Shown: positions 1-64,000 of the stretch, one piece after another
Position numbering within the stretch: the stretch's first letter is position 1
Layout of the letters: the number at the start of each line of letters is the position of its first letter
Source of the DNA: Planctomycetota bacterium
GTDB taxonomy: Bacteria; Planctomycetota; Brocadiia; Brocadiales; Brocadiaceae
Length of the DNA stretch: 64,000 nt
Reading direction: 5' to 3'
Assembly (NCBI GenBank): GCA_016873165.1
Contig: VGXV01000001.1
Location: 187,643-251,642, forward strand
Program-made: the position numbers and the translations under genes
Notes under the pieces: generated by a model
What the model was told of the DNA's origin: nothing
Databases searched by the model: none
Seen by the model: the letters and a program-made list of their open reading frames with translations, nothing else

Positions 1-626
1 GTGTGACTGTTGCAATCGCAAATGAAGTATATGATCTCGCATTATTACATATTAACTACGGGCAACGAACAGAATCAAAAGAGCTTTCCGCATTTCATGA
101 AATAGCGTCATATTATAACGTTCCTGATGAACGAATTCTCATTGCCAACATCGATTATTTCAGAAAAATAGGCGGGTCAAGCCTTACTGACACGAAGATA
201 CCTGTTCAGGAGGCAGACCCCGACAGCAAAGAAATTCCCACAACATATGTGCCATTCCGAAACACCCTGTTTCTTTCCGTAGCGGTTTCGTGGGCAGAAG
301 TTATTGGCGCCGGGAGGGTATTTATCGGCGTTGTGGCGCAGGACAGCCCTGGATATCCCGATTGCAAACCATTGTACTATGAAGCGTTTAACAAACTGAT
401 CGTTGCAGGAACAAAACCAGAAACCCGTGTGACAGTAGAAACTCCGCTTATTTTTAAAACAAAGGCAGAGATTGTAACGTTGGGGATGTCATTGAAGGCG
501 CCGCTTCATCTTAGCTGGTCGTGTTACAAAAACACTGAAAAGGCATGCGGTGTTTGCCATAGCTGTTACTTGCGGTTAAAGGCATTCAGGGAATCTGGTC
601 ACAAAGACCCTATTGAATACGAATAA
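1..626 (+). CDS. queC: 7-cyano-7-deazaguanine synthase QueC, 5'-truncated by the window edge
   Basis: QueC makes preQ0 from 7-carboxy-7-deazaguanine, ammonia and ATP, in the queuosine/deazapurine pathway in the cytoplasm. About 207 codons of its C-terminal part are visible in frame 3. The HINYGQR motif lies near the start of the visible part. The zinc site is at the C-terminus as C-x7-C-x2-C-x2-C (SCYKNTEKACGVCHSC). The ATP-binding SGGxDS loop must lie upstream of the window, so the GTG at position 3 is not the true start. It ends 14 bases before the convergent hemA stop. Family assignment is firm; completeness cannot be judged. Confidence 0.93.
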   Translation, partial: VTVAIANEVYDLALLHINYGQRTESKELSAFHEIASYYNVPDERILIANIDYFRKIGGSSLTDTKIPVQEADPDSKEIPTTYVPFRNTLFLSVAVSWAEVIGAGRVFIGVVAQDSPGYPDCKPLYYEAFNKLIVAGTKPETRVTVETPLIFKTKAEIVTLGMSLKAPLHLSWSCYKNTEKACGVCHSCYLRLKAFRESGHKDPIEYE

Positions 627-640
627 CTTCAATAGCAGGG

Positions 641-1930
641 TTATTTATTTGAATCTTCCGGATGGTAATGAAAAATGCCAAAGAGTTTTTTGATGGTTTC
701 CACGTATCGGTATCCTCCTCCGTTTCTTGCTTCCTGCTTTGCCACCTTGGCAGGATGATGCAGGAGTTTATTGAGGGTTCTTTCCATAGTATACACCACC
801 TGATTCCAGTCCTCATCATTAATATTTTTCAATTTTGGTCTCAAGCGGTTTAATTCGTCTTTTCCTATGGAATGGAAATTGTTTCTTAATAGTGTAATCG
901 CGGGTTCAATCTTTATTTGTTCAAGCCGCGCCATAAAGTGTTCAACTTCTTTTTCTATGATTTCCCGGCATTTTTCTATTTCACGGGTTCTGTCGTCAAT
1001 ATTCTGGTTTACGACAGTTTGCAAATCGTCAATATTATATAAATACACATTGTCAATATTTCCCACCCCCGGTTCTATATCTCTTGGAACGGCGATGTCG
1101 ATAAGGAAAATGGGATTTCCCCTTCGGTGTTTAATTGCTTCTTTTACCTGATCGGTATGAATTACGTAATGCGGCGCAGAGGTAGAGGTAATAATAATAT
1201 CCGCTTTTGAGAGATATTCCCCAAGCAATTCATATTTGATGGCCTGCCCCTGAAACGCATCGGCAATGGCCTGCGCACGTTCAAAGGTGCGGTTGGCAAC
1301 AATAATCGTCCGGGCGCCCTCTTCATACAGGTGTTTCAGCAAAAGCTCGCACATCTCGCCAGCCCCCACCACCAGCACCATTTTGCCGGTAAAATCCTGG
1401 AATATTTTTTCGGCAAATTCAACGGCAACTGAGCTAATGGAAACCTTACCCTGTCCTATGGACGTATTGGTGTGAATTGTTTTGGAAAGATTTAAAGCCT
1501 GCTGGAATAGCTGATTAAGAATTTTGCCTGTTGATTCCTCCACACAGGCAAGCGTATATGCTTCTTTTACCTGCGAAAGGATTTGCGACTCCCCGATCAC
1601 CATAGAATCTATGCTGGAACTCACGTGGAAGAGATGCGTCACCGCGCGGTCATCTTTATAATGATACATATACTGGGAAAATTCATTTTCCCCGATTTTG
1701 TGAAATTCCGCGAGAAACGAGAGGATGTCTTCCAATTTTACCGCATCGGAAGCGGACGATGCATACATTTCTACCCGATTACAGGTAGACAAAATAACTG
1801 CCTCCGAAGAAGGATATTTTTGTGTAAACAATGACAAAGCGCTTGAAACACTATTGTTATTAAATGCAAGCTTTTCCCTGATCTCAACCGGAGCAGATTT
1901 ATGATTTAATCCTACTACTAAAATACTCAT
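641..1930 (-). CDS. hemA: Glutamyl-tRNA reductase
   Basis: Reduces glutamyl-tRNA with NADPH to glutamate-1-semialdehyde, the first step of C5 tetrapyrrole synthesis. 429 codons is the usual family length. The N-terminus VVGLNHKSAPVEIREK is diagnostic. The catalytic cysteine is Cys50 in STCNRVEMYA, and the NADPH-binding site VVGAGEMCELL follows near residue 190. The C-terminal part is the helical dimerisation region. It lies 117 bases downstream of a HemX/CcsA-like gene on the same strand, an order also known from other bacteria. An organism rich in cytochromes c needs high heme output, which fits the respiratory operon in this window. Confidence 0.96.
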   Translation of the reverse strand: MSILVVGLNHKSAPVEIREKLAFNNNSVSSALSLFTQKYPSSEAVILSTCNRVEMYASSASDAVKLEDILSFLAEFHKIGENEFSQYMYHYKDDRAVTHLFHVSSSIDSMVIGESQILSQVKEAYTLACVEESTGKILNQLFQQALNLSKTIHTNTSIGQGKVSISSVAVEFAEKIFQDFTGKMVLVVGAGEMCELLLKHLYEEGARTIIVANRTFERAQAIADAFQGQAIKYELLGEYLSKADIIITSTSAPHYVIHTDQVKEAIKHRRGNPIFLIDIAVPRDIEPGVGNIDNVYLYNIDDLQTVVNQNIDDRTREIEKCREIIEKEVEHFMARLEQIKIEPAITLLRNNFHSIGKDELNRLRPKLKNINDEDWNQVVYTMERTLNKLLHHPAKVAKQEARNGGGYRYVETIKKLFGIFHYHPEDSNK

Positions 1931-2047
1931 GATTCAATCAATCCTTTTTGCCAATCAAAAATAACTTTTGCTTTAAACTTTCTCTCTATGTATCTATTTT
2001 TAACTATTTGTATAAAAGGGCTTGTTTGTTCTCTATCGTTGGGGTCG

Positions 2048-2938
2048 TTATTGAGAGTAATGCTGTTTATTTGCCCCCATAATTTCAATATGAGGTGTAG
2101 TATTGCTTACCTTTTGAAAAGCGTGTTTTGATCCGATAAAAAAAGTTCCTATAAAGGTAAATAGAACAAAACAAAAACCGGCAATCGTTAATAACGCTAT
2201 CTTTGTGCCGTGAAAGGAAGCAACAAGGCGCATGTGTAACAACGCGGCATAAATAAGCCATGTTGCAAGGCCAAGAATCACTTTCGAATCCAGATACCAC
2301 ATCTCTCCTAAAATATTTTGCGTCTTTACCCAGAATGTGCCAAATACCAAACCAAGAGTAAGCAATGGAAAACCAAAAGAAATCGTCTTCCAGATAAGTT
2401 TATCAATGCCTTCCAAAGAAGGGAGTTTGCTAAACAACCGCCCGAATAGTTTAAGCTTTAACTGCCGCTGTTGAGTTAAATACATTACGCTTAAACTAAA
2501 AGAAATCGTAAAAGCTGCGTAACCGATAAAAATAGGAATAATATGGGCAACAAGCCAGAATTTCTGGAGACTGACGGTAATTAACATGTCACTTTTATCA
2601 AAAGTGAGCGCCCAGATAGAAAGCACGGCAACAAGGGGCATAAGAAAAGTATCCAGAGATGGCAATTTGTACAGATAGTCTATATTTATGAAAACAAATA
2701 AGACACACCAGAGCAATGATACAAAAGACTCATAAACGTTTGTAATGGGAATGCTGTTGGAATTTATGCCGAGAAATACCAGATATCCGCTATGGATCAA
2801 AAAACCCATTATTGTAGACCATCTTGCTACCTTTTTGTTAAAGATATCCGGTTTGACAATATGGCCAATTGACCATACGGAAGCAACAAGGTACAAAACA
2901 ATACTTATTAGAAAAGGAATGTGAGACAACGTAAACAT
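2048..2938 (-). CDS. HemX/CcsA-like cytochrome c assembly membrane protein
   Basis: A 296-residue integral membrane protein with about eight hydrophobic segments, of the CcsA/ResC/HemX superfamily (cytochrome c assembly domain). In true CcsA heme handlers the loop near the C-terminus carries a WWD-type motif (WxWDPKE). Here the matching stretch reads MWYLDSKVILGLATWLIYA, so the tryptophan/acid signature is degenerate. That and the position directly upstream of hemA favour a HemX-like role in control of heme synthesis over heme ligation. ATG at 2938 is the only sensible start. Family is well supported; the exact role is inferred. Confidence 0.8.
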   Translation of the reverse strand: MFTLSHIPFLISIVLYLVASVWSIGHIVKPDIFNKKVARWSTIMGFLIHSGYLVFLGINSNSIPITNVYESFVSLLWCVLFVFINIDYLYKLPSLDTFLMPLVAVLSIWALTFDKSDMLITVSLQKFWLVAHIIPIFIGYAAFTISFSLSVMYLTQQRQLKLKLFGRLFSKLPSLEGIDKLIWKTISFGFPLLTLGLVFGTFWVKTQNILGEMWYLDSKVILGLATWLIYAALLHMRLVASFHGTKIALLTIAGFCFVLFTFIGTFFIGSKHAFQKVSNTTPHIEIMGANKQHYSQ

Positions 2939-3023
2939 AATAGGTTAATTTAAAAAATAACCCTACATTAATCAACTATTATTTTCAGACAAATACGAAA
3001 GAAGGAAATTATTGTTTTTTTAA

Positions 3024-3052
3024 TTGACAAACATTTATTTGTCAGATAACCT
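3024..3052 (+). promoter_or_regulatory. Candidate sigma70-type promoter with an embedded inverted repeat
   Basis: TTGACA at 3024-3029, a 17-base spacer, then TAACCT at 3047-3052 (a weak -10). Inside the spacer an inverted repeat TGACAAA / TTTGTCA (3025-3031, 3038-3044) overlaps the -35 box and could bind a repressor. It lies about 130 bases upstream of the DUF1858 gene and is the likely driver of the 3.2-5.4 kb gene run. A second possible -10, TATACT, lies near 3090. Sequence inspection only. Confidence 0.4.
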
Positions 3053-3180
3053 GAAAATGTAATCATTTTAAAATAAGAAACCGTTTATACTAATAGTCGC
3101 TGTTTGGGGTAAGAGTTGCTTCGCGGTTATTTTGAAAGTGTTCTTTTTTTTAAACTTATTATTTAAAAGAGGTTAAATCT

Positions 3181-3405
3181 ATGTCAGAAACAAAACCAAA
3201 GATAACAAAGAAGACTTTCATAGGCGATGTAATTCAAAATTATCCCGAAACAGAGCCCGTTGTAAAAAAGTATTTTGGAGCCGGTTGTTATACGTGTCCC
3301 GGCTCAAAAACGGAAGACATTGCGTTTGGCGCAACCATGCATAATGTTGATCCTGAAGTGATTATAAAAGAATTAAACGAAATTATCGAAAAACACAAAT
3401 CATAA
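3181..3405 (+). CDS. DUF1858 redox-disulfide domain protein
   Basis: A 74-residue protein that is essentially one DUF1858 domain, also seen at the N-terminus of ScdA/RIC-like iron-sulfur repair proteins and near hybrid cluster proteins. The motif GAGCYTCPGS carries the CxxC pair characteristic of the group called hybrid-cluster-associated redox disulfide domains. An AGAGG ribosome binding site lies nine bases before the ATG. The Nfu gene follows 15 bases later. Inference: it handles thiols, sulfane sulfur or NO-linked damage for the neighbouring Fe-S/sulfur proteins. The biochemical role of free-standing DUF1858 proteins is not known to me. Confidence 0.85.
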   Translation: MSETKPKITKKTFIGDVIQNYPETEPVVKKYFGAGCYTCPGSKTEDIAFGATMHNVDPEVIIKELNEIIEKHKS

Positions 3406-3420
3406 TTATACGGAGGAAAG

Positions 3421-3645
3421 ATGGAAATGAGGGAAAAAATAGAAGAAGCGCTCAAAGGCATCAGGCCATCATTACAAGCTGACGGTGGAGATATCGAACT
3501 GGTTGATTATGAAGATGGCATTGTAAAGGTACGTTTGAAAGGCGCCTGCGGTTCATGCCCCAGCTCTCTTGCCACATTAAAATTCGGAGTAGAAGCCAGA
3601 CTTAAGGAAATAATTCCCGAAGTAGAATCTGTAGAACTGGCCTAA
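3421..3645 (+). CDS. NifU C-terminal domain (Nfu-type) Fe-S carrier
   Basis: 74 residues, exactly one NifU-like C-terminal domain. The motif GACGSCPSS holds the CxxC pair that binds a bridging 4Fe-4S cluster in an Nfu dimer. The preceding IRPSLQADGGDIELVD is the usual N-terminal part of the domain. GGAGG sits directly upstream of the ATG. It sits 15 bases downstream of the DUF1858 gene and is co-directional with it, so the two are probably co-translated. Role in this cell: delivery of Fe-S clusters to apoproteins, in demand for an anammox respiratory chain. Confidence 0.93.
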   Translation: MEMREKIEEALKGIRPSLQADGGDIELVDYEDGIVKVRLKGACGSCPSSLATLKFGVEARLKEIIPEVESVELA

Positions 3646-3708
3646 ATTATCTGACATATAACACATTGATGAAAATATGCAAACTTTATCCATAAAAGGA
3701 GCATTACT

Positions 3709-4380
3709 ATGAGTATGGTCTTGGGACCTATACATCATTGGATGTTTGGAAAAATTAAAACATCAGTGGGGCGGGAATCATCAATTGTCTCGGCATTTAA
3801 GACTAAATATGGCAGTGACGCTGACATATTGCTCAAACAGGTATATACAAAATATCCCCCTGCAAACATTAACAAGCCTCTCGAAGAGTTGCTGGCAAAC
3901 AAATCCATTCATCAGGGAATTCAAAGTCTTATTATAGAAGCAGAAACACGGGAGGCAGCTATTATAGCTGCCTTTTGTGCAAAATACGGTGATGCAGAAA
4001 AAGTCGCTGTTGAAGCAGCCCATGCTCATGGCATTCAGTACGGCAAAGACGCAGTAAAAAGCAAAGGCTTATCCGCAAATGAATGCAAAAGCACATCAAA
4101 AGCGTTTGAATTACTGGGAGATTACCTGTGCGACGGAATGCCGTGCGACAGAGGCGCGCAGGTTTTGGATGACTCAGAAAAATGCACCTCATGGGATCAT
4201 GAAGATTGTGTGCATGAGAAATACTGGAAAAATGCCGGCGCAAATTTTTTAACGATGTGCAATATTGTCAACTCGTGGATTTCCGGATTCTGCAAAGGAA
4301 TAAACCCCGGCTCGGAATATAAAAGAGAAAAGGCAATCGCCTCCGGCAATAAAACGTGTTTGAGTGTTCTGAAAAATTAA
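3709..4380 (+). CDS. Cys-rich protein, ATC-hydrolase-like (L-2-amino-thiazoline-4-carboxylate hydrolase family)
   Basis: A soluble 223-residue protein. The N-terminal opening GPIHHWMFGKIK and the C-terminal half, with cysteines near residues 125, 144, 149, 162, 170, 186 and 198 and an ending of the type W-x4-C-x-G-[IN]-x-P...G-x3-C, recall the ATC hydrolase family (PF14196), whose founding member opens the thiazoline ring of ATC on the way to L-cysteine. Similarity is by eye and moderate. AGGAG precedes the start. It is flanked by the Nfu protein and an E1-like enzyme, which fits sulfur metabolism. It may equally be an uncharacterised metal- or cluster-binding relative with no hydrolase activity. 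Confidence 0.5.
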   Translation: MSMVLGPIHHWMFGKIKTSVGRESSIVSAFKTKYGSDADILLKQVYTKYPPANINKPLEELLANKSIHQGIQSLIIEAETREAAIIAAFCAKYGDAEKVAVEAAHAHGIQYGKDAVKSKGLSANECKSTSKAFELLGDYLCDGMPCDRGAQVLDDSEKCTSWDHEDCVHEKYWKNAGANFLTMCNIVNSWISGFCKGINPGSEYKREKAIASGNKTCLSVLKN

Positions 4381-4387
4381 ATATAAC

Positions 4388-5413
4388 ATGTCTGAACGAT
4401 ATGCCCGGCAGGAATTATTTTACGGCATAGGAAAAGAAGGTCAAAAAAAACTTACCGGTAAAAAAGTAGCCATTATCGGCTGCGGTGCGCTGGGATGTAC
4501 TTCTGCAAATCTCATGGTACGCAGCGGCGTGGGCTGCGTGAAAATAATCGACCGCGATTTCATTGAAGAATGCAATCTGCAGCGCCAGACTCTATTTGAT
4601 GAAGATGATATAAGCAACAACCTTCCAAAAGCTATTGCTGCAAAAAAGAAACTACAAAAGATAAATTCAAATATCACAATAGAAGCAACCGTTGCAGAAA
4701 TCAACCCTTCTAATATTGATTCAAACCTTCACGATACAGACCTCATTATTGATGGAACCGATAACTTTGAAACGCGATTCCTCATCAACGATTATTGCGT
4801 GAAAAATGCCATTCCATGGATTTATGGCGCATGCATCGGAAGCATCGGAATCACGATGTCAATTATTCCCGGAGTTACTCCATGTTTGCGTTGCGCCCTG
4901 CAAGACATCCCCACTTTCGGAAGCACAGAAACATGCGATACCGCAGGAATACTATCGCCCGCTTCTGGCATAATTGCCTCGATCCAGGCCGCAGAGGCCT
5001 TAAAAATCTTAACGGATAATGTTGCCGCTGTTAACAGATATCTTTTAAAATTCGATCTATGGAAGAATGAAATAACAAGACTCAAAATTCACAATTTGAG
5101 AGAAATAAACATTTGTAAGACCTGCAAAAGCAATCAGTTTGAATATCTGAAAATGGGAAAATATTCTGCTACCACAACTTTATGCGGACGAAATGCCGTG
5201 CAAATCGTACCGGTTAACGGCTCAAATATAAATTTACCAATGCTTGCCTCGCGTTTAAAGCCAATAGGAAATGTATCTTTTAATAAGTATATGCTGCGTC
5301 TGGAAACAGATAAATATGTAGTAACCGTCTTCCCGGATAGCAGAGTTATCATAACCGGAACAAATGATCTGCCAACGGCAAAAAGTATTTACGCAAAATA
5401 TATCGGCATGTGA
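4388..5413 (+). CDS. ThiF/MoeB/HesA-family E1-like adenylyltransferase
   Basis: Family members adenylate the C-terminal Gly-Gly of ubiquitin-like sulfur carriers (ThiS, MoaD, CysO). Visible: the nucleotide loop IIGCGALGC near residue 30, the Arg of NLQRQ, the catalytic Asp region DLIIDGTDNFETR, the CLRC and CKTC pairs that together bind structural zinc, and TCDTAGIL, which matches the candidate catalytic Cys region of ThiF. After about residue 250 an extra ~90-residue domain follows, also seen in some Bacillus MoeB/ThiF proteins. The start is seven bases after the previous stop. No carrier protein with a GG end is seen next to it, so its substrate is open. Confidence 0.88.
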   Translation: MSERYARQELFYGIGKEGQKKLTGKKVAIIGCGALGCTSANLMVRSGVGCVKIIDRDFIEECNLQRQTLFDEDDISNNLPKAIAAKKKLQKINSNITIEATVAEINPSNIDSNLHDTDLIIDGTDNFETRFLINDYCVKNAIPWIYGACIGSIGITMSIIPGVTPCLRCALQDIPTFGSTETCDTAGILSPASGIIASIQAAEALKILTDNVAAVNRYLLKFDLWKNEITRLKIHNLREINICKTCKSNQFEYLKMGKYSATTTLCGRNAVQIVPVNGSNINLPMLASRLKPIGNVSFNKYMLRLETDKYVVTVFPDSRVIITGTNDLPTAKSIYAKYIGM

Positions 5414-5437
5414 CATAATCCCTGTTCAATAGCATAA

Positions 5438-8400
5438 CTATTTCATCATCCAAACGGTTACTTCTGCCTTATTCACCACCTCATTCGCCTTAAAACTTGC
5501 CTTTGCATTGCAATCGGTTTTCAGGTTACATTTATCCTTTTTCACTTTTATGGTAAATACTGCCTTGCCATCCGCATCTGTCTTCCGGTTTGAAGGCTCA
5601 ATCTTTATTTTTTTGCTATTGTATGTTGTTACCTTTCTCTTTACCATAATCCCTTCAATACCGCAGCCGTCCGCATCGGTAACCGTCACCGTCACTTGCC
5701 CTTTCTCGTCTTTTTCCAGTTCCAATGTATCTGGCGATACCGTTATATTCTCCGCATCACCGCATACTCTGGCTGTAGGCGTAGGCGTAAGTGACGGAAC
5801 AGGCTCTGTTGCTGATGGTGTACTTGAAGGCAATGGAACAGGAGTTGTCGGTGTTATGGCAACCGTTGGCACAGGCAGAGCCGCTACCATACACTCACCG
5901 GTTACTAACTGTGGATAGCCTGCGGTGGTTGTCTCGTCATAATAACTTGCCGTCAGTATGTCTCCTCCTGCCGCCTGTATGCGTTCATAATCGAGCGTGG
6001 AATCCGTACTGATCATGATCGAACCCCTGAATATACCTGTATCTGTCCCCGTCTCCAACATTTTTACCACTGCAATATTAAACTGCGAGGTCTGCACAGA
6101 AACCTTCTCCAGAATAGTTTCCGTTTCTTTGTTATCTTCGTTTGATTCCGCATTGTTCAGGGTGATTTCCGCATACTCTCCGGTGCGATATACCGGACTG
6201 CCAAATGCAAGCGTCGCGTCAGAACTACTAAAAGAGAGTTTCTTTGTAATTGATGCGGAGGAATACGGACTGTATGCCACCGTAACCGTTCCGCCCTCCA
6301 TAGTCTTTACCGTGCCGATATTTGACCTGTTTCCTCCATCCGCACCGCCGGTAGCGGTTGTGCCTGTCTTTATGGTTGCCATGAATGTGCCGCTGTCGAC
6401 GCTGTCTTCGTTCAAATCCAACAAAAGATCGTTTCCTATATAATAATTATCTCCGGTGATTTTTATTGCAGTGGTGAGTATTTCATCCGCCTGAGCATCT
6501 GTGTTCCGGTCGCCATCGGCAACGGTGACAATTACCGTATCGCCGGAGAGATAGGCAACCTCTTTGCTCAACGCTAAAACACTTTGCAACCCTGTTGGTG
6601 TTGGCACTGGGGTTGGAGATGACGCCGGTGATGGTTGTGGCGTAACGGTTGTAGTTATAGTCGCAATTGCGGTTGCTGTAGGTGTCAACGAAACTTCAGG
6701 CACAGGAGACTCTGTTGCCGCTGGGGTGGGTGAAGATACTATCGGGGCAGTTTCAGTAGTAAAATTCCATGAATAATCAGATTCCATCGTTGTCCCTGCC
6801 CAGTTTGCTGCCTGCACCTTTGTCGTAACCTTTGCTGTATATTTTGTGCCATACAAGAGGCTTAAGGATGGGGTAAAGGTAATCGTGGCGCCGTTCGAGA
6901 CCACAGAACCTTCCACATCGCCGCCTTCATAGCTCAGTTTGAAGGATTCCTTCGTAACTGTAGAGCCGTTTACGTACATATTAAAGGTGGCAGATACCTC
7001 CGTATTCTCCGACACGCCGGTTGCGCCGCTTGATGGGCTTGTTGAGTTTACGGTGAGTTTCTCTTTTACAGGCTCTCCGCCACCTCCGCCTCCACTGCTA
7101 CTATTACTGCTTGGTGTAGAGTCGAGCTTAGTGACAAAGACGTCGTAAGAACCTCCGCCATAGGCCGTCGATGTTCCCACGCGTGGAAAGTTAGTGGATG
7201 CGGTCTCGCCGGTGATATACGCATAGCCGCTGCCATCTACGGCAATTCCTCGGCCAATATCGTATGCGTTGGCTCCTCCGATGTAGGTGGAGTATACAAT
7301 TGTTATGGGGGTCTCTGTGCCAAGCCTGGCGAAATATACATCAGCAGTACTTGTACCAGTATCACTTTTTCCTGTCGTTGTCCCGACGATGGGAAAGTCA
7401 ATGGATCTGGCCTCGCCGGTAATATATGCAGAACCAGCGCTATCCACAGCGATCCCATAACCTTGATCAAACGCACTTCCCCCGATGTAGGTAGAATAGA
7501 TAAATTTCAAGGGGGAGGTATCGGTACCGAGCTTGGTGACAAAGACATCAGGATCACTCGTGCCATTATTTTTGCCAGTCGTTGTCCCCACTACGGGAAA
7601 GTTGTTGGAGTAGGTAAATCCGGTGACGTATGCAGAACCAGAGCCATCCACGGCAATTGCATTGCCATTCTCGTCCTGAGATCCTCCCAGGTAGGTGGAG
7701 TATACTATCTGCAGGTTTGATGTGTCTGTGCCAAGCTTGGCAACAAAGGCTTCGACACCGCCTGAACTTGCCGTCGTTGTCCCCACGCGAGGAAAGTTTC
7801 CAGACTGGGTAAACCCAGTGATATATGCAGAGCCGGAACCATCCACGGCAATGCCAGCACCACTATCATTACCACTTCCCCCGATATAGGTGGAGTATGC
7901 GATACTTGCACCCGATGTGCCGAGCTTGGTGACAAAGACATCAAAAGTACCTCCGCCATAGGCCGTCGTTGTCCCAATGATGGGAAAGTTGTCATTGATG
8001 CGTGATTGGGTTTGTCCAGTGATATATGCATAGCCAGCACTATCCACGGCTATTCCATAACCACGATCAGTCTGCGTTCCTCCTATTAAAGTGGAATATT
8101 CGATGCTTGCGCCCGATGTGCCAAGCTTGGTGACAAAGGCATCAGAAGAACCTCCGCCATAGGCCGTTGTCGTTCCCACACGGGGAAAGCTGCCGTCACT
8201 GGTATCCCCGGTGATATATGCAGAGCCGGAGCTATCCACAGCAATTCCATAACCACGATCAGTTTGAGTTCCCCCGATGTAAGTGGAGTATACGATGCTT
8301 GCACCCGATGTGCCGAGCTTGATAACAAAGGCGTCCTCACTACCTCCACCATAAGGCGTATTTGTCCCCACAAGGGGAAAGCCGGTGGAGGTAGTCCTGC

Positions 8401-10129
8401 CAGTGATATAAGCAGCGCCAGAACTATCCACTGCAATGCCATTGCCATAATCACTACTACTACTCCCGATATAAGTAGAGTAATAAAGGGTGGGGTCAAT
8501 GATAAGGGTGCTGGCTGTGTCGTAGGGGGCAACATGGAAGGCGTAGATGAATTTACGATTTACAATTTGGGATGGCTTGTCATCAAGTTCCGAACCCACG
8601 AAAACGGCAGGCAATATCCTCCCTGCGTCCGGGTTTGTTTCATGTTTTTCCGGGAAGCCGGGGCAAACGTCTGTTTTTTCCACCCCCTGCACCCCCGCCA
8701 GCGGGGAACAATGTAAGACATTTGCCAGCGGAGAATAAAGGATGGCACACTTCAATGGGGTGCAATGGGAAGTATCCACCGCAGACGGGTATGTATTTGT
8801 CCCCCTTTGGAGGGGGTCTTGGGGAGGACTCCTTTGCGGATTCAAGTTTACAACTTGAACCCCATCGTTTATATCGTCTAAAACTTTCTCCACTGTATAC
8901 GCGCCAGGATTTAATACATTCATGGGTTCAGACTGTAAACCCAATGTCATTAAGTTACGGGTTATTTGATGAGAACAACCCCCTTTCTCTCCCTTTTTTA
9001 AGGGAGACTTTTGCAGCAAGTAGCTTAAGTTAATGCCATTGGGCTGCAAACCTGAACCAGCAGGAGAATCCGCATCATGCAACACGAACCTTCCCTTCAC
9101 CTCCACCCGTTTCCCCTCTATTTCCTGATACACATACGGGCGTTTTTGGATGATCTTTTGTTCGGTGGTTAAACCGCTTGAACTGTTTGAATTGTCTAAA
9201 CTGGCAGCGTAGGATGGGTCAGGCGAAGCAGACCCATCACAGCCGTTTAATCGGTTTAAACCATATAAACCTGCCTGTTGGGTGCGCTCCGCTTCACCCA
9301 ACCTACCAAGGATAATCTCCAGGTCGCCGTCCTTATTTATCCGCAAATCTTCTATTCCCTCGTACGCAAATCTGACCTGCGCCGGGTCTGCGCCTGGTCT
9401 GACAATAACGTCATACTCCAACTGGCGGTTATTGCCGTAAAATTTTAGGTCAATACCCTTGTATATCTCTTTATAGACGACTGCGCTATAGGTGGGGATA
9501 TTGGTTCTCCAGTTTTCCGGTTCATTGCCGATAAAATAGTTGATCGTTCCTTCCTGTAATCCTTCCGCAACAATCTCCGGGTGTTTGTTGGCGCCGATGG
9601 GAATGAGCCTGATAGTTACAATATCAGAATTGTGGAATGCGGAATCAGAAACTCCGGCATCTTGATTCTCGCCTCTTGCTTCCGGCATCTTGTTTCCTGT
9701 ATCCTGTCTTCCGCCAATCAGCGACAGATAGACGCCTTCTTCAGTAAAATACATGACATGGCCGCTTCCCGTTTCATAAAATTTAACCTCTTCTCCCATC
9801 TGGCCTTCATTTTTGATGAAATAGAGGGGCAATTTACTGTAAGACTCGCGTATAATTGAAGTGTCTTTGCCGTTTCCCTGCATGCATATAGTATTGTTAC
9901 AGGAAGATAATACTTGATCATTACCGGTTTTGATGTTTTCCTGAATACGGTGAGTCGCTGTGTTAGGAAGCAAAGGGTGTCCGTTTATCGTAAATACCGT
10001 TTTGCTATATTCCCCAGAATCCCACTCATACAGCTCCGATATATCTGATTCCATTCCAAACCCGGCATCTGCATACGCCCATAATGCCATACATGCAAAA
10101 ATCAATGTACACCATAAACGTATCACCAT
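5438..10129 (-). CDS. Giant secreted SBBP beta-propeller protein (DUF7948, seven SBBP repeats, Big-type domains)
   Basis: The chosen start is ATG at 10129, just after a GGGGGGTAGG stretch and before a signal peptide (MVIRLWCTLIFACMALWAYA); the open frame extends 44 codons further upstream but that part looks untranslated. The product has about 1563 residues. Order: signal peptide; DUF7948 domain (about residues 95-540) carrying inserts; seven YSTYIGG-type SBBP repeats (about 550-1000), a count that fits one seven-bladed propeller; a Gly-rich linker; a Big_5-like domain; two Thr/Pro-rich linkers around further beta-rich domains; and a C-terminal Big_1-like domain. No sorting motif is seen. Likely a surface or extracellular adhesion/structural protein; ligand unknown. 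The DUF7948 part contains in-frame palindromic repeats (separate entry). Confidence 0.88.
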   Translation of the reverse strand: MVIRLWCTLIFACMALWAYADAGFGMESDISELYEWDSGEYSKTVFTINGHPLLPNTATHRIQENIKTGNDQVLSSCNNTICMQGNGKDTSIIRESYSKLPLYFIKNEGQMGEEVKFYETGSGHVMYFTEEGVYLSLIGGRQDTGNKMPEARGENQDAGVSDSAFHNSDIVTIRLIPIGANKHPEIVAEGLQEGTINYFIGNEPENWRTNIPTYSAVVYKEIYKGIDLKFYGNNRQLEYDVIVRPGADPAQVRFAYEGIEDLRINKDGDLEIILGRLGEAERTQQAGLYGLNRLNGCDGSASPDPSYAASLDNSNSSSGLTTEQKIIQKRPYVYQEIEGKRVEVKGRFVLHDADSPAGSGLQPNGINLSYLLQKSPLKKGEKGGCSHQITRNLMTLGLQSEPMNVLNPGAYTVEKVLDDINDGVQVVNLNPQRSPPQDPLQRGTNTYPSAVDTSHCTPLKCAILYSPLANVLHCSPLAGVQGVEKTDVCPGFPEKHETNPDAGRILPAVFVGSELDDKPSQIVNRKFIYAFHVAPYDTASTLIIDPTLYYSTYIGSSSSDYGNGIAVDSSGAAYITGRTTSTGFPLVGTNTPYGGGSEDAFVIKLGTSGASIVYSTYIGGTQTDRGYGIAVDSSGSAYITGDTSDGSFPRVGTTTAYGGGSSDAFVTKLGTSGASIEYSTLIGGTQTDRGYGIAVDSAGYAYITGQTQSRINDNFPIIGTTTAYGGGTFDVFVTKLGTSGASIAYSTYIGGSGNDSGAGIAVDGSGSAYITGFTQSGNFPRVGTTTASSGGVEAFVAKLGTDTSNLQIVYSTYLGGSQDENGNAIAVDGSGSAYVTGFTYSNNFPVVGTTTGKNNGTSDPDVFVTKLGTDTSPLKFIYSTYIGGSAFDQGYGIAVDSAGSAYITGEARSIDFPIVGTTTGKSDTGTSTADVYFARLGTETPITIVYSTYIGGANAYDIGRGIAVDGSGYAYITGETASTNFPRVGTSTAYGGGSYDVFVTKLDSTPSSNSSSGGGGGGEPVKEKLTVNSTSPSSGATGVSENTEVSATFNMYVNGSTVTKESFKLSYEGGDVEGSVVSNGATITFTPSLSLLYGTKYTAKVTTKVQAANWAGTTMESDYSWNFTTETAPIVSSPTPAATESPVPEVSLTPTATAIATITTTVTPQPSPASSPTPVPTPTGLQSVLALSKEVAYLSGDTVIVTVADGDRNTDAQADEILTTAIKITGDNYYIGNDLLLDLNEDSVDSGTFMATIKTGTTATGGADGGNRSNIGTVKTMEGGTVTVAYSPYSSASITKKLSFSSSDATLAFGSPVYRTGEYAEITLNNAESNEDNKETETILEKVSVQTSQFNIAVVKMLETGTDTGIFRGSIMISTDSTLDYERIQAAGGDILTASYYDETTTAGYPQLVTGECMVAALPVPTVAITPTTPVPLPSSTPSATEPVPSLTPTPTARVCGDAENITVSPDTLELEKDEKGQVTVTVTDADGCGIEGIMVKRKVTTYNSKKIKIEPSNRKTDADGKAVFTIKVKKDKCNLKTDCNAKASFKANEVVNKAEVTVWMMK
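8693..9301 (-). repeat. Cluster of palindromic, intergenic-type repeats inside the SBBP protein gene
   Basis: Short perfect inverted repeats in coding DNA: CCCCGC/GCGGGG (8693-8698, 8701-8706); CCCCC/GGGGG (8801-8805, 8812-8816) in a CCCCCTTTGGAGGGGG core; TCTCCCTT/AAGGGAGA (8988-8995, 9000-9007); GATGGGTC/GACCCATC (9213-9220, 9231-9238); TTGGGTG/CACCCAA (9278-9284, 9295-9301). Three degenerate 9-base units (GCTTGAACT, GTTTGAATT, GTCTAAACT) lie at 9176-9202. The cores resemble repeats common between genes of many bacteria. All keep the reading frame open. Confidence 0.7.
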
Positions 10130-10631
10130 GTTCAACCTACCCCCCCCTTTTTTTATAAAAACTTTGCAATTCAGCCTTTTACAAAGTATCACACAACGCT
10201 GCTGCTGCTGCTGAATATAATCATGAGCGAATGTTGCCAAAATCTGAAAAACCGTACTCAATCATTACCAATAAGGAGACAAGATTAAACACGGCATCCG
10301 GCAATTTTTACAAAGAATTGTCGGGTTTAAATTTTAAAATATATACTATAGTATGCCAAAAAAAGAAACGAAAAAAGTATGATATATTGAATTATGATAC
10401 ACTGCCATGACATCGGTGAAACTATTCTATGTTTCTTCATTAGATAGTCTAATTTAACCAAAAAAAGGTTGTAAGGATTAAAAAAAGTTGCAAAATTAAT
10501 ACGTTTAAGTGAAAATGCAAGTATTCACCAAAACATGAGAGCAAAAAATGAAGTAAGGATTGAAGATTTTTTACCCTTATAATCATTTGCTCGCTTTCAA
10601 ATTTAAAAATCTTTACACCCTTCAGACAATT
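10130..10631. other. Intergenic region between the divergent SBBP and cysteine-desulfurase-like genes
   Basis: AT-rich spacer serving as upstream region for both genes. It holds a run of eight C (10140-10147), which lies in the leader just upstream of the SBBP start, and a short GCTGCT... trinucleotide run near 10199. A 9-bp hairpin CCGGCAATT/AATTGTCGG (10298-10306, 10316-10324) pairs fully in plus-strand RNA if one G-U is allowed. A perfect palindrome ATACTATAGTAT lies at 10343-10354. GTAAGGATT occurs twice (near 10472 and 10554). No gene or known riboswitch was recognised. Confidence 0.5.
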
Positions 10632-11783
10632 ATGATTTATTTAGACAACGCTGCAACAAGTTACCCAAAACCAGAAATTGTTTATACCTCCATGGATACC
10701 TTTTACAGGACGATGGGGGCAAATCCCGGCCGTTCAGGGCACAGGATGGCGGTAACTGTCGAAAGAGAAATAGAAAATACCCGAAAAGTAATCGCTGACT
10801 TTTTTTCCATAAAAAATCCGAACAGATTCGTTTTTACCTTTAACGCAACAGATGCAATAAACATGGGCATTAAAGGCTTGCTCAAAACTGGCGACCATGC
10901 CATTACCACCTATATGGAACACAACGCCGTATCCCGTGCATTAAACGGATTGGAAAAAGACAAAACAATAACCGTAACAAAAGTTAAAAATTCTTCTGAT
11001 GGGTTTATTGATCCCGGAGACATTAAAAACGCTATTACACATAAGACGCGTTTAATCGTCCTCTCCCATGCGCCAAACGTTCTTGGCACCATTCAACCAA
11101 TAAAAGAAATCGGCCTGATTGCCAAAGAACGAGGGATCGTATTTATGGTAGATGCAGCGCAAACTGCAGGCGTATGTGAAATTAACGTAACTGAATGCAA
11201 TATTGATATGCTTGCGTTTACGGGGCACAAAGGCCCCTTTGGCCCGACGGGAACGGGAGGTCTTTATGTTCATGAACGTCTCCTGCTCAAACCCTGGAGG
11301 GAAGGAGGCACAGGATTTGAGCCTGCTTCCTTATCACAACCGGAAGAAATGCCATTCCGGATGGAAAGCGGCACGCCGAATACGGTGGGCATTGTAGGCT
11401 TAAAGGCAGGAATTGAATATATTCAGTCAAAGGGAACACATGCAATCAGAGCGCATGAACAGAAATTACTTCAAAAAATAATTAACGCGTTGCAAGGCAA
11501 CGAACGATTTATTCTTTATGGAACAAAAGACATTTCAAGGAAAGTAGGAATACTTTCAATAAATATTAAGGGATACACTGCCGCGGAAGTGGGTGCAATA
11601 TTGGATCAGTCATTCACTATTGCCGTGAGGCCGGGTCTTCATTGCGCGCCGTTTATGCACCAGCAAATGGGCACGTATCCCGATGGCACCGTAAGGATCA
11701 GTCCCGGTCTTTTCAATACTGAAGAAGAAATAGACATATTGATTTCTGCCCTGAATAACATTGCAAATGAAGCAATTCATTAA
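10632..11783 (+). CDS. Cysteine desulfurase/selenocysteine lyase-like class V aminotransferase
   Basis: A PLP enzyme of about 383 residues from the start ATG at 10632 (MIYLDNAATSYPKPE, the canonical family N-terminus). The PLP lysine is in FTGHKGPFGPTGTGG near residue 200. The candidate sulfur-accepting cysteine is in RPGLHCAPFMHQQMGT near residue 340. The pattern matches the desulfurase-like subfamily typified by EF2568 rather than housekeeping IscS/SufS. The open frame continues 24 codons upstream but without family similarity. Likely role: mobilises sulfur (or selenium) from cysteine (or selenocysteine). No obvious Shine-Dalgarno sequence is present. Confidence 0.87.
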   Translation: MIYLDNAATSYPKPEIVYTSMDTFYRTMGANPGRSGHRMAVTVEREIENTRKVIADFFSIKNPNRFVFTFNATDAINMGIKGLLKTGDHAITTYMEHNAVSRALNGLEKDKTITVTKVKNSSDGFIDPGDIKNAITHKTRLIVLSHAPNVLGTIQPIKEIGLIAKERGIVFMVDAAQTAGVCEINVTECNIDMLAFTGHKGPFGPTGTGGLYVHERLLLKPWREGGTGFEPASLSQPEEMPFRMESGTPNTVGIVGLKAGIEYIQSKGTHAIRAHEQKLLQKIINALQGNERFILYGTKDISRKVGILSINIKGYTAAEVGAILDQSFTIAVRPGLHCAPFMHQQMGTYPDGTVRISPGLFNTEEEIDILISALNNIANEAIH

Positions 11784-11823
11784 ATAATATTTAATACATT
11801 CATATTTAATTGGCAAATTCATT

Positions 11824-12738
11824 ATGAATAGAGAACTCCATGCCGTTACCGGAGCTTTTGGATTTTCCGGAAAATATATCGCAGGGAATTTATTGGAACG
11901 CGGCCACAAGGTCATCACTCTGACCAATTCTCTGCATTTAGCGAATCCCTTCGGTGAAAGAGTAAAGGCGTATCCTTTTCATTTTGAAGAACCGGACAAG
12001 CTTGAGGAATCACTGAGAGGTGTTTCAGTACTTTACAATACATACTGGGTTCGTTTTAATTACAAAACCTTTAATTACTCCTCTGCGGTAGAGAATACTT
12101 TTACCCTGTTCGAAGCGGCAAAACGAGCGGGAGTAAAAAGGATCGTACACACCAGCATAACGAACCCTTCCGAAAATTCACCGTATGAATATTTCCGGGA
12201 TAAGGCAATAATCGAAAAAAGGCTTGTAGAATCAGGCATTTCCTATGCCATTTTAAGACCGGCGGTATTGTTTGGCAAAGAAGGCATTTTAATCAATAAT
12301 ATTGCATGGGCATTGCGAAAATTTCCTTTTTTTAGCATATTCGGAGATGGCAACTATCGGTTACAACCGATCTACGTGGATGATTTTGCGAAACTGGCGG
12401 CAGAAGAAGGGGAAAAAAACAAAAACATCATAATTAACGCTATCGGCCCGGAAACATTCTCCTATCGTGGATTAGTTGCGGAAATCGGCAATATTATCGG
12501 GAAAAAACGACCTTTCGTTTCTGTCCCGCCATTCATCGGATATTACCTTGGGTTAATTATCGGTGAATTTGTCCATGATGTCATGATAACAAAAGATGAA
12601 ATTAAAGGGCTTATGGATGATATACTTTATGTTGATGCGCCTCCGGCAGGCAACACGAAATTAACGGAATGGGCGAAAGAAAATGCCACTACGCTTGGGG
12701 TGCATTATGAAAGTGAGCTTGCAAGAAGGAGAATATAG
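11824..12738 (+). CDS. NAD(P)-binding SDR-fold protein, atypical (NDUFA9/NmrA-like)
   Basis: A 304-residue Rossmann-fold protein. The N-terminal glycine motif is TGAFGFSGKYIA, a variant of TGxxGxxG. The family ADP-ribose and substrate loops follow (VLYNTYWVRFN, RIVHTSITNPS, ILRPAVLFG). The Tyr/Lys pair of classic short-chain dehydrogenases is not plain, as in atypical SDR group a5 proteins and the NDUFA9 subunit of complex I. These relatives serve in quinone or lipid metabolism or as cofactor-binding scaffolds. It follows the desulfurase-like gene by 40 bases and ends 11 bases before the convergent ATP-grasp gene. Substrate unknown. Confidence 0.75.
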   Translation: MNRELHAVTGAFGFSGKYIAGNLLERGHKVITLTNSLHLANPFGERVKAYPFHFEEPDKLEESLRGVSVLYNTYWVRFNYKTFNYSSAVENTFTLFEAAKRAGVKRIVHTSITNPSENSPYEYFRDKAIIEKRLVESGISYAILRPAVLFGKEGILINNIAWALRKFPFFSIFGDGNYRLQPIYVDDFAKLAAEEGEKNKNIIINAIGPETFSYRGLVAEIGNIIGKKRPFVSVPPFIGYYLGLIIGEFVHDVMITKDEIKGLMDDILYVDAPPAGNTKLTEWAKENATTLGVHYESELARRRI

Positions 12739-12749
12739 TATCCACAGCC

Positions 12750-14252
12750 CTATTTTTCTTGTTTTTCGCTATTTTTTATATTCAACCTTCTAATAAATTC
12801 TTCAATAATAATTTGGTATAATTTATCGCCTAAGCATTCATCTTCAACACCAACCTCAATCGTCGGATTATCATTTATCTCCATAACCAGCAAACCTTTG
12901 TCTGTTTGCTTTAAATCTACTCCATACAATCCGTCACCTATCAAATTTGCAGCCTTGACGGCAATGTAAATAATGTCCTGCGGAACGTCTTCGACGTGAA
13001 ATGTTTTATAGTCGCCACCCGTAAAACGGCCATCAGGGCCATGTTGTATAATTTGCCAATGTCTTTTTGACATAAAATACTGGCAGGCATAGATTGGAAC
13101 ACGATTCAAAATACCTATACGCCAGTCAAAAGGTGTATATAAGAATTCCTGTGCCAGTATAAGGTCGGATTCTTCAAACAGACGGCTTGTTATTTCCTTT
13201 AATTCTTCAGGATTATCCGCTTTCACCACTCCCTTTGAAAACGAACTATCCGGTATTTTCAAAACAATCGGATAAGAAAATTTTAACTCGAGGGTTTTTA
13301 TTATTCTGTTGATATCTTTTTTTTGCAGCAATACCGTTTTAGGGACAGGCACTTTGTTGGCAGAGAGTAATTCGAAGAGATACACCTTGTTTGTACATTT
13401 TACGATCGAATCAGGATCATCGATTACAACCATGCCTTCATTCTCGGCTTTTTTCGCAAACCGGAATGTATGGTGATTAATCCTTGTGGTCTCACGAATA
13501 AACAATGCATCATATTCCGCAATTTTCGAATAATCTTTTTTTTCAATTAAGTCCACGTTAACATCGAGTTTTTTCCCTATTTTGATAAATTTCTGAAGAG
13601 AGCGTTTATTGGAAGGCGGCAGTTGTTCCGTCGGGTTGTATAAAATTGCAAGATCATACTTTTCTTTGCTTTTTATTTTGGGGGTTTGCCAGCGTTTTGT
13701 CAGATAGTCATTGAATGCGTGAAAAAAAATAGGTTCCTGTTCCGGCGTGAGATTATGAACACACGCGGGTTTAATCGCATATATATTCCACTTTCCCTGG
13801 AAGCGAAATTCTACTTTAAGAATCGGACATCGAAACATGTCGAATAATTGCCGCGCAAGTTCCTGCAAGTCATTTTCTTTACATTGCCCGAAATATATCA
13901 TGTAATCAAAGGAATTGGACGTTTCATGCAAACTTTTTGTTCTTTCTTTTAAGCTTTTCTGAATTGATACGTCGAGGTCTTCAACGTTGAGGCTGTATAT
14001 GGATTTGCTGCTCAAATCATTAATCGTTTTTACGGAAGGAATTACTTTATGCCGTCGTGCTTCTGCCAGAAGCGAACAATAATAACCGAGACTAAGGTAT
14101 CGGTAGCTGCGGCATAAATTAACAATTTTTATATCCTTTATTTTCAAATATTCCTGGTGGGCAACATAATCTTTTGCAGTAACAACTAACGCATCAGGAT
14201 AATGCGGTTTCCAATCCTTATAATTTTCCACTAACACTATATGAGTTGCCAT
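12750..14252 (-). CDS. RimK-like ATP-grasp ligase with N-terminal RLAN domain
   Basis: 500 residues. The N-terminal half matches the RLAN (RimK-like ATP-grasp N-terminal) domain (VLVENYKDWKPHYPDALVVT start). The ATP-grasp fold follows from about residue 215. The metal/ATP signature LLVMEINDNPTIEVGVED is near residue 460, and the substrate-side YIKP-like loop is IVLKIPDSSFSKGVVKA. Such enzymes join an amino acid or amine to a carboxylate, using ATP. It is followed, 85 bases apart in coordinate order and upstream on the same strand, by a GNAT/C39 fusion gene. This neighbour pair was described in the comparative-genomics literature on amidoligases (Iyer, Aravind and colleagues). Its substrate is unknown. 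Confidence 0.85.
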   Translation of the reverse strand: MATHIVLVENYKDWKPHYPDALVVTAKDYVAHQEYLKIKDIKIVNLCRSYRYLSLGYYCSLLAEARRHKVIPSVKTINDLSSKSIYSLNVEDLDVSIQKSLKERTKSLHETSNSFDYMIYFGQCKENDLQELARQLFDMFRCPILKVEFRFQGKWNIYAIKPACVHNLTPEQEPIFFHAFNDYLTKRWQTPKIKSKEKYDLAILYNPTEQLPPSNKRSLQKFIKIGKKLDVNVDLIEKKDYSKIAEYDALFIRETTRINHHTFRFAKKAENEGMVVIDDPDSIVKCTNKVYLFELLSANKVPVPKTVLLQKKDINRIIKTLELKFSYPIVLKIPDSSFSKGVVKADNPEELKEITSRLFEESDLILAQEFLYTPFDWRIGILNRVPIYACQYFMSKRHWQIIQHGPDGRFTGGDYKTFHVEDVPQDIIYIAVKAANLIGDGLYGVDLKQTDKGLLVMEINDNPTIEVGVEDECLGDKLYQIIIEEFIRRLNIKNSEKQEK

Positions 14253-14337
14253 ATATTATTTATCGCAATTTATTGAGTTTTCTAAAGTAAATTTTATCTA
14301 TTAATAATTTCACGGTATATTTCTCAAATATAACCTA

Positions 14338-15447
14338 TCAGGAGAACGTCTCCGGCTTTTTCTTTTTTACGATTATTACCGACTTTTGTCCTGATTTTCC
14401 GTATTTTGCCATACGTTCAAAATCTTTTTTCAATATGGGCATATTGATACAATCCGTTTCCGATTTATAAACCTCCACATCTACAAACGGATCATGCACA
14501 TAAATATATTTTTCATCATACCCCGTCACAACGATCCAATGAGGAAATTTTTCATGATATATTCGGTACGAACTTATCAGCACAATGGGAATGTGCCCCG
14601 TGTCAAACTTTTCCTGAATTTCGGATACGCTTAATGTTTTGTATTTTAATTCAATAGGCAATTGACGAAGTTCTTCAAGAAAATCTTCCTGGACAAGCCG
14701 AATCACTTCCTTTTTCTCCGAACTCCTTACCGAATCAATAAAAAACGCACTGCTTTCGTTCACATAGACTTCAACATCAAAACCCCTTCGGTAAGCGGAT
14801 AACGCAAGGCCGTATGGCCCGCAACCACCATACCCTGACGTCATGAATATAGTTGTAGATTCACGCCAAATCCTTAACTCCATCTGGCGGTTTATTTCTG
14901 TCTCCGGCTCCAAGGCCTTCATTGCCATCATCAACACGGAAGGACCACAGGTAAAATCCAATGTCTGCCGGTAATAAGGAACATTTACCATTTCAAGCCC
15001 AAGATGAGGCGCTAAAAGCTTTTCAAAGCGAACAGCATCCATATGATCTTCATAATAATCCGCAATAATACCCATTGGCTTAAATTCGTTTTTTTTGTAA
15101 AATTGTATTGCGTCGTAATTATCTTTTCTTACTTCAAGCCTCATTGAAACACAATCGTTATCTTGTGCAGCCTGTTCAGAGGCAAGCAATAGATGTTTGC
15201 CAATTCCCTGATTTCTATGGTCAGGATCAACCGCTAATGAATAAAGTCGGGCGAGTGATGTGCCGGTATTGAAGAGTATGATTGAATAGCCTCTCATTGT
15301 GCTATTCACTATATCCGCGAGAGTTATGGCATTTGCTTTTGTCAGGAGATACCGAAAATTCCTGCGCGACAACCTGTCTGTTGCAAAACTCCTATTTTCC
15401 AGTTTTTCCAGATCATCTAAATGTTCTGTTGTAATCTCTTGAATCAT
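14338..15447 (-). CDS. GNAT acetyltransferase / C39-like papain-fold peptidase fusion
   Basis: Chosen start is ATG at 15447 (MIQEITTEHLDDLEKLE); the frame is open 21 codons further upstream but that stretch reads as noncoding. Of 369 residues, about 1-150 form a GNAT domain with acetyl-CoA loop DPDHRNQGIGKHLL. About 160-369 form a peptidase C39-like domain (DUF3335 type) with catalytic Cys in LDFTCGPSVLMMA and His in PHWIVVTGYDE, followed by the Asp of YVHDPFVD. It is paired with the RLAN ATP-grasp gene downstream. Inference: the pair adds and removes or acetylates a peptide or amide modification. No signal peptide, so likely cytoplasmic. Confidence 0.85.
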   Translation of the reverse strand: MIQEITTEHLDDLEKLENRSFATDRLSRRNFRYLLTKANAITLADIVNSTMRGYSIILFNTGTSLARLYSLAVDPDHRNQGIGKHLLLASEQAAQDNDCVSMRLEVRKDNYDAIQFYKKNEFKPMGIIADYYEDHMDAVRFEKLLAPHLGLEMVNVPYYRQTLDFTCGPSVLMMAMKALEPETEINRQMELRIWRESTTIFMTSGYGGCGPYGLALSAYRRGFDVEVYVNESSAFFIDSVRSSEKKEVIRLVQEDFLEELRQLPIELKYKTLSVSEIQEKFDTGHIPIVLISSYRIYHEKFPHWIVVTGYDEKYIYVHDPFVDVEVYKSETDCINMPILKKDFERMAKYGKSGQKSVIIVKKKKPETFS

Positions 15448-15652
15448 GTAAAAACAGTTTATCCTCAAACTGTATAAAAAACAAAAAAAATGTACAGACT
15501 GTACATACAATAAAAATCTAGTAAATGTTCTATTAATAGGTATCCCTTTAGAGAAAGTCAGATGGGAGACAATTTTTTATTACCGATTGAATCTTTATAA
15601 ATTGTTTTATATCCACTATCTACAAAAAAGTAAAGTAATAATTATTTTTCTA

Positions 15653-15686
15653 TAAGAACTGTTTACATAATGAGTTAAGAACTGTT
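15653..15686. repeat. Direct repeat TAAGAACTGTT x2
   Basis: Two exact copies of TAAGAACTGTT (15653-15663 and 15676-15686) with a 23-base period, close to two helical turns. They lie about 205-240 bases upstream of the GNAT/C39 start on the minus strand and just past the symporter stop. The spacing fits a regulator binding twice on one face of the DNA, but chance cannot be excluded in AT-rich DNA. Confidence 0.3.
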
Positions 15687-15720
15687 CTTTAAAAAATCGT
15701 CAAAAAATCAATATTACCAC

Positions 15721-17094
15721 TTATTTTCTCTTTAACTCATATCTTTCAATCACACCGGCTCCAACGCAGTCGCCCCACACGTTTACCGTGGTGCGAAATC
15801 TGTCTAAAAGCCAATCAATTGTCAGAATCAGTCCAATTCCTTCAATGGGCAAACCAACAGCCTTGAGGACTATCACCATAGTAATTAATCCCGCTTCAGG
15901 AATCCCCGCTGCGCCTATAGATGCAAGTGTTGCCGTAACAAAAATAATGATTTGCATTGCAGGCGTCATGGTTATTCCATAAACCTGTGCAATAAATATT
16001 GCGGTAACCGCTTCGTAAAGCGCAGTTCCATCCATATTGATTGTTGCGCCTAATGGGAGAACAAAGCTTGCCGTTCTGTTGGTAATTTTGTTTTTTTCCT
16101 CCGCACATTGCATCGTAAGAGGGAGGGTTGCAGAACTGGACGCCGTAGAGAATGCATTTAACAAAGCGGCACTCATCCCTTTTCCGTAAACTACAGGATT
16201 TCTCTTCCCGAATATTTTAAGTATTAAAGGCAATACTATAAACCCATGAATGGCAAGACCGATCAAAACCGTAAAAGAATATTTCCCCAATAACCATAGT
16301 TCCGGAATAAACCCACTAAATCCCCCGGCTTTTCCAACCCTGGAAGAAATCAACCCAAAAATACCTAAGGGAGCAATAAACAGAATCCAGTGCACTATTT
16401 TCATAACCGCATCGTTGAGAATAGAAATAACATTAATCGCAGATTGCGCCTTTGTCCCTAATGAGGACAAAGCAAGACCAATTAATATCGAAAAAACAAT
16501 TAAGGGAAGAATCTCCATCTGCACCATAGCGGCAAAAATATTCTGAGGAAGCATCCCCTGTTTCCCGCTTTCCCTGTCACCTGTTACCATTTGCTTAAAG
16601 ACGTCTCCCATAGTATTTTCTTCATATTTTTCATTATGAGGGTTCTTTCTCCATTCGTTATCTCGTATACGGGCCGAGTAAGAATTTTTCTCTTGTGCGG
16701 TGAGATGCGGGTCAGGATGGTTTTCGCGGGCAGGCAACCCTTTTCCCGGCTGAATAATGTTTACCATGACGATTCCAAGCAATACGGCAATGCCGGTAGT
16801 TGCCATATAATAAACGAGCGTACGCCAACCAATTGTTCCAAGGCTGCGAAGGTCGCCGAGATTGGTAATCCCAACAATAAGCGACAAGACAACAATTGGA
16901 ATCACGAGCATCATCAATGCGTTGATGAATATTTCTCCCAGAAGGGAAAATTTAACTGTTATCCCGGGAATGAATCCCCCCGTTAGTATACCTACGACAA
17001 CTGCAATAATAATACATAGTATTGTTCTTGAATGATTGTTTGTTGCTTTTGTCTGCAAAGGAGCATATTCAGGGGTTGAATGGTTTTGTGTCAT
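15721..17094 (-). CDS. Dicarboxylate/amino acid:cation symporter (DAACS family)
   Basis: A 457-residue secondary transporter of the GltP/DctA family, in the cytoplasmic membrane, using Na+ or H+ to take up dicarboxylates or acidic amino acids. Visible family marks: the serine-rich re-entrant loop FSTASSSATLPLTMQC, the conserved N-M-D-G-T motif (LGATINMDGTALYEAV), and the second hairpin GAAGIPEAGLITM. There are about eight transmembrane helices. A long hydrophilic insert (residues about 115-170, rich in Asn/Lys/Glu) sits between early helices. It starts 22 bases after the MOSC gene and is the last gene of the sensor operon. Substrate cannot be told from sequence alone. Confidence 0.93.
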   Translation of the reverse strand: MTQNHSTPEYAPLQTKATNNHSRTILCIIIAVVVGILTGGFIPGITVKFSLLGEIFINALMMLVIPIVVLSLIVGITNLGDLRSLGTIGWRTLVYYMATTGIAVLLGIVMVNIIQPGKGLPARENHPDPHLTAQEKNSYSARIRDNEWRKNPHNEKYEENTMGDVFKQMVTGDRESGKQGMLPQNIFAAMVQMEILPLIVFSILIGLALSSLGTKAQSAINVISILNDAVMKIVHWILFIAPLGIFGLISSRVGKAGGFSGFIPELWLLGKYSFTVLIGLAIHGFIVLPLILKIFGKRNPVVYGKGMSAALLNAFSTASSSATLPLTMQCAEEKNKITNRTASFVLPLGATINMDGTALYEAVTAIFIAQVYGITMTPAMQIIIFVTATLASIGAAGIPEAGLITMVIVLKAVGLPIEGIGLILTIDWLLDRFRTTVNVWGDCVGAGVIERYELKRK

Positions 17095-17116
17095 AGATAT
17101 TATGGAATTGTTTTGT

Positions 17117-17590
17117 TCAAATATTTTCCTGTGATAAAGCGGCAGGGTAAAATGTCACTACATCGCCAACAGCTATTTTCCCCCCTTTTATCACACTGCA
17201 TTTGACCCCGCAACGCCAATGCGTGTCCAGTGAATCCATTAATCCCTGCGCAATCTCATCCATACGCCGGCAGGGCGTTGTTTTTCCGTTTATCTTCAGA
17301 ACAACATCGCCTATGCGCAAAACAGAATCCATGGTATCAATGAGGGATATTCCCTCTATAAGCAAATTTGCCCTCCTGCTGGTCCATGGCAATTTCACTT
17401 GTATTTGAGCGCATGCTTCATCCCATGCTTCACGCGCCAGCACCGTAATCTGTCTTTTCTTTATACTTCCCTTATAATCATTCTCAATGCCATTATGAAT
17501 GGTAACATACGCATCCTCGACAAGAATCATTGGTTCGCGTGAGGCTCTTTTTATGGCAATACCAAGTAATTTTCCCTTCATATTTTTCAT
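17117..17590 (-). CDS. MOSC domain protein
   Basis: A 157-residue stand-alone MOSC (Mo cofactor sulfurase C-terminal) domain. The conserved cysteine is in GKTTPCRRMDEI near residue 108. The region GDVVLKINGKTTPC followed by RCGVKC and KIAVGDVV matches the family. MOSC proteins bind molybdenum cofactor or transfer sulfur; small stand-alone versions accompany Mo-cofactor synthesis or act on N-hydroxylated substrates together with redox partners. Gene context (kinases upstream, symporter downstream) gives no molybdenum link, so the role here is open. ATG at 17590 was kept; ATG at 17581 is equally possible. Confidence 0.85.
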   Translation of the reverse strand: MKNMKGKLLGIAIKRASREPMILVEDAYVTIHNGIENDYKGSIKKRQITVLAREAWDEACAQIQVKLPWTSRRANLLIEGISLIDTMDSVLRIGDVVLKINGKTTPCRRMDEIAQGLMDSLDTHWRCGVKCSVIKGGKIAVGDVVTFYPAALSQENI

Positions 17591-17619
17591 AAATCCCGTA
17601 TCTCACTATACAACGCATT

Positions 17620-18763
17620 TTAAACAGCGCCAGATCCGGCAATGTCCAATTGAATTTTAAAAGCAGCCCCTTTCCCTTCTTCACTTTCAACCCAAATGCA
17701 GCCACCCTGGGCTTCAACTGCAATTTTGCAGAATGCCAGACCCAGTCCAAATCCATACTTCCTTTTCCCCGCAACGTCATCGATTTGAAAAAACTTTTCG
17801 AATATTTTTTCTCTGTAATCTTTCGGAATACCGATCCCGTCATCGGCAATGCAGAGAATTGTTTTGCCATTATGACATTTTACCGATACGTCTATTCTTG
17901 TTTCAGCATATCGCAGTGCGTTTACAAATAAATTCTGTAATATTCGCGAAAGAAGTTCATTGTCTGCATACACCATCGCCGAATCCGATTCGGGATCAAC
18001 AGAAATTGTTATTTTTTTCTTCGAAGCGATAGGAATGTACCGTTCACTCATATATCGCGCAAAATCCAACAAGTTCAATTCCATATACGATACCGGCATC
18101 TCACCTGCCTCGATCTTTGATACATCCAGAATTCCCTTAATGAGGGTTGACATTTCTTCTGTAGATTCATATATACTCTATATCTTTACAAATCCTTTCT
18201 TTGTCAAGGCATCCTTTGTTAATATTGGATTGTATGAGCTGCGCATATCCCATAATTGTTGTGACATTATTACGCAGATCATGAACAATCATGTGAACCA
18301 TGGCATCCCTGGCTTGTTCCAGTTTTTTTAGTTCGTGATAACTTCTTTCCAGCTTCTCATGTAATTTTTTTTCATTATCCCGTAATAATTTTTTTTCAAG
18401 ACAAGAGCCAATCCTGGCTTTTAGCAATGTTGGATTGAATGGTTTTACCAGATAATCATCTGCTCCTTTTTCGATACAACGAACAACACTATCTATCTCA
18501 TCAACTGCTGATATCACAATAACCGGGATATGACGCAAATTTTTATCCTTCTTTAAAAGGCCAAGAACTTCGTAACCATTCAATTCCGGCATCAATATAT
18601 CCAGTAAAATAAGATCGGGTAATCGTTTCTCAATCATCATCATGGCACTCTTGCCATTTTCCGCCAAAAACGGAGCATGGCCAAGCCCAAGGACAAGCCC
18701 GTTTAACACATTACGGTTTATTTCATTATCGTCTACGATGAGAATCTTTGAAGCATTTGCCAT
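17620..18763 (-). pseudogene. Response regulator/histidine kinase fusion interrupted by a -2/+1 frameshift in a TA repeat
   Basis: One gene split in two frames. From ATG 18763 (Shine-Dalgarno GGAGATGG) runs a receiver domain (ILIVDDNEINRNVL, phospho-acceptor in LILLDILMPELNGY, Lys in DDYLVKPFNP). A coiled coil and the HisKA H-box IVHDLRNNVTTIMGYAQL follow, ending at TGA 18167-18169. The next frame goes on without loss with STEEMSTLIKGILDVSKIEAG and a full HATPase domain (N-box LFVNALRYAE, G1 ADDGIGIPKD, G2 GFGLGLAFCK) to 17620. Adding one TA to the ATATATA tract at 18169-18175 restores a single frame of about 381 codons. It could be a sequencing error, a true lesion or a reversible slippage switch. 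Confidence 0.85.
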
Positions 18764-18790
18764 GTAATTCCATCTCCATAATTTAATCAA

Positions 18791-21106
18791 TCAGGAATTT
18801 ATATTTTTATGCTCAGCATTCAGATACTTACCTATAAGGGCATACAGTTCATTTATACGTATCGGTTTCGCAATATGAGCGTCACATCCCGCTTCTATTT
18901 GCTTTTTAATAGCCTCATCGCCAGTGCTCGCAGTCAAAGCGATAATCGGCACATCTGCAATACCGGCAGTTGCCCTCAACATCTTTGTGGCTTCAATGCC
19001 ATCCATGACCGGCATCATCATATCCATCAAAATCAATTCCGGCTTTTCTTTTATTGCAATCTCCAGCGCTTCTTTGCCATTCCTCGCAACCGTTATTTTA
19101 TGATTATGAATTTTTAACATGTCAATAAGCATTGACAGATTTACCTCATTGTCTTCAACAACCAGAATACGTTTTCCATCCGATACATTGTTTTCTTTTT
19201 TATCTTCCTTTTCAAAAACAATCCCTTTTTCTCTACAGATATTTTTTTTCGGAAGAGTGAACCAAAAACAACTTCCTTTTCCCGGACTGCTTACTACCCC
19301 AATATTCCCTCCGTGCAGTTCAACCAGCCTTTTTGTTAAAGCCAAACCAATTCCTGTGCCGCCTAATTGTTCATCTCTTACCCGGTCCGCCTGATAAAAT
19401 TCTGAAAATATTTTATCGATATCTTTTTCCTCAATTCCTATGCCCGTATCGGCAACCTCCACCCTTATTTCCGAATCTGATTTCCGGAAAACCTCAATAT
19501 CAACTTTACCGCCTTCCGGCGTATATTTACAGGCATTTGACAAAAGGTTAAACATAATCTGTTTACACTTTCTGCGATCTCCGACGATCACCGATATATT
19601 TTTATCAACAGCAATATTCACCGTAATCTTCTTTTTGTTGAATTGCGTGCCTATCATAGCAACGGTCGCGTCAACAAATTCATCGGGAGAAATTTCATCT
19701 AACTCAAGCTCCATCGCGCCCGCATCAATTTTTGACACGTCAAGAATATCGTTTATGAGCAAGAGCAGATGTTTTCCGCAATCATTTATCTGTTTCACGT
19801 ATTCCATCTGTTTGTTATTAAGCTCGCCAAAATACTTTCCCATTAAGATATCGGCAAGGCCCAAAATGCCGTTCAGCGGAGTGCGCAATTCATGACTCAT
19901 CGTGGAAAGAAATTTACTTTTTGCCTTATTTGACTCCAAAAGAAGGAGATTCGCAGCCTCTGTTTTTTTCAGTGATTCACGTAATTCCCGGGAGCGATGT
20001 TTCAATATGTTTTGCTTTTCTTCCAATTCGTGCTCAAAATATTTACGTTCGGTAATATCAAGCGCAACATATACTATCCCTTCCATATTCCCCAGGGTAT
20101 CCATCATTACAGAACAGGAACACAGCACGGGAATTTCTCTTCCATCTTTTGTTATAAATATTTTCTCAACATTGCTGACAGAACCTTTTTCCAGAAGCGC
20201 ATGTATTCCCTGCTCATCGCCTAAAAAACCATTATTCACACAAGTATTTCTGCCAAAAATTATTTCTATGGGCTTCCCCAATAACTCTTCTTCGCGGTAG
20301 CCAAGAAGGTTCAACGTGGTTTTATTTACCGTTTTAATAATCCCATCATCCCGCGCAACGAGCATACAATCCATCATATTATTAATAATATTATCCACGT
20401 AATCTCTGGAAACAGTGGTTTGCAGCAGATTCTCCGTCATTTTATTAAATGCGTCAGATAATAGCCCGATTTCATCTTTCGTCTTTATATCAACTTTTTT
20501 CTCCAGATTTCCCTTAGAAATCATTTCTGTCGCATTCACTAATTTTTTAATAGGAATGCCAAGTATCCGCTTCAACAACCAATAAATAGTTAAAGACATC
20601 ACAACAACAACAAAGAGAATGCTCGCAATAATTATTATTTTTTCTCTCGATACTTTTCTATTTAGTTCCCCCACCGATACCCCAAGGTATATTTTCCCAA
20701 TCTCCTCGGCAGTTTCTTCCGAAACGCCCAACAACAATTCTTCATTCGCGTCTTTTGCGAATTTTCTTGCCACAATAGCCGCCCTGAATTCATTTATTGG
20801 TACATCATTTACCGTTCCTTCTTCATAAAACGTATCTGCATTGCTATCTTCTATCCGGCAGTACACTATATCTTTATTTGATAATACCCCTTTTACCAGT
20901 TTGGCAATCGCTTCTTTATCTTTAATCATCAATGGATATTCGCTTAAAAGAGAAAAATTATTCATCAATATTGCCACCCGTTCAGTCAACTCATGGTTGA
21001 GAAAACGAATCTGATAGCTGATAAAATAATATCCAATGGCCATGCTAAAAAACAGTATGATGCCTAAAACAAGCAATATTATTTTTGTGTAAAGCCCCCA
21101 TCTCAT
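18791..21106 (-). CDS. Membrane hybrid sensor histidine kinase (HAMP-PAS-HisKA-HATPase-REC)
   Basis: 771 residues. TM1 lies at about 7-30, then an extracytoplasmic sensor segment (about 31-155) and TM2 at about 155-178. HAMP ([20 protein letters not shown]) is followed by PAS (about 240-350), a short coiled coil, the HisKA H-box [20 protein letters not shown] near 400, HATPase ([28 protein letters not shown]), and a C-terminal receiver ([30 protein letters not shown]). Its start overlaps the stop of the ABC_sub_bind gene by 4 bases (ATGA), and its stop is 27 bases before the next kinase gene. Likely a phosphorelay input whose periplasmic signal comes from the upstream binding protein; that link is inferred. 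Confidence 0.95.
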
Positions 21107-22059
21107 TTTCCGAACACCTCTCGTGATTCATTCACGATTTGCCTTGACAATTTGATTCCCAATCTTTCCGCTACAAACAAATTTACAGAATAATCGACCT
21201 TCCTTGGTGATTCGGCCGGTATCGTGTCGGGACTTTTTCCCCTTAGTATTTCCATTGCAATTTGAGCCGCCTGTTTCCCCGCCTCGTAATAGTTGCTTTC
21301 AAAAGAAATCAACGCCCCGGCTTTCGTATACGGAGAGGACAATCCGATTACCGGTATTTTTTCCCTTAATGCTTCAGACAACAGATATTTTATCGATTCG
21401 GGAATATATACGGTGGTATCAGGGATCATCATAAAACAGTCTATATTCCACACCATTGACTTAAAGGCATCGACAAATTCTTCCTCAGATTCAATCTCTT
21501 TGGCAACTGAAACTAATCCCAAATCTTCGCATCCCTTCTTAAATTCGTTATAAAACGGCAGGGAATTTTTTGAATATATCATCCCTATTCGTTTCACTTT
21601 CTTTAAAACATCTATGGTATTTTTCAGCTTAACAATAACAGGCACGTCCATGGTAACGCCTGTAATATTCGTATTACTGATTCTCTCCGGTTTGAGAATC
21701 ATTGAAAAAACAACCGGGAGATCGATTATCTTTTCACTTACCTGATGAGACGATTGCGGGCCTATGCTAAATATCAAATTTGTTTTATTGACGCTGAATT
21801 GTTGGATGATGTCATCAATCGGTTGTTTCTTCATGTTGTACTTGAAATAATCCACAGATATCCCGTTCTCTCCCAAATAATCTCTAAACCCCTCCCATGT
21901 TTTCTGATACGGTTCTATATCCGATGAAAAAATAACCGACACATTGGCATGAGTAGATGCAATACACCATGATGAACACACGCCAAATATCAGAAATATG
22001 GCGGTGTGTCTTATAATAAAGCATACATATTTTCTAAACGAAATTATATCCTTTGCCAT
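21103..22059 (-). CDS. ABC_sub_bind-type periplasmic substrate-binding protein
   Basis: 318 residues with an N-terminal signal (IIRHTAIFLIFGVCSSWCIAST). The two-lobe fold matches the ABC transporter substrate-binding family PF04392 (TrpX-like): VSVIFSSDIEPYQKTWEGF opening, LIFSIGPQSS, IGMIYSKNS, and GALISFESNYYEAGKQAA-type C-terminal lobe. No ABC permease or ATPase lies nearby. It overlaps the hybrid kinase gene by 4 bases, so translational coupling and a joint role as periplasmic ligand sensor is the simplest reading. Ligand unknown. Confidence 0.88.
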   Translation of the reverse strand: MAKDIISFRKYVCFIIRHTAIFLIFGVCSSWCIASTHANVSVIFSSDIEPYQKTWEGFRDYLGENGISVDYFKYNMKKQPIDDIIQQFSVNKTNLIFSIGPQSSHQVSEKIIDLPVVFSMILKPERISNTNITGVTMDVPVIVKLKNTIDVLKKVKRIGMIYSKNSLPFYNEFKKGCEDLGLVSVAKEIESEEEFVDAFKSMVWNIDCFMMIPDTTVYIPESIKYLLSEALREKIPVIGLSSPYTKAGALISFESNYYEAGKQAAQIAMEILRGKSPDTIPAESPRKVDYSVNLFVAERLGIKLSRQIVNESREVFGK

Positions 22060-22073
22060 ATGTATTTTTTATC

Positions 22074-22706
22074 TTAATTAACCATTCGTTTCCGTTCAAA
22101 GCGAAAACCTCCCTGCTCTGTCCACCACTCACTGCCATTTCCGTCATCAAAATCATCACGATTAAAATATTTTGCATAGGTACGAAAATAAACATCTTCT
22201 CCCAATTTGCCTCCGTACCTCAGATTTCCAAAACCTCTCTCCCGATCTCCCGCCCCGCCGGAAACCAAACCTCCCTGCGTCTTTTTCGCAGATTTCGTGA
22301 CAATGTTAATCACTCCATTTACGGCATTTGCTCCCCACAGTGTGCCGCCAGGCCCACGGACAATTTCAATTCGTTCTATATCCTCAAGCAAGGTATCCTG
22401 CACATCCCAGTATACTCCTGAAAAAAGCGGGGTATAAACACTGCGCCCGTCAATCATTACCAACAGCATATTCGCGAACCTTCCGTTAAAACCCCTGGAA
22501 CTGATCGCCCATCTGTTTGTATCTATTTGCGCAACATTCAATCCCGGAACCATACGCAAAAGCTCAGGAATGGTAGTAACCCCGGAACGACGAATATCTT
22601 CTTCCGTAATCTCAGTTTTCATCACTTCAGATTTCGCGTTAACGGCACAGAAAAAGCCCATAATAACTGCTATAATCACTCCGTACAGAAGAACCACTTT
22701 CTTCAT
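22074..22706 (-). CDS. TonB-dependent receptor fragment: plug domain only
   Basis: 210 residues: signal peptide (VVLLYGVIIAVIMGFFCAVN), then the receptor plug domain from ITEEDIRRSGVTTIPELLR through VNGVINIVTKSAKKTQGG to GGFRFERKRMVN, then stop. The beta-barrel (about 440 residues) and the region before the plug are missing. It is a tandem copy of the next gene upstream. In the ~115-residue plug core only about seven residues differ by eye, while many third codon positions differ, which shows past selection on protein sequence. It ends 14 bases before the ABC_sub_bind gene. It may be a remnant or a soluble periplasmic plug with a new job. Confidence 0.8.
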   Translation of the reverse strand: MKKVVLLYGVIIAVIMGFFCAVNAKSEVMKTEITEEDIRRSGVTTIPELLRMVPGLNVAQIDTNRWAISSRGFNGRFANMLLVMIDGRSVYTPLFSGVYWDVQDTLLEDIERIEIVRGPGGTLWGANAVNGVINIVTKSAKKTQGGLVSGGAGDRERGFGNLRYGGKLGEDVYFRTYAKYFNRDDFDDGNGSEWWTEQGGFRFERKRMVN

Positions 22707-22731
22707 TTCATAATATCTCTTACATTGGTAT

Positions 22732-24729
22732 TTAAAACTGCCATGTAACCTTCATATAAAAACTACGAGGGACGTCGCTGCTCATTACATCATCAGCAGT
22801 AAATTCTTTATGTTCATCCTCGAGAAGATTTAACGCTGAAAGGCTTAATTCAAGGTCTTTTCTCGGATGCCAGCCCAAACGCATATCAAAGCGGGTATAG
22901 CTTGGGACATCCAATTTGTGCAACCTTGATACATAATATAATGATGTGTCATACTCTAAATTATACGGCAGATTAAGGAGAGAGCGTATTTGAAACTGAT
23001 GTTCGGGATTGCTTCCCTCGTATTTGCCTTCAGAGTCCTCATCGCTGCTGTCAGAATCCGTTTCCATCTCCATTTGAAGAAATGTATAACCTGGATTTAA
23101 TCGCCATGTTTTTGATACTTTCCAATTTGCCGATAACTCAACACCATACGTATTGCCGTCAATCTTATTGTTCATTTCCAGCGGAATCGTCTGATAAAAA
23201 TAGGGATCGTATTCAAAATACGGAATGCCGGATTCAAGGCTTATCAGGTCATCATAACTATTATAAAAGGTCGCGACATCAACTGACAGATTTGGCAATA
23301 ATTCATGACGATATCCAATCTCATATGCCAGCAAATTTTCCGCTTCCAAATCCTGATTCCCGAAAATTGACAACGCGCTCGCAAGCTCTTCACTACTGAT
23401 TACGGCAGTATTTATTTTAATGTCTTCGTATGAACGGGAAGGAGTATGCACCGCACGCGACACAGCGCCCCAAACTGCATTCTGAGGCAGCATTTTCCAT
23501 AAAATTCTGGCAGAAGGCTGAATTTCAAAACCGCTGTAATCATTTTCCTCAAATTTTGACCCTACGGTTAAATTCAGGTTTTCTCTGAGTTTAATTTCAT
23601 CTTGCAGAAATACGCTGAAAATATGCGACTGGCGATTGTCAGGATCAAAGGAAACAGTAAAACTGTCATCCAAATCATCCCTGATAAAACGATACCCCGT
23701 CCCCCATGTAATTTCCTGATAGTCGCCAAAGGGAAAACGGTATTGAAAATCAATATCGTAAGTATAGATCCGCTGATCTAACACGTCTTCATCGCGCTCT
23801 GTGCCATCAAAATATGTTTGTAAAATATAATTGGAATCTTTTGACAATTGATGCTGCCAGCGTAACAATATATTGCCGCCGCTATAATCTACGGTATCTT
23901 CATTTTCAAAAGTGCCCGGGGGAAATAAAGACGATGTAAATACAGTCTCATCCGCGTCGCCATCATAAAAATCTCCTAATACAGCAAACGCGTCTTTTTC
24001 TGAAATATTCCAATCAAACCGAAACCCTCCGCGTTGTGCCTCCCACTGATCATTTCCGTCCTCAAAATTATCCCTGTCAAAATATTTCGCATATGCACGG
24101 AAATATACATTCTCGTCGATATTACCACCATAGCGAACAGCGCCAAAACCTCGTTCCTGATCTCCCGTTCCCGCAGTCACCAAACCACCCTGAGTGTTTT
24201 TCGCTGATTTTGTAATAATATTTATCACGCCATTTACCGCATTGGCGCCCCACAATGTTCCTCCGGGACCCCGCACAACCTCGATACGTTCAATATCTTC
24301 AATCACAGTGTCTTGTACATCCCAATATACCCCGGAAAAAAGAGGAGTATACACACTGCGCCCATCAATCATTACCAATAACATATTCGCAAATCTACCG
24401 TTAAAACCCCTAGAACTAATTGCCCATTTGTTCGCATCAATCTGCGCGACATTTAAACCCGGCACCATACGCAGTAATTCGGGAATTGTCGTAACACCTG
24501 AACGGCGAATATCTTCTTCCGTAATAACATACGTGGCAGATGCTGTCTCTGATTGTTTCTGCTCCTTTCTCGCGGCGGTTATTACTACCGGTACTTCCAT
24601 AAAGAATAATTCTTCCGCCGTCATTTCCACTTCATTGTTTAAAGACATACCCTCGGCGCCATAGCAAAAATACGCTGCCAATACATGGAGAATCAATAAT
24701 ACATATATCTTTCTTTTGACTATACCCAT
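22732..24729 (-). CDS. TonB-dependent outer membrane receptor
   Basis: 665 residues: signal peptide (VLLILHVLAAYFCYGAEG), a short TonB-box-like segment (EVPVVITAARKEQ), plug domain (about 65-185; GRSVYTPLFSGVYWDVQD, VRGPGGTLWGANAVNGVIN), then a 22-strand type barrel ending in the aromatic terminus FYMKVTWQF typical of outer membrane proteins. Similar to the vitamin B12/ferric-siderophore receptor class, with some likeness to receptors near sensor operons; the ligand is not identifiable. It starts the seven-gene minus-strand operon. An AT-rich 415-base spacer lies upstream. Confidence 0.94.
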   Translation of the reverse strand: MGIVKRKIYVLLILHVLAAYFCYGAEGMSLNNEVEMTAEELFFMEVPVVITAARKEQKQSETASATYVITEEDIRRSGVTTIPELLRMVPGLNVAQIDANKWAISSRGFNGRFANMLLVMIDGRSVYTPLFSGVYWDVQDTVIEDIERIEVVRGPGGTLWGANAVNGVINIITKSAKNTQGGLVTAGTGDQERGFGAVRYGGNIDENVYFRAYAKYFDRDNFEDGNDQWEAQRGGFRFDWNISEKDAFAVLGDFYDGDADETVFTSSLFPPGTFENEDTVDYSGGNILLRWQHQLSKDSNYILQTYFDGTERDEDVLDQRIYTYDIDFQYRFPFGDYQEITWGTGYRFIRDDLDDSFTVSFDPDNRQSHIFSVFLQDEIKLRENLNLTVGSKFEENDYSGFEIQPSARILWKMLPQNAVWGAVSRAVHTPSRSYEDIKINTAVISSEELASALSIFGNQDLEAENLLAYEIGYRHELLPNLSVDVATFYNSYDDLISLESGIPYFEYDPYFYQTIPLEMNNKIDGNTYGVELSANWKVSKTWRLNPGYTFLQMEMETDSDSSDEDSEGKYEGSNPEHQFQIRSLLNLPYNLEYDTSLYYVSRLHKLDVPSYTRFDMRLGWHPRKDLELSLSALNLLEDEHKEFTADDVMSSDVPRSFYMKVTWQF

Positions 24730-25144
24730 GCTAAATTTACCTATCTATAAAGTTTATGAATCCCTTATACCGTTCATTTAATTCATGGAACTGTGAGAAC
24801 CATGCATACGAATAGTTTCTTTTTTTTCTTTTTATTTCGATAAAAATATTTTTATGTTAAAGTTATAAACCTATGAAATAATTAAAGTTATTATACATAA
24901 TAAAATTATAATATACAGTATTTTTTGGAAATATTTATTATCAAAATACAGTTTTTATGTCATTTCTATTGATGTAATATTTTACTTTTTTAATTAACTA
25001 ATGGTTACAGTTTAACGTTTCAAAATATCGCTAGATATTGTCTCTAAAAATGATTTGACTTTACTTAACTCTTTTTATAATCTTGATAAAAACTTCTTTT
25101 ATGTTATTTATTTTTCCAATTTATTTTTCTCCTAAAAAAGACAA
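24730..25144. other. AT-rich divergent intergenic region between the TonB receptor and lysC
   Basis: Very AT-rich, with long T and A runs. It must hold the promoters of the TonB/sensor operon (minus) and lysC (plus). For lysC the best candidate is TTGACT (25055-25060) with TATAAT (25076-25081), at a short 15-base spacing, 64 bases before the start. No lysine riboswitch or other structured leader was recognised. Confidence 0.45.
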
Positions 25145-26386
25145 ATGGGACTGATTGTTCAAAAATTTGGTGGTACTTCGGTTGCGAATGCCGAACGCAT
25201 AAAGGCCGCTGCCAAGCGAATTATAGAGACCTATGATGCTGGAAATAAGGTAATAGTTGTTGTTTCTGCGAGGGGACAAACAACCGATGAATTAATCGAA
25301 CTCGCGAATGAAATTACCGATAAGCCCTCAACACGCGAAATGGACATGTTATTGTCAACAGGCGAACAAGTTTCTATCGCCCTTGTGGCTATGGCAATTC
25401 ATGCGCTTGGATATCCTGCGATATCATTTACCGGAGGTCAGGTCGGCATTGTAACAGATAGTTTTCATACAAAAGCACGCATTCGTAATATTAATACGGA
25501 AAGGGTCCGCAAAGAATTGGATAATGGCACTATTGTTATAGTTGCCGGATTTCAGGGTATTGATGCAAATGAAAATATTACTACTCTTGGAAGAGGCGGC
25601 TCTGATACAACGGCCGTGGCCCTGGCTTCTATAATGGGTGCGGACAGATGTGATATTTTTACCGATGTTGACGGGATTTATACTGCCGATCCGAGAAAAG
25701 TGCCCGATGCAAGAAAACTTAATAAAGTTTCTTACGATGAAATTTTAGAGCTTGCAAGCCTGGGAGCACAGGTAATGCATTCTCGCTCTATAGAATTTGC
25801 AAAAAAATACAATGTGCCTTTATATGTTCGCTCAAGTTTTAATAACTCAGAAGGAACATTGATCTGTAAGGAGGTTGATGATATGGAAGATATTGTTGTA
25901 AGCGGTGCAACCGTCAGTAAAAATGATGCGAAAATTACCATCAGGTCTATTCCTGATGTTCCTGGTCAGGCGGCAAAAATATTTCATGAGATCGCGAAAA
26001 AAAATATTAACGTAGACATGATCATTCAAAATACAAGTGTTGAAGGTCGCGCAGATGTAACGTTTACCGTGCCCAGAAGCGATTTAAAAAGCGCGCTTGA
26101 AGTTTCAGAAAAGATTAAGAAAGATCTCTGGGCGAAAGAAGTTGTGTACGACGATAAAATTGCCAAACTATCTGTAGTCGGCATAGGTATGCGGAGTCAT
26201 TGCGGCGTCGCTGAAAAAATGTTCAGTATCCTTGCAGAAGAAAAAATTAACATACAAATGATCAGCACCTCTGAAATCAAAATATCCTGCGTAATTGATG
26301 AGGCACACGCCGAACGAGCCTTAAACGCCGTACACAAGATATTCGGGTTAGGCCTCGCTAAAAGCGAAATGGCTGCGAAAGTTTAG
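25145..26386 (+). CDS. lysC: Aspartate kinase with two C-terminal ACT domains
   Basis: Phosphorylates aspartate, first step to lysine, threonine and methionine. 413 residues, the usual length of the monofunctional lysC type. Visible: VQKFGGTSVANAERI at the N-terminus, FTDVDGIYTADPR, and paired ACT domains from about residue 265 (ITIRSIPDVPGQAAKIF and LSVVGIGMRSHCGVAEKM) that give feedback control by lysine or threonine. It ends overlapping the convergent radical SAM gene by 4 bases. lysA lies in the same window at 45 kb. Confidence 0.96.
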   Translation: MGLIVQKFGGTSVANAERIKAAAKRIIETYDAGNKVIVVVSARGQTTDELIELANEITDKPSTREMDMLLSTGEQVSIALVAMAIHALGYPAISFTGGQVGIVTDSFHTKARIRNINTERVRKELDNGTIVIVAGFQGIDANENITTLGRGGSDTTAVALASIMGADRCDIFTDVDGIYTADPRKVPDARKLNKVSYDEILELASLGAQVMHSRSIEFAKKYNVPLYVRSSFNNSEGTLICKEVDDMEDIVVSGATVSKNDAKITIRSIPDVPGQAAKIFHEIAKKNINVDMIIQNTSVEGRADVTFTVPRSDLKSALEVSEKIKKDLWAKEVVYDDKIAKLSVVGIGMRSHCGVAEKMFSILAEEKINIQMISTSEIKISCVIDEAHAERALNAVHKIFGLGLAKSEMAAKV

Positions 26387-27558
26387 CCTTTATTTGTCCG
26401 CGCAAGTTTTGGCTGATAGATACAATAGGGCTCTTCTGCCAAATAGTTTCCCGTATCGTAAAAGGCACGAGCCCTGCACCCTTCACATACTTTCTTGTAT
26501 TCGCAGTCCCCGCACTTGCCCTCTAATAAATCCGGATTACGCAACTTTTCAAACACCGGAGAGTTTTTCCAGATATCAGCAAATTTTTGTTTTTTCACAT
26601 GTCCCGCCTCAACCGGCAAGTAGCCGCAAGGAAAGACTTCGCCTTTGTGGGAAACAAAACAAACTCCGGTACCCGCCAGGCAGCCCTTTGTCATTGCCGC
26701 CATACCATGGGTTTTTGGAGAGATCGTAATCCCTTCCTCTTTTGCCCTTTCCCTCATGATGCGGAAATAATGGGGAGCACATGTGGCCTTTGTCTGAATT
26801 TTTGCTTCTTTTGACAAATCGTAGAAGTGATTAAGCACTTCTTCGTATTTGGCAGGATGAAGCATTTGATCATCTGCAATTTGAACCCCGCATCCAACAG
26901 GCACCAGCATGAAAACATGCAGTGCGTCAGCGCCAAGTTCCAATGCCAATTTGTAAAGGTCATCAATTTGTTCAACATTATGTTTTGCGATAGTGCAATT
27001 TATTTGCATGCTCATCCCTAGTTTTTTCAATCGTTTAAAACCCTCTATTGAACGCTTGAACGAACCCGGTATTTTTCGAAAATTATCATGTGTCTTCTCG
27101 TCAGCGCCATCGAAACTGATAGAAACCCTTGCAATGCCCGCATCTACAATCTTTTTTGCGGTATCCTCATCAACAAGCGTACCGTTTGTCGCCATAGCCA
27201 CGCTAAGCCCTTTGCTTACCGCGTATTTCGCGATATCAAATATATCCGGTCTGAAAAGCGGCTCTCCCCCGCTTAATACGAGAATCGGGTTTCCCGCCTC
27301 GACAATAGCATCAACAAACTCAAATGCTTCTTTTGTAGTCATATCATCTTTTGCAAGGGTAGTACTCACATCCAGCCTGCGGCAATGCACGCACTCCAAA
27401 TTACAGCCGACAGTTGTCTCCCAGAAAACCAAACGCAACTGATTTTTCATATTTTTCATGTATTCCGTTGCGGGTTTGCCGGTAGTATCGTGTTTTATCC
27501 GTTCATACGTTTGTCTTATTGTTTCAGGATGACCACCATGACCGTGACCATGAGGCAT
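26383..27558 (-). CDS. AhbD-like radical SAM/SPASM protein with a His-rich N-terminus
   Basis: The start is ATG at 27558: a perfect AAGGAGG lies eight bases before it, while the open frame runs 40 codons further upstream without such a site. 391 residues: His/Gly-rich opening MPHGHGHGGHPET; the radical SAM cluster CNLECVHC (C-x3-C-x2-C) after LRLVFWETTVG; a SAM-binding GGEP (LVLSGGEPLFRPD); and a C-terminal SPASM-like set of cysteines (CLAGTGVC, CGDCEYKKVCEGC, CIYQP). The WETTxxCNLxCxHC style and length match the heme b synthase AhbD/NirJ group, which finishes heme from siroheme via Fe-coproporphyrin. Another peptide-modifying radical SAM role cannot be excluded. Confidence 0.75.
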   Translation of the reverse strand: MPHGHGHGGHPETIRQTYERIKHDTTGKPATEYMKNMKNQLRLVFWETTVGCNLECVHCRRLDVSTTLAKDDMTTKEAFEFVDAIVEAGNPILVLSGGEPLFRPDIFDIAKYAVSKGLSVAMATNGTLVDEDTAKKIVDAGIARVSISFDGADEKTHDNFRKIPGSFKRSIEGFKRLKKLGMSMQINCTIAKHNVEQIDDLYKLALELGADALHVFMLVPVGCGVQIADDQMLHPAKYEEVLNHFYDLSKEAKIQTKATCAPHYFRIMRERAKEEGITISPKTHGMAAMTKGCLAGTGVCFVSHKGEVFPCGYLPVEAGHVKKQKFADIWKNSPVFEKLRNPDLLEGKCGDCEYKKVCEGCRARAFYDTGNYLAEEPYCIYQPKLARTNKG

Positions 27559-27788
27559 AGGATGGCCTCCTTTTTGTTTTTGTTCAGTATGCAAAGTGTT
27601 TTCCTCCATAGATTCTGAGCATTTATTAAAAAAATCATAAGGATTCTTATTATAAAAGAATACACATCGTTTGGTCAATTAAGAAACAAACTTTTCTTTT
27701 GATATGAAATTTACTATCAAAACGCTTGTATACAGGGGAAAAATATCAAATGTTAAAACATTTAAAAATCCCATTACCTCTTTTAAAC

Positions 27789-27817
27789 TTGACAATATAT
27801 TTTATCATTGATAACAT
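27789..27817 (+). promoter_or_regulatory. Candidate sigma70 promoter for cimA-valS
   Basis: TTGACA at 27789-27794 (perfect -35), 17-base spacer, TAACAT at 27812-27817 (four of six -10 positions). Predicted transcript start near 27824, giving a leader of about 45 bases before the cimA ATG at 27869. No leader peptide is seen. Confidence 0.6.
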
Positions 27818-27868
27818 TAGCCCTTATTGTAACTTATATTTAGACAACATATTATAACCAATTGCGTA

Positions 27869-29440
27869 ATGAATAGAATCTATATTTACGATACGACTTT
27901 ACGTGACGGAAGTCAGGCAGAGGGCGTCTCTTTTTCATTGCAGGACAAATTAGCTATAACTGCAAAGTTAGATGACTTAGGAATAGATTTCATAGAAGGC
28001 GGCTACCCTATTGCAAATCCAAAGGATGAAGCGTATTTTAAAGAAGTAAAATCCTTACACTTAAAACATTCTCAGATCGCTTCTTTTGGAAGCACAAGAA
28101 AAGTAGGAATACGTACGGAAGAAGATAAAAATATAAAAGCCCTGCTTCTTGCCGAAACCCCTGTAGTGACCATAGTAGGCAAAAGCTGGGATTTTCAGGT
28201 TACTAATGTTTTAAAAACAACACTAGACGAAAACATAAAAATGGTGACGGATACTATTTCTTTTTTAAAATCAAAAAACCGCGAGGTTTTTTTTGATGCG
28301 GAACATTTTTTTGACGGATTCAAAAGTAATCGTGAATATGCGTTAAAAACTATTAATGAAGCATGGTCAGCAGGCGCAGACGTAATAGTTTTATGCGATA
28401 CCAATGGCGGGAGTTTACCTAACGAGATTTCAAGCATTGTAGAAGAAGTCAGAAAAAGCAATAAATGCACGTTAAGTATTCATGCCCACAATGATGGAGA
28501 CCTCGCCATTGCAAACACCCTTATGGCCGTTAACAATGGCGCAAGGCAGGTACAGGGCACAATCAACGGCATTGGCGAAAGATGCGGCAATGCAGATATT
28601 TGCTCAGTAATTCCAAACCTGGTTTTAAAGATGGGTTATCACTGCCTGCATGATGGTGGCCTTAAAAAACTGACTGAATTATCACGTTATGTATATGATA
28701 CGGCGAACCTTTTGTTTCGCTCCAATCAACCCTTTGTCGGATCAAGCGCTTTCGCGCATAAAGGAGGATTGCATGTTAATGCCATGCAAAAAAACAAGGT
28801 CACTTACGAACACATTTCTCCAGAATCCGTCGGAAATGAAAGAAAGATATTGATCTCGGAATTATCGGGAAGCTCTACGATTCTTTCCAAAACCGAAAAA
28901 TTTAATTTAACTCATGATAGCGCTCTTTTGAAGTCGATTCTTGAAGAAGTGCAAAATCTTGAAAATGAAGGATATCAGCTTGAATCCGCTGAAGCTTCCT
29001 TTGAATTGCTTGTGAGAAAAAAAACCGGAAAATATAAATCATTTTTCGATCTTGAAGGATTTAGGGTAATCGTTGAAAAAAGAGAAAATAGCTTACCAAT
29101 AACGGAAGCCACTGTTAAAATAAATGTCAATAATATTCAGGAACATACGGCCAGTGAAGGATCAGGTCCCGTAAATGCTTTAGACACGGCATTACGAAAA
29201 GCATTGGAAAGATTTTATCCTATCTTAAAGGATATGAAACTTCTTGACTATAAGGTTCGTGTTATAAATCCCCGAAACGCAACGGCTGCAAAAGTAAGGG
29301 TCATTATAGAATCAAAGGATAAAGAAAATGTCTGGAGTACCGTTGGTGTATCTGAAAACCTTATTGAAGCAAGCTGGCAAGCGCTTGTCGATAGCATCGA
29401 ATATAAACTAATCAAAGAATACGAAGCGAAGCAACTTTGA
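27869..29440 (+). CDS. cimA: (R)-citramalate synthase
   Basis: 523 residues of the HMGL/DmpG TIM-barrel family. It condenses pyruvate and acetyl-CoA to citramalate, the threonine-independent entry to isoleucine synthesis. Visible: IYDTTLRDGSQAEGVSFS at the N-terminus, substrate/metal residues in SIHAHNDGDLAIANTL, and VQGTINGIGERCGNADICS. A C-terminal LeuA-dimer/allosteric domain (about 400-515) is present. Length and the DTTLRDGSQAEG form favour the CimA group over LeuA (2-isopropylmalate synthase), but the two are close. valS follows 81 bases later on the same strand. Confidence 0.88.
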   Translation: MNRIYIYDTTLRDGSQAEGVSFSLQDKLAITAKLDDLGIDFIEGGYPIANPKDEAYFKEVKSLHLKHSQIASFGSTRKVGIRTEEDKNIKALLLAETPVVTIVGKSWDFQVTNVLKTTLDENIKMVTDTISFLKSKNREVFFDAEHFFDGFKSNREYALKTINEAWSAGADVIVLCDTNGGSLPNEISSIVEEVRKSNKCTLSIHAHNDGDLAIANTLMAVNNGARQVQGTINGIGERCGNADICSVIPNLVLKMGYHCLHDGGLKKLTELSRYVYDTANLLFRSNQPFVGSSAFAHKGGLHVNAMQKNKVTYEHISPESVGNERKILISELSGSSTILSKTEKFNLTHDSALLKSILEEVQNLENEGYQLESAEASFELLVRKKTGKYKSFFDLEGFRVIVEKRENSLPITEATVKINVNNIQEHTASEGSGPVNALDTALRKALERFYPILKDMKLLDYKVRVINPRNATAAKVRVIIESKDKENVWSTVGVSENLIEASWQALVDSIEYKLIKEYEAKQL

Positions 29441-29521
29441 TCCTGCTCCTGCTTGGTAAGACAAACACGTAAAGTCCTCACTTTTTTAAAATACAAATAA
29501 GCTCTCAATTATTTTTAAAAC

Positions 29522-32206
29522 ATGGAAAACAATTTGCCATCACATTACGATCCAAAAGAAATTGAAGATAAATGGTATCGTTTTTGGGAAGAAAGCGGTT
29601 TTTTTCATAGTGAACCAACCTCTCCACAAAAACCGTACACTATCGTTATTCCTCCTCCGAATGTTACTGGTGTCCTCCACATGGGACATGCTCTCAATAA
29701 TATAATCCAGGATATTTTAATCCGATGGAAAAGGATGCAAGGATTCAACGTCCTTTGGATGCCGGGAACAGATCATGCGGGGATTGCAACACAAAACGTA
29801 GTGGAACGACATCTTTCCTCAAAAAATATCAAACGCCAGGATATAGGACGCAAACGTTTTGTTGATGAAGTCTGGCAATGGAAACAACAATACGGCTCAA
29901 CCATTATTAAACAATTAAAAAAACTCGGAAGCTCCTGTGACTGGCAGAGAGAACGATTTACAATGGATGAAGGTCTTTCTGCTGCAGTAAAAGAGACATT
30001 TGTAAGGCTATACAACAAAGGGCTTATTTATAAAGATAAGTATATGGTAAATTGGTGTCCAAGATGCCGCACTGCAATTGCAGACGACGAAGTTGAACAT
30101 GAAGAGCATGAAGGACATTTATGGCATATCAAATATCCCTTTAAAGATAATCCGCAACAGCACATTGTGGTAGCGACTACAAGACCTGAAACCATGCTCG
30201 GAGACGTTGCCGTCGCTGTTAATCCTACGGACGAACGTTATAAAGATTTCATCGGCAAAGTACTTCTATTGCCTATAATAAACAGGGAATTACCTATTGT
30301 TGCAGACGACTTTGTCAGTCCTTCTTTCGGCACCGGCGCAGTTAAAGTCACCCCTGCACATGATCCAAATGACTTCGCAATAGGCATGCGGCATAACCTG
30401 CCATCAATTGTTGTTATGGATGAAGACGGAACCATGAATGTGAACGCAGGAGATTTCAATGGACAGGACCGTTTTGAGTGCAGAAATACATTAGCAGAAG
30501 ATTTAAAATTAAGAAAATATATAGATAAAATCATTCCCCACAAACACTCTGTCGGACACTGCTATAGATGCAATACCGTCATTGAGCCATATTTTTCAAA
30601 CCAATGGTTCGTTAAAATGCGCCCTCTTGCAAATGCCGCAATACAATCAAGCTCGAATAAATTCGTCACTTTTTATCCGGAACGTTGGGAGAAAATATAT
30701 TTAAGCTGGCTGGACAATGTAAGAGATTGGTGCATATCAAGGCAAATCTGGTGGGGACATCGCATACCTGCCTGGTATTGTGATGACTGTAATGCAATAA
30801 TAGTTTCGGTTGAAGAACCCAACCGGTGCTCGAAATGCAATGGTTTGCATCTAAAACAGGATGAAGATGTCCTTGATACATGGTTTAGTTCCGCACTCTG
30901 GCCATTCTCAACATTAGGCTGGCCGAAAGAAACCCCGGAATTGAAATATTACTACCCTACATCAACCCTTGTTACCGACAGAGGCATTATCTATTTCTGG
31001 GTTGCACGCATGGTCATGATGGGAATTGAAATGATGAAGCATGTGCCCTTTTCTCACGTATATATTCACGGAACAATTCTTGATGAACAAGGAAGAAAAA
31101 TGAGCAAATCATTAGGCAATGGAATTGATCCGCTTCTCATGATCGACCGTTACGGCGCTGATGCAGTGCGCTTCTCAATTATTATACTGACAACGGAAGG
31201 GCAGGATGTCAAATTATCCGAAAGCAAATTCGAAATGGGAAGGAATTTTACCAATAAGCTCTGGAATGCGGCACGTTTTATATTTATGAATTTAATCGAA
31301 GAAAATCCAGAAACAATGCCGTATGATTCAAATGCGTTACAGTTTGAAGACAAATGGATTCACGGCCGCCTGAATACCTTAATTGATGAATGCACTGCTT
31401 CTTTAGACCAATATAAATTTAATGATGCCGCTATGAAAATGTATGATTTTACCTGGCATACATTTTGTGACTGGTATCTGGAAATTGTTAAACATCGCTT
31501 AAATAATTCTGAAAATAGAGTCGATAAAAAAATTGTTCAGACAACCCTTGCAACCGTATTTGGCAGCATATTACATTTATTACACCCGTTTATCCCGTTT
31601 ATTACTGAAGAACTGTGGAACAAATTAATAATTATTTCGAAAAACAACAACATTAATCTTCAGATCGATATGACAAGTAATTCTCTTGTTACGGGTAAAT
31701 GGCCAAATATTAATAAGCAATTATCAGACAATACCTCTGAACAAATCATGCCTATCCTTCAGGATATTATAAGATCTATCAGGAATATACGCAGTAAAAT
31801 GGACATTAAGGAAAAACAACCTTTAAAGGTTCTTCTCTCTTATCCGCAAAATTTTAATTATGATCTGCATGAACATTCAAATCTTTTAAAAAGGATGGCA
31901 AATCTTGAAGAATTAGAAATAGGAAGTGAACTGTCAAAACCAAACAATTCTGCCAGTGAAGTAATCGGAAACATACAGGTTTTTGTCTTACTTACCGGTA
32001 TCCTGGATCCAATTGCAGAAAAAAATCGACAGTTAAAACACTTAAAACAATTAGAAAATCATTTGGCTATTATACATCGAAAACTAAATAATGAAAACTT
32101 CGCAGCTAAAGCGCCATCGCATATTGTTGAAGCCGAACGTAAAAAAGAAGGTGAATTACTGGAACAAATAGAAAAAGTTAAACACATTTTATCAGATATT
32201 GGGTGA
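29522..32206 (+). CDS. valS: Valyl-tRNA synthetase
   Basis: Class I aminoacyl-tRNA synthetase of 894 residues, normal for bacterial ValRS. HIGH motif appears as PPPNVTGVLHMGHALNN near residue 50; editing (CP1) domain includes ATTRPETMLGD; KMSKS appears as GRKMSKSLGNGIDP near residue 528. The C-terminal coiled coil (about 830-890) that contacts tRNA is intact. It charges tRNA-Val and clears mischarged threonine. The next gene overlaps its stop, so the exported FGE-domain protein may be co-translated with it. Confidence 0.98.
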   Translation: MENNLPSHYDPKEIEDKWYRFWEESGFFHSEPTSPQKPYTIVIPPPNVTGVLHMGHALNNIIQDILIRWKRMQGFNVLWMPGTDHAGIATQNVVERHLSSKNIKRQDIGRKRFVDEVWQWKQQYGSTIIKQLKKLGSSCDWQRERFTMDEGLSAAVKETFVRLYNKGLIYKDKYMVNWCPRCRTAIADDEVEHEEHEGHLWHIKYPFKDNPQQHIVVATTRPETMLGDVAVAVNPTDERYKDFIGKVLLLPIINRELPIVADDFVSPSFGTGAVKVTPAHDPNDFAIGMRHNLPSIVVMDEDGTMNVNAGDFNGQDRFECRNTLAEDLKLRKYIDKIIPHKHSVGHCYRCNTVIEPYFSNQWFVKMRPLANAAIQSSSNKFVTFYPERWEKIYLSWLDNVRDWCISRQIWWGHRIPAWYCDDCNAIIVSVEEPNRCSKCNGLHLKQDEDVLDTWFSSALWPFSTLGWPKETPELKYYYPTSTLVTDRGIIYFWVARMVMMGIEMMKHVPFSHVYIHGTILDEQGRKMSKSLGNGIDPLLMIDRYGADAVRFSIIILTTEGQDVKLSESKFEMGRNFTNKLWNAARFIFMNLIEENPETMPYDSNALQFEDKWIHGRLNTLIDECTASLDQYKFNDAAMKMYDFTWHTFCDWYLEIVKHRLNNSENRVDKKIVQTTLATVFGSILHLLHPFIPFITEELWNKLIIISKNNNINLQIDMTSNSLVTGKWPNINKQLSDNTSEQIMPILQDIIRSIRNIRSKMDIKEKQPLKVLLSYPQNFNYDLHEHSNLLKRMANLEELEIGSELSKPNNSASEVIGNIQVFVLLTGILDPIAEKNRQLKHLKQLENHLAIIHRKLNNENFAAKAPSHIVEAERKKEGELLEQIEKVKHILSDIG

Positions 32207-33654
32207 TGATTATGAAATACAAATATGAGACTCGCACAACCACAACCACAACAACTAAATCTAAATTTTTTTTTAATAAAGGGCTAACATGGTTTTTGTC
32301 ATTTATTGTTTTTTCTGCATTATTTAATTTAGCCATTGTTAAAGCAGATGAACAAATTTCAAATACAAAAACTAAGATTTGCCCTGCATGCAATGAACTT
32401 TATCAAAATAATGAAAAATTCTGCGGAAAAGACGGAACCGAATTGTTAGATACTATCAGCAAACGAGTCTGCCCTGTTTGTAAAAAAGAAGGAGCGGAAA
32501 ATGAAAAATTTTGTGTTGAGCACGGAGAAAGATTAATACCATTAGATAAACTTTCTGAAGTAAAAAAACCTGCCAATTTAGAAGAAGACATTTCTCTCGC
32601 TAATAAATATTATCAGGAGGGTAATAAACATTGTGACAATGAATCGTATGACTTGGCTTTACAGTCTTACCAGAAAGCTGAAGAAATTTATCCTGATCTA
32701 CCGGAACTGCATTACAATATGGGATGGCTTTATAGCAAACTCGGAAATGTGGAACTTGCCATCGACCATTTGCAGAAATATATCATCCTCGCTCCGGAAA
32801 AAAAGGATATCACGGAAGTTCAGAGTTATATTGTACTTTTAAAACAAGCCTCTCAGAAAAAAAATGAAATTCTTGCAAGTTTCAAATCGCGTGATGACAT
32901 AATGAAAAATGCAATCGAAATTCAGAACAAAAAACTGGATTCCGTTCTCATACCTGCTGGTAAATTTACCATGGGCACCAATGAAGGGCGCGACGTTTGT
33001 TCTCCTGAACATACCGTATATTTGGATGCTTTCGAGATTGATCGTTACGAAGTAACTAACGCTCAATACTGGGAGTTTATAAAGTACATAGAAGAAACAA
33101 ACGATCACAGTAAGTGTTTTAAAGGAGAACCAAGCGGCAAAGACCATAAACCAAGATACTGGGAAGACGAATATTACAATGTGCCTGATTATCCGGTAGC
33201 AAGAATTGACTGGTATGATGCTTATGCCTATGCCGCATGGAAGGGAAAAAGATTACCAACCGAAGCTGAATGGGAAAAGGCTGCGAGAGGATTGGATGGA
33301 AGATCATTCCCATGGGGAAATGAATGGGATCAAACACGGTGCAATTTGACAGGAGAGCCTACGCCGGTAGGAAGCGTCGATTCTGGAAAAAGCATCTATG
33401 GTTGTTATGACATGAGCGGAAGTGTCTTCGAATGGTGTTCTGATTGGTTTTCAAAAACATATTATCAAAATTCTCCTTCAATTAACCCAAAAGGCCCGGA
33501 AAACGGCATACGAAAAATCATCCGCGGCGGTTCACGGTTTTCAAGACCCTTTCAAGTCCGTACAACTGAAAGAAAATCAGAACAACCGGATTTATTTAAT
33601 ATGGCAATAGGCTTGCGATGTGTTAAAGATGTTGAAAATAAAGAAGAAAAGTAA
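32206..33654 (+). CDS. Exported zinc-ribbon/TPR/formylglycine-generating-enzyme-like domain protein
   Basis: About 482 residues. The ATG at 32206 overlaps the valS stop by one base; ATG at 32212 is also possible. After a Thr-run (ACA/ACC codons) there is one hydrophobic segment (WFLSFIVFSALFNLAIV) acting as signal or anchor. Two zinc-ribbon-like CxxC...C pairs follow (CPACNELYQNNEKFC, CPVCKKEGAENEKFC), then TPR helices (about 135-200) and a C-terminal sulfatase-modifying/FGE-type domain from about 245 (VLIPAGKFTMGTNEG, RLPTEAEWEKAARG, SGSVFEWCSDWF, IIRGGSRF). Such domains include EgtB and FGE enzymes as well as non-enzymatic C-type-lectin-fold relatives. Function unknown. Confidence 0.82.
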   Translation: MIMKYKYETRTTTTTTTKSKFFFNKGLTWFLSFIVFSALFNLAIVKADEQISNTKTKICPACNELYQNNEKFCGKDGTELLDTISKRVCPVCKKEGAENEKFCVEHGERLIPLDKLSEVKKPANLEEDISLANKYYQEGNKHCDNESYDLALQSYQKAEEIYPDLPELHYNMGWLYSKLGNVELAIDHLQKYIILAPEKKDITEVQSYIVLLKQASQKKNEILASFKSRDDIMKNAIEIQNKKLDSVLIPAGKFTMGTNEGRDVCSPEHTVYLDAFEIDRYEVTNAQYWEFIKYIEETNDHSKCFKGEPSGKDHKPRYWEDEYYNVPDYPVARIDWYDAYAYAAWKGKRLPTEAEWEKAARGLDGRSFPWGNEWDQTRCNLTGEPTPVGSVDSGKSIYGCYDMSGSVFEWCSDWFSKTYYQNSPSINPKGPENGIRKIIRGGSRFSRPFQVRTTERKSEQPDLFNMAIGLRCVKDVENKEEK

Positions 33655-33680
33655 GTAACAAATCAATCTTTCTTCTTTAT
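33637..33680. terminator. AT-rich inverted repeat between convergent genes, possible terminator
   Basis: AATAAAGAAGAAA (33637-33649) pairs perfectly with TTTCTTCTTTATT (33668-33680), an 18-base loop. The left arm overlaps the last codons of the FGE-domain gene. It sits before the stop of the convergent agmatinase-family gene. No GC-rich core, so strength as a terminator is doubtful. Confidence 0.4.
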
Positions 33681-33724
33681 TAAACATGTTTTATCCTTTT
33701 ATTATTTTGAGAGAAATTACCTTA

Positions 33725-34672
33725 CTAACATAAAAATTTTTTATAAAAACCAATATTTTTGTAAACAAGATTTGCGGCAAGAAAATTTGGCGCTTCATTT
33801 CCGACATTTGGCTTTAATTCTACTACATCAAATCCAACGACATTTCTTTCTTCATAGACTTTCTTTAAAAAATCTATTGTTTGATACCATCCCATTCCAC
33901 CGGGAACAGGTGTGCCAGTCGCTGGCATTATAGAAGTATCAAAACCATCAACATCCAGCGTTATATAAACATTATCTTCTAAAGTTTTTAATGCATCTTC
34001 ATACCATAAATTATTATTATAAATGTTTTTTGCATAAAAAACTGATACAAAATTTTTATTTTTTTTAATAAATTCCAACTCTTCCTGTGAAGTCACTCTA
34101 ATGCCAAAACCTGTTACCCTGCACCCAATATCTTCAACTACCCTTCTCATTACACTCGCATGATTGTATCTGCTACCACCAAATTCATTTAATAAATCTA
34201 AATGCGCATCTAATTGAAGAACCGACAATTTTTTGTATTTACTTTTATATGCCTTTATAACACCCTGAGATATTGAATGTTCTCCCCCTAATGTTACCAG
34301 AAATTTATTATCTCGTATTACTTCTTTACTACAGTTGTATATTTCATGGATTACCTTTTCTTCGTTGGTATAAAATTCTTCAATGTTAAGATTCCCAATA
34401 GTAAAAATCCCAACTTTAAAAATATTTCCCAATTCCTCGTCAAATGGTTCAATATTGACAGATGCATCCAGTATTGCATTTGGTCCTTTCTTGGATCCGG
34501 ATTGGTATGAAACCGTACCATCAAAAGGAACACCAAATATAATGATCTTAGATTTATTATATGCATCGATTTCAGATCTAAAATCGTAGTTAAAAGCGCC
34601 AAATTGTCGGGAAGATAAAACAGATCTTCTTATTTTTTTTAGCATAGTTACCAATCTGGTTAAACTGTTCAA
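33725..34672 (-). CDS. speB: Agmatinase/arginase-family ureohydrolase (SpeB-like)
   Basis: 315 residues of the ureohydrolase fold with a binuclear Mn site: GGEHSISQGV (first His), LQLDAHLDL (Asp-x-His-x-Asp), YITLDVDGFDTS (Asp-x-Asp) and the C-terminal Glu in FDVVELKPNVG. The sequence ATGTPVPGGMGW matches the family P-G-T-G-x-P-x-P-G-G region. Substrate is inferred (agmatine to putrescine and urea is usual). Start 34672 or 34645 (ATG, weak GGTAA site). A strong terminator separates it from the cytochrome operon upstream. Confidence 0.87.
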   Translation of the reverse strand: MNSLTRLVTMLKKIRRSVLSSRQFGAFNYDFRSEIDAYNKSKIIIFGVPFDGTVSYQSGSKKGPNAILDASVNIEPFDEELGNIFKVGIFTIGNLNIEEFYTNEEKVIHEIYNCSKEVIRDNKFLVTLGGEHSISQGVIKAYKSKYKKLSVLQLDAHLDLLNEFGGSRYNHASVMRRVVEDIGCRVTGFGIRVTSQEELEFIKKNKNFVSVFYAKNIYNNNLWYEDALKTLEDNVYITLDVDGFDTSIMPATGTPVPGGMGWYQTIDFLKKVYEERNVVGFDVVELKPNVGNEAPNFLAANLVYKNIGFYKKFLC

Positions 34673-34680
34673 AAAAAATA

Positions 34681-34711
34681 AAAAAAGGCATCTAAATAGA
34701 TGCCTTTTTTT
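34681..34711 (-). terminator. Rho-independent terminator closing the bc/octaheme operon
   Basis: Perfect 8-bp stem GGCATCTA (34687-34694) / TAGATGCC (34697-34704) with a 2-base loop, flanked by six A on the left and seven T on the right, so it reads as a terminator on both strands. It lies 27 bases past the stop of the octaheme gene and directly before the agmatinase-family start. Confidence 0.88.
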
Positions 34712-34737
34712 AATGTTAAAATTACGATTATCAATTA

Positions 34738-36492
34738 TTAATGCAATGCAGCGTCACGTCTTTTTTTCCAAATTGCCGCACCAAACATCAAAACTGCGAT
34801 GCCACCAACGATGCTACCTAAAATACCAGCAAGACCTTTCCTCTTCTTAGATTCTAATAGTTCATCTAATTTCTTTAGTTTCTTAAGTTGTTCTGCCTGA
34901 CTTTCTATCTTATTGATCTTTTGATATACTTTTGCAGCACCATACCACCATGCTATATCCTGCTGGCCATGCGCAACACCTTTGTAAGCATGTGCCTTAT
35001 CGCCAAACCACATATCAGCATATTCCAATTCTATTTGAGACGGATTGTTCTTTCCTGTGTAAAATAAACCATACAATCCAAGAATCGGCCCTATTACAGG
35101 CACCTTTCCCCCAGTAGTTTTAAAGGCATTATATACCGCTTCACCTAATAAACCTGGCCCCAAAGCATCTGCAAGAATATCACCCAATGGGAATATGTCT
35201 CGTTCCTTAATAGGCACTTCAAAAGCATCAAGAGCTACAATCTCATCAACAACAGCCTGCGCTCTGTCCTGCAATTTCCACATTTCAAACATAAAATTAT
35301 CTAAATTCTCACGATACAATCTGGCAAATCTTGGGCTATGGCATTTACTACAAACCGCGACCCATTGTTCCGATCTCTGTTTGTTTTCAGGAGAATACAC
35401 ATCAAGCTTTTCATGTAAGGGAGGAAGTTTAATACCGTAAGGAAAATCCTTTATTGATGATTTATAATCTATCCCTTTTGGAGGAAGAGTTCCCATTCTC
35501 CATACACCCTTTTTAACAGGATTATGCGCAAATGTGCCATTGCCTTGATCAAAATGGCAAAATTGACATGTTGGTGTTCTATAATCTTTTCCAGGCACAA
35601 CTTCCGCCAGAGGTTTCTGCCAATCCCAATGTTCACCTTCCAAATGATAAATATATCCCATCTTTGATTCACCATAGGATTCCGCATCAGGATGATCAAA
35701 ACCCATATGGCAACTCATACAGGCTTCTGGCCTTCTACCTTCTGCCGCCGCGAACTTATGCCTTGAGTGACATATGTTACAACGGTCAGCCGCATGACAT
35801 AAATCGCAACCAAACTGTCCGGCCGGATAACCTCTTCTGAACATTTCAGGATACCACGGCGGAACTGCGTTAGCCATCAAACTATCAACATGGTTTGGTC
35901 TTCCACGTTCTCTTTCTCCCATAAATTCGGTGACCTGCTGCGGATGACATTCACCACAATGAGCGGGCGTTGGCATGTGAAGTTCCTTATGATCTTTTCC
36001 ATGACAATCGCTGCAAGTAACCTCTTTTAATTCACGGCCAATAAGTTTTTCTATTTCCTGAGTCTTAGCTGCGAAATTAGGATTTTTCTTAGGATTTGCA
36101 TGAGTAGACTCCCGCCAGTCATTAACAAAACCAGGGGTTACTTCTTCATGGCAAGCTACACAATCAGTAGGCTTGTATTTTTCCAAAAGTTGATCATAAT
36201 AAGTGCCATCGGGCTTAACATAATGCCTCTGAGGAAACCAGTACATTTGCAGCGGTACTGGTTTATATAATTCCATCCAAGGCCCTGCACCTTTTTCCAA
36301 ACCCACATTTGCTCCGAGCCAATCATATGTTGGCAACGGTTCGTTTGGATACATAATTTCATAATAATTCATTGCTTTTTTCTGCAATTCTTTTAAATCT
36401 GTCTCAGCTTTTGCATGTTTAACACTTATAATCAAGATACACATTAAAAAAGGGATCACGAGTGAAACCGCGCCCGTCCTTAACCACTTCAT
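34738..36492 (-). CDS. Octaheme HAO-like cytochrome c, C-terminally membrane-anchored
   Basis: Start at ATG 36492, chosen because GAGGAGG lies seven bases upstream. About 584 residues with a signal peptide (MKWLRTGAVSLVIPFLMCIL). Eight CxxCH heme sites: CVACH, CSDCH, CGECH, CDLCH, CNICH, CMSCH, CQFCH, CSKCH, the octaheme hydroxylamine oxidoreductase pattern. After the eighth site comes WFGDKAHAYKG...AHGQQDIAWWYG, the family active-site end. A transmembrane tail (GILGSIVGGIAVLMFGAAIW) follows a coiled coil. It ends the Rieske/cytochrome b operon. Memory: the Kuenenia counterpart (kuste4574) was placed among HAO-like proteins thought to lack the cross-linking Tyr; whether that holds here needs alignment. 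Confidence 0.9.
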   Translation of the reverse strand: MKWLRTGAVSLVIPFLMCILIISVKHAKAETDLKELQKKAMNYYEIMYPNEPLPTYDWLGANVGLEKGAGPWMELYKPVPLQMYWFPQRHYVKPDGTYYDQLLEKYKPTDCVACHEEVTPGFVNDWRESTHANPKKNPNFAAKTQEIEKLIGRELKEVTCSDCHGKDHKELHMPTPAHCGECHPQQVTEFMGERERGRPNHVDSLMANAVPPWYPEMFRRGYPAGQFGCDLCHAADRCNICHSRHKFAAAEGRRPEACMSCHMGFDHPDAESYGESKMGYIYHLEGEHWDWQKPLAEVVPGKDYRTPTCQFCHFDQGNGTFAHNPVKKGVWRMGTLPPKGIDYKSSIKDFPYGIKLPPLHEKLDVYSPENKQRSEQWVAVCSKCHSPRFARLYRENLDNFMFEMWKLQDRAQAVVDEIVALDAFEVPIKERDIFPLGDILADALGPGLLGEAVYNAFKTTGGKVPVIGPILGLYGLFYTGKNNPSQIELEYADMWFGDKAHAYKGVAHGQQDIAWWYGAAKVYQKINKIESQAEQLKKLKKLDELLESKKRKGLAGILGSIVGGIAVLMFGAAIWKKRRDAALH

Positions 36493-36569
36493 TATTATGC
36501 CTCCTCTTCCACTAAATCCAGCCATATATGAATAAATAATTTCCCATTTTCCAAATCATATTGGAAACA

Positions 36570-37661
36570 TTAATGCAATTTCGGTGATTGATATTCATTT
36601 GCATCAATACCACTAGTTGTAGTAGTTTTATATGGTCTCGTATGCTCAGGAAAAAACCATTCGTCATCTTTGCCATATTCCTGAAAAAACTTCAACCTCA
36701 TCTCATGCCCTCTTGTATGATGACAAGGTCCACAGACATTATACACCGTCCCATACGTTCCCACTTTTGCAATCTTCTGCCCTTCCGGAGCTTTACCAAT
36801 ATCCATGAAGTACGCAAAAACTTCTCCCGGTCCATGACATGCTTCGCATGTTACTCCTTCTTCAGAGTAGTTACCCGTATCTTCATCATAACCCGTCGTA
36901 TGACACTTAAGACATGTCTTCCGGTATGTTTCATTTCCGGCAATGTAATCGGGCGCATTTTTAACTTTTTCAAACGTTTTGAATTTAATACGCTGCCATC
37001 TTTCTACATGAGGCGAGGTCAATCCGGTATGGCATTTCAAACACTTGCCACTTCCCACATAAATATTTTTGTCTCCGGTTATGCAAAAGCGCTTAAAACT
37101 GCCCATTTCAATTCGCTGATTCGGATCACTTTCTTCCGGAGTCAATGTGGCGAGTTCATCCCAAAACGCAAATAAAGGTTCTGCCGTCTCCAATTTTTGC
37201 AGCATGTCTCTCCTGCCGGCAACCATTCCTTCGTGAGCCATTTCTACGCTCAGCGCCCTTCCTATACCCCCGTGGCAAACGGTACATCCGTAAATATCAA
37301 ATGGAAAATATTTCGTGTTCGGATGAGATGCCGCAAGCTTCCCTTCATCAATATGGCATGTTATACATCTGTCAACTTTATCGCCATTTTTGCCTTTTGT
37401 CCACGCATAATCACCCTGTAAAAGAATTTGTTTTACCTCATATCTTGGCCTTTTCAGAGAAGCCAACCGTCTGCCCAACACTTCCTTTTCCTGTACAGAT
37501 GTTGCCGCATTAAATTCTTTCCCAACTTCTTTCGCCTCCTCTTTGTAATATTCTTCCTGATATTTTTTCCATTCCGGATTAAATTCTTCATTAACCCAGA
37601 TAAGCGTGCAAATAAAAAACATGCCGCTAAAAACAAAAAATATCAACCTTTGTATGCTCAT
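36570..37661 (-). CDS. Membrane-anchored hexaheme cytochrome c
   Basis: 363 residues with an N-terminal membrane anchor (LIFFVFSGMFFICTLIWVN). Six CxxCH heme sites: CITCH, CTVCH, CLKCH, CLKCH, CEACH, CGPCH. The CLKCHTTGYDE...CEACHGPGE part recalls cytochrome c554-like or pentaheme/hexaheme electron-transfer proteins. It lies between the subunit IV gene and the octaheme gene, 38 and 77 bases from them. Most likely it takes electrons from the bc complex in place of cytochrome c1 and passes them to the octaheme subunit. Position outside the anammoxosome membrane or in its lumen is inferred. Confidence 0.92.
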   Translation of the reverse strand: MSIQRLIFFVFSGMFFICTLIWVNEEFNPEWKKYQEEYYKEEAKEVGKEFNAATSVQEKEVLGRRLASLKRPRYEVKQILLQGDYAWTKGKNGDKVDRCITCHIDEGKLAASHPNTKYFPFDIYGCTVCHGGIGRALSVEMAHEGMVAGRRDMLQKLETAEPLFAFWDELATLTPEESDPNQRIEMGSFKRFCITGDKNIYVGSGKCLKCHTGLTSPHVERWQRIKFKTFEKVKNAPDYIAGNETYRKTCLKCHTTGYDEDTGNYSEEGVTCEACHGPGEVFAYFMDIGKAPEGQKIAKVGTYGTVYNVCGPCHHTRGHEMRLKFFQEYGKDDEWFFPEHTRPYKTTTTSGIDANEYQSPKLH

Positions 37662-37698
37662 AAATCACCTATCCTAAGAAATATTTTTTGCATTAAAA

Positions 37699-38421
37699 TC
37701 ATATGTTAATCCAAGGCGTTGCAATCATATATTTTATATTAAAAGCAAGCCTCAAAAACATTTTTAATACGGTACCAAACATCGTTACCATAAGCCCCAT
37801 CGTAATAACATAGCGAATGATGCCTATTTTATTAAAAAATTTGCGATTGATTAAAGCAGGAAGCACTAACCCAAAGAAATAAAAACCAAGTAATAAAGCT
37901 ATACCAACCGGTAACGGCAAGTTATGCAATGGGGGAGGTGTTGGAAAATCATGCGTCCATTCTTCCCACGGCCAAAAAAAAGACCAGAAAGGCCCTCTTA
38001 ATGCAGTTCCGATATAAATTAAAATATACCAGAAAATATACCCAAACATGAAAGTACTTACCGCAAACTTTCTCTCCCTGAATGTATAATAACCGTTCCC
38101 TTTAGGATTGTTATCAACATATGGGATAACTATCAGACCTAAAATTATTATACTTGGGAGCACAACGCCAGCGAACCAAGGATCAAAATAAACCAAAGCC
38201 TCCTGTAAACCTAAAAAATACCACGGAGCTTTTGCTGGATTTTCGGCCTGCCCCGGGTTTGACAATTCCCGCAATGGCGCGTCTACAAAATACGAATAAA
38301 CAAGAAGCCCAACCGTAACAAAAATAGCTGCTAAAAATTCCTTAGCAACCAAGTTGGGCCATGTAAAAACTTTATCATCTTTTATTTCAACAGAAACATT
38401 TCTTTGCTCACTAACTGCCAT
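37699..38421 (-). CDS. Cytochrome b6f-type subunit IV (C-terminal half of cytochrome b)
   Basis: Start ATG 38421, with AGAGGAG seven bases upstream; the open frame begins 24 bases earlier at a TTG. 240 residues. A soluble N-terminus is followed by a first transmembrane segment, the quinol-site loop (KAPWYFLGLQEALVYFDPW, family PEWY-like region as PWYF) and further membrane helices (about four in total). Together with the downstream b6 gene it forms split cytochrome b of the b6f type. It follows that gene by 41 bases. Confidence 0.92.
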   Translation of the reverse strand: MAVSEQRNVSVEIKDDKVFTWPNLVAKEFLAAIFVTVGLLVYSYFVDAPLRELSNPGQAENPAKAPWYFLGLQEALVYFDPWFAGVVLPSIIILGLIVIPYVDNNPKGNGYYTFRERKFAVSTFMFGYIFWYILIYIGTALRGPFWSFFWPWEEWTHDFPTPPPLHNLPLPVGIALLLGFYFFGLVLPALINRKFFNKIGIIRYVITMGLMVTMFGTVLKMFLRLAFNIKYMIATPWINI

Positions 38422-38462
38422 GGAACCACTCCTCTGAAATTCCAATGAAACAAAAATTTAAA

Positions 38463-39239
38463 CTACAATGGACCTGAAATACCGCCATCTTTACGAACCC
38501 TCCAGAAATGCACCATCATAAGTGCAGAGGCGATAACAGGTATACCGATACAATGCCACACATACGCGCGCAACAATGCGGGAGCTCCTATAGATGTTCC
38601 CCCCAGCAATGCGAATCGAATATCGTTATTTGCTTCCATTCCCAAAATATAGGCAAATGGACCTTCATGTCCTAACAACGGAGTTGCACGAGCCATATTT
38701 GTACCAACGGTAATAGCCCAGTACCCTAACTGATCCCAAGGCAACAAATACCCTGTAAAACTCAGCAGAAAAGTCAGTACAAGTAAAAAGACACCAACTA
38801 CCCAGTTAAACTGACGTGGCGGCTTATACGAACCAGTTAAAAACACGCGCAACATATGAATACTCACGGTAATGACCATTGCATGGGCGCCCCATCGATG
38901 GGAATTTCTCAAAAACCTTCCGAACGGAACCACGTACATCAGATCAACAATATCCGCATATGCCCTATTAACATCTGGCGTATAATAAAACATGAGCAAA
39001 ATACCGGTCAACGTTTCAAATAAAAAGATGAAAAAGGTAATTCCCCCCATACACCAAGTAAACCTTATCTTGGTACCATGCTCACGCACTTTCGCCGGAT
39101 GTAAATGCAACCATACGTTGCTAATTATCTGGAGAACTCTGTTCCTTGGCGTATCTGTATAACCATGACGAAACACAGACCTCCAAATTTCATTCTCTGT
39201 AATCAGTTTTTTTAATTCTTGCAGTGATTTCATTTGCAC
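38463..39239 (-). CDS. Cytochrome b6-type subunit
   Basis: 258 residues with four transmembrane helices and the two bis-His heme b pairs ([20 protein letters not shown]; the second pair in later helix D region with [19 protein letters not shown]). RNSHRWGAH and [16 protein letters not shown] are standard b6/cytochrome b sequences. A cysteine in [11 protein letters not shown] sits where b6 has the Cys35 that binds the extra heme cn/ci. Upstream gene: NAD(P)/FAD oxidoreductase; downstream: subunit IV. Quinol oxidation is the likely function. The start may be residue 1 or 3. Confidence 0.93.
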
Positions 39240-39314
39240 ATCCCCTTCTCAGCTATACTGTAATTTCCATGTTCTCTTCTCATATTAACGCGCCCTCCAA
39301 TCTCCCCCCTTTCT

Positions 39315-41060
39315 TTATAATAATTTATTAACTTCTTCGTTGGGTTGCCATAATACTCGTTTCATAGATATCACATTCACCGGACAATCTTTACAATTTC
39401 CACAACGGATACATTTATCAGTATACTTAATAACGATGCCATCTTTACTCATAAATGGCCTATGTGCTTTAGTTTGATCATAGGTATCTACCTGTTTAAG
39501 AGCACCCACCGGACATACCATGCTGCATCGTCCACACAACACACATTCATTTGTCTCCACATTAATTGTGAGATCACACTTAAGACAACGGTTAGCTTCT
39601 TTTGCCGCTTGCAATTCATCCAACCCAAGTTCCACTAAATCAAAACTGCCCTCTCTCTCCTTTTCCGGCAACAGCCGCATATTTTGACGTGGAGTTGCAT
39701 CATAGTTTTCTTCGCGTAAGTTAATATCACTATCAAGGAGTGTTACCCAAACTTTTTTCTTCGGTTCCTCTAGTGGTTCACCACTTATATATCTATCGAT
39801 TGACCTTGCGGCAGCATGCCCCTGTGCGATACATTCGATTATCGTACTTGGTCCCAATGCAACATCACCGCCAGCAAAAATACCTTTTTTGTTTGTTGAA
39901 AGATTTTCGTCAACAGCAAGAGTCCCCCCCTTGTTAACCTTCAAACCGTGTTTATCACCCAGGAATTTCAAATCTGCCTCTTGACTAATAGCTGATATAA
40001 TACAATCAGTTTCGATAACAAACGCAGAATCCGGAATAGGCTCCGGCCTTCTTCTCCCACTTTCATCCGGTTTTCCCAGCCGCATCTTTACACATTGCAA
40101 ACCTTTTGCTTTCCCATTTTCCGTTATAATTTTCGTCGGAGCAGCCAGGAAATGGAAATCTACTCCTTCGTGTTCTGCTTCTTCAACTTCCCATGCCAAA
40201 GCCGGCATTTCTTCCTTCGTACGTCGATACACGATCGAAACGTTCTTGGCCAATCTCTTTGCAGTTCTGGCAGCATCAATAGCAGAATTACCGCCGCCAA
40301 TAACAGCTACATTTTCACCGGGACTTTTTACATTCCCTGAACTAACATCCTTTAAAAATACAAGGCAATCCATCACCCCTTCCGTGCCTTCTTCTCCAAG
40401 GATTTCAAGCCTTTTGCCAATTTGCGCACCCACAGCAATAAATACCGCATCATATCCCTTTTCCAACAAATCAGAAAAAGATTTGCCATTACCCCCAATC
40501 GGAGTGTTCGTTTTTATTTCCACACCTCTTTCTATAATGTGGCTAACATCAAACATTATTTGCTCTCTGGGCAATCTATAAGAAGGAATAGCCCACATCA
40601 TCATGCCCCCAACCTGGGCTTCTTTTTCAAAAACGGTAACTTTGTAACCCAATCCGGCCAAATCGAAAGCGGCAGTTAAGCCTGCCGGTCCCGCCCCAAT
40701 GACTGCAACTTTTTCTTTTCTCTTTTTAACAGTGGGAGCAGGAACTCTTATTTTATTTTTAAATACATAATCCGTAACAAACCTCTTTAAAGCATCAATG
40801 GCAACAGGCCTGTCAAAATCTCCACGTTTACATTTAGATTCACATGGATGCGGACAAACATATCCGCACACCGCAGGAAATGGATTTGTTTCCTTCATTA
40901 GTCTGTATGATTCCTCGAATTTACCCTGACTAATCAGGCGTATATATCCGGGAACATCCATATGCGCAGGACAACGGTGCTGGCAGCGTATATTTTCTCT
41001 CAACCAATCCAAATCTAAAAGCGCGCGGATTCCTTGTTTTGGTATTGTTGTTTGAGTCAT
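39315..41060 (-). CDS. NAD(P)-dependent FAD/iron-sulfur oxidoreductase (GltD-like) of the bc operon
   Basis: ATG 41060 is preferred over the upstream in-frame TTG at 41102. About 581 residues. The N-terminal Fer4_20/GltB-small-subunit type domain carries CQHRCPAHMDVP and CGYVCPHPCESKCKR. FAD (VIGAGPAGLTAAFDLAG) and NAD(P) (VIGGGNSAIDAARTAKRL) dinucleotide sites follow, with IFAGGDVALGPST. The C-terminus has two 4Fe-4S sites: CVLCGRCSMVCPVG and CIRCGNCKDCPVN. An NAD(P)H-type module inside a Rieske/cytochrome b operon is unusual outside anammox bacteria. Likely soluble or peripheral on the membrane; it could couple quinone and NAD(P) pools. Confidence 0.93.
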   Translation of the reverse strand: MTQTTIPKQGIRALLDLDWLRENIRCQHRCPAHMDVPGYIRLISQGKFEESYRLMKETNPFPAVCGYVCPHPCESKCKRGDFDRPVAIDALKRFVTDYVFKNKIRVPAPTVKKRKEKVAVIGAGPAGLTAAFDLAGLGYKVTVFEKEAQVGGMMMWAIPSYRLPREQIMFDVSHIIERGVEIKTNTPIGGNGKSFSDLLEKGYDAVFIAVGAQIGKRLEILGEEGTEGVMDCLVFLKDVSSGNVKSPGENVAVIGGGNSAIDAARTAKRLAKNVSIVYRRTKEEMPALAWEVEEAEHEGVDFHFLAAPTKIITENGKAKGLQCVKMRLGKPDESGRRRPEPIPDSAFVIETDCIISAISQEADLKFLGDKHGLKVNKGGTLAVDENLSTNKKGIFAGGDVALGPSTIIECIAQGHAAARSIDRYISGEPLEEPKKKVWVTLLDSDINLREENYDATPRQNMRLLPEKEREGSFDLVELGLDELQAAKEANRCLKCDLTINVETNECVLCGRCSMVCPVGALKQVDTYDQTKAHRPFMSKDGIVIKYTDKCIRCGNCKDCPVNVISMKRVLWQPNEEVNKLL

Positions 41061-41094
41061 TGAACTATCTTTCTTAATAAATTCCCCAAATATC

Positions 41095-41613
41095 CTATAC
41101 AATTAATTCGGTTTCTAAAGGTACTTTTATACTTGTATCAATTACCAATCTTCCATTATCGTCGATCACCATCTGGAAATGATCTAATGGTCGGGGAGCA
41201 GGGCCCGCAAAATTTACACCGTTACGGTAGTACTTGCTTCCGTGGCATGGGCATTCGAAGATATTTTTTTCTTTCGAAAACTCTACCGCACATCCAAGGT
41301 GTTGACAGACGACCGAAATTGCCTTAAAACTATCGCCATCGCGAACCACAAACACTTTTCTTGATTTCAAAGTAGTGACAGAGTCGGGAAGGAAATTTTT
41401 CGGTTCACCTGCAGCAAACTTCGGAGAAGGTTCAAAAAGAACTTTCGGATAAAAGAACCCTTTATAGCCAAACAACTCGCCCAAATACGCGCCTACTGAG
41501 GCAAAGAACAACCCCCACCCGGCTAACGTTAAAAAATTTCTGCGGGACAACGTAAACCAGATTCCCCCCTCTTTTTCTGATTTACAACATTTGTTTTCTT
41601 CTTTCGATCCCAT
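41095..41613 (-). CDS. Rieske 2Fe-2S protein of the bc complex
   Basis: The start is ATG 41613, set by an exceptional ribosome binding site (separate entry); upstream GTG in the same frame lies inside that site. 172 residues: basic N-terminus with a Tat-like SRRNFLTLAGWG, one transmembrane helix, then the Rieske domain with CQHLGC and CPCHGS holding the 2Fe-2S cluster by two Cys and two His, and a disulfide pair by the other two Cys. It is the first gene of a six-gene operon: Rieske, NAD(P)/FAD enzyme, cytochrome b6, subunit IV, hexaheme, octaheme. Confidence 0.96.
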   Translation of the reverse strand: MGSKEENKCCKSEKEGGIWFTLSRRNFLTLAGWGLFFASVGAYLGELFGYKGFFYPKVLFEPSPKFAAGEPKNFLPDSVTTLKSRKVFVVRDGDSFKAISVVCQHLGCAVEFSKEKNIFECPCHGSKYYRNGVNFAGPAPRPLDHFQMVIDDNGRLVIDTSIKVPLETELIV

Positions 41614-41624
41614 GATCACCTCCT
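41614..41624 (-). promoter_or_regulatory. Extended Shine-Dalgarno sequence of the Rieske gene
   Basis: On the minus strand AGGAGGTGATC directly precedes the ATG at 41613. Eleven bases pair with the standard 3' end of bacterial 16S rRNA (GATCACCTCCT). The core GGAGG is five bases from the ATG. It settles the start and suggests very high initiation for the first gene of the respiratory operon. Confidence 0.85.
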
Positions 41625-41952
41625 AAATCAAAAGATTTTGATTTTTTGAATTTACACACGCCCACTCTTGATGCCGAACATCAGATAAACGAAATTGTTT
41701 TCTAAGTAGACGCATTAATACTTGAAATGTGTATACTATACACCCCTATAGTTTAAGAATAATTTAAAAAAGATCTGCTTAGCTTCTTCGCTTTTAGAAT
41801 GGTTTTTACGTTGGGAATAATCCAAAGTGTAGAACATACGGTTATGTATAAGAGGTACATAAACTAATGTAGGTCAAACATACTTTAACGGTCGAATGAT
41901 ATAGATATCAAAAAGAAAAGTCAAGAATATTTTGACAAACTAAAAGATATTT
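41625..41952. other. Upstream region of the bc operon with a perfect 15-base palindrome
   Basis: AT-rich 328 bases between the TusA-like stop and the Rieske gene. It holds GTGTATACTATACAC (41729-41743), a perfect palindrome with 7-base arms around one central base, about 115 bases upstream of the Rieske start on the minus strand. Such a site fits a dimeric regulator. No clear -35/-10 pair was found by eye, and no gene. Confidence 0.45.
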
Positions 41953-42198
41953 TTACATCTTCTTAATCAAGATTCGGTAACTATTGTCTAAATTCTCTAC
42001 TTTAATTATCTTATGACCTTCTTCTTTTATGCTTCTGGGAACACTTCTTATTGGCTCACCATCATCCAATATAACTTCCAAAATTTGGCCAGCATCCAAC
42101 ATTTCCAATTTTAATTTTGTTTTGACAAAATTAATAGGACAAAGCACGCCTCTTAAATCAATTTTATCATGTGGAATAAGCTTTTCTTCCTCTGCCAC
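41953..42198 (-). CDS. TusA/SirA-family sulfurtransferase-like protein
   Basis: 81 residues, one TusA-like domain. The key cysteine is in DLRGVLCPINFVKTKLKL (CPxP variant CPIN). The family passes persulfide sulfur between carriers. Start is GTG at 42198 with GAGGA seven bases ahead. It is the last gene of a minus-strand run with JAMM, DsrE and sulfite-reductase-like genes. Those neighbours make a role in sulfur relay likely. Confidence 0.9.
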   Translation of the reverse strand: MAEEEKLIPHDKIDLRGVLCPINFVKTKLKLEMLDAGQILEVILDDGEPIRSVPRSIKEEGHKIIKVENLDNSYRILIKKM

Positions 42199-42240
42199 TA
42201 ATATATCCTCAAAAAAACCATTTAATCTGTAATTTTAAAT

Positions 42241-42660
42241 TTACTCAATGCAATTAATTTTTTCTTCTATGAACAATTTTCTCTCTTCGTTAAAAACCCA
42301 CGATCTGAATTCAATGTCTTCCCGCTTCTCTACAGAAATGATCATGTATGAATAACTACTCCACGCATTCTCTTTATCAAATGCCGAAGGAACTGCGGGA
42401 TGGTCAGGATGTGAATGGTAAATGCCTATAATTTGCAATCCTTTTTTAGATGCACTCCTATCAACTCTCATAAAATCCTTACCGGATATTTCATACCTAT
42501 CATGTGTTCTCTCTGTATTTTTATTTTGCACAGGGTATATTTCTACCACTTTTTTTTCAGCGGCATTTCTGCCGACTAATAATCCGCAACATTCAGAAGG
42601 ATAGCTTTTTATTACTTCATTTTTTATAATGTTTAAATCGTTCTTACTTACGTACAGCAA
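42241..42660 (-). CDS. JAMM/Mov34 metalloprotease (Mec-like)
   Basis: The start is set at TTG 42660 (MLYVSKNDLNII...), because AAGAGGTG lies seven bases upstream; the frame runs 16 codons further to another TTG. About 139 residues with the JAMM zinc motif: Glu in SYPSECCGLLVG, HSHPDHPAVPSAFD (H-x-H-x-D with Ser/Asp). In the Mec family this protease releases cysteine from a CysO-cysteine adduct or trims sulfur carriers to expose Gly-Gly. An E1-like partner exists in this window at 4.4 kb, but no carrier is seen next to either gene. Confidence 0.88.
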   Translation of the reverse strand: MLYVSKNDLNIIKNEVIKSYPSECCGLLVGRNAAEKKVVEIYPVQNKNTERTHDRYEISGKDFMRVDRSASKKGLQIIGIYHSHPDHPAVPSAFDKENAWSSYSYMIISVEKREDIEFRSWVFNEERKLFIEEKINCIE

Positions 42661-42769
42661 TCCACAACACCTCTTATCTATGGAAAAAATCTGCGCACCA
42701 TATATCAAAAACTAGTATTAAGATTCTATTGCTCTGAGTAATTGTTTTTAATACATCATGCTGCATATA

Positions 42770-43189
42770 TTAGATAAAAAGTTGCGTTTCCGCTCCATCA
42801 GTAATTTCTATAATCGTTGTCAAACCAAGTATATCGTCTACCTTTGATTTTACTTTCTTTTCTTCCAGATCCATGAGCTTCACTGCTCCCGAACATGCAT
42901 ACAATTTCAGGTTTCCCATTTTTCGCACTTCGATTAACAGTTCTTTAATTGAAACAGGATTCATATCACTCATACGTTTTCCTAATTTTTCACCTTCCTC
43001 TCCAAATTCAGCGCCTAACACTTCTGGTGAAAATTCCTCGTTAACAAAACGTTTCAACGCCCAAAAAAAAAGGAAAACGTACGTTTCCCTTCCCATCGAA
43101 GCAGCGGTAATAGCCAATGTGACTATCTGGTAAAGCTTATCATACGTTCCGCTGTGTGCAAAAATGACAAATTTCTTTTTCCCGCTCAT
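42770..43189 (-). CDS. DsrE/DsrF-like (DsrE_2) sulfur-relay family protein
   Basis: 139 residues of the DsrE-like alpha/beta fold: KKFVIFAHSGTYDKLYQIV start, ASMGRETYVFLFFWALKRF, and a conserved cysteine in LKLYACSGAVKLM near residue 98. Large members of the group bind persulfide on such a cysteine. It follows the sulfite reductase-like gene by 12 bases. With TusA it suggests a sulfur-transfer chain. Confidence 0.85.
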   Translation of the reverse strand: MSGKKKFVIFAHSGTYDKLYQIVTLAITAASMGRETYVFLFFWALKRFVNEEFSPEVLGAEFGEEGEKLGKRMSDMNPVSIKELLIEVRKMGNLKLYACSGAVKLMDLEEKKVKSKVDDILGLTTIIEITDGAETQLFI

Positions 43190-43201
43190 TCTTACTACCC
43201 T

Positions 43202-44092
43202 TTACGCCTTCTTAAAAGCGCTGACAACATCTTTCTTGAATTTATCAATACCAACACGGTCAATACAGGTACCTATTCTTTCTTTTGTTTTACCATTCTT
43301 GTTATACCATTCCAATGTAGCAGCCACAAAATCATTAACTTTTTCATCGGATAAATAATCAAGAACGTGGTCTGCTTCCCGTGGATGTCTTCCATGCTTT
43401 CCACCCACCCGTACCAGCCATCCCTTTTTCTTTTCTTTCCAGGCATCTGTCGGGCATGCTTTAATACAATCACCGCAATACACACATTTCGATTTGTCAA
43501 ATATGGGTTTTCCATCTTTATCTGATACAATTGCGCCTTCCAGACATGCCTTTGCACATAACGTGCACCCATTGCATAAGTCTTTTGTCCAACCGGGATA
43601 TACTACGCCCTGGAACCCTAGATCAGATTCCCTTGTTCTTGTGCAATCGATAGGGCAACCGGAAAAACCCATTTTAAACTTGTGATGACACGGTGTACCG
43701 AAGAACTTTTCATCCACCTCCAGGGCCTTTGTCTGTGTATCCATAATTCCATTAGGATTGTATTCGCAACCGCCGCATGCAGTAGGGACCCTTACCCTTG
43801 GCCCGCAGGAGGCAACCTTCTGCCCAACTGTAGCCAATTCCTTCACCACTGTATCAAAATCATCTATATGAACCCCGATAATTTCTACCGATTGCCTAAA
43901 ACTCAGGTGGCAATACCCCAATCGACTGTATTTTTTCGCGACTTCCGCGATTTTCAACATCTTGTCAGGTGTAATCCGACCACCGGGAACTTTTAATCGA
44001 ACCGTAAAAAGATCTTTTTGCGTCTGTTTTATAAACCCTCCAGACTTTAATTCATTTAAATCGATCTTTTGTTTTACTGTTTTTTCCGCCAT
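43202..44092 (-). CDS. Siroheme sulfite reductase-like protein with ferredoxin domain (AsrC/Dsr-LP type)
   Basis: 296 residues. N-terminal ferredoxin-half domain (VRLKVPGGRITPDKMLKIA, GYCHLSFRQSVEI). The siroheme/4Fe-4S half carries VPTACGGCEYN and KMGFSGCPIDC (GCPxDC, the family siroheme-cluster signature). An inserted ferredoxin module carries CNGCTLCAKACLEG and CVYCGDCIKACPTDAW. Size and order match anaerobic sulfite reductase subunit C and the small Dsr-like proteins, which reduce sulfite (or nitrite) to sulfide (or ammonia). Met8, the siroheme synthase, is upstream on the same strand. In an anammox cell assimilatory sulfite reduction is the simplest role. Confidence 0.88.
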   Translation of the reverse strand: MAEKTVKQKIDLNELKSGGFIKQTQKDLFTVRLKVPGGRITPDKMLKIAEVAKKYSRLGYCHLSFRQSVEIIGVHIDDFDTVVKELATVGQKVASCGPRVRVPTACGGCEYNPNGIMDTQTKALEVDEKFFGTPCHHKFKMGFSGCPIDCTRTRESDLGFQGVVYPGWTKDLCNGCTLCAKACLEGAIVSDKDGKPIFDKSKCVYCGDCIKACPTDAWKEKKKGWLVRVGGKHGRHPREADHVLDYLSDEKVNDFVAATLEWYNKNGKTKERIGTCIDRVGIDKFKKDVVSAFKKA

Positions 44093-44248
44093 TGCTACTC
44101 CCGCCTCTTTAATTTTAACTATATTATAATAAAGTATTTACACACACCACTATAGGTCTTTTTTAACTAAAATAAATGTTAGCACTTCACTAAAACTCAT
44201 GCAAGAAAAAAGAAATTTAAAGAGAATTCGCTTCATTAAATGTCTTTG

Positions 44249-44887
44249 CTATTTACAAGAATATTTTTCAGAAATAATATTGAGTATCTTCTTTTTTGTT
44301 TCCGAACATCCCTTTTCTTTAAAGAAATCGAACATATCCATTTCTGCGATTCGTTGCAGTATTTCCCGCCGTACTTTTTCGTCCGGTATTTCATCGAGAA
44401 CTTTACCACGCGTTTCTGATAAAAGTTCTATAAATTCACCGTATTCGTTTCCAAACAAAGTCTCCAGTTGCAGGCGAATATTACGTGCAAAAGCAGGGCT
44501 TGCCCCTCCGGTCGAAATAGTAATACAAAGGTCTCCGCGCACAATTGATGACGGAACAATAAAAGAGCAGTAATCCGGTTTGTCTACAACGTTAACCAAT
44601 ATCCCTTTTCTGACTGCGTCATGATAGATTTTTTTATTTACCTCTTCATTATCAGTAGATGCAATTACAATTACCGCTCCATTCAGAAAGCATTCATCGT
44701 ATTTCTGTTTAATAAGTTCTATATCTCCTTCCTTTTCCATTTCCGGGCAAAACGCAGGAGATACCACCACAACCTTTCCGCCGGCATCTTTCAAGCTACA
44801 AACCTTGCGCCAGGCGACATTTCCGCCTCCGACTACAACACATTTTTTATCTTTTATATTTATTTGTGCCGGGTAATATTTCGACAT
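44249..44887 (-). CDS. Precorrin-2 dehydrogenase / siroheme synthase, Met8-type
   Basis: 212 residues, the CysG N-terminal half alone. Binds NAD with VVGGGNVAWRKV (GxGxVAxRK) and includes the catalytic Asp region and the siroheme signature VDKPDYCSFIVPSSI and ISTGGASPAFARNIR. It oxidises precorrin-2 to sirohydrochlorin and may insert iron. Its product is the cofactor of the AsrC-like reductase downstream and, by the alternative route, a precursor for AhbD-type heme synthesis. It starts 14 bases after lysA. Confidence 0.93.
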   Translation of the reverse strand: MSKYYPAQINIKDKKCVVVGGGNVAWRKVCSLKDAGGKVVVVSPAFCPEMEKEGDIELIKQKYDECFLNGAVIVIASTDNEEVNKKIYHDAVRKGILVNVVDKPDYCSFIVPSSIVRGDLCITISTGGASPAFARNIRLQLETLFGNEYGEFIELLSETRGKVLDEIPDEKVRREILQRIAEMDMFDFFKEKGCSETKKKILNIISEKYSCK

Positions 44888-44901
44888 ACCTTAACTCTCC
44901 G

Positions 44902-46191
44902 TTAAAGAAGACCCTCACCGGCAATTAAATCTTCGTACGTTTCCCGTTTTCTTATCACAAAGTACTTGTCCTTATCCACAAGAATCTCGCATGGACGCGG
45001 ACGGGAATTATAGCTGGAACTCATCGCAAAACCATAAGCGCCAGCACTGAATATCGCCAGCAAATCGCCCTCATCCACTTGCGGAATCGCCCTGTCTTTG
45101 GCAAATACATCGCTGCTCTCACAGACAGGACCAACAATATCAACTACCTCCATCCCCTTTTTTACCTCACCAGTGCCGGGAGTTTCAGTATCGGACATGG
45201 TAATGTTGGTTTTCACCGGCCATATTCTATGAAAAGCATCGTATAGCGCGGGACGCAGCAAATCATTCATCGCCGCGTCACAAATAACAAATTTCTTCCC
45301 ATGCGAGTTCTGTTTATTATAAATAACACTTGTTACTAATATTCCCGAATTGCCCACGATAAAACGCCCTGGCTCCGTGATAACCTGGCACTGCATTTCT
45401 TTAACAAACGGCAGTATTTTGGCGGAATAATCTTTTGGCTTTATCACTTCTTCTCCTGTGTAGGAAATACAGTATCCTCCCCCTATATTCAGATACTGTA
45501 TATTCATACCTGCCTTACGGCATTTCTGAATGAATACGGTAATTTTTTTTAAGGCATTCACATACGGGTCAACGGAATATATCGGCGAACCCAAATGCAC
45601 ATGAAGCCCGCAGATATTGACGTTTTTATATGTTTTTGATTTTTCAATAATTGTTTCCGCAACAGTTAAATCAATACCAAACTTGTTTTCCTTTTTCCCT
45701 GTTGTTGTTTTTGCATGAGTTTTGGCATCAATATCAGGATTAATACGCAAAGCGACTTTTGCCGTTTTTTTCATCTTGCCCGCAACAGCATTTATGTGTT
45801 CAATCTCCGCTATTGATTCCGCATTAAACATGAAAATATCATTTTCCAGGGCATATCGTATCTCTTTATCCGTTTTCCCGACTCCGGCAAATACAATCTT
45901 TGAGGGTTTTCCTCCTGCCTTGAGCGCGCGAAACAATTCGCCTCCCGACACTACATCAAACCCCGATCCCGCATCAGCTAACACTTTGCAAATCGAAAGA
46001 TTTGAATTGGACTTGACGGAAAAACAAATTGTAGTGTCAACCTCCTGAAATGCGGTTCTTAAATCATTAAATCTTGAGAGAATCGCATTCTTGCTGTATA
46101 TATAAACCGGCGTGCCGGTCTCTGAAACAATATCGCTGATCTTTACCCCCTCACAGAAAAGGGTATTCTGTTTATAATGAAAATCATTCAT
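44902..46191 (-). CDS. lysA: Diaminopimelate decarboxylase
   Basis: 429 residues, PLP type III fold. Makes L-lysine from meso-diaminopimelate. Seen: the PLP lysine in TTICFSVKSNSNLSI, the HLGSPI region (GLHVHLGSPIY), GGGYCISYTGEE-like phosphate loop, and CESSDVFAKDR with the substrate cysteine near residue 350. The start overlaps nothing and is six bases after argH. Usual length. Pathway partner lysC lies at 25 kb. Confidence 0.96.
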   Translation of the reverse strand: MNDFHYKQNTLFCEGVKISDIVSETGTPVYIYSKNAILSRFNDLRTAFQEVDTTICFSVKSNSNLSICKVLADAGSGFDVVSGGELFRALKAGGKPSKIVFAGVGKTDKEIRYALENDIFMFNAESIAEIEHINAVAGKMKKTAKVALRINPDIDAKTHAKTTTGKKENKFGIDLTVAETIIEKSKTYKNVNICGLHVHLGSPIYSVDPYVNALKKITVFIQKCRKAGMNIQYLNIGGGYCISYTGEEVIKPKDYSAKILPFVKEMQCQVITEPGRFIVGNSGILVTSVIYNKQNSHGKKFVICDAAMNDLLRPALYDAFHRIWPVKTNITMSDTETPGTGEVKKGMEVVDIVGPVCESSDVFAKDRAIPQVDEGDLLAIFSAGAYGFAMSSSYNSRPRPCEILVDKDKYFVIRKRETYEDLIAGEGLL

Positions 46192-46197
46192 GCGTGT

Positions 46198-47580
46198 TTA
46201 TCCTTTACTCAATTTTCTTTCCCAGTATGCAATGCGGTTCTTCACAAAACGCGGCGCTGAAGAACCGGAGCTTTTATAATTCCTCACACAATTCTCCACC
46301 CCAAGCACTTGAAACACGTCTTTCGTAATAAAAGGAGAAAATTGTTTCATGGTCTCTAAATCAATATCTTTTATCTTTACATTCGTCCGAACGCATTCCC
46401 GCACAATGTTTCCAACAATTTCATGTGCTTTGCGAAACGGTACATTTCTTTTTACCAAAAATTCAGCCAATGCTGTTGCATCACTAAAACCATTTTCACA
46501 CGCAGACTTCATTTTCTCCCCATTAAAACGGGTATTCGCAACAAGCTCTGCAAATATATTCAGCATAGAATGAACCGTTTCCACCGCATCAAAAATAGCG
46601 ACTTTATCTTCCTGCATATCCCGGTTATAACTTAAAGGCAACCCCTTAAACAACGTTAGTAAAGTTGTTAAATGGCTATACACACGCCCACACTTACCTC
46701 TGATAAGCTCCAGCACATCGGGATTCTTTTTTTGCGGCATTATGCTCGAACCCGTGCAGTACGCGTCACTAATATCAATAAAACGCAACTCGTCATTGCA
46801 CCAAATAATCCATTCTTCACAGAGCCTGGACAAGTGCATTGAAATTATAGAAAGGCAGAATGCGTATTCCATGCAAAAATCCCGGTCACTTACCGCATCG
46901 ATACTATTTTGACAAATACCGTCAAAGCGAAGCATTTCTGCCGTTAGCACAGGATCGGTCGGCAACGTTGTGCCGGCAAGGGCACATGCGCCCAGAGGTG
47001 ATTCATTAAGTCTTTTTGAACAATCGAGAAGCCTCTTCTTATCTCTTTCCAGCATTTCTACATATGCCAATAAATAATGGGACAAAAGTATTGGCTGCGC
47101 ATGCTGCATATGGGTAAAACCAGGCATTATAACGCCAAAATGTTCCTTTGCCTTTTTCACCACCGCTTGCTGCACTGCGGTTAAACAGTTCTGTGTAATC
47201 AATATTTGTTCGCGTGCCCACAACCTCAGGTCCAGAGCTACCTGATCATTTCTGCTTCTGGCAGTATGTAATTTCTTTGCAGGCTCTCCGATACGTTCTA
47301 TCAGAGCCGATTCAATATTCATATGAATATCTTCGAGACTTTTTTTGAACGTAAACGTGCCGTCATTTATTTCTTCTAAAATACTTTTCAGACCTTTTAC
47401 AATCTCCTTTTTTTCCTTTTCCGTGATAATCTTGCACTTCGCAAGCATGGTTGCATGCGCAATGCTCCCCTCAATATCATACTTATAGAGACGCCAATCA
47501 AAGGAAATCGATTCGGTAAAAGACTCTACCGACTCTTTTGTCTGCTCTGTAAATCTTCCACCCCAAAGTTTCTTCTTCAT
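46198..47580 (-). CDS. argH: Argininosuccinate lyase
   Basis: 460 residues of the fumarase/aspartase superfamily; cleaves argininosuccinate to arginine and fumarate. N-terminal KKKLWGGRFTEQTKESVESF is diagnostic. The signature GSSIMPQKKNPDVLELIRG is at about residue 280, with its catalytic Ser in the loop; HTARSRNDQVA holds the substrate His/Arg region. First gene of the argH-lysA-met8 run. Length and motifs are intact. Confidence 0.97.
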   Translation of the reverse strand: MKKKLWGGRFTEQTKESVESFTESISFDWRLYKYDIEGSIAHATMLAKCKIITEKEKKEIVKGLKSILEEINDGTFTFKKSLEDIHMNIESALIERIGEPAKKLHTARSRNDQVALDLRLWAREQILITQNCLTAVQQAVVKKAKEHFGVIMPGFTHMQHAQPILLSHYLLAYVEMLERDKKRLLDCSKRLNESPLGACALAGTTLPTDPVLTAEMLRFDGICQNSIDAVSDRDFCMEYAFCLSIISMHLSRLCEEWIIWCNDELRFIDISDAYCTGSSIMPQKKNPDVLELIRGKCGRVYSHLTTLLTLFKGLPLSYNRDMQEDKVAIFDAVETVHSMLNIFAELVANTRFNGEKMKSACENGFSDATALAEFLVKRNVPFRKAHEIVGNIVRECVRTNVKIKDIDLETMKQFSPFITKDVFQVLGVENCVRNYKSSGSSAPRFVKNRIAYWERKLSKG

Positions 47581-47957
47581 GAATTCATACTTTCACAATA
47601 GAATAATTTTTTTTGTATATCACCTTCATAGAATAGCAATACACACCCAAAATAACATTCCCTCGCACATCAGATACAACGCCAGAAGGGGAACACCACT
47701 CAAATTATAAACGAAAAAGAAGTAATATAGCTCAATACCTGCACCTAGTCAATACAATAACACTGTTGAAACGACAACGTCAAAGTCTTAATGCGAAGCA
47801 ACCTGAGTAAGCAGGAATGAATAAATATTTGCATAGAGGAAATGAAGATAGAAAACAAAAACAATAGAATCATTGACAAACGTACAAAAATTAAAAGGAA
47901 GTGAGCTTGCTATGAATTCGCGAATGAATCGTGAAGATTTTCGCTTTTGTCAGTATC
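47581..47957. other. Intergenic region upstream of argH
   Basis: 377 bases between the start of argH and the end of a small antitoxin-like gene, both on the minus strand. Probably holds the argH promoter. No open frame longer than about 20 codons with a ribosome binding site, no strong hairpin, and no repeat was noticed. Confidence 0.5.
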
Positions 47958-48200
47958 TTATTCACCATCGCCATCCAAAACCTTTCTGTCTTTCTTAATC
48001 TTTACAATCGAATAACTGCCATCGGAATTAACCTTAATTTTTCCTTTAACTATCTCAACCGCTTCTTTGAAACCCTTTTCAAAATACACCCGCTTCTCTT
48101 CAAATGTCATATTCTTGATGTCTTTATACACAGATTCCTTCCATTCCCAAACCTCAGAGAGAGCTTTTGATACAGAAGCCATTTTCTCATTCGTTTTCAT
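47958..48200 (-). CDS. Small charged protein, probable antitoxin partner of a PIN fragment
   Basis: 80 residues, charged, helical in the first 55 (VWEWKESVYKDIKNMTFEEKRVYFEKGF), then a short beta-like tail (NSDGSYSIVKIKKDRK). It overlaps the preceding PIN-type frame by 14 bases, the usual layout of VapBC-like pairs. Similar short proteins (with a VWxxKExxY motif) often sit downstream of PIN genes in other genomes. The cognate PIN is truncated, so the pair may no longer work. No DNA-binding motif is recognised. Confidence 0.6.
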   Translation of the reverse strand: MKTNEKMASVSKALSEVWEWKESVYKDIKNMTFEEKRVYFEKGFKEAVEIVKGKIKVNSDGSYSIVKIKKDRKVLDGDGE

Positions 48201-48396
48201 AAACCACCTCCATTGGATTTGTCAAAATTAGCGGATAAAAATAACCTTCCTTTTCGTTTATTATTTTAACACTTAATTGCTTCTGTATGTTAGAAAGATG
48301 TTTAAAATTCCATGATAACAATATGTCCATCTGATTACAGGTGGCAATAGCAATATGTTGGGCATCTTCTAACTTTTTGGGAGGTATAAATCCCAT
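48187..48396 (-). pseudogene. C-terminal fragment of a PIN-domain (VapC-like) nuclease
   Basis: 69 codons matching only the end of a PIN domain: KKLEDAQHIAIATCNQMDILLSWNFKHLSN, with the acidic residue (Asp) and the SWNFKHL motif of the family's C-terminal active site. The first ~80 residues with the leading Asp are missing. The ATG at 48396 lies inside the 3' end of the 155-codon gene upstream (27 bases overlap). Either the N-terminal part was lost when the upstream gene was placed here, or this is a decayed toxin. Confidence 0.65.
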
Positions 48397-48836
48397 CTTT
48401 TATATTTTCCATACCGGTATGGAAGTCTTCGAACATAAGCTATGCAACCGCTGTACGGCACAATCCGTTTTTCTTCATGTTCAGTGAGTTGCTGCACCTC
48501 AGTTATAATAGTATTCAATATCTGGTAGTAACGACTTACATCACCTAACAAATTTACTCTTATAGATGGGTTATTTTCTCTGTAATAATCATCTGCCAAT
48601 TTCCTGATTTCCTTCAGATTTTTCCCTTCTTTGGCTTTATCTTTAGACCCTTTGATTGACTCATCCAAATATATTTCTCTAACCTCCAAACCAAATGCCA
48701 CCGTTCCTGTTCTTACAATCACGTCTGGCCAGCGAACCTCATCAGGAGAAGGCTCAACATTCCATGTCTCACCAAGCAATTCACCTGCTTTCTTGGCATA
48801 ATCTATTTCAAGAAATTTTTTATGTGCTATAGTCAT
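48369..48836 (-). CDS. Unknown 155-residue protein, possibly nuclease-like
   Basis: No family recognised. The stretch EVRWPDVIVRTGTVAFGLEVREI has the look of an Asp...Glu-x-[RK] arrangement found in PD-(D/E)xK nucleases, but the lysine is replaced by Arg and the match is weak. The rest is mixed helix and strand, without signal or membrane segment. It lies before a PIN fragment and a small antitoxin-like gene in an accessory area. ATG at 48836 is the only good start. Confidence 0.5.
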   Translation of the reverse strand: MTIAHKKFLEIDYAKKAGELLGETWNVEPSPDEVRWPDVIVRTGTVAFGLEVREIYLDESIKGSKDKAKEGKNLKEIRKLADDYYRENNPSIRVNLLGDVSRYYQILNTIITEVQQLTEHEEKRIVPYSGCIAYVRRLPYRYGKYKRWDLYLPKS

Positions 48837-49272
48837 TATTTCTATCTTTAGAAATTTTATTACGGCAATTTTAGATGTTGGCTTAGAGCGAACGCATTAT
48901 TTTATTACAAATTTAATTATCAACCCTATTCTGATAAATTTTTAGAAGAAATTGGCGTGTGCATTATAAATAATGCAATTTTATTGTCAATATTCAAAAA
49001 GGGAAAACACTAATGGAGAGTATAGGACTGAAGCTGTCCACTACCATCACGGCAACATCACAGTCATTTTAAAAAGGATACACAATAAATCAAAAATTAT
49101 CTTTGATTTATTGTACCAAACATATCCGCGTGATGATGTAACATAATCCTTTTTAATTGTTTATAAATTTCCATCGTGCGTCCTTATACCGATAATCTTT
49201 AAAAAAGAACACACTTTACGAATACACCTATTTTCAGTTGACAACTCTTCCTTACAAAACTATTATCTCTGC
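48837..49272. other. Intergenic region holding a nested inverted-repeat element
   Basis: 436 bases between divergent genes. Its main structure is the element at 49069-49156 (listed apart). The rest is AT-rich; CATCACG (near 49046) and CGTGATG (near 49131) add an outer imperfect repeat. No open frame worth calling was found. Confidence 0.5.
49069..49156. repeat. Nested inverted repeat (MITE-like or structured RNA)
   Basis: Outer perfect 11-bp inverted repeat TTAAAAAGGAT (49069-49079) / ATCCTTTTTAA (49146-49156). Inside it lies a perfect 13-bp hairpin, ACAATAAATCAAA (49082-49094) / TTTGATTTATTGT (49102-49114), loop of seven. Two perfect nested pairings in 88 bases are beyond chance. It may be a miniature mobile element, a structured transcript or a double terminator. 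Confidence 0.6.
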
Positions 49273-50229
49273 ATGTTTTCATTTGCCAACATTAAACAAT
49301 ATAAAAAAATACTTCTCCTGTTTCTGCTGATTTTGTTCGCAAGCAGTATCATTGCGCCAATGGTAAAAATGTTTCTGGATGCATTTTTACCATCAAACTC
49401 TTTCTTTGTAAAATTACTTGATTATGAAAACGGGAGCTATAATTTCGCACGGGTAATGCGGCGTATTATCATGGCGGTTGCCATTCTTTTTATATTTTTA
49501 TTGAGAAAATCACTTATGTTTCCCTCTTTCGGAACTATCGGTTTAAAACCAAGCAAAGGCTGCTGGCAGCAATTGCAAATGGGATTTCTTATCAGCATCG
49601 GTATGTTTATTTTTTACTTTACATTTTTATATATTTACGGAACTATTACGTTCCAAATGGATATAAAATCCTTCGGAAGTTTATTCGGAAAACTTTTGAG
49701 CTTAATACTAATCGCCGTTATTGTCGGTTGTGTGGAGGAATTGATTTTCAGAGGATTTATCTTTCAAAGTGTTTTAAGGGATACAAAGGTATTGTTTGCC
49801 GTTTTTTTCAGTAGTATTTTTTATTCGTTACTCCATTTTTTCAAATCCGATTTTCTTGCGACTCCTGGTTTTCAGCCGTTTGTTGGTTTTATTGTGGTTT
49901 ATCAATCGTTTGCTAATATTATTCTTAATATTGCAGAAATCCTTCCCCTTATTATCGGACTCTTTATCGTAGGCACGATTCTTTCCTATGCCTATTTGAA
50001 ATCAAATTCGTTATATCTCCCCATCGGATTACATGCCGGATGGGTATTTTTAATAAAGGCAAACAGACTCTTTTTTGATTTTGTCGGATCAAAATCAGGC
50101 TGGTTGTTTGGTGATCGTAAGTTAATTAATGGTCTTATTGGTTGGATTTTTCTTATCGTTACGCTTTTAATTGTCCATTTTTTTACCAAAACACTGCACA
50201 ATGGAAAAAACCCTGCAAGAGCTTGCTGA
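49273..50229 (+). CDS. CPBP family intramembrane metalloprotease
   Basis: 318 residues, about eight transmembrane helices. CPBP (CAAX protease and bacteriocin-processing) motifs: GCVEELIFRGFIFQ (EExxxR), SSIFYSLLHFFK (FxxxH) and LYLPIGLHAGWVF (HxxxN/G-type third motif). The family cleaves prenylated or signal-like peptides or gives immunity to bacteriocins. lpxD starts 29 bases before its stop, so the gene is co-transcribed with lipid A genes. Substrate unknown. Confidence 0.88.
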   Translation: MFSFANIKQYKKILLLFLLILFASSIIAPMVKMFLDAFLPSNSFFVKLLDYENGSYNFARVMRRIIMAVAILFIFLLRKSLMFPSFGTIGLKPSKGCWQQLQMGFLISIGMFIFYFTFLYIYGTITFQMDIKSFGSLFGKLLSLILIAVIVGCVEELIFRGFIFQSVLRDTKVLFAVFFSSIFYSLLHFFKSDFLATPGFQPFVGFIVVYQSFANIILNIAEILPLIIGLFIVGTILSYAYLKSNSLYLPIGLHAGWVFLIKANRLFFDFVGSKSGWLFGDRKLINGLIGWIFLIVTLLIVHFFTKTLHNGKNPARAC

Positions 50230-51241
50230 TTACGTGGGAGGAAAGGTTGTCGGCGATCCCAATACCATCATTAATGGAATCATGGGAATTGACGAAGCAA
50301 CAGAAGGCCACATTACATTTGTCTCCAATGAAAAATACGTAAAAAAAATTAATTCTACAAGGGCTTCTGCGGTAATCGTTTCACCAAAGCTTACAGATAT
50401 AAAAAAGAATCTGCTTGTTTGCAACAATCCCTACCTTGCGTTTGCAAAAATAGTGGAATTATTGTTGTATAAAAAACCTGAATATGTAAAAGGCATCGAC
50501 CCTACTGCAAGGATTGCCGAAAGTGTAAAAATCGGACAAGATGTTTCAATCCATACATACTCTACTATAGAAAAAAACACTTCCATCGGCGAGCGCGTGG
50601 TTATCTTCCCCGGTGTCTTTATCGGAGAAAACTGTACCATCGGAGACGATACCGTCCTCCACGCAAACGTAGTTATTTATCCCGATACCATAATTGGCAA
50701 ACGGGTTACCATTCACAGTAATACGGTAATCGGAAGCAGCGGTTTCGGATATGCCCCCGATGGACAAAGCTATTTTAAAATACCACAAGTAGGTACTGCC
50801 GTTATAGAAGACGATGTTGACATTGGCGCAAATACTACTATCAACAGGGCTGCTTTGGGACAAACAATCATTCGGCGGGGAACAAAAATTGACAGCCAGG
50901 TTGTCATCTCTCATAATGTAGAAGTTGGCGAAGATTCCCTGATCGTTTCACAGGTAGGGATCGCAGGCACCGCAAAAATCGGAAAACACGTGACCCTTGC
51001 CGGAGGCGTCGGCATTATCGGACATATTACCGTAGGTGACAATGTAACCGTTGGCGGACGTTCCGGAGTGGCGCAAGATCTTCCCGCCAATGGAACGTAT
51101 TTGGGAACGCCCGCTCTTCCCATTCAAAAAATGCGGCGCTGCTATGTAATTATTGAAAAATTGCCTGAAATGAAAGATCATATAAAATCCCTTGAAAAAA
51201 GATTACAACAACTGGAAGAAAAATGGAAAAACTCGGATTAA
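50201..51241 (+). CDS. lpxD: UDP-3-O-(3-hydroxyacyl)glucosamine N-acyltransferase
   Basis: Third enzyme of lipid A synthesis; adds the second acyl chain to UDP-3-O-acylglucosamine. ATG 50201 (MEKTLQELADYVGGKVVGD) is the family start; the frame is open ten codons upstream. 346 residues: N-terminal uridine-binding domain, then left-handed beta-helix hexapeptide repeats (about 100-290), catalytic His in VVISHNVEVGEDSLIVSQVG, and a C-terminal helix. It overlaps the CPBP gene by 29 bases and lpxI by 19 bases. Confidence 0.95.
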   Translation: MEKTLQELADYVGGKVVGDPNTIINGIMGIDEATEGHITFVSNEKYVKKINSTRASAVIVSPKLTDIKKNLLVCNNPYLAFAKIVELLLYKKPEYVKGIDPTARIAESVKIGQDVSIHTYSTIEKNTSIGERVVIFPGVFIGENCTIGDDTVLHANVVIYPDTIIGKRVTIHSNTVIGSSGFGYAPDGQSYFKIPQVGTAVIEDDVDIGANTTINRAALGQTIIRRGTKIDSQVVISHNVEVGEDSLIVSQVGIAGTAKIGKHVTLAGGVGIIGHITVGDNVTVGGRSGVAQDLPANGTYLGTPALPIQKMRRCYVIIEKLPEMKDHIKSLEKRLQQLEEKWKNSD

Positions 51242-52041
51242 TTGCCGGAAACGGACGATTCCCCATACTGTTTGCCAAAGGCGCAAAACACAATAATGTC
51301 CCCGTAATAGCCGTTGCTATTGAAGGGGAAACCTCTCCGGAAATTGAACAGTATGTAGAAAAACTTTACTGGATCGGCGTCGCACAGATTGGCAAGCTCA
51401 TCAAAATATTCAAACAGGAAAACATTTCCAAAGCGGTCATGGCAGGCGGTCTTACCAAAAGCAATATGTTCTCCTCTATGAGGAATCTCAAATTCCTCCC
51501 CGACCTGAGAACCATTAACCTCTGGTATAAAAATGTAAAGAGGAGAGATGATCAATCTCTCCTCGGAGCGGTTGCAGATGAGTTGTTGAAAGACGGCATA
51601 GAATTGCAAAATTCCACACTTTACGTGCCTCAACTGCTTGCAAAGAAAGGCATACTTACCAGGAAAAAACCAACCGACAGGGAAATGGACGATATCAACT
51701 ATGCTTTTCCATTGGCAAAAGAAATTGCCATGCATGGCATCGGACAATGCATTGTTATTAAAGAAAAAGTGGTTCTTGCGGTGGAAGCCTTTGAAGGAAC
51801 CGATGAAGCAATCCGCAGAGGCGGAAAACTGGGGAGAAGCGATGTGGTCGTTATCAAAGTGTGCAAACAGAACTTTGATCCCCGGTTTGATATTCCCACC
51901 GTAGGTCTTGAAACTATCAAAACACTGAAAGAATCTTCTGCCTCCGTTCTTGCCCTTGAAGCGGAAAGAACCATCATACTCGACGTCGAAGAAACCCTTG
52001 CAGAGGCTGACAAGGCAGGCATTTCCGTTATAGGAATATAA
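51223..52041 (+). CDS. lpxI: UDP-2,3-diacylglucosamine pyrophosphatase LpxI
   Basis: 272 residues. LpxI replaces LpxH in many bacteria and releases lipid X by attack on the alpha phosphate. Visible: KLGLIAGNGRFPILFAKGAK, KAVMAGGLTKSNMF, and the catalytic part VLAVEAFEGTDEAIRRGG with its conserved Asp/Glu. It overlaps the end of lpxD by 19 bases in another frame, showing a tight lipid A operon. The presence of LpxI shows the cell makes LPS-type lipid A, as expected for Brocadiales. Confidence 0.93.
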   Translation: MEKLGLIAGNGRFPILFAKGAKHNNVPVIAVAIEGETSPEIEQYVEKLYWIGVAQIGKLIKIFKQENISKAVMAGGLTKSNMFSSMRNLKFLPDLRTINLWYKNVKRRDDQSLLGAVADELLKDGIELQNSTLYVPQLLAKKGILTRKKPTDREMDDINYAFPLAKEIAMHGIGQCIVIKEKVVLAVEAFEGTDEAIRRGGKLGRSDVVVIKVCKQNFDPRFDIPTVGLETIKTLKESSASVLALEAERTIILDVEETLAEADKAGISVIGI

Positions 52042-52064
52042 TTGTTTTACCACATTTAAAACCT

Positions 52065-52697
52065 ATGGCCAAAACAACGCCGGAAAGATGTTCACAATGC
52101 CGTTTAATAGCACAAGACTGCATTTGCCCCGAACTCACTCCCGTCTGGACTAAACACAAAATAACCCTTTTGACAAGCAGGAAAGAATCCCGAATTCCTT
52201 CCAATACCGGGAGGCTGATTCGCTTAATGCTGAAAAACACCTCCACTATTTTTATCGGGGAAGATGGCTGGGAAAAAGAAGTGGAAGCGGAAATTGCAAG
52301 AAATAACTACACACCGGTAATCCTTTTTCCAATGTTTTCTTCCATTGATGAACAAAACATCATGAAAGAAATAGGAAAACCATTGAACATTTTCGTTTTA
52401 GACACAAATTGGAAAAGCGCGCGAAGATGGCTTCACAAACCAATCCTCCTCAATGTAAGAAAAATCGGTCTGAAGGAAATTCCACCCTCTGAATATCGCC
52501 TGAGAAAAGAATCCTCTAAAAACAATCTATGTACATTTCAGGCAACGATTTCATTGTTAAATGAACTCGAAACCAAGGATTTCGCTTCAACATATTTACA
52601 AATGACAGAAAATTTCAGATTATGGGTAAAATCTATGGCAAAAGAAAGAGGCATGATATTGAAAGAAGATAACAGGCACACTATGGCTTCATTATGA
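52065..52697 (+). CDS. DTW-domain tRNA-uridine aminocarboxypropyltransferase (TapT/TuaA-like)
   Basis: 210 residues. DTW proteins add an acp group to uridine in tRNA (acp3U47 by TapT/YfiP) using SAM. Seen: zinc-ribbon N-terminus CSQCRLIAQDCICPE, the STGRL-like NTGRLIRL, and a variant DTW motif as FVLDTNWKSARRW, where the usual DGTW is DTNW. The C-terminal LCTFQATISLLNEL matches the family end. Starts 23 bases after lpxI, and its stop overlaps the next start by 4 bases. Whether the changed motif keeps the same substrate is unknown. Confidence 0.85.
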   Translation: MAKTTPERCSQCRLIAQDCICPELTPVWTKHKITLLTSRKESRIPSNTGRLIRLMLKNTSTIFIGEDGWEKEVEAEIARNNYTPVILFPMFSSIDEQNIMKEIGKPLNIFVLDTNWKSARRWLHKPILLNVRKIGLKEIPPSEYRLRKESSKNNLCTFQATISLLNELETKDFASTYLQMTENFRLWVKSMAKERGMILKEDNRHTMASL

Positions 52698-53575
52698 ACA
52701 CTACTCATGATTCAAACAAACACTTCTCATTTATACTCCAGATTACCGAAGATACCTTCGAACAGACGTTGCGTACATTTAAAGAAGCACAGGAAATAAA
52801 TCTGCAGGAGGTAACTTTCATAGACCCCTACGGCATGGTCAGCATCCTTGAGTTAGGAGAATTTATGAAAGCAAAGGGCATTCAAAAAACCCTATGCCTT
52901 CCCAAGTCAGAAGAAGTCCTTAAATATCTCGAAAGGATGGATTTTTTCAGATTTGCAGCTCAATATTTTACCTTAATTCCTCAACAACCGCACTTATCAG
53001 AAAAATATCTGCGAAGTTCTTACTCAGACGTCCTGCTTGAAATAACACCCATTGAAAAATCAGACGATATCCATTTTATAGTAGGAAAAGTGAAGAACCG
53101 TGCACATGCGATCCTTGCAAAACATCTCCGCTATGATGAGCGGGCAATAAACAGCTTTATTGTGGCGCTTTCTGAGGTATGTCAGAATATCCTTGAACAT
53201 AGCGAGACCAAAGGATTTGTCGGCATCCAGAAATATCATTTTCAGGGCATGAATAAAAATATCGTCAAAATTGCCGTTATGGATATTGGCATTGGCTTTA
53301 AAATGTCTCTTTCACAAAGATTCTCATTAAAAAATGACCTTGAGGCCATTGAAAAGGCGCTGCTTCATGGAGCATCACGCTATACAGAAAAAGGAAGGGG
53401 ACACGGTCTGGCCGCTGTACGGCGTTTCGTCAATCAATGGAAAGGCAAACTCTCCATCCGTTCAGGAACCGCAAAACTATCAATAATACCGGAATGGTCA
53501 CGGGGGAAAGAAAAAGAACTCAATCTCACCCAATTCCCTGGCACACAAGTAAACATCCTCCTGCCTGAAATGTAA
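52694..53575 (+). CDS. STAS-like plus HATPase (anti-sigma-type) protein
   Basis: 293 residues. The first ~110 form a STAS-like region (INLQEVTFIDPYGMVSILEL...). From about 150 a GHKL ATPase domain of the anti-sigma/RsbW type follows: N-box SEVCQNILEHSE, G1 MDIGIGFKMSL, G2 GRGHGLAAVRRF. No H-box, so it is not a histidine kinase. It may be a switch that binds a partner by ATP state. A separate STAS-like (DUF4325-type) protein with a winged-helix-like tail lies 5.1 kb away at 58.7 kb. Coupled by a 4-base overlap to the DTW gene. Confidence 0.8.
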   Translation: MNTTHDSNKHFSFILQITEDTFEQTLRTFKEAQEINLQEVTFIDPYGMVSILELGEFMKAKGIQKTLCLPKSEEVLKYLERMDFFRFAAQYFTLIPQQPHLSEKYLRSSYSDVLLEITPIEKSDDIHFIVGKVKNRAHAILAKHLRYDERAINSFIVALSEVCQNILEHSETKGFVGIQKYHFQGMNKNIVKIAVMDIGIGFKMSLSQRFSLKNDLEAIEKALLHGASRYTEKGRGHGLAAVRRFVNQWKGKLSIRSGTAKLSIIPEWSRGKEKELNLTQFPGTQVNILLPEM

Positions 53576-53623
53576 CCCTCTTTTTTATTTGTTAAATGAT
53601 TACATATGTAGTATATTGTAAAC

Positions 53624-54118
53624 ATGAAAATTGTCTTCGATTCTTCAACACTGATTTTGCTTTCAAAAATCGATCTTTTACGAGAGGTCGCAGATAATAC
53701 AACTATCATCATTCCTGAGAAGGTAAAATCAGAATGCCTTTCAAAAAAAAGTTTGGACGCCATATTAATTACTACTCTTATCAAAGAACAAAAAATTATA
53801 GTAAAGATGGCTGGGAATAACGAGGCAATTAAAAAAATTCAGCGTGATTTCAAGATAGAGGCCGGAGAAGCCGAAGCTCTCTGGTTAGCCAAAAGGCTTG
53901 ATTGCGCAATTGCTGTAGATGATGGCCCGACAATAAAAGCATGTAAGGTTATCGGCTTAAATTTTACCACCGCTATTCATTTTCTTTTAAATATTGCATT
54001 ATATAATAGATGGAATAAATCCATTGCTTTGGAAAAACTTGAAAAACTATCTGTTTATGGCAGATACAGTAAAAAAATAATTGAAGATGCTACTCAACGT
54101 CTGAAAGGAGGAAACTAA
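53624..54118 (+). CDS. PIN-domain ribonuclease toxin
   Basis: 164 residues. PIN active-site acids: Asp6 in VFDSSTLILLSK, Glu in AGEAEALWLAK and Asp in CAIAVDDGPTIK, the layout of the DUF3368-type PIN group. Toxins of this type cut RNA and are held by a small partner. The gene stops one base past the start of the UPF0175 gene (54118), so the toxin comes first in the pair. A TAGTATATTG sequence just upstream may be part of its promoter. Intact, unlike two other PIN loci in the window. Confidence 0.85.
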   Translation: MKIVFDSSTLILLSKIDLLREVADNTTIIIPEKVKSECLSKKSLDAILITTLIKEQKIIVKMAGNNEAIKKIQRDFKIEAGEAEALWLAKRLDCAIAVDDGPTIKACKVIGLNFTTAIHFLLNIALYNRWNKSIALEKLEKLSVYGRYSKKIIEDATQRLKGGN

Positions 54119-54408
54119 TGGGAGTAATAAGCCTGAGATTAAAAGATAAAGATATAGATAGGATCGAAGAACTCTCTCGACAGGAACATAAGGACAAATC
54201 AACAATCGCAAGAGAGCTTCTTGAATACGGATGGGAGTTTTTAATGGTCAGATATTATAAGGATGGTAAACTCTCGCTAGAAGGATTAGCCAAAAAACTT
54301 GATATTTCAATAAGTGAAGCCATCGATGTATTAGCTAAACTTGGAATACAAGCACCGATAGAGTACGAGGACTATCTGAAAGGTTTTGAGATGTTTAAAG
54401 ACAAATAG
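54118..54408 (+). CDS. UPF0175-family antitoxin
   Basis: 96 residues. N-terminal ribbon-helix-helix-like part (ISLRLKDKDIDRIEELSRQ), middle helix KSTIARELLEYGWEF, and C-terminal HTH-like GLAKKLDISISEAIDVLAKLG, the pattern of the UPF0175 family paired with PIN toxins. The GGAGG for it lies inside the toxin's end, and the ATG overlaps the toxin stop by one base. Confidence 0.88.
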   Translation: MGVISLRLKDKDIDRIEELSRQEHKDKSTIARELLEYGWEFLMVRYYKDGKLSLEGLAKKLDISISEAIDVLAKLGIQAPIEYEDYLKGFEMFKDK

Positions 54409-54840
54409 AAACAAATCAACAAACCCGACCATGCTCCTTCTTCCTTAAAATCAATCTCATACTGCTTAAAATTTAACAATCATTTTTAATTTTTATTTGA
54501 CAAAGAAACTTTGAGATTTATAATTCAATTGATTCTATTGAATACGCTTTTTAAGACAGTTTGTTACAAAACGCTAAAGTTGCAATAAACAAAGATAAAT
54601 TTGCCCCTCACCGCAACTCTCTGCGTTCTCTGCGCCCTCTGTGGTGAATTATAGTATTACCTTGTAAAAACTTCTTGTTTTTGTAAGTATTTACCATCCC
54701 CGCAAATTTAATCTGTGCAATCTGTGAAATCTGTGGTTTCTGTTTGTTGTTTGGCAGTCACAGTGGTTTTTGTTGCGGCATCGCCGCGCTATGTATCTGT
54801 AATATCTTTACAAATTGAATAACAATGGAGAACTTTTGTT
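54409..54840. other. Intergenic region with two period-9 short tandem repeats
   Basis: 432 bases without a gene. Within it: TCTCTGCGT, TCTCTGCGC, CCTCTGTGG (54618-54644) and, 66 bases on, AATCTGTGC, AATCTGTGA, AATCTGTGG (54710-54736). Both sets share a TCTGYG core and a 9-base period. Such cores turn up between genes of many unrelated bacteria. The remaining sequence is AT-rich and shows nothing else. Confidence 0.6.
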
Positions 54841-55074
54841 ATGAAAAACAATCACAAAAAAGAAGCATTAACAAAATATTTCCACGAATCCGTTGTGAAA
54901 TTTGAGAAGTATTATACCGACTCTGAACAGCACCACAAAATACTCACCGAGTTAGGTTTTGCTTGCATTGATGATGGCTGTGACGGCTTTTGTCCCGGCT
55001 GCGAACAAAAGTTTACATGTGATATCTACGATGAATTGAAGGATGAATGGGAAGGGATTTATCGTAATAATTAA
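54841..55074 (+). CDS. Small Cys-cluster protein of unknown function
   Basis: 77 residues, charged, with cysteines packed at positions 43-62 (CIDDGCDGFCPGCEQKFTC: C-x4-C-x3-C-x2-C-x5-C), likely a zinc or Fe-S site. No family recognised. ATG at 54841 follows a GGAGAACTTTTGTT leader. It stands alone before a type II restriction-modification pair, 110 bases away, on the same strand. It could be a controller of that system or an unrelated small protein. Confidence 0.6.
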   Translation: MKNNHKKEALTKYFHESVVKFEKYYTDSEQHHKILTELGFACIDDGCDGFCPGCEQKFTCDIYDELKDEWEGIYRNN

Positions 55075-55184
55075 AGCAAAAGCATATTTTTTAAAATAAA
55101 TGGTAAAATATGATGAACGTGAAAAGAAAAATCATACAAGTTGGGGCGTCCGTATTGACGTAATGTTACGCTTTAGGAGGTTTT

Positions 55185-56537
55185 ATGGCAATAGTGCAAA
55201 AGACTTTTCTACAATTTAATGGAAACGAACTGGGCACAACAATGTCAACAGGTCGGAAAGATTACGGAACTTTTAAGGACAGTATGCGAGCACCCATTCA
55301 TCGCTGGTTTCAATATCCCGCTGGTTATTCTTATAGATTCATAGAAGAAAAAATAAAAGAGTACCAATTAAATAATAATCATTGGATTTTTGACCCGTTT
55401 GTTGGAAGTGGTACTACCTCCGTTGTCGCCAAAGGAATGGGTGTAAATTCCATAGGAATCGAAGCACACCCTTTTGTCCACGAAATCGCCCAATCCAAGA
55501 CTTATTGGGAGTACGACTTAGACCGTTTACAAGATGTAATCTCTAAGACTATAATGTCCGTAGAACGGCACATATCAAATGGTTATTTGCAAAGAATAGA
55601 CTTTAACAGCATTCCTCAATTAGTCAAAAAATGTTATTCCCCATTAAATTTAAAGAAACTGCTTGTTATTAAGGAGACAATATTTGAGACAAAAGAGCAA
55701 ACGGAGTATAAAAATTTTCTGAAGCTTGTTTTAACTAATGTCTTAAGAACTGCATCTAAGGCCGGAACTGGATGGCCTTACATCGCGCCAACCAAATATC
55801 ATGAAAAAACAGTCGAACTGGATGGAGTCGAAGAATTTAAAAGACAGGTGCATCTTTTCCACAATGACTTACTTTATATAAGGAGCAAGTCTTACAAAAA
55901 AAATATCAAATGCAAAATACTCCTTGATGACGCACGGGAATATCATCCTGAAATTTCCGGGGAAAGTGTGGATCTCGCTATTACGTCACCTCCATATCTG
56001 AACAATTATGATTATGCCGACAGAACCCGCCTTGAGACGTATTTTTGGGGCAAATACGCAACATGGGGAGAAATTACCAGGGAAGTTAGAGACAAACTCA
56101 TGACAGCTGCAACAACTCAAATAAGAAGGTCGGCATTTAATGGCTCACCCCTCGATACTGCTCTATTAGAAACTTCTCCTCACGTCTTTCATGAACTGGA
56201 TAATAAAATTAAGACGTTAGCGACTGTTCGTATGGAGAAAGGTGGAAGGAAAAGTTATGACCTTATGGTAGCAGGTTATTTTAATGATATGTATAAGGCT
56301 ATGAAAGAAGTGTATCGGGTTCTTAAGCCCGGATGTGATTTTGTGCTGGTTCTTGGCGATTCCGCCCCTTATGGAGTATATATACCAACTGAAGAATATC
56401 TTGGCGAAATTGGAAAGGGAATAGGATTTAAGGATTATTCTGTCGAAGTATTGCGTTCCAGAGGCGGAAAGTGGGCGAATAACAGCCAGCGTCATTCGGT
56501 GCCATTAAAGGAAGGGATTCTTACTCTTAAAAAATAG
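55185..56537 (+). CDS. Type II DNA methyltransferase (amino-group, TSPPY-type)
   Basis: 450 residues. The SAM site DPFVGSGTT is near residue 70, and the catalytic motif ITSPPYLNNYDY near residue 267. The order (SAM motif before catalytic motif) and the SPPY form suggest an N4-cytosine or N6-adenine enzyme outside the usual beta class. The TAGGAGG at 55175 before the ATG is excellent. The restriction gene follows 10 bases later. Target sequence unknown. Confidence 0.9.
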   Translation: MAIVQKTFLQFNGNELGTTMSTGRKDYGTFKDSMRAPIHRWFQYPAGYSYRFIEEKIKEYQLNNNHWIFDPFVGSGTTSVVAKGMGVNSIGIEAHPFVHEIAQSKTYWEYDLDRLQDVISKTIMSVERHISNGYLQRIDFNSIPQLVKKCYSPLNLKKLLVIKETIFETKEQTEYKNFLKLVLTNVLRTASKAGTGWPYIAPTKYHEKTVELDGVEEFKRQVHLFHNDLLYIRSKSYKKNIKCKILLDDAREYHPEISGESVDLAITSPPYLNNYDYADRTRLETYFWGKYATWGEITREVRDKLMTAATTQIRRSAFNGSPLDTALLETSPHVFHELDNKIKTLATVRMEKGGRKSYDLMVAGYFNDMYKAMKEVYRVLKPGCDFVLVLGDSAPYGVYIPTEEYLGEIGKGIGFKDYSVEVLRSRGGKWANNSQRHSVPLKEGILTLKK

Positions 56538-56547
56538 AGGGGAAAAT

Positions 56548-57330
56548 ATGTCAAAAAAAATAGCATCTCCCGGAAGCGCACTGGGAGAAGCAATAGGCAA
56601 GCTCATTGAGATTGAAATATCAAATACTGTTAAAGAAGTAGCTGGAAAATACGGTTTATACACAGATACCGGAGGATCAAGACCCGATAAAAGGAGCGGA
56701 ATTAAACTCTCTATGATTAACAGTTCAGGAAATGAGTATCAACTCGATACTGTGGTTGAGAATAGAGAAGGAAAACCGTTAATTACCGTTGAGTCAAAAT
56801 ATCTAAGGTATAAAAAACACAATAGAGACAAGGCAAGCTGGACATGCACTGCTTTATATAGTTTGAGAAAAACGTATCCATCCATAAGGAAATCAATAGC
56901 TGTTTTATGTGGAAACTGGAGTAAGCCATCAAAGGCTTTACTTAAAACCTTTGGTGTGGAAGTCCATGAAGTCCCGTTTGCAAGGATTGTAGAAGTTTTG
57001 AAGGAATATCAAATTGCCTTTGATTGGGATGAAAAGGATAGGGAGGCAGCTAAGCGTGCATGGAAGACGTATAGTGCATTAGATTATGACGCAACCCGAA
57101 AAATCTCAAAAGAACTTACAAAGGATATTGTTCCCGCAATTAAAGAATCCGTTGAACACACCATAACAGCAGACCCAAGCAAACCAAAAGAGATTTCGGA
57201 TGTCGAAGTTTTAATAAAGACTACCCATGACGAATATTTCACTACTACATTTCCCGCTGTCCACCAAGCGATAAAATATCTCTTAGAACTTCAGACAGAT
57301 AAAAGTGATGTGAGGGATGTGTTGAAGTAA
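56548..57330 (+). CDS. Type II restriction endonuclease, PD-(D/E)xK-like
   Basis: 260 residues, no close family named. A candidate active site is Asp in NEYQLDTVVENREG followed by ITVESKYLRYKK (E-S-K), the D...ExK order of PD-(D/E)xK nucleases. It starts 10 bases after the methyltransferase stop, so it is almost certainly the partner nuclease. A GAGGGGAAAAT site lies upstream of the ATG. Recognition sequence unknown. Confidence 0.78.
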   Translation: MSKKIASPGSALGEAIGKLIEIEISNTVKEVAGKYGLYTDTGGSRPDKRSGIKLSMINSSGNEYQLDTVVENREGKPLITVESKYLRYKKHNRDKASWTCTALYSLRKTYPSIRKSIAVLCGNWSKPSKALLKTFGVEVHEVPFARIVEVLKEYQIAFDWDEKDREAAKRAWKTYSALDYDATRKISKELTKDIVPAIKESVEHTITADPSKPKEISDVEVLIKTTHDEYFTTTFPAVHQAIKYLLELQTDKSDVRDVLK

Positions 57331-57412
57331 AGTTTTTTGTGTTTACGCAAAGAATCAATGCATGGATTGAAAATGCCGAATAATATTGTGCATTTGAAGG
57401 GATAGATGGTAA

Positions 57413-57913
57413 ATGGGATATAATCCTGAAACTGTAAAGACGGTACTGAATGTAATCCAGAAGGAATTTGAATCTGAAGAAAATAGAAACAAGCATATAG
57501 TTTCAAAAGTTCAAATAATGTTAACAGTTGCGGGTATTTTGTTAACCGCAATAATTTTTCTCTTAAAAACAGTGTTTGAACAAGATTGGTATAAATGTTT
57601 AAATGCGTCACTTCTATTATTAGCAATGTTTGTAATTATAGTAGCAATACTCCTTTTCTTGAATGTTATTAGAGTAAAGACTTTTCAAAGAATTGGTTAT
57701 GAAAAGCTTGTATTTAACACAGAGTTAGAAAAAGAACCTACAGAAGTAGAAAGCAGATTGATTTCTACTTATGAAGAAGCCCTAAAAATGAATATTCGAG
57801 TTGTTGACGAATTGGTGGATACATTTAAAAAAGGTACCTTTTTAATTGGAGTTTCAGTTTATATGCTATCTGTTGTTTTATTTGTCATTTTAATTATACA
57901 TTTGAAAAATTAA
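57413..57913 (+). CDS. Three-TM small membrane protein next to the R-M system
   Basis: 166 residues: cytosolic N-terminal helix (about 1-30), two close membrane helices (VQIMLTVAGILLTAIIFLL, ASLLLLAMFVIIVAILLFL), a long cytosolic helical hairpin (about 85-135), and a third helix at the C-terminus (GVSVYMLSVVLFVILII). The topology resembles small defence-associated membrane effectors (SLATT-like), but no motif proves it. It follows the restriction gene by 82 bases on the same strand. Confidence 0.6.
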   Translation: MGYNPETVKTVLNVIQKEFESEENRNKHIVSKVQIMLTVAGILLTAIIFLLKTVFEQDWYKCLNASLLLLAMFVIIVAILLFLNVIRVKTFQRIGYEKLVFNTELEKEPTEVESRLISTYEEALKMNIRVVDELVDTFKKGTFLIGVSVYMLSVVLFVILIIHLKN

Positions 57914-57926
57914 TAGGAGGTAGTGT

Positions 57927-58070
57927 ATGAGTAAAAAAGGAAATATTAGAGAAAAACCATCAGGAGAAAATAGTTCACAGCAAAATTCAAGTCAAAGTAG
58001 CCAGGACAAGCCTCAAAGCTATGGTACTGTTCCAGTTCAAAAGGGACTTGACACACATAAAAAAAGATAA
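57927..58070 (+). CDS. Small Ser/Gln-rich peptide, unknown
   Basis: 47 residues (MSKKGNIREKPSGENSSQQN start), low complexity, rich in Ser and Gln, positively charged at both ends. AATAGGAGG lies seven bases before the ATG, a good ribosome binding site, and the start is 13 bases past the membrane protein gene. Too short for family recognition. Ends inside a second open frame (58021-58311). It may be the third member of the R-M operon. Confidence 0.45.
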   Translation: MSKKGNIREKPSGENSSQQNSSQSSQDKPQSYGTVPVQKGLDTHKKR

Positions 58071-58311
58071 ACTTACAAAAACTAATTATGGATTCCTTTC
58101 TGTACAACCGGTAATTATAACTATGCTTACAAGAAATGAGGTCTCCGGCCATCTTGAAGAAGCAGGTAGGCATAGTATTGTCGTAGTTTGCAAAGAAGAA
58201 TTAACTGAACTCCTCACTCGTGCGCCTTTTCCTCCTGACCCAGAAGGATTATTTAAAGAAGCTATACAGTTCATACCTGAAAATGAACACTCTGGCAATT
58301 ATTATCATTAG
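58021..58311 (+). CDS. Doubtful open frame, possibly a gene remnant
   Basis: 96 codons overlapping the 3' end of the 47-codon frame in another frame. The part from Met 35 (58123) reads well as protein (RNEVSGHLEEAGRHSIVVVC), so this may be the tail of a decayed gene or a genuine short gene starting at 58123. No ribosome binding site is evident and no family was recognised. Confidence 0.3.
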   Translation: MVLFQFKRDLTHIKKDKLTKTNYGFLSVQPVIITMLTRNEVSGHLEEAGRHSIVVVCKEELTELLTRAPFPPDPEGLFKEAIQFIPENEHSGNYYH

Positions 58312-58466
58312 TAAAAACTTAATGAATTTTTTGTAAGTGCAAAAATGCAACCATACCAACACTCATAAACAACAATTCAATCGACATAAAAATAAATATT
58401 TCTTCTTACGAGAAATTGGGAATGGACTGAAGACAGATATGAAAAGGTTTTGAAAGAAATGTAACA

Positions 58467-58691
58467 ATGGGAATTGATGAAAGAAATATAGAAGTTATTG
58501 ATGACGTTATGGCAAGGGTATTGAGGGAAAAAACTCCCCAACAAAGACTTGCTATAGCCTTCGGTCTGTGGACGTCAGCAAAAAAACAGATTACGAACTA
58601 TTTGCGGTCTGAACACCCGGATTGGGATGACAGGATGGTTCAAAGAGAGGTGGCGAAAAGATTGTCTCATGGAGCTACCGAAATTAAATAA
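58467..58691 (+). CDS. Small conserved-looking protein of unknown function
   Basis: 74 residues, helical. The pattern KTPQQRLAIAFGLWTSAKKQI followed by LRSEHPDWDDRMVQREVAKRLSHGA resembles small proteins often found in planctomycetes and near PIN or nucleotidyltransferase genes (memory, unverified). The next gene, a STAS-like protein, starts 9 bases later, so the two are probably one operon. Function unknown. Confidence 0.65.
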   Translation: MGIDERNIEVIDDVMARVLREKTPQQRLAIAFGLWTSAKKQITNYLRSEHPDWDDRMVQREVAKRLSHGATEIK

Positions 58692-58700
58692 GGTGTACAA

Positions 58701-59261
58701 ATGACCGTATACAATTTATACAAACTCCTCAAAGAAGAACTGAAAAACGGCTCAAACGACCTCGTTACACGGGTCTCTGGGCAGATAATCAGGGAACGGA
58801 TTGAGAGGGACATCACACAAGAACATGACGGCTCAGTCGTTGCCCTTGATTTCTCAAAAATAGGGATTATTGACTATTCATGCGCTGACGAGATTGTGGC
58901 AAAACTCCTCTCTCGTCTTCTCGGCGATGAATATGGCAACAAATATATTACCTTGGTCGGGCTCAATGAAAATCAGAAGGAAAATATAGAGGTCGCCCTT
59001 GAGAGAAAAAACCTCGCGATCATGGCGGAAACGAGAGACGGGAATAAAATTCTTCTTGGGAGTCTGAACAACTACCTCAAAGAAACATTACACCTCATTC
59101 TCAAAAAAGGAAAAATATCCGCAAAAGACCTCTCAGAGATCATGAAACTCGAGGCAAATACCAGCGGCACAAGGTTGTTAAACCTCTACAAAAAACGGCT
59201 CGTAAAAAGAGGAGATGAAATGGTACATGGCGGAAAAGTGTGGATGTATGAAAAAATATAA
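58701..59261 (+). CDS. STAS-like (DUF4325-type) protein with a winged-helix-like C-terminus
   Basis: 186 residues. Residues about 1-105 form a STAS-like domain (VALDFSKIGIIDYSCADEIV is the conserved strand-helix, where Ser is the candidate phospho-site). Residues about 125-186 (LILKKGKISAKDLSEIMKL...) look like a winged helix. The DUF4325 group is paired with HATPase proteins; the window has such a protein at 52.7 kb. Inference: the two form a split sigma- or stress-type switch. A single operon with the gene upstream. Confidence 0.75.
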   Translation: MTVYNLYKLLKEELKNGSNDLVTRVSGQIIRERIERDITQEHDGSVVALDFSKIGIIDYSCADEIVAKLLSRLLGDEYGNKYITLVGLNENQKENIEVALERKNLAIMAETRDGNKILLGSLNNYLKETLHLILKKGKISAKDLSEIMKLEANTSGTRLLNLYKKRLVKRGDEMVHGGKVWMYEKI

Positions 59262-59606
59262 CCTTTTAAAATACAAGTAATATACATAACGACATCAGTA
59301 TACAAATGTCTGTCATTCCAGACTTGAGCATGAATCCATTGTTTTTCCGGACTCCAGCCGGAGTTTATCCCTGCGAATGCAGGGGGCAGGAATGACAATT
59401 TTGAAATTTCTTACCATTAAATTACTCTAATGAGGCTATGACTTCAAAAACTCCTCTGCTACATTCTGAAACCAATTCCCTCTTTCACAATAATTCTGTG
59501 GTGACCAACTATCTTCCTTAGAATATCACTTGACAAAAATAACAACATTCATTAAAAGTAACATAATATTACATTTATAATTTCTCTATGAAAAAATCTC
59601 TTAATC
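59262..59606. other. Intergenic region with a REP-like palindromic element
   Basis: 345 bases between the STAS-like gene and the DUF104 gene. The element at 59311-59397 (separate entry) takes up a quarter of it. The rest is AT-rich. A TTGACA at 59531 is the only promoter-like piece seen upstream of the DUF104 gene. Confidence 0.45.
59311..59397. repeat. REP-like element with TGTCATTCC terminal inverted repeats
   Basis: 87 bases bounded by TGTCATTCC (59311-59319) and GGAATGACA (59389-59397). Inside are two stems: ACTCC-AGCC-GGAGT and CCCTGC-GAAT-GCAGGG. This build matches the well-known dispersed GTCATTCC...GGAATGAC repeat class in many bacterial genomes. Its copy number here cannot be counted from one window. 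Confidence 0.7.
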
Positions 59607-59849
59607 ATGTCAAAAACAATAGATGCTATTTACGAAAACGGTGTTTTTAAACCCCTTCAAGACATTGAAGTAAAAGAGCATGAAAAGGTAACGATAAAAA
59701 TTATTTCTCTTGATGAATGGCAGAAACGTTTTCGTTGCATTATCGAAAAAATACATGAAAAATCTGCACACTATACCCATAATGAAATTGAATCTGACAT
59801 TATCCACTCCATAAAAGAATTAAGACAAAAGAAAAGTGCCCCCCGTTAA
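59607..59849 (+). CDS. DUF104-family (AF2212-like) antitoxin
   Basis: 80 residues. The opening TIDAIYENGVFKPLQDIEVKEHEKVTIKI is the DUF104 signature; the helical tail follows. Such proteins pair with PIN toxins. The next gene, a PIN-like one, begins with GTG at 59836, overlapping by 14 bases. Start ATG 59607. Confidence 0.88.
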   Translation: MSKTIDAIYENGVFKPLQDIEVKEHEKVTIKIISLDEWQKRFRCIIEKIHEKSAHYTHNEIESDIIHSIKELRQKKSAPR

Positions 59850-60281
59850 GGTTGTTATTGACACCAATATCTGGGTTTCCTCCCTCTTAAACCCTCCGGT
59901 TTCCCTGCCAGATTAAGAAAGTTATTTGAAGAAGGCACACTCCACGTTATTATTTCAGAACCAATACTGGAAGAAATTGCAGAAGTATTTACCCGCCCAC
60001 ATATAAAAAATAAATACGGAATTTCAGAAACCGATGTTAAGGAACTATTGACACTGATAGAAGAACGTGCAGAATATGTATTGCTTTCAGGAAATATTAC
60101 TATCTGTCGTGACAGTGACGATAATTTCATCATCGAAACAGCAATTAAGGGTCAAGCAACGTTTCTTATTACCAGAGACGATGATATAAAGTTCTGCAAA
60201 GAGATTTCCTCCTTCTTATTACCATACCGGATACGCATTATTTCAATAGCAAAATTCATGGACTTCATGGATAATGTATAA
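59836..60281 (+). pseudogene. PIN-domain toxin interrupted by a one-base deletion
   Basis: From GTG 59836 the frame gives VVIDTNIWVSSLLN with the first active-site Asp, then hits TAA at 59914. One added C in the CCC run at 59892-59894 carries the frame on through PSGFPARLRKLFEEG, EPILEEIAEVF, ICRDSDDNFIIETA and LITRDDD to 60281, giving about 148 residues with all PIN acids present. The DUF104 antitoxin upstream is intact. It may be a sequencing error, a real lesion or a slippage site. Confidence 0.85.
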
Positions 60282-60380
60282 ATATCCTGTGGGAAATAGC
60301 AACTATATGCGTAACAAATTCGATAATTACCGTAATCCTCAAAAACAATCCACATCTTTTCTGAATAATTAAAAGAACAG

Positions 60381-60929
60381 ATGCAAAATACTTCAAGGCT
60401 AAAGATTTCTCAAAATATTATGTCACAAAAAAATTCAATTTATCGCATTAAGCCGTATCGATGGGATATACCAATGATGGTAGTAGTAGCATTGGGACTC
60501 CTCATTGCAGGGTTGAACCTTCCCACACTCAAGCTGACAAAAGTAATATTCTTTACCAATACGTATTCTATTTGGGATGGTGTGTGGGAATTATGGAAGG
60601 CGGATCACATTGGCCTTGCAGTAATAATCTTCTTTTTTTCCATTATGTTTCCCTGCGTAAAGCTTATCGGGCTACTTTTTGTCTGGTTCGTACCATTAGA
60701 ACCGGAAGGAAGGAGGCGTTTCCTTTACCGGTTAGGTATTTTAGGAAAATGGTCTATGGTTGATGTTTTCATTGTGGCAATACTCGTCATCCTGATTAAG
60801 ACCAAAGATATCGCCGATGCCAATGCGCAGATAGGCATTTACCTTTTTGCCGGAGCAATCATGCTCTCTATCGTTGCTACTTTGGTGATAGAAAAGATAG
60901 CAAACTTTAAAGGCGGCACAACCGAATAG
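60381..60929 (+). CDS. PqiA-like (paraquat-inducible protein A family) membrane protein
   Basis: 182 residues with four membrane helices (PMMVVVALGLLIAGLNLP, HIGLAVIIFFFSIMFPCV, WSMVDVFIVAILVILIK, GIYLFAGAIMLSIVATLVI). The LGKWSMVDVFIVAILV region is a PqiA-family mark. PqiA proteins form part of MCE-type lipid transport with PqiB, which is not seen here. Start could be 60381 or 60420. Function otherwise unknown. Confidence 0.75.
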   Translation: MQNTSRLKISQNIMSQKNSIYRIKPYRWDIPMMVVVALGLLIAGLNLPTLKLTKVIFFTNTYSIWDGVWELWKADHIGLAVIIFFFSIMFPCVKLIGLLFVWFVPLEPEGRRRFLYRLGILGKWSMVDVFIVAILVILIKTKDIADANAQIGIYLFAGAIMLSIVATLVIEKIANFKGGTTE

Positions 60930-61048
60930 TAAATTCAGAAGATTCTTTTGGGATATACTATTTTCTTGCCTTGGAGAGTGTTTTGTACTGTCGCACTCGT
61001 AATGATGTTTGTATGTATACTCCTTTATTGCGCTTGCCGGGATGTACT

Positions 61049-62734
61049 TTACGCCCTTGTTAAGTGTCTGTATTTAATACGATGAGGTTGGTCTGCGGCA
61101 GCGCCGATGCGTCTTTTTCTGTCTTCCTCGTATTCCGAATAATTTCCTTCAAACCAGACAACTTTACTGTCACCCTCAAAAGCAAGAATATGGGTAGCAA
61201 TCCTGTCGAGAAACCAACGGTCGTGGCTTATCACCACAGCACAACCGGAAAAATTTTCCAATGCATCTTCCAGGGCACGCATGGTATTTACGTCGAGATC
61301 ATTTGTAGGTTCGTCTAACAGAAGGATGTTTGCGCCTTCTTTTAACATGCAGGCAAGGTGTACCCTGTTTCTTTCTCCACCGGAAATGGCGCTTACCGGT
61401 TTTTGCTGATCCGCTCCTGAAAAGTTAAATCGCGCAACATATGCGCGTGAGTTCACTTCCCGTCCGCCGATTTGAATGATATCGTTTCCGCCGGATATCA
61501 CCTCCCATATTGTTTTTTTCGGATCAAGGGTCTCTCTGCTTTGGTCTACATATGCAAGTTTTACAGAATCTCCCACCCGGATTGTTCCGTTATCTGGTTT
61601 TTCATGTCCGGTAATCATCCGGAATAAAGTAGTTTTACCGGCGCCGTTTGGCCCAATGATTCCGACAATTCCGCCACGCGGCAGGGAAAACGTCATTCCC
61701 TCCACCAAAATGCGATCTCCGTATGATTTGGAAACCTTATCCGCCTCGATAACCAGATTGCCTAACCTTGGTCCCGGGGGAATATAAATCTCCAATTCTT
61801 TTATTCGTTTTTCGGTTTGTTGCGCTAACAAGGATTCATAGGAATTAATACGCGCCTTTGATTTTGCATGACGTCCCTTCGGGCTCATCCTTATCCATTC
61901 CAATTCCCGCTGCAATGTCTTTTGCCGTTCGGTCTCCTGTTTCTCTTCCTGTTGCAGCCTTTTTTGTTTTTGATCAAGCCACGAAGAATAATTGCCCTTC
62001 CACGGTATTCCGTATCCCCGGTCTAATTCCAGTATCCAACCGGCAACATTATCAAGAAAATAGCGGTCATGGGTAACGGCAATTACTGTTCCCTCATATT
62101 TTTGCAAATGCTGCTCCAACCATCCTACCGTTTCAGCGTCAAGGTGGTTTGTCGGTTCGTCCAAAAGTAAGATATCAGGTTTTTTCAGTAACAAACGGCA
62201 AAGCGCTACACGTCGTTTTTCTCCTCCTGACAATACCTTCACCGGCATGCTTCCTTCGGGACATCGAAGCGCATCCATTGCCATTTCAAGACGGGAATCA
62301 AGATCCCATGCATTCAGCGAATCAATCTTTTCCTGCACTTCCCCTTGCTTTTCTATGAGGCTATTCATCTCATCGGCAGACATTGGCTGAGCAAATTGTT
62401 CGTTAATACGGTTATACTCATTATGAAGATCAACCAGTTCCTGCACGCCTTCTTCCACAATCTGACGCACCGTTCTTGTTTCGTCCAGCAAAGGTTCCTG
62501 TTCGAGAAATCCCACCGTATAACCCTGTGAAAGCGTTACCTGCCCGTTATAATTCTCATCCACGCCCGCCATTATGCGTAAAAGAGAGCTTTTCCCCGAA
62601 CCATTTAAACCCAATACTCCAATCTTCGCTCCGTAAAAATACGATAGTGAGATATCTTTTAATACGGGTTTTTTTTCATAATATTTGCTGACACTCATCA
62701 TGGAATAAATAATCTTATTCGGCTGATTGCTCAT
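61049..62734 (-). CDS. ettA: ABC-F protein EttA, energy-dependent translational throttle
   Basis: 561 residues with two ABC cassettes (Walker A GLNGSGKSSL and GPNGAGKTTL; signatures LSGGEKRRVALCRLLL and ISGGERNRVHLACML; Walker B LLLDEPTNHLD and LLLDEPTNDLD) and a linker helix with charged residues between. No membrane segment. EttA binds the ribosomal E site and gates initiation by ATP/ADP level. Length and motifs are standard. Confidence 0.93.
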   Translation of the reverse strand: MSNQPNKIIYSMMSVSKYYEKKPVLKDISLSYFYGAKIGVLGLNGSGKSSLLRIMAGVDENYNGQVTLSQGYTVGFLEQEPLLDETRTVRQIVEEGVQELVDLHNEYNRINEQFAQPMSADEMNSLIEKQGEVQEKIDSLNAWDLDSRLEMAMDALRCPEGSMPVKVLSGGEKRRVALCRLLLKKPDILLLDEPTNHLDAETVGWLEQHLQKYEGTVIAVTHDRYFLDNVAGWILELDRGYGIPWKGNYSSWLDQKQKRLQQEEKQETERQKTLQRELEWIRMSPKGRHAKSKARINSYESLLAQQTEKRIKELEIYIPPGPRLGNLVIEADKVSKSYGDRILVEGMTFSLPRGGIVGIIGPNGAGKTTLFRMITGHEKPDNGTIRVGDSVKLAYVDQSRETLDPKKTIWEVISGGNDIIQIGGREVNSRAYVARFNFSGADQQKPVSAISGGERNRVHLACMLKEGANILLLDEPTNDLDVNTMRALEDALENFSGCAVVISHDRWFLDRIATHILAFEGDSKVVWFEGNYSEYEEDRKRRIGAAADQPHRIKYRHLTRA

Positions 62735-63070
62735 TTGGTTTGTCTCCGGGATAAATTTTTCAATATTCTGTATGCCTGTATTTCTTACAAATCAACATTT
62801 GCAATACTATAAAAGAAATTCGTCGGCTTAGCAAGTCTGCGATATCATATCTCTACCAACCTGGGAATGCTTCCGCCAACTTCATATCTTCTCAGATGAC
62901 GTCATTTCTGGCACCCTCCTGCCACCGGACAGGCAGGGAGTCAAGGAATTAAAGTAGCCACAGGTGCAATTTAAATTCTGGAATACACTGTAATTCTGTG
63001 ATAGAGTTGATAATCAATGTATCCGTTCCGTTTGCCCACCGGCAGACAAGTTTGGCGCATCCTTATCAAA
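62735..63070. other. Intergenic region with two related short palindromic repeats
   Basis: 336 bases between ettA and the last gene. It holds CCTGCC/GGCAGG (62918-62923, 62932-62937) and TTTGCCCACCGGCAGACAAG (63031-63050), which share a TGCC-ACCGG core and are seen in other bacterial intergenic regions. No gene or tRNA was seen. Confidence 0.5.
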
Positions 63071-64000
63071 ATGTTAACGTTACCAATGGCCAGCAGATAT
63101 TTAACCTCTATCGTCATTATCGTTATTTTTTTTTCAGGGTTTTTGTATCTCAACTCATTACAGAACGACTTTGTTTACGATGATGCATATATTATCAAAG
63201 AAAACAACTTCATTACATCATTAAGTAATTTCCCAAAATTATTCAATAAAGATTATTTTTATGTTTCGGGAGAACTTAGCTATCGTCCTGTTGTCACCAT
63301 CACGTATTTCTTTGACTATTTATTGTGGAATCTCAAACCATTCGGCTATCATTTAACAAATATTTTATTTCACACAATCAATATTTTTCTCTTTTATATT
63401 TTCGCAAAGTCTATTTTCAGAAATGCAAGACAGTCTTTTCTCGCAACACTTTTATACCTGTCACATCCCATTTTAACCGAAACGGTTAACGCCATTTGTT
63501 ACAGAGAAGATATCCTTGCTTCACTCTTTTTCCTTTTATCATTTATTTTCTTTCTGAAAGTAAAGAATATTCACTATCATCAATCCAATAAACGATTTCT
63601 TGCTTTCTATATTCTCTCTTGCCTCACATACCTCATTGCCCTCTTTTCAAAGGAGATGGCTATTACTTTGCCTATCCTCCTTGTGACCTTCGATTGTATT
63701 GTTTTTCCTCAAAGTGAAAATACTTCCATCCCCTTTATAAAAAAAACAACCCGTTTTCTGCTCTTTTACAGCGGCTATATCTTTATTACGGTATTTTATG
63801 GTTGTATACGATTTTTCGTACTAAAAAATACTTTGAAAACAATTGAAGTCTATCCTGTTCATTGTATACCTATGGTAAAAATAGTTGCATATTATCTGAA
63901 ACTCCATTTTATCCCATTTCCGCTGAATGCAGATTATTATATCCCGAAAACTGCACATTTAGACATATCATTCTTTATAGCTTCCCTGCTCATTGTTTGC
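63071..64000 (+). CDS. TMTC/DUF1736-like polytopic membrane protein, 3'-truncated by the window end
   Basis: The frame from ATG 63071 stays open to the end (310 codons). Signal-anchor helix at the start, then QNDFVYDDAYIIKENN with the DD pair typical of GT-C glycosyltransferases, RPVVTITYFFDYLLWN, HLTNILFHTINIFLFY and HPILTETVNAICYREDILAS, the conserved loop set of the DUF1736/TMTC group, followed by several membrane helices. In this group a C-terminal TPR region is usual and would lie outside the window. O-mannosyl- or glycosyltransferase activity is inferred. No ribosome binding site is plain; ATG 63086 is an alternative. Confidence 0.82.
   Translation, partial: MLTLPMASRYLTSIVIIVIFFSGFLYLNSLQNDFVYDDAYIIKENNFITSLSNFPKLFNKDYFYVSGELSYRPVVTITYFFDYLLWNLKPFGYHLTNILFHTINIFLFYIFAKSIFRNARQSFLATLLYLSHPILTETVNAICYREDILASLFFLLSFIFFLKVKNIHYHQSNKRFLAFYILSCLTYLIALFSKEMAITLPILLVTFDCIVFPQSENTSIPFIKKTTRFLLFYSGYIFITVFYGCIRFFVLKNTLKTIEVYPVHCIPMVKIVAYYLKLHFIPFPLNADYYIPKTAHLDISFFIASLLIVC

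Follow-up and report, generated by a model that had tools for sequence, protein, structure and literature searches.

Probable in-frame insertion of unrelated palindromic repeats into adjacent loops of a DUF7948 protein in an anammox bacterium

INTRODUCTION

GTAG REPs are mostly intergenic, with some translated inside genes, where clusters of them encode up to 43 to 82 residues (PMC3733652), and the palindromic elements of Rickettsia are in-frame insertions that proteins tolerate (PMC10969869). That palindromic repeats can be read in frame is thus already established for both systems. What is new here is that repeats of several unrelated kinds crowd into three loops of a single domain family, DUF7948, with the other sampled genes of the genome nearly free of them.

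The locus shares with GTAG REPs the GTAG foot beside a hairpin, the arrangement in doublets, and the translated copies. However, GTAG REPs occur in many unrelated genes, often those for DNA repair, whereas here a single, presumably secreted domain family is involved, and REPs are only one among several kinds of repeat in the same loops. Similarly, the Rickettsia elements strike many unrelated genes, while here 1 of 521 sampled genes is affected and several repeat families meet at one site. The inverted REP doublet with its spacer is reminiscent of REPINs (PMC3116915), although a RAYT gene beside these REPs was not found. Finally, MITEs and intragenic ERIC/RU elements are alike in their length of about 100 bp, their terminal inverted repeats, their dispersal, and their occasional in-frame position; among the copies listed here, no parent element was found, nor could a target duplication be made out.

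We propose that unrelated small palindromic repeats (a GTAG REP doublet, a MITE-like element, and C-rich palindromes) were, with high probability, inserted stepwise into two adjacent DUF7948 loops, and that in-frame, flexible outcomes were retained. DUF7948 loops would thereby offer a ready record of repeat movement and of the tolerance of proteins to inserted DNA.

RESULTS

The host gene

The window is the whole stretch of 64,000 nucleotides that was analyzed, and the contig carrying the gene is 254 kb long. The source organism is an anammox bacterium of the same genus as "Candidatus Kuenenia hertensis." The host protein has 1,563 residues and comprises DUF7948, an SBBP propeller, Big_5, and Big_1 (Pfam; Big_1 below its curated cut-off), with profile scores of 193 bits for DUF7948 and 190.7 bits for SBBP, both above cut-off. 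Its signal-like N terminus and its domains suggest that it is secreted. The main parts of the gene are as follows.

5438..10129, minus strand: host gene, ORF 5438-10261 with ATG at 10129 (ORF and translation, Pfam, NCBIfam)
9311..9820, minus strand: first part of DUF7948, profile positions 1-161 (Pfam PF25778)
9071..9169, minus strand: second part of DUF7948, with the conserved KIIQKRPYVYQEIEGKRVEVKGRF, separating inserts A and B
7103..8440, minus strand: SBBP beta-propeller repeats, span approximate (translation and Pfam)

Residues 1184 to 1454 (window 5771-6583) resemble the anammox S-layer family Kustd1514 (NF052345; E value, 2.8e-75), a partial match that scores far below the full-length cut-off (NCBIfam). 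Short tandem-like repeats (TCTTGATTCTCGCCTCTTGC..) occupy a third DUF7948 loop, at window positions 9640-9712, where the orthologue L115 carries a longer repeat run, RQEARIEKQEARGERQEAG.

Six palindromes are translated in frame within two inserts

Positions 8680 to 9306 of the DUF7948/SBBP gene contain six palindromes, which belong to three or more kinds of dispersed repeat, all in frame. Together with a MITE-like element and degenerate 9-base repeats, they fall into two inserts, which were delimited with anchor profiles on 103 homologous ORFs.

9158..9307, minus strand: insert A, about 50 residues, at a beta-hairpin turn that has 4 residues in insert-free relatives
8555..9079, minus strand: insert B, about 175 residues (usually 2-50 in homologues), in a loop between two strands
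9274..9306, minus strand: GTAG-tagged REP GTAGGTTGGGTGAAGCGGAGCGCACCCAACA, translated as RLGEAERTQQ, 7-bp perfect stem at 9278-9301
9209..9239, plus strand: GTAG-tagged REP GTAGGATGGGTCAGGCGAAGCAGACCCATCA, translated as CDGSASPDPSY, 8-bp perfect stem at 9213-9238
9165..9205, minus strand: degenerate 9-base repeats of the GGTTTAAAC type, with further ones at 9245-9272
8942..9041, unstranded: MITE-like element whose terminal inverted repeats, CAATGTCATTAAGTTAAG, lie at 8942-8959 and 9024-9041
8974..9010, unstranded: C-rich palindrome CCCTTTTTTAAGGG, 8-bp perfect stem at 8988-9007, nested in the MITE-like element
8836..8862, unstranded: palindrome GGATTCAAGTTTACAACTTGAACCC, translated as GVQVVNLNPQ, 8-bp perfect stem at 8841-8859
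8797..8828, unstranded: C-rich palindrome CCCCCTTTGGAGGGGG (8801-8816, 6-bp stem), translated as PPQDPLQRG
8680..8712, unstranded: C-rich palindrome CCCCCGCCAGCGGGG with head CCACCCCCTGCA, translated as SPLAGVQGVE; CCCCGCcaGCGGGG at 8693-8706 forms a 6-bp stem

In both REPs, GTAG stands beside an imperfect palindrome of 20 to 40 bp, as in the GTAG class, and the two are mutually inverted, forming a REPIN-like doublet at 9209-9306 in which two inverted REPs make up one unit. The MITE-like element has the terminal inverted repeats, the dispersal, and a length within the range of about 100 to 400 bp that characterize MITEs, and its inverted arms can be extended to 8925-8957 and 9026-9058. The initial annotation had described five palindromes and a set of 9-base repeats between 8693 and 9301, all of them real, but it counted one palindrome too few and missed the MITE-like repeat; its blocks of roughly 55 and 170 residues come to about 50 and 175, with the second reaching to about 8555. 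Its statement that every repeat keeps the frame agrees with the single open ORF, 5438-10261.

Such a density of stems is not expected by chance. Between 8693 and 9301 we observed 4 stems of at least 7 bp, against 0.3 in dinucleotide shuffles, and 0 of 300 shuffles reached 4; likewise, 0 of 250 equal-length pieces from other genes matched the count of 8-bp stems. The chance of an open frame in shuffles was 0.04% for insert B and 10% for insert A. The identified repeats cover about 43% of the insert bases, the remainder being sequence without an assigned repeat, and an Rfam search at gathering thresholds gave no match. Among the encoded peptides are TQQAGLYGLNR, GTNTYPSAVDTSHCTPLK, and TDVCPGFPEK. 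Copies of the 8680 palindrome use one reading frame in 10 of 11 cases; since shared ancestry reduces this count to perhaps four events, we make no claim of a frame preference.

The repeats are dispersed between genes elsewhere in the genome

Copies were traced by whole-genome searches and in a sample of 795 kb out of 4.05 Mb, in which gene calling relied on a simple codon score. The 631-bp stretch has 64 BLAST places genome-wide. The GTAG-REP pattern, with up to 3 mismatches allowed, has 29 copies, against none for the reversed pattern; this is fewer than the more than 100 reported as usual for REPs. For the MITE-like end there are 36 copies (control, none), several pairs of which enclose about 80 to 145 bp. 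The C-rich palindromes were followed by BLAST and a hairpin pattern, as nucleotide profiles from single-palindrome seeds were not useful; palindrome GGATTCAAGTTTACAACTTGAACCC was found by BLAST on contigs C5, C29, and C98 of the same genome. All remaining copies detected in the 795-kb sample with the REP and MITE-like profiles are intergenic. These counts bear out the supposition of the initial annotation that the repeats normally lie outside genes, and they contradict one of the two grounds for rejection that it named, absence of the repeats elsewhere in the genome. Four intergenic doublets (C9:44808, C14:42004, C30:30068, and C49:22386) have the window's REP arrangement, the spacer being longer in the window copy.

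In a reverse test, 521 genes were compared with intergenic DNA totalling 227 kb. The window gene matches 10 segments within its frame, six genes match one segment, and none besides the window gene matches two or more. Repeat invasion of genes is therefore not general in this genome, with 1 of 521 sampled genes affected.

Breaks of similarity coincide with element ends

Comparison with orthologues shows where the additional DNA begins and ends. DNA similarity to L115, L118, L119, L117, and L121 breaks off at 9312, 9312, 9311, 9308, and 9306 (as a set), at or within a few bases of 9306, where the REP doublet starts on its outer side, and it restarts in three orthologues at 9195, 9172, and 9168, the other end of the doublet being at 9209. 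Against L115, a second break falls at 9045, at the end of the MITE-like element, and similarity is back at 8568. In L118, the "Ca. Kuenenia hertensis" orthologue, site A comprises just 15 residues, and L119 carries NSSNGLNGLNCLNALN at the place of the degenerate 9-base repeats.

These comparisons bear on whether the blocks are old protein that happens to resemble repeats, or whether the gene itself gave rise to the dispersed copies. Blocks are common to the window gene, its paralogue L114, and the Kuenenia relative L117, as such an origin would predict. However, they are absent in most homologues; in these three genes the palindromes are 88 to 95% identical in DNA while the spacers differ, so that the palindromes are more conserved than what separates them; and sequence similar to the blocks is present at many places in 31 of 33 genomes of the family. 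We therefore regard an origin as old family protein as highly improbable. As orthologues lack the inserts or have other repeats in their place, with breaks at element ends, the other ground for rejection named in the initial annotation, an origin as old protein, does not apply. Insertion of separate repeats is also consistent with the insert dS, which in several pairs lies well below that of the flanks (e.g., 0.20 versus 1.75) and therefore fits recent arrival or homogenization of repeat DNA. In other pairs, the insert is under weaker constraint than its flanks.

The same loops are occupied across the DUF7948 family

The comparison was extended to about 100 copies of DUF7948 in 29 related genomes. 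Three DUF7948 loops (N, A, and B) hold repeat-derived inserts across these proteins. Among 97 homologues, the majority have precisely 4 residues at site A and 25 have 15 to 161, and in one subfamily the insert is placed one turn before site A; loops N and B vary in length as site A does. Translated repeats such as SPLTKGGRG, CPPLAGAGGG, NGLNGLN, and VGWALPTH are found in the homologues' inserts. DNA of the window's genome is matched by 45 of 103 long loops (32 of 71 proteins), and 354 of the 363 matches are intergenic. Of the control segments, 1 of 90 from the propeller and 8 of 97 of a second type give a match, the latter number reflecting anchors that are probably misplaced in the subfamily with the earlier insert. 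Three homologues from Nitrospirae and Deltaproteobacteria have A or B inserts that resemble other C-rich repeats (HSSSPLVGEGNGEGAK, IPPFLKGGEGGLGEGG, and SPFPLAGEGRGEG). Because the same loops have been invaded repeatedly in related bacteria, DUF7948 appears to act as a trap for mobile DNA.

Strong hairpins within a coding region could also act in the mRNA, by pausing or attenuation, with the protein insert as a by-product. Yet the palindromes gather in loops of the protein that occupy equivalent places in the structure from one paralogue to the next, which an RNA role would not need, making this explanation very unlikely.

An assembly or binning artefact is likewise conceivable for a draft genome, the more so as the loop inserts of L113 (on contig C43) are those found in another genus. 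Against this, the window contig spans 254 kb, its frame is open throughout, and inserts of a similar kind are found at these points in numerous separate assemblies, among them single-contig genomes such as G001 and G014, which leaves an artefact with hardly any probability. The inserts of L113 (G000:C43) and L258 (G021:C3) are identical across two genera: either they were transferred recently, or one of the bins includes a stray contig.

The inserts are predicted to be flexible, and selection for them is doubtful

In the predicted structure of the host protein, the core has a pLDDT of about 90, exceeding 90 over a large part, and both inserts are mostly below 50 (A mostly 37-50, B about 27-45), suggesting disordered inserts on a well-folded core. 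The model of the insert-free homologue L124 places site A at a tight turn between strands E178-182 and E185-198 and site B at a short loop between strands E207-215 and E223-230. A fold search with the DUF7948 core gave weak matches alone, to polysaccharide lyases, GH92, and YidC (TM about 0.25-0.36).

It is tempting to speculate that the inserts are adaptive, i.e., that capture of repeats diversifies exposed loops, for instance against phages or for cell-cell contact, and is selected. The family is multicopy and secreted, the insert differs in almost every paralogue or orthologue, the host protein has the stretch resembling an anammox S-layer protein, and S-layer proteins are reported to vary strongly among "Ca. 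Kuenenia" strains (PMC7709395). Nevertheless, the dN/dS of the inserts (about 0.5-1.2 in L263/L266 and L267-269, which are small sets) lies above that of the flanks and not clearly above neutral, and copies L113 and L116 end shortly past site B. In L113, L116, L258, and L275, the protein breaks off not far past the A2 anchor or site B, and no propeller was found in the DNA examined. An adaptive role is thus rather unlikely. The alternative offered by the initial annotation, repeat invasion tolerated or used, is supported as regards invasion with in-frame retention, and the part concerning use by the protein is not.

We thus favor stepwise insertion of separate elements. Small elements would have entered the gene in more than one step, moved as DNA presumably through nuclease or transposase action. 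Insertions would have been kept if they left the reading frame intact and the product soluble and contributed an exposed loop that was flexible and largely hydrophilic, the others being lost or breaking the gene. The loops may be tolerant as the domain is probably extracellular, and retention would be near-neutral.

Candidate mobilizers

A RAYT was considered as mobilizer of the window's REPs and rejected, as no RAYT gene with this REP next to it was found. The genome has 13 places with a Y1 transposase (Y1_Tnp), none near a GTAG REP among the places listed, and two of the long proteins score 64 to 66 bits against the REP_Tyr_transpos cut-off of 80. Among the listed copies of the MITE-like end, no pair lies 1 to 2 kb apart, as the ends of an autonomous parent might.

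C-rich palindromes are enriched beside DUF559 genes

The C-rich palindromes lead to a different candidate. C-rich palindromes lie near five DUF559 (PF04480) loci of the same genome: C9:50605, C6:83909, C10:56723, C2:68023, and C41:424. The 8680-type palindrome adjoins the first on both sides and the second on one side, and the 8988-type brackets the third. In 12 genomes from the family, the density of C-rich hairpins within 260 bp of DUF559 is 9 times that at 400 to 1500 bp, a ratio that is 13 in a wider Planctomycetota set and 10 for plasmid-borne loci of Alphaproteobacteria, Deinococcota, and Cyanobacteria (loci outside Planctomycetota were taken from plasmid records; loci L362-L411 and L412-L423). 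A C-rich palindrome stands beside 47 of 52 DUF559 loci, on both sides in 28, compared with 10 and 0 of 99 shifted controls, and a CCCC..GGGG hairpin lies within 260 bp of 47 of the 521 ordinary genes sampled, on both sides in 3. The palindromes vary between DUF559 genes, yet left and right copies often agree.

This enrichment in four phyla suggests that one class of repeat comes from a REPtron-like source not yet described, and DUF559 may move the C-rich palindromes. No paper linking DUF559 to repeats was found in the literature searched, as judged by titles and abstracts. Going further, it is possible, if somewhat short of probable, that the C-rich palindromes are widespread, apparently undescribed mobile repeats served by DUF559, with their own variant beside each gene as in a nuclease-based REPtron, and that DUF7948 loops act as a trap recording their movement. 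If causal, the DUF559 link would name a mobilizer for C-rich palindromes in four phyla and assign a role to a domain whose name still marks it as unknown; the association may even weigh more than the main finding.

Three plasmid DUF559 genes (L414, L419, and L423) lie within operons: paaD-paaZ, sufB-sufC, and between the NAD(P) transhydrogenase subunits. There, the gene with its palindromes looks as if it were itself a mobile insertion. Finally, at G000:C3:482-1481, a DUF559 domain and an apparent restriction specificity subunit share one frame, joined by the repeat-like linker SPPRPSGTPQEGKR.
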